The notes under the pieces are model-generated. The model ran no database searches. It saw only the letters and a program-made list of their open reading frames with translations, and had not been told where the DNA came from. DNA of 22,115 nucleotides from a virus. Made by a program: the position numbers and the translations under genes. This document shows, piece by piece, positions 1 to 22,115 of this stretch; the stretch's first letter is position 1; each line of letters opens with the position of its first letter. The stretch covers positions 1-22,115 of the IMG/VR virus record IMGVR_UViG_3300043427_004002, one strand, 5' to 3'.

Positions 1-333
1 AGAGGCATACTTCCAAATAAAGCTTTTTTAAAATTCCGCGAAAGCGACGATAAATGGATAGTCGATCAAGGCGACGGTGTAGTAAGATTTGTACTGACTT
101 CGACTACCACCGTTGCTACTGGACTAACCGAGGTTGTTGAAGATACTTCACCAGAATTAGGTGGAAATCTTGAAATAAACGGATTTACCATCACAGATTC
201 ATTGGCAAACGTAGTTGTCTACGCAGGAACTGTGGGCGGTGGTGATTCAGGAGTTTATGTCAATAACAGCGAAGGCACCGAAAGAGAACTCATAACCAAG
301 CGTAAAGCAGTGGTCTACGCACTGATATTTTAG
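1..333 (+). CDS. Tail fibre / structural protein, C-terminal part (5' end outside window)
   Basis: Reading frame 1 is open from the first base to a TAG at 331-333 and gives 110 residues ending in RKAVVYALIF. The central part, EDTSPELGGNLEINGF (about residues 55-70), is a short motif that recurs in fibre and other virion proteins of T4-like phages. It resembles the 'D(T/S)(T/S)P.LGGNL..NG' pattern commonly seen before beta-rich fibre modules. The gene lies immediately upstream of, and in the same direction as, three further structural genes, with only nine bases to the next start, so it is most likely the last part of a fibre or baseplate-associated gene in the same late operon. Its full length and N-terminus are outside the window, so I give no specific name. 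Confidence 0.7.
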   Translation, partial: RGILPNKAFLKFRESDDKWIVDQGDGVVRFVLTSTTTVATGLTEVVEDTSPELGGNLEINGFTITDSLANVVVYAGTVGGGDSGVYVNNSEGTERELITKRKAVVYALIF

Positions 334-342
334 GACAGATAA

Positions 343-651
343 ATGGCTATTCAAAATACAACATTAACAACCACCCCAGTCAGCATCGTTGATGAAACTG
401 GAGAACGTGCAGTGACTGTGGTTTATTTTTATAATTCAGATTTGGCAGCTGTTGAATTGACAGTACATGCTGTTTCCAATGGCGATACCGCAGGCAATGA
501 AAATAAAATCTATGGTGGCCTAACCATCGAATCAACGGACACCTACATCATCGACACAGAAAAATTGCTGTTAAATGATGGAGATACTCTCTATGCATCA
601 GCTAATGTAGCCAATGTAGTCATTGCTACTGCTAGTTTTACAGCAATCTAA
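343..651 (+). CDS. Small beta-rich virion-type protein, 102 aa, function unknown
   Basis: A 102-residue protein beginning MAIQNTTLTTTPVSIV. It is rich in Thr, Val and Ala, has no Cys, and shows alternating hydrophobic and polar residues typical of a beta-sandwich. The C-terminus (DGDTLYASANVANVVIATASF) has the 'D.L...AS..N.V..T.SF' look of small phage structural proteins. An AGGAC ribosome-binding site overlaps the stop of the upstream gene (332-336), seven bases before the ATG. The gene sits in a tight run of fibre genes (gap of 9 bases before, 15 after), so a role as a fibre- or tail-associated component is inferred from context only. I do not recognise a named family. Confidence 0.75.
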   Translation: MAIQNTTLTTTPVSIVDETGERAVTVVYFYNSDLAAVELTVHAVSNGDTAGNENKIYGGLTIESTDTYIIDTEKLLLNDGDTLYASANVANVVIATASFTAI

Positions 652-666
652 AGAGACGACTAATAA

Positions 667-1092
667 ATGGGACGCTATCTTAAAAATACCAGTACTCGAG
701 TAGGTTATGCTCTTAGATTACCGTCGGCTACAGATTCAGGACCTGAACCATCAAATCTAGTGGATGGACTTATAAGATATAATTCGCAGAGAGATCGGGT
801 ACAATTTACATTCAACGGGGCCTGGCTGGACCTGGCCATCATTGGCAATGTTGATATACAAACTCAATCGTTGGTTGGTGATAGTGTTGAAGATGAATTC
901 ACTCTTGACCGTTCAATTTCATCGGCACAAGACATTATGGTATTCATTGGGGGAGTCTATCAGCAACCAACTGAAAATTACACTGTATCTGGAAACCTTA
1001 TCACATTTACAAGCCCACCACCGGCACCAACTGGGTTGAATCCCAATAAAATTGTTATCGTTTATAATTTAAACAGCACCGACGCTGACTGA
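667..1092 (+). CDS. Short tail-fibre module protein, 141 aa
   Basis: A 141-residue protein made of two modules that are repeated in the larger fibre proteins downstream. Residues about 34-57 (GLIRYNSQRDRVQFTFNGAW) match the 'G.(I/F)RYN.....(E/Q)(F/L)..G..W' module. Residues about 68-137 (beginning SLVGDSVEDEFTLDR and including VFIGGVYQQPTENY) match the module 'DG....F.L.......V.(I/L)(N/G)GV.Q.P..Y.VSG..(I/L)TF'. Both modules occur together, in the same order, in the 657-aa and 1321-aa genes, so this looks like a free-standing C-terminal fibre unit. The stop TGA (1090-1092) is followed seven bases later by the next ATG, which suggests translational coupling. Its role in host recognition or fibre assembly is an inference from the module family. 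Confidence 0.75.
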   Translation: MGRYLKNTSTRVGYALRLPSATDSGPEPSNLVDGLIRYNSQRDRVQFTFNGAWLDLAIIGNVDIQTQSLVGDSVEDEFTLDRSISSAQDIMVFIGGVYQQPTENYTVSGNLITFTSPPPAPTGLNPNKIVIVYNLNSTDAD

Positions 1093-1099
1093 GGTAAAA

Positions 1100-3073
1100 A
1101 TGGCAATTGGTAGAATATCAGGTGCAATGCTATATGAAAACCAAGAGCGCCAGGGCATTGACCTGCGTTTTGAAGGTGATCTGATATATCTCGATGTCAA
1201 TGACAATCAAATTGATCACGATGGTCGTGTTGGCATCAAAACATCTAGTCCACAGCATGATTTTGATGTCAACGGCGAAGCAAGATTTGGCAACGTAGTA
1301 ATTAGCACAAACACCATAGCGCCAGACTTAACCCACGCTAATTTAGAACTCAATACCAACAGCACGGGTCGTGTGCGTATTTCCAGCGCATACTATCTTC
1401 CCAACACCGACGGCAATGTTGGATATGCCCTAGTAACCGACGGTGCTGGGTCAGTTACATTTGAACCAATTTCTACCACATTATCATTGGCCGGTGACGA
1501 TGGCAATGAAGATATTTCCTTGTTGACCGATTCGTTGTCAATCATTGGCGGAGAATCAATATTAACTACTCTTAACAGCGCAATATTAACCATTGATGCC
1601 AACATAGCAACAACAGTCAGTCGCGGTGTTGCCAGTTTTGAAACCAACAATTTTTCAGTGACAGACGGCGCTGTTTCTGTTCGTGACGATTATGTACAAG
1701 ACGTTGCCGGAGCAATGATCAGCGGTGTTGGTGCCACTCACGAAAACATTTCCGTTAGTTATGATAATATCACACATAAAATCGTATTTGATGTACCAAC
1801 AGCAACCACAACGTCGCTGGGTGTAGCGCAGTTTGATACCAATAACTTTGTGGTCACTGATGGCGTGGTCACGATTAACACCAATATTTCCGAAGATGTT
1901 ACCGGAGCACTGTTGGCCAATGCTACACAATCGGGCATATCTATCAGTTATGATAATAACAACAATTTAGCAACTTTTACAGTAGACACAGCTACATCTT
2001 CTACTAAAGGTATATCTAGTTTTTCAAATACGTATTTTACAGTCACTGATGGTGATGTAGCCATCAATGATGCCAGCAACATTGACAAAGGCATTGCTGT
2101 TTTTGACAGCAACAATTTTACAGTATCATCGGGGTTGGTAACATCAAAAAATATCACCATTGGAACATCAACAGTTGATTTAGGAGCAACACTCTTATCT
2201 ATTTCTGATCTACAGTCTCTAACAGTTGATAATGTAAAAATAGATGGCAATGAAATTTCTAGTCTTGATGCTGACGGAAATATTTCACTGAATCCCAGTG
2301 GCACTGGGGTCATTTTAGTTAATAATTCCCGAATAGTAGGTGTCAGCACACCGGTAGACAATGATGATGCTGTTAACAAAGGCTATGTTGACAACTATTT
2401 TGTCAATTTCAACGATGATCGTATAGTCAGCGGCAATACGTCAATCATTGCTAATAATACCAGTGTAGTGATCACAGTTGACGGTGTTCAAAATAGTTAT
2501 TTTTCAAATATTGGTTTCACTGTTGGGAACTTATCACTGAGTGATAATACCATAACCAGCCTTGACGGAGCAACCATAGATTTTGATATTACTTCAGCGA
2601 TAAATCTTCCTTCTGGCACTATCGCACAACGCCCAGCACAGCCTGTAGCCGGAGATATAAGATACAATGCTGAATTAGCATCGGTAGAATTCTACGATGG
2701 TACAGTCTGGGTTAAAATGTCTAATAACATTGAATCCCAGATTGTTGTACCCGATGGATCGTCAGATTCTTACAGTTTAGATCAATCTGCCACCACAGAT
2801 TCAATACTGGTGTCATTGAATGGTGTGATACAGAGTCCAGCCGCATATTCAGTATCAGGGACTACCATCACTTTTGTTGAGATTCCCCAAGTCACAGACA
2901 TCATTGATGTGAGATTTTTAGCTACCACTGTGGCGACTAGATTGGCCTCACCTACAGCGCCATCATCGTCTACTAGTACCGGTAATTCTGGACAAGTAGC
3001 CTATGATAATACCTACATATATGTGTGTATAGCGCAAAATACTTGGGTAAGAGCCGCGCTTTCAACTTGGTAA
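1100..3073 (+). CDS. Tail fibre protein with internal repeats, 657 aa
   Basis: A 657-residue beta-rich fibre protein. The N-terminal part (FDVNGEARFGNVVIS) resembles phage fibre repeats in which an object is described as 'vnG.a.fg'. Residues about 171-340 hold four degenerate copies of a repeat with core 'S.G(V/I)A.F(D/E)(T/S)NNF.VT.G.V'; the first two copies are followed by 'VSYDN/ISYDN' strands. Later come LNPSGTGVILVNN, the typical fibre linker DDAVNKGYVD (about 425), a DRIV...SII...VTVDG module, the RYN/W module (about 506-541) and the 'LNGVIQSPAAYSVSG' module (about 551-611). The ATG follows a GAGGT ribosome-binding site at 1091-1095 and overlaps no neighbour. It is presumably expressed late with the three genes upstream. 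Which of the phage's fibres it builds (long, short or whisker) cannot be told. Confidence 0.85.
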   Translation: MAIGRISGAMLYENQERQGIDLRFEGDLIYLDVNDNQIDHDGRVGIKTSSPQHDFDVNGEARFGNVVISTNTIAPDLTHANLELNTNSTGRVRISSAYYLPNTDGNVGYALVTDGAGSVTFEPISTTLSLAGDDGNEDISLLTDSLSIIGGESILTTLNSAILTIDANIATTVSRGVASFETNNFSVTDGAVSVRDDYVQDVAGAMISGVGATHENISVSYDNITHKIVFDVPTATTTSLGVAQFDTNNFVVTDGVVTINTNISEDVTGALLANATQSGISISYDNNNNLATFTVDTATSSTKGISSFSNTYFTVTDGDVAINDASNIDKGIAVFDSNNFTVSSGLVTSKNITIGTSTVDLGATLLSISDLQSLTVDNVKIDGNEISSLDADGNISLNPSGTGVILVNNSRIVGVSTPVDNDDAVNKGYVDNYFVNFNDDRIVSGNTSIIANNTSVVITVDGVQNSYFSNIGFTVGNLSLSDNTITSLDGATIDFDITSAINLPSGTIAQRPAQPVAGDIRYNAELASVEFYDGTVWVKMSNNIESQIVVPDGSSDSYSLDQSATTDSILVSLNGVIQSPAAYSVSGTTITFVEIPQVTDIIDVRFLATTVATRLASPTAPSSSTSTGNSGQVAYDNTYIYVCIAQNTWVRAALSTW

Positions 3074-3081
3074 TATAAATA
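3074..3081 (+). promoter_or_regulatory. Late-type promoter, exact TATAAATA
   Basis: TATAAATA begins immediately after the stop codon of the 657-aa fibre gene. It is identical to the T4 late promoter consensus, which is read by RNA polymerase carrying the phage sigma gp55. No gene starts within 170 bases, so a transcript from here would carry a long leader before the 1321-aa fibre gene. Confidence 0.6.
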
Positions 3082-3251
3082 AAATTAAAGACATTCAGTC
3101 AAAATTCATATAGCAAGGTCTAGTACGACCTAAACTTCTATACAACATTCCCCAACCGCCCCTGACTAACATATTAAAAATCCTTGTCACGGACGGTGTT
3201 TCCTCACGATTTCGGTAAATATTATTTGAAACACTTTAGGAGCGCACAGGA
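3082..3251 (+). other. Leader / intergenic region before the repeat fibre gene
   Basis: The longest non-coding stretch in the window. It lies between the exact late-type promoter and the ATG at 3252. It contains a weak five-base-pair hairpin (AGGTC...GACCT, about 3116-3131), a second late-like motif near its end, and the AGGAG ribosome-binding site at 3238-3242. I see no open frame with a credible start in it. Confidence 0.5.
3215..3222 (+). promoter_or_regulatory. Late-type promoter variant GTAAATAT
   Basis: GGTAAATATT lies about 30 bases before the ATG at 3252. That is the same distance seen for the better ATAAATA copies elsewhere in the window. It differs from them at the first A. It could be the proximal late promoter of the 1321-aa fibre gene, with the exact consensus at 3074 as a distal one. 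Confidence 0.4.
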
Positions 3252-6200
3252 ATGCCTAATATTACACGAATTAAAAACAATCAGATCACGGACGCAACCA
3301 TTGAGTATACCAAGATTAAAGCAGGTACACTGGTAGGTTCGGTATTCAACCCTGATCTCACACTGAATTCAAACGTTACCATCGTTGGTAACTTATCTGT
3401 TAGTGGAGACACTAGCACAGTACAAAGCACGAACACATACATCAATGACCCACTGGTCATTTTCAACAACGGCTATACTGGAGCACCCAGTTATGACATT
3501 GGTATTTTAGTCAATCGTAACTTGGCCTCAGTTGCAGGCGTAGGTAACGTAAACGCCGCTTTTATTTGGGACGAATCCGAAGACAAATTTGCAGCAGTAC
3601 TGACTACAGAAACAGGTGGCACAGCTGGTGCTATCAATATCACAGCCTACGCAGACGCAGAATTTGCTGACGTTGAAGCGGTAGATGGCACGTTTAGTGG
3701 CAACATTAGCGCAACTAATGTCACAGGCGATCTAACTGGTAACGTAACTGGTAACGTAACTGGTAACGTAACTGGTAACGTCACAGGCGATCTAACTGGT
3801 AACGTAACTGGTAACGTCACAGGCGATCTAACTGGTAACGTAACTGGTAATGTCACAGGTAACGTCACAGGCGATCTAACTGGTAACGTAACTGGTAACT
3901 TGACAGGTAACGTAACTGGTGATGTCACAGGTAACTTGACAGGTAACGTAACTGGTAATGTCACAGGTAACGTAACTGGTAACTTGACAGGCGATGTCAC
4001 AGGTAATATTTCTGGTACAACTGGCTCTTTCACAGGCAACGTATCAGCAGACAACTTCAACGGTGATGTCGTAGGTGATGTCACAGGTAACTTGACAGGT
4101 AACGTAACTGGTAACTTGACAGGCGATGTCACAGGTAATATTTCTGGTACAACTGGCGCATTCACAGGCAACGTTAGTGCTGACAACTTCAATGGTGATG
4201 TTGTTGGTAATGTAACTGGTAATGTCACAGGTAACTTGACAGGCGATGTCACAGGTAATATTTCTGGTACAACTGGCGCATTCACAGGCAATGTTAGTGC
4301 TGACAACTTCAATGGTGATGTTGTTGGTAATGTCACAGGTAACTTGACAGGCGATGTAACTGGTAATGTCACAGGCAATGTCACAGGTAACGTAACTGGT
4401 GATTTGACAGGCAATGTCACAGGTAACCTAACAGGCGATGTCACAGGTAATATTTCTGGTACAACTGGCTCTTTCACAGGCAACGTTAGTGCTGACAACT
4501 TCAATGGTGATGTTGTTGGTAATGTAACGGCAACTTCGGTGTCAACCGGAACCTTGTCGGTGACAACTTCTACCAACTTCAATGGCGTATTAGTAGCCAA
4601 TATTGCCACTCCGGTGAGCAACACCGACGCAGCCACAAAAGCCTATGTTGACGCACAAATTTCAAGTGGTGGCGATCGTATCGTTGAGTATGATTCATCG
4701 ATTATCATCAGTGACACCAACGGTGCTTCCCAATCCAATATTATTGTTTCTGTTGACGGAACCACTTCGCTGACATTTACAAACTCGGCTATTACAACAT
4801 CTTCAACATCAAATGTTGCTATAAACAGTACTACCGCAGCTTCAAGTTCAACAACTGGTGCATTGACAGTCGCAGGCGGTGCTGGCATTGGTGGTAGTTT
4901 ATATGTTGGTGGCGGTGCTGTCATTGGCGGAAACCTAACCGTACAAGGTACACTGACATCGGTGTCATCAACCACAGTTGAGATCGCAGACCTTAACGTG
5001 ACAGTGGCCAAAGGCGCAGCTGATGCTGCAGCAGCCAATGGTGCTGGTCTAACAGTTGATGGCGCCAACGCAACAATCACATACAACAGCGGTTCAGATA
5101 CTTGGAACTTTAACAAAAACCTAATAGCCGCAGAATTTACTGGTAACGTAACAGGTAATGTCACAGGTAATGTCACAGGTGACATTTCAGGTACAACTGG
5201 CTCGTTTACAGGCAACGTATCGGCAGATAACTTCAATGGCGACCTAGTAGGTAACGTCACAGGTAACGTCACAGGTAACGTAACTGGTAACGTAACTGGT
5301 GATCTAACTGGTAATATTTCTGGTACAACTGGCTCGTTTACAGGCAACGTATCGGCTGATAACTTCAATGGCGACCTAGTAGGTAACGTCACAGGTAACG
5401 TCACAGGTAACGTAACTGGTAACGTAACTGGTGATCTAACTGGTAACATTGCAGGCGTACAAACTATAACAGCAGCCGCTGGTGAAGATCTTACTATCAC
5501 AGGCTCATCTGGCAAAAGCATAAACATCAATGGTGATTCACTAACGGTAAGTCCAGCCGCAACCTTTAACGGAGGCATTACCGGTAACGTAACTGGTAAC
5601 GTAACTGGTAACGTAACTGGTGATTTGACAGGCAATGTCACAGGTAACCTAACAGGCGATGTCACAGGTAATATTTCTGGTACAACTGGCTCTTTCACAG
5701 GTAACGTATCAGCAGATAACTTCAATGGCAACCTAGTAGGTAACGTCACAGGCAATGTCACAGGCGATCTAACTGGTAACTTGACAGGCAATGTCACAGG
5801 TAATGTCACAGGTGACTTGACAGGTAATGTAACTGGTAACTTGACAGGCAATGTCACAGGTAATGTCACAGGTGACTTGACAGGTAACGTAACTGGTAAC
5901 TTGACAGGCAATGTCACAGGCAATGTCACAGGCAATGTCACAGGTGACTTGACAGGTAACGTAACTGGTAATGTCACAGGTAATGTCACAGGTAACTTGA
6001 CTGGTGATGTAACTGGTAATGTTACATCAACTGGAAACAGTTCGTTCTCAAATATCTCTGTAACCGGCGGAGCAATTAACGGTGCAACAATTGGTGCAAC
6101 AACAGCATCATCAGGTGCGTTTACTACCATTGATTCTTCGGGTGCCGCAACACTTGACAGCTTATCGGTGACCACAGACGCTGGTATCACAGGCAATCTA

Positions 6201-7217
6201 GCTGTTACTGGTACAGTAACTGGTGCCAACGCAGACTTTGATACTACCAATGTAGATAGTCTAGTAGTCAACGATGAGCAGACAGCCGGACAAAATATTC
6301 AACATTATGGTACAACCGTAGCAGGACTATTCCGCTCAGTGGCCAACTCAACCTACGATCAAGTGATCATTGGTGGCGATGGTACCAGCGGTGATTTGCT
6401 CACAGGTGCTAGACTCAATATCATTGGCACTGATTCCATGCGTATTCCATCTGGTACAACTGGTGAACGTCCAGCCACTGCCGCACAAGGTATGTTCCGC
6501 TACAACTCTTCAACAGGAACAGCAGAACTGTACACCGGATCTGCATGGCGTAACATTGGTGGCGACTTCACAGTTATCACAGCAGAATCGTTCAACGGTG
6601 ATGGAACAACCACAGTATTCACTTTAGGTGCGGCATCAACCACTGCTGGAACAGTGGTAGCAATCAACGGTGTGGTACAGATCCCAACCACTGCTTACTC
6701 GGTGGCAAGCACATCGCTGACATTTACTGAAGCACCACAAGCCGGCGACGTGATTGATGTACGCCGTTTGTTGACAACATCCACGATTTCGGGTGTAGCC
6801 AGCGCAAACGGATACATGCAGATTGAGCCCACAGACTCAGCGATCAATATCTACACAGGCACATCTTCGGGTGCGGTAACAACTAAAATTGATACCAGCG
6901 GCGCATTTGTGACTTCGCGAGCCAGCACCGCATGTACTACTTCAGCCACCAACGTTGATACGTTTGCCAAAGCAACTTATCGTTCGGCCAAGTATCTAGT
7001 ACAAGCATCCACTGCTGGTGGCGATTACGAGATCAGTGAAGTGTTGGTCATACACGATGGTACGACAGCCACAATGGTTGAGTACGGCATCGTAGCAACA
7101 AACGCATCATTGGGTACTGTAACCGCTGACATCAGTGGCAGTGATGTACGTCTGCGCTACGCAGCCGCATCAGGAACAGTAAACGTAGTAATCAAGAAAG
7201 ATTACATCGTAGTTTGA
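3252..7217 (+). CDS. Giant modular tail fibre protein with Gly-Asn-Val-Thr tandem repeats, 1321 aa
   Basis: A 1321-residue fibre protein. Residues 1-150 form an N-terminal region with a fibre module (INDPLVIFNN...YDIGILVNRN...WDESEDKF). Three blocks of the four-residue repeat (G/D)(N/D)(V/L)TG follow, at about 156-427, 630-734 and 776-926. They are punctuated by seven copies of a longer cassette (ISGTTG(S/A)FTGNVSADNFNG). Between the blocks lie an AATKAYVD linker, a VNGV-type strand region and another copy of the fibre module. The C-terminus carries the RYN/W module (about 1068-1103), the INGVVQIPTTAY module (about 1113-1173) and a terminal module (about 1220-1321) that is also present twice in the 375-aa gene. 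AGGAG at 3238-3242 supports the start. The repeats probably form a long fibrous shaft, with host contact toward the C-terminus; that is inference from fibre architecture in general. Confidence 0.9.
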   Translation: MPNITRIKNNQITDATIEYTKIKAGTLVGSVFNPDLTLNSNVTIVGNLSVSGDTSTVQSTNTYINDPLVIFNNGYTGAPSYDIGILVNRNLASVAGVGNVNAAFIWDESEDKFAAVLTTETGGTAGAINITAYADAEFADVEAVDGTFSGNISATNVTGDLTGNVTGNVTGNVTGNVTGDLTGNVTGNVTGDLTGNVTGNVTGNVTGDLTGNVTGNLTGNVTGDVTGNLTGNVTGNVTGNVTGNLTGDVTGNISGTTGSFTGNVSADNFNGDVVGDVTGNLTGNVTGNLTGDVTGNISGTTGAFTGNVSADNFNGDVVGNVTGNVTGNLTGDVTGNISGTTGAFTGNVSADNFNGDVVGNVTGNLTGDVTGNVTGNVTGNVTGDLTGNVTGNLTGDVTGNISGTTGSFTGNVSADNFNGDVVGNVTATSVSTGTLSVTTSTNFNGVLVANIATPVSNTDAATKAYVDAQISSGGDRIVEYDSSIIISDTNGASQSNIIVSVDGTTSLTFTNSAITTSSTSNVAINSTTAASSSTTGALTVAGGAGIGGSLYVGGGAVIGGNLTVQGTLTSVSSTTVEIADLNVTVAKGAADAAAANGAGLTVDGANATITYNSGSDTWNFNKNLIAAEFTGNVTGNVTGNVTGDISGTTGSFTGNVSADNFNGDLVGNVTGNVTGNVTGNVTGDLTGNISGTTGSFTGNVSADNFNGDLVGNVTGNVTGNVTGNVTGDLTGNIAGVQTITAAAGEDLTITGSSGKSININGDSLTVSPAATFNGGITGNVTGNVTGNVTGDLTGNVTGNLTGDVTGNISGTTGSFTGNVSADNFNGNLVGNVTGNVTGDLTGNLTGNVTGNVTGDLTGNVTGNLTGNVTGNVTGDLTGNVTGNLTGNVTGNVTGNVTGDLTGNVTGNVTGNVTGNLTGDVTGNVTSTGNSSFSNISVTGGAINGATIGATTASSGAFTTIDSSGAATLDSLSVTTDAGITGNLAVTGTVTGANADFDTTNVDSLVVNDEQTAGQNIQHYGTTVAGLFRSVANSTYDQVIIGGDGTSGDLLTGARLNIIGTDSMRIPSGTTGERPATAAQGMFRYNSSTGTAELYTGSAWRNIGGDFTVITAESFNGDGTTTVFTLGAASTTAGTVVAINGVVQIPTTAYSVASTSLTFTEAPQAGDVIDVRRLLTTSTISGVASANGYMQIEPTDSAINIYTGTSSGAVTTKIDTSGAFVTSRASTACTTSATNVDTFAKATYRSAKYLVQASTAGGDYEISEVLVIHDGTTATMVEYGIVATNASLGTVTADISGSDVRLRYAAASGTVNVVIKKDYIVV
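3718..4530 (+). repeat. 12-bp tandem repeat block A in the fibre gene
   Basis: Consecutive 12-base units encoding Gly-Asn/Asp-Val/Leu-Thr, such as GGTAACGTAACT, GGTAATGTCACA and GGCGATCTAACT. The block is interrupted by four copies of a longer cassette encoding ISGTTG(S/A)FTGNVSADNFNG, which begin at about 4008, 4140, 4260 and 4452. The unit length is a multiple of three, so gain or loss of units keeps the frame. Confidence 0.95.
5139..5452 (+). repeat. 12-bp tandem repeat block B in the fibre gene
   Basis: The same 12-base unit family as block A, with two longer cassettes beginning at about 5184 and 5316. The two halves of this block are nearly identical over more than 100 bases, which suggests a recent segmental duplication within the gene. 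Confidence 0.93.
5578..6029 (+). repeat. 12-bp tandem repeat block C in the fibre gene
   Basis: The third run of Gly-Asn-Val/Leu-Thr units, with one longer cassette at about 5673. From about 5755 it becomes a higher-order repeat of four to five units (GNVTGDLTGNVTGNLT), about 60 bases long and repeated several times. Confidence 0.93.
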
Positions 7218-7227
7218 TTTTAAAACC

Positions 7228-7257
7228 GGAACAGGAAGCATAGGGCTTCCTGGTTCC
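7228..7257 (+). other. Intergenic hairpin after the repeat fibre gene
   Basis: GGAACAGGAAGC (7228-7239) pairs with GCTTCCT plus GTTCC (7245-7251 and 7253-7257). This gives about 12 base pairs with one bulged G and a five-base loop. No T-run follows, so it is not a typical intrinsic terminator. It could stabilise or mark a processing site in the message between two fibre genes. Confidence 0.55.
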
Positions 7258-7287
7258 TAAACAACGCCAGAAGGGAGATATGGAACT

Positions 7288-8664
7288 ATGGCCGCAGGAT
7301 TTTTCGTAGTTAAAAATGGTCTACAAGTAGGCCCATTACAGATCAACGCCGCAACCGGCGCGATCAGTTCAACATCAGGTAATCTGACATTATCGGGTAA
7401 CGTAGCAGTATCAAAGATCAACAAAAACGACTCGTCAATCGAGATCAATGATACTGGTACTGGTTCCAATGTTGATGTTAAAATTGATGGTACAACTGCT
7501 GTTATTTTTACTGCCAACGCTATGTTGCCAGTCACAGACATTACCTATGACCTAGGTAGCTCTACCAAACAATGGAAAGACGTCTACGTTGGTCCTGGAT
7601 CTCTGTATGTTAACGGACAGAAAGTATTACAAGAAGATTCGGGTAACATCGTGGTTTCGGCCGACGCCAACCAGAATCTAGTGTTCCAAACTTCAGGTTC
7701 GGGAGACATTGAGCTAGATCCAACAGGTTCAGGTGTGGTACAAGTCAAAGGTACGCTGACCATCGAAGAAGGTACCAACATCAATACCAGCAGTGGTAAT
7801 GCTGTGCCATTTTCCACAGGCATTAAATCAGACACGATCACCAGCAAGACCACCAACACAGATCTCACACTCACGGCCAATGGCACAGGTGTGGTACGTG
7901 TCGATGACGACATGACAGTCACAGGTAACTTGACTATATCAGGCACGACAACCACAGTCAATACCACAACACTCAGTGTTGCTGACAACATCATCGACCT
8001 CAACAGTGATGTTACCACAGGTGCACCTAGCCAGAATGCTGGTTTGCGTGTGCTACGCGGTGATGATCCTGCAGTGCAGATCCGTTGGAACGAAACTTCA
8101 GACAAGTGGGAACTTACCACAGATGGCACCAATTACTCAGTGATTGGCGATGCTTCGGCTCTGCCTGGCAATACCACTATCGGTGGTAACTTGACACCAA
8201 CAACCGACAATACGCTCAATTTAGGCTCAAGTTCGTTCAAGTTTAATACTGTGTATGCTACCACATTCAATGGTCAAGCAACAACAGCACAGTACGCTGA
8301 CTTGGCAGAGAACTATCAAGCAGACAAGGCCTACGAGCCCGGTACAGTGGTTGAGTTTGGTGGTGCTGAAGAAGTTACTATAGCTGCTCCAGGTTCAGCA
8401 CGTATCGCTGGCGTGGTATCTAGTGCTCCAGGTTTCTTGATGAACTCCGGACTCCGCGGCGCCAACGTAGTGGCAGTGGCGTTTACAGGTCGTGTTCCTT
8501 GTAAGGTCACTGGCGCAGTACGCAAAGGCGACATGCTGGTAGCTTCTGGCAACGGACATGCTACAGTGACACGCACACCACAGATTGGCCAAGTGATTGG
8601 TAAAGCCCTGGCCAACTTTGATGGTCAAAGTGGCGTGATTGAAGTGGCAGTTGGCCGCTATTAA
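7288..8664 (+). CDS. Tail fibre protein with conserved C-terminal domain, 458 aa
   Basis: A 458-residue fibre protein. The N-terminus (MAAGFFVVKNGLQVG) is followed by beta-rich modules: YDLGSSTKQWKDVYV, LDPTGSGVVQVKG, and the module ADNIIDLNSDV...NAGLRVLRG...IRWNETSDKWEL, a relative of which is in the 1321-aa protein. A repeated strand LNLGSSSFKFNTVYATTF comes next. From about residue 335 to the end is a compact domain (YADLAENYQADKAYEPGTVV, then IAGVVSSAP, then GRVPCKVTGAVRKGDMLVAS, ending VIEVAVGRY). This pattern is seen at the C-termini of many phage fibres and resembles peptidase-G2-like autoprocessing domains; that resemblance is inference. AAGGGAG at 7271-7277 is the ribosome-binding site, and an intrinsic terminator follows the gene. 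It is probably a receptor-facing or collar fibre. Confidence 0.88.
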   Translation: MAAGFFVVKNGLQVGPLQINAATGAISSTSGNLTLSGNVAVSKINKNDSSIEINDTGTGSNVDVKIDGTTAVIFTANAMLPVTDITYDLGSSTKQWKDVYVGPGSLYVNGQKVLQEDSGNIVVSADANQNLVFQTSGSGDIELDPTGSGVVQVKGTLTIEEGTNINTSSGNAVPFSTGIKSDTITSKTTNTDLTLTANGTGVVRVDDDMTVTGNLTISGTTTTVNTTTLSVADNIIDLNSDVTTGAPSQNAGLRVLRGDDPAVQIRWNETSDKWELTTDGTNYSVIGDASALPGNTTIGGNLTPTTDNTLNLGSSSFKFNTVYATTFNGQATTAQYADLAENYQADKAYEPGTVVEFGGAEEVTIAAPGSARIAGVVSSAPGFLMNSGLRGANVVAVAFTGRVPCKVTGAVRKGDMLVASGNGHATVTRTPQIGQVIGKALANFDGQSGVIEVAVGRY

Positions 8665-8685
8665 TCATTGTTGTACAAAAACAGC

Positions 8686-8711
8686 AAAAAAGGCCCGAGA
8701 GGGCCTTTTTT
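8686..8711 (+). terminator. Intrinsic terminator after the 458-aa fibre gene
   Basis: GGCCC (8692-8696) and GGGCC (8701-8705) form a stem closed by a GAGA (GNRA-type) tetraloop. The stem is extended by six A-T pairs, and six T's follow directly. It ends the fibre transcript 22 bases after the stop codon. The A-rich left arm would allow function in the other direction as well. Confidence 0.9.
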
Positions 8712-8739
8712 GTTGGACGATCTGTAACAAAATAGTCAA

Positions 8740-8748
8740 GATAAATAC
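8740..8748 (+). promoter_or_regulatory. Late promoter, GATAAATAC
   Basis: GATAAATAC lies 23 bases before the ATG at 8772 and directly after a terminator. The following bases include AACAGGA, whose AGGA (8758-8761) serves as ribosome-binding site. The same arrangement (ATAAATA, then AACAGGA, then ATG) recurs at 15112 and 20921. Confidence 0.8.
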
Positions 8749-8771
8749 TCGATAAACAGGACATTATAATA

Positions 8772-9899
8772 ATGGGATTAACTAGACCGCGTTTAACGCA
8801 ACTACAAGATTCGGATTTTAAAAATAGTTGTCGTGCGGCCGCGGTCAACAACATCACACTCTCAGGCGGCGCTCCTGCCACAGTTGACGGAGTAAATCTA
8901 CAAGTCAACGATCGTGTGTTGGTAGTAGGGCAAACCAATGCTAGTCAAAATGGTATCTATTTTGTTTCCACACTGGGATCAGGCAGTAACGGCACATGGA
9001 CCAGGACATTAGATTCCAATCAAAACGCCGAAGTCACATCTGGCGTGATAGTAAACACCGTTGAAGGAACCGAGTACGCAGGAACACTCTGGAAACTGAC
9101 TACTCAAGATCCTATCACCATTGGTTCAACTGGACTCACATTCGTACCAAATCTTGAAAACAGTAACATTTATGTAGGAAGTAAAGCAGTAACAACATCG
9201 CAGACAGTGATTAACAGCATTGCCTCCAGTGGATCTACTTCAGTGAGATGGACAGTATCAGCAGTAGATAACACAAATGGCCGTTATAAAACTTCAACTG
9301 TTGACGTGTTGTCAGATGGAACCGATGTCTATATATCAGAGTATGCTGTTGTACTAAGTAATTCAAACTATGAAGTGGTTAGTCTCACTGCTGATATCAA
9401 TGACAGCAACATACGATTGTTGGGTACCGGTGATAGTTCCAACGTCAGCGTGTATTTCCAAAGATCATTTTTAGGATCGTCGTCGTCGGTGGGATATGTC
9501 AAAGCTTCGTTGTCAGTGGACGGAATGGCAACATTAACAGATACACAAACTCTGACAAACAAAACACTGACAGCACCTGTTATTAATAAAATTATTGTAT
9601 CTCCATCAACAACATCTGTTAATACAACTGCTACTGTCATTGATACTTTTGTTGCTGCCACTTATCAAGGTGCAAAGTATTTGATAACAATATCTAACGG
9701 CAGTAATTACAACATCATTGAGGCTCTATTGGTACACGACGGTACAACTGCCACAGTCACAGTCTATGGCGAAACATCAACTAACGCATCATTGGGAGAT
9801 ATAACCGCAGATATCAGCAGTGGAAATGTGCGTCTTTTATATACAGGAGTGTCCGCAGGTAACGGTGTAAAACTAGCCGCAACGTACATTTCTGCTTGA
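8772..9899 (+). CDS. Tail fibre protein with duplicated C-terminal module, 375 aa
   Basis: A 375-residue protein. Residues about 27-128 match a widespread phage fibre domain: LSGGAPATVDGVNLQVNDRV, then QNGIYFVS, W.R.LD, and LWKLTTQDPITIGSTGLTF. Residues about 140-240 and 277-375 are two copies of a module with the pattern 'Y......E.L..HDGTTA...YG...TNASLG..TADIS..(D/N)VRL.Y'. The same module ends the 1321-aa fibre protein. The copies are separated by the common linker TLTNKTLTAPVIN. The gene has its own late promoter and follows a terminator, so it is a separate transcription unit. Role: structural, most likely a fibre or fibre-tip component; the family is known from T4-like and other tailed phages. 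Confidence 0.85.
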   Translation: MGLTRPRLTQLQDSDFKNSCRAAAVNNITLSGGAPATVDGVNLQVNDRVLVVGQTNASQNGIYFVSTLGSGSNGTWTRTLDSNQNAEVTSGVIVNTVEGTEYAGTLWKLTTQDPITIGSTGLTFVPNLENSNIYVGSKAVTTSQTVINSIASSGSTSVRWTVSAVDNTNGRYKTSTVDVLSDGTDVYISEYAVVLSNSNYEVVSLTADINDSNIRLLGTGDSSNVSVYFQRSFLGSSSSVGYVKASLSVDGMATLTDTQTLTNKTLTAPVINKIIVSPSTTSVNTTATVIDTFVAATYQGAKYLITISNGSNYNIIEALLVHDGTTATVTVYGETSTNASLGDITADISSGNVRLLYTGVSAGNGVKLAATYISA

Positions 9900-9904
9900 T
9901 TTTT

Positions 9905-9913
9905 GATAAGTAC
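9905..9913 (+). promoter_or_regulatory. Possible late promoter variant, GATAAGTAC
   Basis: GATAAGTAC differs by one base from the GATAAATAC copy at 8740. It lies about 29 bases before the ATG at 9942, within the usual spacing. It is weaker than the others because an A at the core is replaced by G. Confidence 0.35.
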
Positions 9914-9941
9914 TATATAGAATTTTTGGAGCTAGCCAACT

Positions 9942-10619
9942 ATGTACAAAATTGAACAAAAATACCGCTCTTCATATACCGGTGAAGATGTCACAACACG
10001 CATGACACTACAAGGTCAAGTGCAACAGTACGAAAAAGAGTGGGTACCAAACAATGTTTTTAACAATCATATTACTACACAGGCCATAGTGCTCGGCGGA
10101 GGCTGGTTACGCGAGCAGTTTGACATGAGCTTGATCAAGAATCACAAAGGTGGCCTATTAGGAAGTTCAAAATTACAGACTTATGGCTGTAATGATGTCT
10201 ACAAAGATATTGAATGTGATTTTTTAGTGACTATTGGTCGCGAAAACGCCGCTGAAATCGCCAGCAATGGATACTGCGATAATCATATTGTTTATTCCAA
10301 TGCAGGCCAGGTTCTTGATTATCCTGGCAAGTTTTACTTGATCCCGCAAGATCCTTCATGGAATGCAGGAGCGATTGCCGCTTACTTAGCAGCCTTCGAT
10401 GGGCACGACAAGATCTTTTTGTTGGGCTGTGAAATGGACGACAACCATCCATTCTGGGCCAAGGCCATGCGTATAGTTTTTGATACCTACCCTGATGTTG
10501 ATTTTGTATTGGTACAAGGCTTCAGCGCCGACGGCTATGTTCCCAATGAATGGAAAGATGTTTTGAATTTTAGAACTATTTCAACTAGAGAATTTGTTGT
10601 TGAAGCCGATCTAGGATAA
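9942..10619 (+). CDS. Rossmann-like protein, possibly DUF115/sialyltransferase-like, 225 aa
   Basis: A 225-residue protein that is not a fibre by composition. Near residue 48 is AIVLGGGWLREQFD, a strand with a glycine-rich turn. It is followed by YGCNDVY, CDFLVTIGRE, and later YLIPQDPSWNAGAIAAYLAA and KIFLLGCEMD. The order 'LG.G.SR...D', 'YGCN.LY', 'D.LV..D', 'SGA.A...A......I.LLG.D' is the pattern I associate with the MptE/DUF115 (flagellin-modifying Maf) and sialyltransferase-like Rossmann group. Here the first motif reads GGGW rather than G.G.SR, so activity is uncertain. GGAG at 9928-9931 is the ribosome-binding site. The C-terminus overlaps the end of the convergent Nudix gene by nine bases. 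Its position next to fibre genes suggests a role in fibre or surface glycan modification; this is inference. Confidence 0.7.
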   Translation: MYKIEQKYRSSYTGEDVTTRMTLQGQVQQYEKEWVPNNVFNNHITTQAIVLGGGWLREQFDMSLIKNHKGGLLGSSKLQTYGCNDVYKDIECDFLVTIGRENAAEIASNGYCDNHIVYSNAGQVLDYPGKFYLIPQDPSWNAGAIAAYLAAFDGHDKIFLLGCEMDDNHPFWAKAMRIVFDTYPDVDFVLVQGFSADGYVPNEWKDVLNFRTISTREFVVEADLG

Positions 10620-11039
10620 TATAGATTCCATCGTTTCTAATTTACGTATCACAGAGTCAAATTTGAAACTACGCCACACCCCCGGATGTAAAGGCCGGGG
10701 GTGATCTTTTATTGCCACCCAACAAAAACCTCTGTGCTCGTCGTTCAGTTTAGGAACAAATTCGTTGTCAATTGAGATTAAAAATGTGTGGAAAAAAAAT
10801 TGTTGATTGTTGCTGGTAAATTTTTCTATTGGTACGATTTTACGATATTGTATCTCACCAATTTCCTCACGTATTTCTCGATGTAGGCCATCAATCACCG
10901 ATTCTCCAGGTTCAATCTTGCCACCAACTAGGCCCCAAGATCCTGGGTCTCGATCGTGATTCCTTAGTAAGAATAGATATCTTTTAGTTGAAACAGAGTA
11001 GATCAAAGCACCGCAACTTTCTATAGCACGACGCTCCAT
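10611..11039 (-). CDS. Nudix hydrolase, 142 aa
   Basis: The protein has a complete Nudix box, G(x5)E(x7)REIREEIG, at about residues 40-62 (GKIEPGE...REIREEIG). The preceding WGLVGG and the N-terminal strand CGALIYSVSTKRYLFLLRN are typical of the fold. Nudix enzymes cleave nucleoside diphosphates linked to another group; likely substrates (oxidised dNTPs, ADP-ribose derivatives, capped RNA) cannot be decided from sequence. I choose the ATG at 11039, because AGGAGG lies just upstream (complement of 11044-11049) and MERRAIESCGALIY is a natural N-terminus; an in-frame ATG at 11078 is less likely. The start lies inside the 3' end of the gp15-like gene (19-base overlap), which suggests translational coupling in a minus-strand operon. 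The 3' end overlaps the 225-aa gene. Confidence 0.88.
   Translation of the reverse strand: MERRAIESCGALIYSVSTKRYLFLLRNHDRDPGSWGLVGGKIEPGESVIDGLHREIREEIGEIQYRKIVPIEKFTSNNQQFFFHTFLISIDNEFVPKLNDEHRGFCWVAIKDHPRPLHPGVWRSFKFDSVIRKLETMESILS
10677..10709 (+). terminator. Intrinsic terminator inside the opposing Nudix gene
   Basis: CACCCCCGG (10677-10685) and CCGGGGGTG (10695-10703) form a perfect nine-pair GC-rich stem with a nine-base loop, followed by ATCTTTT. It lies 58 bases after the stop of the plus-strand 225-aa gene, so it can end that transcript. On the minus strand the same bases encode HPRPLHPGV of the Nudix protein. Confidence 0.7.
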
Positions 11040-12391
11040 TCCCCCTCCTGATAAAGACCTTCGACGCTCTTTGACCATGATCCTTCAAACCATTTATACT
11101 GTGTTCCAGTATTTAAGTTGGTCACATACTCTGTGGAAGTTTCTTGCTGACTATCAAAAGCCACACTCCATCCTGAATTGCCATATTCGATTATGTCATT
11201 GGCATTGGCAATAAACTCAGGATCTCCCCATACTATCGCGGCTTCAGCGTTGGCAGAATTTCCAATCGGATTCAAAATAAGATATCTAGTACCAATATCT
11301 GGGGACAGCAAATCAAACTGATCCACATTTACAGTAAACGGATCAATGATAGCATCAACAGGATCTAAAGAGTTAGTTGGGACAGTATCAGCATCAATGT
11401 TGAATATCAATTGACTGTCAACCAGTGGGTTGTAGCTGACATGACCAACAACCTCGTAGTCGTTGCTATGGTGTTTCAAGCGTATCTCACTGAGACCGTC
11501 ACGCAATTCACCATAATGATCGATGAGATCTTTCCAATTGGCAGTTGCTTCGGGAGCCATGTCATTGATTGAAATTTCAGATCTTTTTAACAAAGTGATT
11601 TTATCGTCAACGAACAAAACACGATACCCATAAGGCGAGATAACTCGCCTTCCGAGATATGTCTCATCGTCAAATAAGTTATTTGATAAGTTTCCGTCTG
11701 TGTCATAAATTGAGCCCAAGATCTTGTAAACAACTCCAAGCCTTTGAACTTTTGCTGGCGCAGAAATCCAAATTGGCAGTTCAAATGTCATAGTAGCCAC
11801 ACTGATGGGTTCCTCACCACCGGCAGGTATCGATCTTGAATCCCAATTGGTGCCGGTTAAAAATACCGCGCTAAGGCTGGTCCAGTCGATGTAGTTATCG
11901 GTGCTTTGTATTTCCAATGCTGGATTAAACAGAGTGGCGATCTGTTCGATGATTTGTAATTTTTGTTCGGTGTTTGATGTCCAGATATCAACCTTTAAGG
12001 TCAATTTATAAGGCACAGGCATAAGACGCTCAACTGTAAACGAATCGCTTTTTTCTGTGTCATAATTGCCAGTATCGGGATCGTATCTTTGTTGTCTTAA
12101 TTGTATTTTGCTGACATGGAACGGTTCTTGTACACGCTCTCTGTCATAGTCAAATGCTGAAACATAAACAGCCATGGCTGGCACGTTTGATAGACTGTTT
12201 TCGGTATTACCTCTAAGTATTTGAGCGGCTTGACGACTCTGATCTCCGTAGATAACCGGCACACGCTGTAAACTGATATTACCGTTGCGATCCTTGCCAA
12301 ACTGTACATGAAAATTTGAAACCAGCCTGATAAACTGAGTTATAAAACGTCTTATCTGGCCATCGTAGAAAAAATTAGGATCTTGTGGCAT
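11021..12391 (-). CDS. 15: gp15-like tail terminator / sheath-stabilising protein with C-terminal extension, 456 aa
   Basis: Residues 1 to about 215 align by eye with T4 gp15. The N-terminus FFYDGQIRRFITQFIRLVSN corresponds to the T4 start, FGYFYNSSFRRYATLMGDLF. RVPVIYGDQSR (about 43-53) corresponds to IRVPITYASKE. VPYKLTLKVDIWT...IIEQIATLFNP (about 126-157) corresponds to MIYELSIFTR...IVEQILPYFQP. MTFELPIWISAP (about 201-212) corresponds to LTFEVNGWMYPP. In T4, gp15 forms a hexamer that caps the tail tube and sheath and joins the tail to the head. T4 gp15 has 272 residues; this protein has about 240 extra residues at the C-terminus that I do not recognise. The start ATG shares its A with the TGA of the upstream gp14-like gene, so the two are coupled. 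The T4 order 14-15 is kept, but on the minus strand. Confidence 0.87.
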   Translation of the reverse strand: MPQDPNFFYDGQIRRFITQFIRLVSNFHVQFGKDRNGNISLQRVPVIYGDQSRQAAQILRGNTENSLSNVPAMAVYVSAFDYDRERVQEPFHVSKIQLRQQRYDPDTGNYDTEKSDSFTVERLMPVPYKLTLKVDIWTSNTEQKLQIIEQIATLFNPALEIQSTDNYIDWTSLSAVFLTGTNWDSRSIPAGGEEPISVATMTFELPIWISAPAKVQRLGVVYKILGSIYDTDGNLSNNLFDDETYLGRRVISPYGYRVLFVDDKITLLKRSEISINDMAPEATANWKDLIDHYGELRDGLSEIRLKHHSNDYEVVGHVSYNPLVDSQLIFNIDADTVPTNSLDPVDAIIDPFTVNVDQFDLLSPDIGTRYLILNPIGNSANAEAAIVWGDPEFIANANDIIEYGNSGWSVAFDSQQETSTEYVTNLNTGTQYKWFEGSWSKSVEGLYQEGEWSVVL

Positions 12392-13521
12392 CAGTTATCT
12401 GCCTTGGGTGTGAATGCCTTGCTAAGGCTCTGACGTACTGGATGTGTATTGCCCAGAGAGTCGGTATAGGTATTGAGATTTCCACCAGTATTGACATTTC
12501 GAGTAAAGGTTGATCTCAGTGTTTTATTTTCATTGGCATTGTTGGTCAGCGAAGTTCTCACAGCATCTTCAACTTTGATCCAACGTAGACCGTCATATTT
12601 GAATAGTCGATTAGGCAGATAGTCTAAACGTAGATAATATTGTCCACTTGTTGGCGATTCTGGGAAAGAAATACCAGCCGACACACTAGAGCCATTTGGT
12701 GGAATGCCATCGCCTGCTAGATAAGCCGGCATTGGTTTTTTATTATAAGACCCAGTGTCGGTTTGACTGTCTCTTGAATCAGTGGTCAGCGTAGTGACAT
12801 CATAGCCAGACTTTGGTACTTCTGTCTCGGCTTGCTCGATAACAGCATCATTGATGTCAATGTATTTGTTAAACGTACTGAGTATTTCGCCAATGGGAGT
12901 TTCTTCGACCCCATCGTTGTTGGCATCAACTTTGATGGTGTTGAGTATGTCTTTGTATTCTTGGCTATCAACCAGCGGATTGAGCTTGACTCGCCATAAA
13001 TGTGGCCACCAAGTTGGGCTGAAACCTTCGGCAGCAAAACTGGCATCACCGACCACATAATATCTTTTTAAGGCAGTTGGTAGATCAGTATCAAGAGCAT
13101 GATAATCTTTGAGATGTTCAAGTTCTAGTACGTCTCCGGAAACAAGTCTGCGCCCTAAAATTTCAATCATATCGTTGATATGGAAAGTCATAAACAACGT
13201 ACCGGCTTGTAGGAAAATACCAAATTGACTAAGGTCAAAATCTTGATCTCCGCGAGTGTAAATGCCGCGCATGCGGTACACTGACGAATCGTACTTGCGA
13301 TCTCGATTTTCTACAAACAAGAGGTCCTGTATATTTTTTTCACTTTGATTGATGTAATTGGGTTGTGTGGCATCACCAGTGTCGCCTTGATCAACCGGAC
13401 CAAGATATTTGTGTACTAAAATGCCCGTACCACCAACGGTAAACATCTCACTGATCCTACGATCCATGAACTTGTAGTCGTTTGTGTGTTTCCCGTCTTT
13501 CCAGAGACTTAATCTAGGCAT
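12391..13521 (-). CDS. gp14-like neck protein, 376 aa
   Basis: A 376-residue protein (MPRLSLWKDGKHTNDYKF...MFTVGGTGILVHKYLGP). It has DLLFVENRDRKYD, the segment FDLSQFGIFLQAGTLFMTFHI, and then LVSGDVLELEHLKDY...YYVVGDASF...WWPHLWRVKLNPLV. The series 'F..FG......L......F......GD.....P......(F/Y).V' resembles T4 gp14, in which a similar region precedes GDLIYFP...LFEINWV. Together with its place directly upstream of gp15, this makes a gp14-like neck protein likely, but the similarity is weak and T4 gp14 is shorter (256 aa). Its C-terminal third is Ser/Asn-rich and probably flexible. Its stop overlaps the gp15 start by one base. A late-type motif on the minus strand lies 20 bases upstream of the ATG. 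Confidence 0.7.
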   Translation of the reverse strand: MPRLSLWKDGKHTNDYKFMDRRISEMFTVGGTGILVHKYLGPVDQGDTGDATQPNYINQSEKNIQDLLFVENRDRKYDSSVYRMRGIYTRGDQDFDLSQFGIFLQAGTLFMTFHINDMIEILGRRLVSGDVLELEHLKDYHALDTDLPTALKRYYVVGDASFAAEGFSPTWWPHLWRVKLNPLVDSQEYKDILNTIKVDANNDGVEETPIGEILSTFNKYIDINDAVIEQAETEVPKSGYDVTTLTTDSRDSQTDTGSYNKKPMPAYLAGDGIPPNGSSVSAGISFPESPTSGQYYLRLDYLPNRLFKYDGLRWIKVEDAVRTSLTNNANENKTLRSTFTRNVNTGGNLNTYTDSLGNTHPVRQSLSKAFTPKADN

Positions 13522-13540
13522 TTTTAGTCCTCAGCATCAA

Positions 13541-13549
13541 GTATTTAGC
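13541..13549 (-). promoter_or_regulatory. Late-type promoter, GCTAAATAC (minus strand)
   Basis: The complement of 13541-13549 reads GCTAAATAC, one base from the ATAAATAC found elsewhere. It lies 20 bases upstream of the gp14-like ATG (13521). It probably drives the minus-strand operon gp14-like, gp15, Nudix. It sits back to back with a plus-strand sigma70 promoter only a few bases away. Confidence 0.55.
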
Positions 13550-13552
13550 GAT

Positions 13553-13581
13553 TTGACTTTTTGGACAAAAAGCTATATACT
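13553..13581 (+). promoter_or_regulatory. Sigma70-type promoter TTGACT-17-TATACT
   Basis: TTGACT at 13553-13558 and TATACT at 13576-13581 are separated by 17 bases; both hexamers are one base from consensus. Transcription would start at about 13588, only a few bases before the ATG at 13592. Confidence 0.75.
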
Positions 13582-13591
13582 AGAGTCAAAT

Positions 13592-13849
13592 ATGGAACCG
13601 GACCTAAGAAATCGAGCCAATCTGGCCCACGCCCAGATACAGATCATCAAAGATCCCGTTGCCCGGCGTGATCTAAAGCGTATGTACAATACTGTAGAAT
13701 CCATTTTAGATGACATTAGTTCAGAATCGGTTGAATGCCGCAGATTACACCGCGAAACACAGAAATACCGAGATTTGGTGGTTCGAGCCCAATCATATAT
13801 GGACAATTTAGAACAAAACATCACATTCGCTTCGCTGATTTACACTTGA
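13592..13849 (+). CDS. Small early-type protein of unknown function, 85 aa
   Basis: An 85-residue, highly charged protein (MEPDLRNRANLAHAQIQIIK...). It is predicted by eye to be nearly all helical (DPVARRDLKRMYNTVESILD, then CRRLHRETQKYRDLVVRAQS), with a short hydrophobic tail, FASLIYT. The frame is open further upstream (to 13484), but that part overlaps the divergent gp14-like gene and precedes the promoter, so I start at the ATG at 13592. There is no Shine-Dalgarno sequence, and the sigma70 promoter predicts a leader of only about four bases, so the message may be effectively leaderless. Small size and a hydrophobic C-terminus are also features of the T4 late co-activator gp33, but I see no convincing match. 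No function is assigned. Confidence 0.65.
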   Translation: MEPDLRNRANLAHAQIQIIKDPVARRDLKRMYNTVESILDDISSESVECRRLHRETQKYRDLVVRAQSYMDNLEQNITFASLIYT

Positions 13850-13873
13850 CCACTAAATCCAAAAGATTATAAA
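13846..13873 (+). promoter_or_regulatory. Sigma70-type promoter TTGACC-16-TATAAA
   Basis: TTGACC (13846-13851) overlaps the stop of the 85-aa gene. TATAAA (13868-13873) follows after 16 bases. Each is one base from consensus. It lies 35 bases before the ATG of the 393-aa gene. Confidence 0.6.
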
Positions 13874-13907
13874 ATATAACGAGTTAAACAACTATTCAAG
13901 GACAGCC

Positions 13908-15089
13908 ATGGCCAAAGTCAAAGTAGATGGTAAAAGCATCAAAGCCAAAGTCAAACGAACCAAAAATCCTCTATTTGCCGATGAAAAGCACATTGGTGGC
14001 GAACCGGTTTGGGACCACGACCGCGCTCTGACAATGAGCCGCGAAGAATTTGATCATCATCTCCGTAATAGTTTTCGTTATTATAACTATTTTTACTCGG
14101 TCAAGGACTGTAGGAAATATGTCAATGAATGGATTAAAACTGCTTCTGAGTTTACCGAAGAAGAAAAACGCCTGTACCTAAAAACATCAGATCGACACAC
14201 GCCCATGACCATGTGTAGCCTTGTTATGGCACATAGACAAGGTATGCCCATCAATGATCGCATGATTGAATTTTTCCGAGAATGTGTTACTAATGCTATG
14301 CGCCATGCTGACGATGTTGACATTGAGGTAGAGCCTACAGTCAAAGCCGTGGCGGTTCCTAAGCCCACGATACAAGATCGCCTAAATGAAAAGATGACTG
14401 ATGTATTAGGCGAGATGGAAGGCATGTTTGACGAAGCAATGACAGCAACTAAGACTGATCATAAGATATATCAATTCCTAGAAGCACAAAAAGTGCCGCA
14501 GGCGCAGATCGGCAAAGTTCGATCCTTGTTCCAGGACAAGTTTGATGAATTTAAGGCTGCCCAAACTGGAGAAGATAGCCAGATCAAAGAAGGTTATAGT
14601 CATCTCAAAGCCGCAGATTATCGTCGGGTACTAGCCTGGATCGAGGGTGTGTTTGCTGATTGCGACAGTTTTGAAAAAGCCAAAAAGATACAGCGCAAGT
14701 CTCGGGTGAAGAAAGCGCCCAGCAAGGAAAAACTAGTGGCACGCCTTAAGTTTCTCAAAGAACACAAAGAACTTAAATTGGTATCTATCAACCCAGTGGA
14801 TATAATTGGCGCCACGGAACTGTGGGTTTATAATGTCAAAACACGTAAGTTGGGAAAATATGTAGCCGATAGTCATTCACAGTCTCTGGCCATCAAAGGC
14901 ACAAGCTTAGTTGGCTTTGACGAATCCAAGAGCGTAAGCAAGACCCTGCGTAAACCCGAGGAAAAACTGCGCGAGTTTAGCAAAGCCTCTAAAGTACAAC
15001 TGCGACGCTTCTTAGAAGATATCAAAGCCACAGACACTCGCCTTAATGGACGCCTCAGTGCCGATGTACTTTTATTGAAAGCGCAATAA
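13908..15089 (+). CDS. Conserved phage protein of unknown function, 393 aa
   Basis: A 393-residue soluble, Lys-rich protein. The N-terminus is very basic (MAKVKVDGKSIKAKVKRTK). A helical region, SREEFDHHLRNSFRYYNYFY, follows, then a probably flexible link (about 140-160, EPTVKAVAVPKPTIQDR). Next come helices, and a C-terminal part with ELWVYNVKTRKLGKYVAD (about 304-321), GTSLVGFDESKSVSKTLRKP and LRRFLEDIKATDTRLNGRLS. I associate the ELW.YN.KTRKLG / KS..KTLRKPE pattern with a conserved hypothetical protein of T4-like environmental phages; no function is known to me. AAGGA at 13897-13901 is the ribosome-binding site. The sigma70-type promoter and lack of an ATAAATA motif suggest early or middle expression, unlike the flanking virion genes. 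Confidence 0.8.
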   Translation: MAKVKVDGKSIKAKVKRTKNPLFADEKHIGGEPVWDHDRALTMSREEFDHHLRNSFRYYNYFYSVKDCRKYVNEWIKTASEFTEEEKRLYLKTSDRHTPMTMCSLVMAHRQGMPINDRMIEFFRECVTNAMRHADDVDIEVEPTVKAVAVPKPTIQDRLNEKMTDVLGEMEGMFDEAMTATKTDHKIYQFLEAQKVPQAQIGKVRSLFQDKFDEFKAAQTGEDSQIKEGYSHLKAADYRRVLAWIEGVFADCDSFEKAKKIQRKSRVKKAPSKEKLVARLKFLKEHKELKLVSINPVDIIGATELWVYNVKTRKLGKYVADSHSQSLAIKGTSLVGFDESKSVSKTLRKPEEKLREFSKASKVQLRRFLEDIKATDTRLNGRLSADVLLLKAQ

Positions 15090-15097
15090 GTGAAATT

Positions 15098-15137
15098 TGC
15101 TGTCTTGCTACCATAAATACTTGGTAACAGGACAGCA
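15098..15137 (+). other. Inverted repeat flanking the gp13 late promoter
   Basis: TGCTGTC (15098-15104) and GACAGCA (15131-15137) are perfect inverted copies. Inside them GCTACC (15107-15112) and GGTAAC (15123-15128) pair at five of six positions. The late promoter ATAAATA lies in the centre. It may be a cruciform or a protein-binding site; it may also be partly accidental. Confidence 0.5.
15112..15120 (+). promoter_or_regulatory. Late promoter, CATAAATAC, before gp13
   Basis: CATAAATAC lies 20 bases before the gp13 ATG. It is followed by GGTAACAGGACAG, whose AGGA (15129-15132) is the ribosome-binding site. It matches the promoters at 8740 and 20921 in both core and downstream layout. Confidence 0.8.
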
Positions 15138-15140
15138 CAA

Positions 15141-16013
15141 ATGGCCACAATTAAATCAGGACTAGACGCTAATCTCAACGTAACTTCAGACAGTCTCTAT
15201 GATTCCAGCACCGGTACAGGCGCTGGTCCTATAGAATTTGACAGCAGTCAACTTGATACCGTTTCCAAAAAAAGAACCGAAATTGTTGATTACATACGAC
15301 TTAGACTGGCCGATGGCATTGTTGATGTTGAATTAGATAAAGAACACTACGATCTCGCCATAAATCAGGCTTTGATCAAATACCGACAAAGGTCAGGCAA
15401 TTCACAAGAAGAAAGTTACTGTTTCCTTGAACTGTTACCAGAAACACAAGAATACATTCTTCCACGAGAAATACAGCAAGTAAGACAGATTTTCCGACGT
15501 GGTATTGGATCAGTAACTGGCACAACCGCTTCTCAATTTGAACCATTTGCTTCGGGGTATTTAAACACCTACATGCTAGTGGCCGGTCGTGTTGGCGGGC
15601 TAGTCAACTACGAAATGTTTGCTCAATACCAAGAACTTGCTATGAAAATGTTTGGCGGTTATATGAATTATACTTTTAATCCTGTGACCAAAAAACTCAC
15701 TATTGTGAGGAAAATACCTTTTGGTAGTGGGGGAGAATCTATCCTACTCTGGGTCTACAACAGCAAGCCAGACGTTATGTTATTGAACGATCACATGAGT
15801 TTTCCATGGATCCAAGATTATGCTTATAGTTTCGCCAAGCGTATTCTGGGAGAAGCACGTGAAAAGTTCAGCCAAATCGCTGGCCCTCAGGGTGGGGCAG
15901 GCCTAAACGGTGCCACACTCAAGGCAGAAGCACAGGCCGAAATGGATGCGCTCGAACAGCAGATCAAAGACTATGTTGATGGAACGATGCCATTGACTTG
16001 GGTCACCGGCTAA
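15141..16013 (+). CDS. 13: gp13-like neck (head-completion) protein, 290 aa
   Basis: A 290-residue protein. Early on, IVDYIRLRLADGIVDVELDKEHYDLAINQALIKY matches the gp13 pattern 'lG.P.v.ve(l)...q....i..Al..Y'. EYILPREIQQVRQIFRRG follows, as in T4 gp13 ITLPDSVEGVTRIL. From about residue 222 the stretch W...YA.....(R/K)..G....KFSQ...P.GGAGLNG.......AE.......LEQQI aligns with T4 gp13 'WLQRYATQLIKRQWGDNLSKFGNMQLPGGVTLNG...A.QEIDKLE'. In T4, gp13 and gp14 form the neck that closes the head and binds the tail. T4 gp13 is 309 residues, so length fits. The gene has its own late promoter and ribosome-binding site. In T4 it directly precedes gene 14, but here the gp14-like gene lies on the other strand, 1.6 kb away. 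Confidence 0.85.
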   Translation: MATIKSGLDANLNVTSDSLYDSSTGTGAGPIEFDSSQLDTVSKKRTEIVDYIRLRLADGIVDVELDKEHYDLAINQALIKYRQRSGNSQEESYCFLELLPETQEYILPREIQQVRQIFRRGIGSVTGTTASQFEPFASGYLNTYMLVAGRVGGLVNYEMFAQYQELAMKMFGGYMNYTFNPVTKKLTIVRKIPFGSGGESILLWVYNSKPDVMLLNDHMSFPWIQDYAYSFAKRILGEAREKFSQIAGPQGGAGLNGATLKAEAQAEMDALEQQIKDYVDGTMPLTWVTG

Positions 16014-16067
16014 TTTCTCAATACTTCAGTGGTAATTTTTCAACGTCGTGCCGATCTAAATAATCGC

Positions 16068-16463
16068 ATGCGAGCCTACGAATTCTTAAATGAAAACAAA
16101 AAAAGTCTAGTTCGCAGTAACCTAAAACCTCATCGCGATCAAGAAATGGCGATACAAGCCGTGCATCGTGTTGCGGGCACCGCCGACAGACACTATGATC
16201 TCAATCGAATCATGATGTATGCGGCCGGGACCGACGGAGACTGCGATGTTCCAATGACCAACCAAAGTTGGGCTGGGCGTAATAACATCGCAGTTCCATA
16301 TACAAAACTCGAGTCGGACATGCTAAAAAAAGCTTACACCGCAATGGATGTAGAATGGGACGACGCACTCAAACCAAATAAATCGGAAAAAAGCATCGAA
16401 CCTAAAAATAACAATGTGCGTAGCCCAGTACCTGTGATAAAGAAAAATCGCTATGGCGTTTGA
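16068..16463 (+). CDS. Conserved hypothetical phage protein, 131 aa
   Basis: A 131-residue protein starting MRAYEFLNENKKSLVRSNLK. The central part HYDLNRIMMYAAGTDGDCDV...PYTKLESDMLKKAYTAM recalls a small hypothetical protein seen in several T4-like environmental phages, with pattern 'Y.(M/L)NR(L/I)MMA.A.(A/T)DG......PYT..E..M...A'. Those proteins also end in 'SP(V)....K.(R)YG', like the SPVPVIKKNRYGV here. Function is unknown. I chose the ATG at 16068. An in-frame GTG at 16029 would add 13 residues; neither start has a clear ribosome-binding site. It follows gp13 in the same direction and is probably co-transcribed. Its stop codon TGA lies inside the -35 box of the next gene's promoter. Confidence 0.7.
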   Translation: MRAYEFLNENKKSLVRSNLKPHRDQEMAIQAVHRVAGTADRHYDLNRIMMYAAGTDGDCDVPMTNQSWAGRNNIAVPYTKLESDMLKKAYTAMDVEWDDALKPNKSEKSIEPKNNNVRSPVPVIKKNRYGV

Positions 16464-16488
16464 CATCAACAAAAAATCATAATATAAT
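16460..16488 (+). promoter_or_regulatory. Perfect-consensus sigma70 promoter before the dNMP kinase
   Basis: TTGACA (16460-16465), a 17-base spacer and TATAAT (16483-16488) match the bacterial sigma70 consensus at all twelve positions with ideal spacing. The -35 box overlaps the end of the upstream gene. The start point would be about 16495, 19 bases before the ATG, with GGAG at 16501-16504 as the ribosome-binding site. Confidence 0.93.
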
Positions 16489-16513
16489 CGTCCTAATAGT
16501 GGAGACGACGAGT

Positions 16514-17155
16514 ATGATCATTGGTATATGTGGTTTTATCGGCAGCGGCAAAGACACAGCCGCTGACTATCTAGTAAACTTCCATGGTTTTCGCAGAGAA
16601 AGTTTTGCCAGCACTCTTAAAGATGCGGTCAGTTCTGTATTTGGCTGGGATCGAGATTTACTTGAAGGACGCACCAAGCAAGCACGAGAATGGCGAGAGC
16701 AGGTAGATCCCTGGTGGGCAGAACGACTAGAAATGCCTACTTTGACTCCGCGTTGGGTTCTACAGTACTGGGGAACGGAAGTCTGTCGCGCCGGATTCCA
16801 TGACGATATTTGGATCGCTAGCCTAGAAAACAAATTGCGAAATAGCCAGGATGATGTGGTTATTTCTGACTGTCGTTTCCCCAATGAGATACAGGCCATT
16901 AAAAAAACCGGTGGTGCAGTTTCGTGGATACAGCGGGGCGATCTTCCTGAATGGTATCAGTGTGCTCTCACAGAAAATACTACACCCGAATTTGAACAAT
17001 ATATCTTAGAAGATCATGAAGAGTTAATGGTACAAAAATATCCCGGAGTACATGCTTCGGAATGGTCTTGGATCGGTACCAATTTTGATCACGTTATCGA
17101 TAATAATGGCAGTATCGAGGATCTCTATGGCCGGCTCAAAACCCTTGTACGCTAG
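16514..17155 (+). CDS. 1: Deoxynucleoside monophosphate kinase (T4 gp1-like), 213 aa
   Basis: The N-terminus MIIGICGFIGSGKDTAADYL carries a P-loop of the dNMP kinase type (G..GSGKDT, about residues 7-15). The middle contains WVLQYWGTEVCRAGFHDDIW (about 81-100), like T4 gp1 RRLMQALGTDL...YWVKL. VVISDCRFPNE (about 115-125) is the conserved VISD.RFPNE motif, followed by AIKKTGGAV. Near the C-terminus HASEWSW and NNGSIEDLYGRL match 'H.SE...' and 'NDGS.E.L...'. The enzyme phosphorylates deoxynucleoside monophosphates to feed phage DNA synthesis; T4 gp1 has 241 residues. An in-frame start at 16460 lies upstream of the promoter -10 box, so I chose 16514. Early expression is expected from its sigma70 promoter. 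The 3' end overlaps the convergent HNH-like gene by 20 bases. Confidence 0.9.
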   Translation: MIIGICGFIGSGKDTAADYLVNFHGFRRESFASTLKDAVSSVFGWDRDLLEGRTKQAREWREQVDPWWAERLEMPTLTPRWVLQYWGTEVCRAGFHDDIWIASLENKLRNSQDDVVISDCRFPNEIQAIKKTGGAVSWIQRGDLPEWYQCALTENTTPEFEQYILEDHEELMVQKYPGVHASEWSWIGTNFDHVIDNNGSIEDLYGRLKTLVR

Positions 17156-17486
17156 GCGACATGGCCCACCCCGACTGATTTAAAAACAAGTCAATTTGAC
17201 AGTTGGCACAAACTGTTTTTAGATTATTCCAGTCCACATTCTGTAAATCGCCGTCAACATGGAAAACAAACATCTGTCGATCTGATTTGGATTTAAATCC
17301 GCAACGGTCGCACTTGCTTTTTTTCCTATAACCTTGTTTAAACCATAAAGGCGCACGGGGTTTTAATCGACGGCTTTTCCTGATACAACTATCACAACGG
17401 CTTCGATAGTAGACCCTATCTCCATGGTGGCAGTTGACAGCCACCGGCTTTTCGCCGCATACCGGACACAATTTTCTCTTTGTCAT
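17136..17486 (-). CDS. HNH-like zinc-finger protein, 116 aa
   Basis: A small Cys-rich, basic protein. CPVC (7-10) with CDSC (31-34) forms one likely zinc site, and CDRC (59-62) with CANC (93-96) a second. Between the latter pair, FHVDGDLQNVDWNNLKTVCANC follows the HNH pattern 'HH.DG...N....NL..LC..CH'. The first His of the usual pair is Phe (75), the central His is kept (76), and the last His is Gln (97), so nuclease activity is doubtful. Related small proteins are annotated as HNH endonucleases in T4-like phages. The ATG at 17486 gives MTKRKLCPVCG, which I take as the natural start. A GTG at 17522 with AAGGA upstream would add 12 residues. It runs against the kinase gene and sits directly before the sheath gene, as free-standing homing-type genes often do. 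Confidence 0.75.
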   Translation of the reverse strand: MTKRKLCPVCGEKPVAVNCHHGDRVYYRSRCDSCIRKSRRLKPRAPLWFKQGYRKKSKCDRCGFKSKSDRQMFVFHVDGDLQNVDWNNLKTVCANCQIDLFLNQSGWAMSPSVQGF

Positions 17487-17514
17487 ACGTATATTTAAGA
17501 CAGATACCTTAATT

Positions 17515-17539
17515 AAGGGCACTATAGGTGTCCTTTTTT
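17515..17539 (+). terminator. Intrinsic terminator between the kinase/HNH region and the sheath gene
   Basis: AAGGGCAC (17515-17522) pairs with GTGTCCTT (17528-17535) through a five-base loop, with one G-T pair. A run of six T's (17534-17539) follows. It would stop readthrough from the early kinase promoter into the late sheath gene. Confidence 0.7.
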
Positions 17540-17549
17540 AGTGCCATAA

Positions 17550-17558
17550 AATAAATAC
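17550..17558 (+). promoter_or_regulatory. Late promoter, AATAAATAC, before the sheath gene
   Basis: AATAAATAC lies 29 bases before the sheath ATG and directly after the terminator at 17515-17539. The AAGGA ribosome-binding site is at 17576-17580. Confidence 0.75.
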
Positions 17559-17587
17559 TCATAACTTGTCATATAAAGGAAAATAAC

Positions 17588-20500
17588 ATGGCACTGATTT
17601 CCCCAGGTTTACAACTCTCAGTCACAGACGAGAGCCAATACGTACCCGGCGCAGTTGGAACTACACCTCTGTTGGTTCTCGCTACCGCACAAGATAAAAC
17701 AGCCAATGGTAGTTATGCCGCTGGCACATCAAAAGCCAATGCTGGTAAACTACAGGTTTTCACTAGCCAGAGAGAATTGGTTGCCCAACTTGGCTATCCT
17801 ATTTTCAAACAAAGCGCATCAGGCACACCCATACACGGCAGCCCACTAAACGAATATGGTTTAATGACCGCTTATTCGGCACTGGCAGGCGCAAACAGAC
17901 TTTATGCTATACGTGCCGACATTGACCTTGATCAACTTGAAGCTACTTCCATACGTCCCATCGGCGAACCTGAAGACAGCACCTATTGGATCGATCTCGC
18001 AGAAGCGACCTGGGGAATTTTTGAATGGGATTTTGATTCAAAAACTTTTACAGAAAAAACTCCTGTTCTTATCACCGACGAAGACGACACCGAAGGTGGG
18101 TCTACATTGAAACCCTTGGCTTCAATCGGAAACATCGGAGATTATGCTGTAACCGCCATCATAAAAAACGATCTGTTTGATGGACGTGTTTTCAAGAAAG
18201 ATTCTGGCAATGTTTGGCGTCGAGTTGGTAGTGATGAATGGCGTTATCGTGCTGTACCAGCAGTAATTGGCACAGAGTTAAATCCAACAGTCACAATTGG
18301 AGATGAGATTACCATCAACGGCACAACGGTCACTTTTACTGGAACAACTTTAACTCAGGTAGTAGCCGATATCAACAACACATTTGTTGAATACAATGCC
18401 GACGACACAGTACCACAAGGTATCCGTGCTAGAAACAACAACGGCTATCTCGAGTTATATGTTACATATACCACCTCTGGCAATGATCCCCGTGACGGAA
18501 AGATGATTATTTCTAATTCTGTAGGGACACCATTGGCTGATTTAGGAATCACTGCGGCCACCTACGATGCTCCAACAGTACATTACGGCTCATATGTTGA
18601 TGTACCAAATTGGGGTGCTTCCGCATCTAAGCGTCCTTCCGGCAGCGTTTACATCAAGACTTCTGCCACTGGCGGCGGCATGAACGTTCCTGTTAAAAAA
18701 TTCAACGCTGATTCAGGATCCTGGACGTCCCAGGCTGCCCCAGTATACCGCACAGAAGAAGAAGCCATTTATGCTTTTGATCCAGTGGCCGGTGGATTTG
18801 GCACAGCGGCTGGAACACTATTCTTCCGTACTAGATCCGATTACGCATTAGATTTTTCTGACACTGAGATGATCTATCGTCTTTATGTCAAACAGAGATC
18901 TGGAATTTCGGCACAAACTCAAACACCTACAGGTATAACAGGCGGAACCATAGAATTCTTGGTCAGCCAGTCAGGTTCTTCAACTCTTACATCACACACA
19001 GTCACTATCGCCAATGGATCATCAATTAGTGATTACGCTACTAAGTTTGTGACTGCTATAGCAGCTGCCAACATTCCGGAAGTACGAGCAGTTATACGCA
19101 CCAATGGGGATATACAAATACAACAAACCGCTGGCGGATTGATTAAGATGCGCAATCTCAGCGGAACACCGTTGACCAGTGCTGGCTTTACTTTCTCTAA
19201 CACACGTGACAACGGCACATACATGTTTGTGAGTAACTATGTGAATATCACTGATACCACTCCGGTGTTTAGCGGATACCCACTATTCGCTGATTTTACA
19301 GCACCTTATAAAGCACCTGAAGATGGCACACTTTGGTATTTTGGTGACCCCACACAAGTTGACATCATGATCAATGATGGCACAGCCTGGAAAGGCTATC
19401 GTAACGTGACCACTGATGCTCGTGGTTACAATCTCGCATTAACTGACTCTCTGGGACCAATCATCACTCCAACCAAACCCAAGACAAACAACTCTGGGGG
19501 TGCGCTGGCAGCTGGAGATATCTGGTTAGATACTTCCGACCTTGAAAACTATCCTAAATTGTATCGTTATAACACCAGCGGACAATGGGTATCTATCGAC
19601 AACACCGATCGTACCAGCCAAAATGGTATTGTTTTCGCAGATGCTCGTTGGGATGGTTACAGCGATGACACAGGTGGAACAGCCGATGTGATTGCGGATG
19701 ATTTACCTGATGTGGTCGAAATGTTGGAAAGCGACTATGTAGATCTTGACGCGCCTAATCCAAGACTTTACCCACGTGGTACCTTGTTATTTAATACACG
19801 TCGTTCAGGATTTAACGTCAAGAAATACATTGGCGATTATTTCAATGAAGACAGCTTCCCCGAAGCCGACAGTCTTCCTGATGTAGCGTCAGCTTGGGTT
19901 GGTGTCAGTGGTCTCAAAGACTCTGGCGCACCTTATATGGGCACACAAGCACAACGCAATATGGTGGTCAAGGCCATGCGTAGCGCATTAGATGGCAATA
20001 CTCAGGTACGCGAAGAGCAGTTCTTCTTTAACTTGATTGTTACACCAGGTTACCCAGAACTGATCACCAATATGGTGGCTCTCAATAATGATCGTAAGAA
20101 CACAGCATTTGTCATTGGTGACACACCACTGACACTACCTGCTAACAGCATACGTATCGCTAACTGGGCTAATAATACCAATGGTGACGGATTGTCCACA
20201 GCAGATCCATATTTGGGTGTGTTTTATCCAAGCGGCTTAACCAATGACGTTGATGGAAATACCATCGTTGTGCCTGCTAGCCATATGATGCTAAGAACTT
20301 TCATACGCAACGATAACATTTCATATCAGTGGTTTGCACCCGCCGGCACACGACGCGGTTTGATTGATAATGCTACCGACATTGGCTACGTTGACTCAAG
20401 CACAGGCTCATTTGTGCGCAATGGTATCAATCAAGGAATGCGTGATGCCTTGTACGAAAATCGTGTCAACCCATTGACCATCCTTCCAGGTGTTGGATTA

Positions 20501-20869
20501 GTTACCTGGGGTCAGAAAACACGAAATCCGACCGCATCGGCCATGGACCGTATCAATGTAGCACGTCTAGTGAACTACATCCGTACGATACTTGCTTCTG
20601 TGGGTAATGGATTCTTGTTTGAACCCAATGATAAAATCACACGCGACCAAATCAAGTCGATCATTGAAGGTGCTTTAAACGATTTAGTAGCAAAACGTGC
20701 TGTTTACGACTATCTAGTAGTCTGCGATAGTTCAAACAATACACCTGATCGCATCGCTAGAAACGAATTGTATGTTGACATAGCCATTGAGCCAATGAAG
20801 GCTGTGGAATATATCTACATTCCAATCCGTTTGAAGAACCCCGGCGATATCGCCAAGTTGGGTGGATAA
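17588..20869 (+). CDS. 18: Tail sheath protein gp18, enlarged, 1093 aa
   Basis: The N-terminus MALISPGLQLSVTDESQYVP and ALAGANRLYAIRADID (about 97-112) match the sheath start and the 'A..(G)...V.R..' strand of gp18. The C-terminal core, about 780-1093, has MRSALDGNTQVREEQFFFNL, SYQWFAPAGTRRGLI, GMRDALYENRVNPLTILPG, WGQKTRNP.ASAMDRINVARLVNYI and YDYLVVCDSSNNTPDRIARNELYVDIAIEP, the conserved end of T4 gp18 (CDESNNTP...). The sheath contracts around the tube to drive injection. T4 gp18 has 659 residues; this one has about 430 more, between the N-terminal strands and the core. The insert includes two related segments (GDEITINGTTVTFTG at about 238 and GGTIEFLVSQSGSSTLT at about 456) and the LWYFGDPTQVDIMINDGTAW / GDIWLDTSDLENYPKLYRY pair. 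It has its own late promoter. Confidence 0.95.
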   Translation: MALISPGLQLSVTDESQYVPGAVGTTPLLVLATAQDKTANGSYAAGTSKANAGKLQVFTSQRELVAQLGYPIFKQSASGTPIHGSPLNEYGLMTAYSALAGANRLYAIRADIDLDQLEATSIRPIGEPEDSTYWIDLAEATWGIFEWDFDSKTFTEKTPVLITDEDDTEGGSTLKPLASIGNIGDYAVTAIIKNDLFDGRVFKKDSGNVWRRVGSDEWRYRAVPAVIGTELNPTVTIGDEITINGTTVTFTGTTLTQVVADINNTFVEYNADDTVPQGIRARNNNGYLELYVTYTTSGNDPRDGKMIISNSVGTPLADLGITAATYDAPTVHYGSYVDVPNWGASASKRPSGSVYIKTSATGGGMNVPVKKFNADSGSWTSQAAPVYRTEEEAIYAFDPVAGGFGTAAGTLFFRTRSDYALDFSDTEMIYRLYVKQRSGISAQTQTPTGITGGTIEFLVSQSGSSTLTSHTVTIANGSSISDYATKFVTAIAAANIPEVRAVIRTNGDIQIQQTAGGLIKMRNLSGTPLTSAGFTFSNTRDNGTYMFVSNYVNITDTTPVFSGYPLFADFTAPYKAPEDGTLWYFGDPTQVDIMINDGTAWKGYRNVTTDARGYNLALTDSLGPIITPTKPKTNNSGGALAAGDIWLDTSDLENYPKLYRYNTSGQWVSIDNTDRTSQNGIVFADARWDGYSDDTGGTADVIADDLPDVVEMLESDYVDLDAPNPRLYPRGTLLFNTRRSGFNVKKYIGDYFNEDSFPEADSLPDVASAWVGVSGLKDSGAPYMGTQAQRNMVVKAMRSALDGNTQVREEQFFFNLIVTPGYPELITNMVALNNDRKNTAFVIGDTPLTLPANSIRIANWANNTNGDGLSTADPYLGVFYPSGLTNDVDGNTIVVPASHMMLRTFIRNDNISYQWFAPAGTRRGLIDNATDIGYVDSSTGSFVRNGINQGMRDALYENRVNPLTILPGVGLVTWGQKTRNPTASAMDRINVARLVNYIRTILASVGNGFLFEPNDKITRDQIKSIIEGALNDLVAKRAVYDYLVVCDSSNNTPDRIARNELYVDIAIEPMKAVEYIYIPIRLKNPGDIAKLGG

Positions 20870-20879
20870 TATGAGTATA

Positions 20880-20906
20880 TAACGAGAGAGTCCAACTCTC
20901 TCGTTA
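20880..20906 (+). other. Intergenic hairpin between sheath and tube genes
   Basis: TAACGAGAGAG (20880-20890) and CTCTCTCGTTA (20896-20906) form a perfect 11-pair stem with a five-base loop. No T-run follows, so it is a poor intrinsic terminator. It may protect the 3' end of sheath mRNA or be a processing point. Confidence 0.7.
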
Positions 20907-20920
20907 GAAGCTTGTACACA

Positions 20921-20929
20921 GATAAATAT
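20921..20929 (+). promoter_or_regulatory. Late promoter, GATAAATAT, before the tube gene
   Basis: GATAAATAT lies 20 bases before the tube ATG and sits within a short palindrome (CAGAT AAAT ATCTG). AACAGGAG follows, supplying the ribosome-binding site AGGAG (20937-20941). Confidence 0.8.
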
Positions 20930-20949
20930 CTGTAACAGGAGAATAAAAG

Positions 20950-21567
20950 ATGTCTGTTTCGTCATTGACAAGATTTACAGTACCTTTAGCCACAGACCAA
21001 AGCGCATCGGCGCAAGGCCTGTTGATGCCAAAACTTAAATTTCGATTCCGTGCTTCATTTGACGGATTCGGTGTTAGCCAACCTAAAGTAGAATTGACCA
21101 AGCAGGTCATGGACATTAAACGTCCATCGGTGAACTTCAATCCGTTTGCCATCGATGTTTATAACAGCAAGGTTTACCTCCAAGGAAAACCAGAATGGCA
21201 AGAAACATCTGTTAATCTTCGCGATGATGCTGCCGGTAATGTGGCCAAGTTAGTTGGCGAACAAATACAAAAGCAGTTTGATTTTATGGAGCAGAGTTCC
21301 GCCGCGTCAGGTATTGATTATAAATTTATCCTGCGCTACGAAGTATTGGATGGCGGAAACGGAGCTTCCACTCCCAATATTTTAGAAACCTGGGAACTTT
21401 ATGGCTGCCAGGTAAGCCAAGTTGACTACGGCGAAATGAATTACGGTTCAAATGAACCCGCAACAATCGCCTTGACTATACGATTCGATAATGCTATCCA
21501 ATCTCCGATTGGAACTGGTGTGGGTTCAACGGTCGCTCGTACGATTGGATCTACCATTACTGGCTAA
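20950..21567 (+). CDS. 19: Tail tube protein gp19, 205 aa
   Basis: A 205-residue protein with the T4 gp19-type tube fold pattern: KLKFRFRASFDGFG, then VELTKQVMDIKRPSVNFNPFAIDVYNSKVYL, GKPEWQETSVNLRDDAAGNVAKLV, and the C-terminal ILETWELYGCQVSQVDYGEMNYGSNEPATIALTIRFDNAIQ. The 'W.L.G......D(Y)......(P/A)..I.LTIR.D.A' ending is the conserved tube signature. Hexameric rings stack into the inner tail tube through which DNA passes, inside the gp18 sheath encoded just upstream. T4 gp19 has 163 residues; the extra residues lie mainly at both ends. It has its own late promoter and an intrinsic terminator after it. Confidence 0.93.
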   Translation: MSVSSLTRFTVPLATDQSASAQGLLMPKLKFRFRASFDGFGVSQPKVELTKQVMDIKRPSVNFNPFAIDVYNSKVYLQGKPEWQETSVNLRDDAAGNVAKLVGEQIQKQFDFMEQSSAASGIDYKFILRYEVLDGGNGASTPNILETWELYGCQVSQVDYGEMNYGSNEPATIALTIRFDNAIQSPIGTGVGSTVARTIGSTITG

Positions 21568-21613
21568 GCCAGACGAGACTTAAAGAACAGAGTAGAATTA
21601 GAGTAAGACCTCT

Positions 21614-21642
21614 AAAAAACCCGGCTAAGCCGGGTTTTTTTT
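21614..21642 (+). terminator. Intrinsic terminator after the tube gene
   Basis: CCCGGC (21620-21625) pairs with GCCGGG (21629-21634) through a three-base loop. The stem is extended by A-T pairs, and a run of eight T's (21635-21642) follows. It ends the tube transcript 46 bases after the stop codon. Confidence 0.92.
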
Positions 21643-21644
21643 AC

Positions 21645-21653
21645 CATAAATAT
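21645..21653 (+). promoter_or_regulatory. Late promoter, CATAAATAT, before the last gene
   Basis: CATAAATAT lies two bases after the tube terminator and 24 bases before the ATG at 21678. The following ribosome-binding site (TTGAG) is weak compared with those of the other late genes. Confidence 0.75.
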
Positions 21654-21677
21654 TTGAAATAACTTGAGATCAACACG

Positions 21678-22115
21678 ATGCCCAGCATTAATCAGTTTTT
21701 AAAACAACTTGCCACCGGCGACCAGATCAAAGACTACGCTCATGGCGCCAGGCTGTTTGTTGACGACAACTATAGACTGAGTCCCAAGTATGGATTCTTG
21801 TTCCATGTGGCTTTCGACATCAACCCCGAAGTCAGTAGGATGCCTAGAGATCAATTGCTAGAGTTAGGGATGGTGGTCAAGACAGCGTCCCTACCAAAAT
21901 TTACTGTGGATGTCAAAACATTAAACGCCTACAATCGTGTCAATGTGGTACAGAATAAAATCAAATATGATCCAGTACAGATTTCCTTCCACGATGATTC
22001 GGCAGATGTGGTTAGAGATTTCTGGTACGACTACTACAGCTATTATTATAGAGACAGCGATTACCAGCACAGCGTTTACACTTCTGCTCACAAATATAGT
22101 CCGAGACAGGCCCAG
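21678..22115 (+). CDS. Tail-tube-like / baseplate-tube junction protein, N-terminal part (3' end outside window)
   Basis: An open frame from ATG at 21678 through the last base, 146 residues, MPSINQFLKQLATGDQIKDY.... The middle part LSPKYGFLFHVAFDINPEVSR and VKTASLPKFTVDVKTLNAYN has the shape of a tube-type domain: 'G..F.V.F.i', then 'lgm.VK.a.LP.f.....t.N.YNR.n'. The later VQNKIKYDPVQISFHDD...VVRDFWYDYYSYYYRD fits 'V......(Y)EP(v)..(t)FHDD....v...W..Y'. It looks like a second, diverged tube-type protein, such as the gp54/gp48-type tube initiators of T4, and differs from the gp19 just upstream. Which one cannot be decided from the part seen. It has its own late promoter. Confidence 0.8.
   Translation, partial: MPSINQFLKQLATGDQIKDYAHGARLFVDDNYRLSPKYGFLFHVAFDINPEVSRMPRDQLLELGMVVKTASLPKFTVDVKTLNAYNRVNVVQNKIKYDPVQISFHDDSADVVRDFWYDYYSYYYRDSDYQHSVYTSAHKYSPRQAQ

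Follow-up and report, generated by a model that had tools for sequence, protein, structure and literature searches.

In the viral DNA analysed here (a 22,115-bp record of a marine bacteriophage, hereafter the window), a 12-bp unit encoding the tetrapeptide Gly-[Asn/Asp]-[Val/Leu]-Thr forms three in-frame arrays in a single gene, and we consider it likely that these tetrapeptide bricks build a trimeric fibre shaft whose unit number is fixed within a species and is remodelled in steps of 12 bp between species. Among the assembled sequences compared, array length was constant within species and differed mostly by whole units between them, and the synonymous spellings of the window units were linked far beyond chance. 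The gene has the following features:

3252-7217 (+): putative repeat-bearing tail-fibre gene, 1321 aa (open reading frame list; PHROG tail-fibre families and phrog_430 matched by the array and the C-terminal part)
3252-3710 (+): N-terminal non-repeat domain, residues 1-153, strongly conserved in aligned relatives
3718-4530 (+): block A, a 12-bp/tetrapeptide array with four cassettes (TRF, unit and cassette counts)
4008-4064 (+): cassette 1, ISGTTGSFTGNVSADNFNG (cassette count)
4140-4196 (+): cassette 2, ISGTTGAFTGNVSADNFNG (cassette count)
4260-4316 (+): cassette 3, ISGTTGAFTGNVSADNFNG, one base apart from cassette 2 (cassette count, sequence comparison)
4452-4508 (+): cassette 4, ISGTTGSFTGNVSADNFNG (cassette count)
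4531-5135 (+): middle non-repeat domain separating blocks A and B, conserved in aligned relatives
5136-5447 (+): block B, an array with two cassettes (5184, 5316) and a 132-bp repeat with 91% matches (TRF, cassette count)
5448-5579 (+): spacer IAGVQTITAAAGEDLTITGSSGKSININGDSLTVSPAATFNGGIT, missing from the relative L005 (window-L005 alignment)
5580-6029 (+): block C, an array that has a single cassette (5673) and, at 5738-6019, a 60-bp superperiod (TRF, cassette count)
5667-5710 (+): probable copy tract of contig L002 (variant 5693, 5696 and 5702; 44-bp exact match to 5310-5353)
5770-5827 (+): probable copy tract of the window (variants 5780-5783; 58-bp exact match to 5830-5887)
6030-7217 (+): C-terminal non-repeat region (PHROG tail-fibre matches; similarity to ORF 1100-3073)
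6972-7214 (+): C-terminal domain, residues 1241-1321, predicted to adopt the T4 gp9 C-terminal fold (AlphaFold2, VIA-align)

Strict G[N/D][V/L]T units occurred 88 times in the 1321-aa protein, against approximately 0.5-1.1 expected from its composition. They accounted for 26.6% of the protein, or 36.7% when the cassettes were included, and the repeat share of about 40% given in the initial annotation was slightly too high. Its seven longer cassettes and its third period of about 60 bases in block C were both recovered: ISGTTG(S/A)FTGNVSADNFNG was found exactly seven times (starts at 4008, 4140, 4260, 4452, 5184, 5316 and 5673), and TRF returned a 60-bp period at 5738-6019 (4.7 copies, 84% matches), which is the block C superperiod, together with 12-bp periods at 3733-3983, 4326-4451, 5250-5447 and 5583-6019. 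Two antisense open reading frames lie opposite the arrays, at 3647-4636 (-, 329 aa) and 4643-6271 (-, 542 aa; LPVTLPVTSPVK...); they exist because the repeat spelling is free of stops on the antisense strand, and should not be taken to indicate genes.

Judged from its sequence and position, the product of 3252-7217 is probably a tail-fibre protein. Genes for sheath, tube, neck and sheath-stabiliser proteins lie nearby, placing it in a tail/neck structural cluster, and the protein matched the annotated tail-fibre families phrog_30742 and phrog_2710 as well as the S-SM2 tail fibre; such a place and such similarity are the features by which a tail fibre is recognised. NCBIfam and Pfam scans of the whole 1321-aa protein returned no family above cut-off and no lysozyme domain, and two sub-threshold Pfam matches were best explained by low complexity. 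The fibre-like ORF 8772-9899 ends with the same C-terminal domain (49% identity), ORF 7288-8664 holds an 85-aa module related to the fibre N-terminal domain (35% identity), and ORF 1100-3073 shares a module with the fibre C-terminal region (39% identity over 127 aa); given the modules that the latter two have in common with the repeat fibre, the fibre cluster appears to be a product of module shuffling. Large phages, PA5oct and Atu_ph07 among them, had the tail sheaths closest to that of the window (approximately 40-47% identity), and the source is an uncultured T4-like myophage, probably related to jumbo phages. A useful reference for this virus group is L213 (G001), a 207-kb contig whose sheath shared 65% identity with that of the window and whose fibre gene (1333 aa) carries wholly different cassettes (TSSGTSSFNDITASGTITG). 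Elsewhere, the window encodes a NUDIX hydrolase (10611-11078, -), a deoxynucleotide monophosphate kinase (16460-17155, +) and a cysteine-rich 128-aa protein without a Pfam match (17136-17522, -), and a promoter scan found nothing above chance.

The initial annotation had proposed that the array is a fibre-length tuner, in which slippage or unequal recombination would change the unit number frequently and give phage populations of mixed fibre lengths, and had itself named a single fixed repeat number as evidence against this. Although a 12-bp unit preserves the frame and length differences between species were multiples of 12 bp, a single fixed number is what the assembled data contained within species. 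The window and three contigs from other metagenomes (L002, L003 and L004) were 99.9% identical over 15.6-16.5 kb without gaps, and the fibre gene measured 3966 bp in all four. L005 and L006 had the same array length as each other, and a gene with 79 units (L267) was present in four contigs, always at 4797 bp (1599 aa). For the cultured phage S-RIM2, 60 of the 60 matches listed (63 in total at 99% identity or more; one listed record is the RefSeq copy of another) aligned in one piece over a 1240-bp stretch that spans both arrays, and the labels of these isolates range from 1999 to 2012 (approximately 13 years). An all-against-all comparison yielded no length differences among pairs whose identity outside the arrays was 97% or more, a pair count that takes in several loci of the same contig and in which not all pairs are independent. 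An apparent difference among the L267 contigs in this comparison stemmed from alignments to internal duplicated modules and was rejected because all four genes are 4797 bp long. Phase-variable loci are marked by a repeat number that varies within a species and by neighbouring units that are most alike, the signature of slippage; in the assembled sequences the number was constant, and synonymous similarity between adjacent window units was not raised (lag-1 z 0.9). At the scale of assembled consensus sequences, the array therefore behaves as a structural rod that is remodelled slowly, rather than as a fast length switch, and a length tuner, which found no support where it could be tested, is very improbable.

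This constancy could be trusted less if the assemblers had collapsed or expanded the repeats. The contigs do come from short-read metagenomes, and the fibre gene does contain exact repeats of 90-99 bp. However, none reaches 100 bp, the length is identical in four assemblies from different samples, and arrays of the same kind are present in cultured isolates. Because no 100-bp exact repeat exists and three contigs from other metagenomes are of equal length, an assembly artefact, which the initial annotation had listed among the outcomes that would undo its reading, is scarcely credible.

Between species, in contrast, array length changed by whole units. At 80-96% identity, 20 of the 26 non-zero length differences were multiples of 12 bp (p 4e-8). 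The pair L131/L132, with a difference of -108, was an artefact of alignment to internal duplicated modules and was dropped because the two contigs are identical; without it, the count was 19 of 25 (p 1.3e-7). The earlier expectation that length changes in whole 12-bp units thus holds between species and fails within them. S-RIM2 and S-BM1 differed by approximately 84 residues in the array region, and the window and L005, which are 94.7% identical in the conserved protein domains, required many block gaps for alignment of their arrays. A brick number that is fixed within species and remodelled between them points to the protein brick as the first target of selection, with fibre length as a probable further one.

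The units are written in a few fixed synonymous spellings with preferred codon pairings, as the initial annotation had noted. Val-Thr pairs were spelled GTCACA in 35 of 62 units and GTAACT in 24 of 62, and Leu units combined TTG with ACA in 15 of 16 cases and CTA with ACT in 7 of 10. Linkage between the V/L and T codons of the array amounted to 0.77 bits, compared with 0.09 bits when permuted within amino-acid classes (none of 2000 permutations gave a higher value), whereas Val-Thr pairs outside the array, in the rest of the window, had many different spellings. Window units 3, 5, 10 or 11 positions apart showed raised synonymous similarity (z 2.3, 2.3, 3.7 and 3.1, respectively), and adjacent units (lag 1) did not; over 97 other arrays, the mean lag-1 z was -0.18. 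The peaks at 3, 5 and 10-11 units indicate that DNA blocks of approximately 36, 60 and 120-132 bp were copied, and the window units therefore arose in the past by the copying of multi-unit blocks; single-unit slippage is unsupported because lag-1 similarity was not raised. Block lengths differ in relatives (lags 3 and 6 in L008, lag 7 in L007). Of the earlier proposal that units spread by DNA copying, the copying itself was borne out by the spelling linkage, the lags and the population variants described below, but the slippage of single units was not. Codon selection against repeats, under which neighbours would be more different than chance, had no effect in 102 arrays (mean z -0.15). The mean difference was 7.0 among the window cassettes and 9.4 among those of L005, compared with 9.6 for window cassettes against L005 cassettes, and full concerted evolution is not claimed because cassettes do not sort cleanly by species. 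Across approximately 100 non-redundant arrays, including blocks A-C, Leu units shun adjacency (V/L identity lag-1 z -5.6 and -6.9) and recur at 3-4 units.

Variants among near-identical contigs were concentrated in the array. Seven of the 13 differences between the window and L002 over 15.6 kb fell within 91 bp of block C, a clustering that none of 200,000 uniform simulations reproduced. In L002, the allele at 5693-5702 had a 44-bp exact match to block B (5310-5353), which the other three alleles lacked; the window allele at 5780-5783 had a 58-bp match to the stretch that lies one 60-bp period downstream (5830-5887), and the longest match at this site in the other three contigs was 34 bp. Both clusters look like probable unit-over-unit copying within the same gene that left its length unchanged, although the tracts could be assembler errors. 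In the tail sheath gene, three SNPs within 10 bp (18556-18565) distinguish near-identical contigs (L082), and SNP clusters thus also arise without repeats; this one points to between-strain recombination that did not involve a repeat.

The two length-neutral copy tracts also bear on a more far-reaching reading, that the shaft is fixed in length and fluid in sequence, with intra-gene copying continually overwriting units and cassettes while selection holds the total length. Long-form proteins are of similar length despite differing cassettes (window 1321, L005 1342 and L213 1333 aa), and in the sister clade L007/L008 (855 and 931 aa) both array regions are shortened together. Because these five species lie on one tree, the similar lengths are a hint only, and we regard this reading as rather unlikely. 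If true, the fibre would be a ruler, in which length and not sequence is the selected trait.

The GNVT-type array occurs widely among aquatic phages, including the cultured Synechococcus phages S-RIM2 and S-BM1, in which it lies in a structural protein. Arrays of at least five consecutive units were present in at least 120 viral-contig stretches, and a seven-unit pattern was found in only 12 stretches among 84,980 bacterial and archaeal genomes. A full-text search of openly available papers listed none with the motif GNVTG, which is weak evidence of absence. Four bacterial proteins of approximately 800-1040 aa (L424, L425, L426 and L430; Altererythrobacter, Alphaproteobacteria and Novosphingobium) also carry long GNVT arrays, and their common C-terminus, without a Pfam match, resembles a trimeric autotransporter anchor. 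In arrays other than those of the window, Asn (57%) and Asp (37%) shared the second position and Val (72%) and Leu (24%) the third, and Thr stood at the fourth in 95%. The spelling of arrays of at least 15 units ranged from nearly all-different (L296, 51 spellings in 59 units) to strongly homogenised, and the window was among the more homogenised (0.243; median outside its family, 0.08). Since other phages keep the tetrapeptide with scrambled DNA spelling, protein-level selection is the common factor, and the earlier view that the arrays reflect DNA copying rather than selection on protein alone is unsupported, because most other phages retain the tetrapeptide and randomise its spelling. It follows that protein selection alone can maintain such an array. 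As the whole explanation for the window, however, with the brick kept for structure only and the shared spellings due to codon or codon-pair bias, it is improbable: the codon linkage, the agreement of the lag peaks with the TRF periods, the many spellings of Val-Thr pairs elsewhere in the window and the single base that separates cassettes 2 and 3 all argue against it.

With regard to the fold, the octad consensus of T4 gp5 has G at position a, N/D at b, V at g and a polar residue at h (PMC3004832). The brick fits these octapeptide positions (88 strict units), and when the array was compared with PDB sequences in the GNVT register, approximately 12 gp5-type spike chains were returned (E 3e-4 to 0.1), whereas the control registers GVNT and GTNV returned none, the latter giving only one VgrG at E 0.3. 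These matches and that to the gp5-like PHROG_430 survived the register control, but the gp5 matches are weak (best E approximately 3e-4) and low-complexity decoys (unrelated G-x-x-x repeats) scored better, and homology is therefore not claimed. Array runs with even and odd unit numbers were equally common (95 versus 94), and no consistent lag-2 excess, as an eight-residue period would give, was detected in the arrays. Because decoys score better and octad parity is absent, the likeness to gp5 is a resemblance and not membership.

AlphaFold2, applied to single chains with four sequences per alignment, produced two models of low overall confidence (mean pLDDT 44-45), in which each tetrapeptide of the array monomer contributes one short strand and a turn to a single-chain beta-solenoid; pLDDT was 55-69 in block C and 72-85 in part of block A. 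Structural matches of these monomer models were generic solenoids only (the best including 3p4g and 8vbb), and gp5 was absent among the matches listed. A single-chain solenoid with four-residue sides, like those of antifreeze proteins and autotransporters, is thus a rival to a gp5-type triple helix, on fold only and not on evolution; the lack of octad parity fits it as well. However, AlphaFold2 tends to build solenoids from pure repeats, and such predictions are unreliable; phage fibres are normally homotrimers; and the gp5 matches depend on register. We therefore treat the single-chain solenoid as quite possible without being probable, and infer that the array is most likely a trimeric beta-helical shaft resembling the T4 gp5 needle repeat. 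Better supported than this array fold is the prediction for the C-terminal domain (residues 1241-1321, pLDDT approximately 67-82), which aligned over 80 residues with residues 195-283 of 1qex (VIA-align Z 9.9, rmsd 2.2) and matched, at Z 7.0, one chain of a baseplate entry from Klebsiella phage KP1; it is predicted to fold like the C-terminal domain of T4 gp9.

Under the reading that we favour, a brick-built trimeric shaft fixed within species, the arrays would form a rigid rod extending from the conserved N-terminal domain to the gp9-like C-terminal domain, a homotrimeric beta-helix or beta-solenoid whose tetrapeptide brick would be, in likeness, a halved T4 gp5 octapeptide. Recombination between 12-bp units would add, remove or overwrite whole bricks, leaving frame and periodicity intact because a brick is 12 bp, and copying would proceed in blocks of the approximately 36, 60 and 120-132 bp given above. 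Outcomes that persist within a species would keep the length, and species divergence would shift it by whole bricks. The arrays thus put the evolution of repeat-built virus fibres to a natural test, with bricks frozen within species, changed as wholes between species and persistent even where the DNA spelling is fully scrambled. Were the structure of a single array fragment solved, it would account for the shafts of an entire class of fibres in marine phages.

Repeat-built fibre shafts are of a known kind, and the four-residue brick is the variant here. In the C-terminal triple-stranded beta-helix of T4 gp5, the repeat is the octapeptide VxGxxxxx (PMC3004832, PMC4576200); two window tetrapeptides fill one such octapeptide, a match that hinges on where Val stands with respect to Gly. 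Unlike gp5, the window protein has a period of four residues, no octad parity and no lysozyme domain, and its array is much longer, is broken by cassettes and domains and is not in a hub gene. T4 gp9, the long tail fibre connector, has a predicted fold in common with the C-terminal 80 residues of the window fibre; gp9 itself carries no array, whereas in the window fibre the gp9-like domain would cap a long repeat shaft. The structural ('YadA domain') proteins of the Synechococcus myophages S-RIM2 and S-BM1 contain the same tetrapeptide arrays as the window (8 + 16 units in S-RIM2 and 9 in S-BM1), constant within S-RIM2 and remodelled between the two phages; the protein outside the array differs, and the spelling is less homogenised than in the window. 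The collagen-like repeats in the antireceptors of Streptococcus thermophilus phages (PMC5601072) likewise lie in frame between the domains of a receptor-binding protein, but these repeats are Gly-X-Y, unrelated to the window array in sequence and fold. Bacterial contingency loci, which vary in phase by slippage (PMC6321876), share with the window tandem repeats in a surface-protein gene; unlike them, arrays of the window type have a constant copy number within species, and that of the window originated from multi-unit blocks rather than from single-unit slippage.
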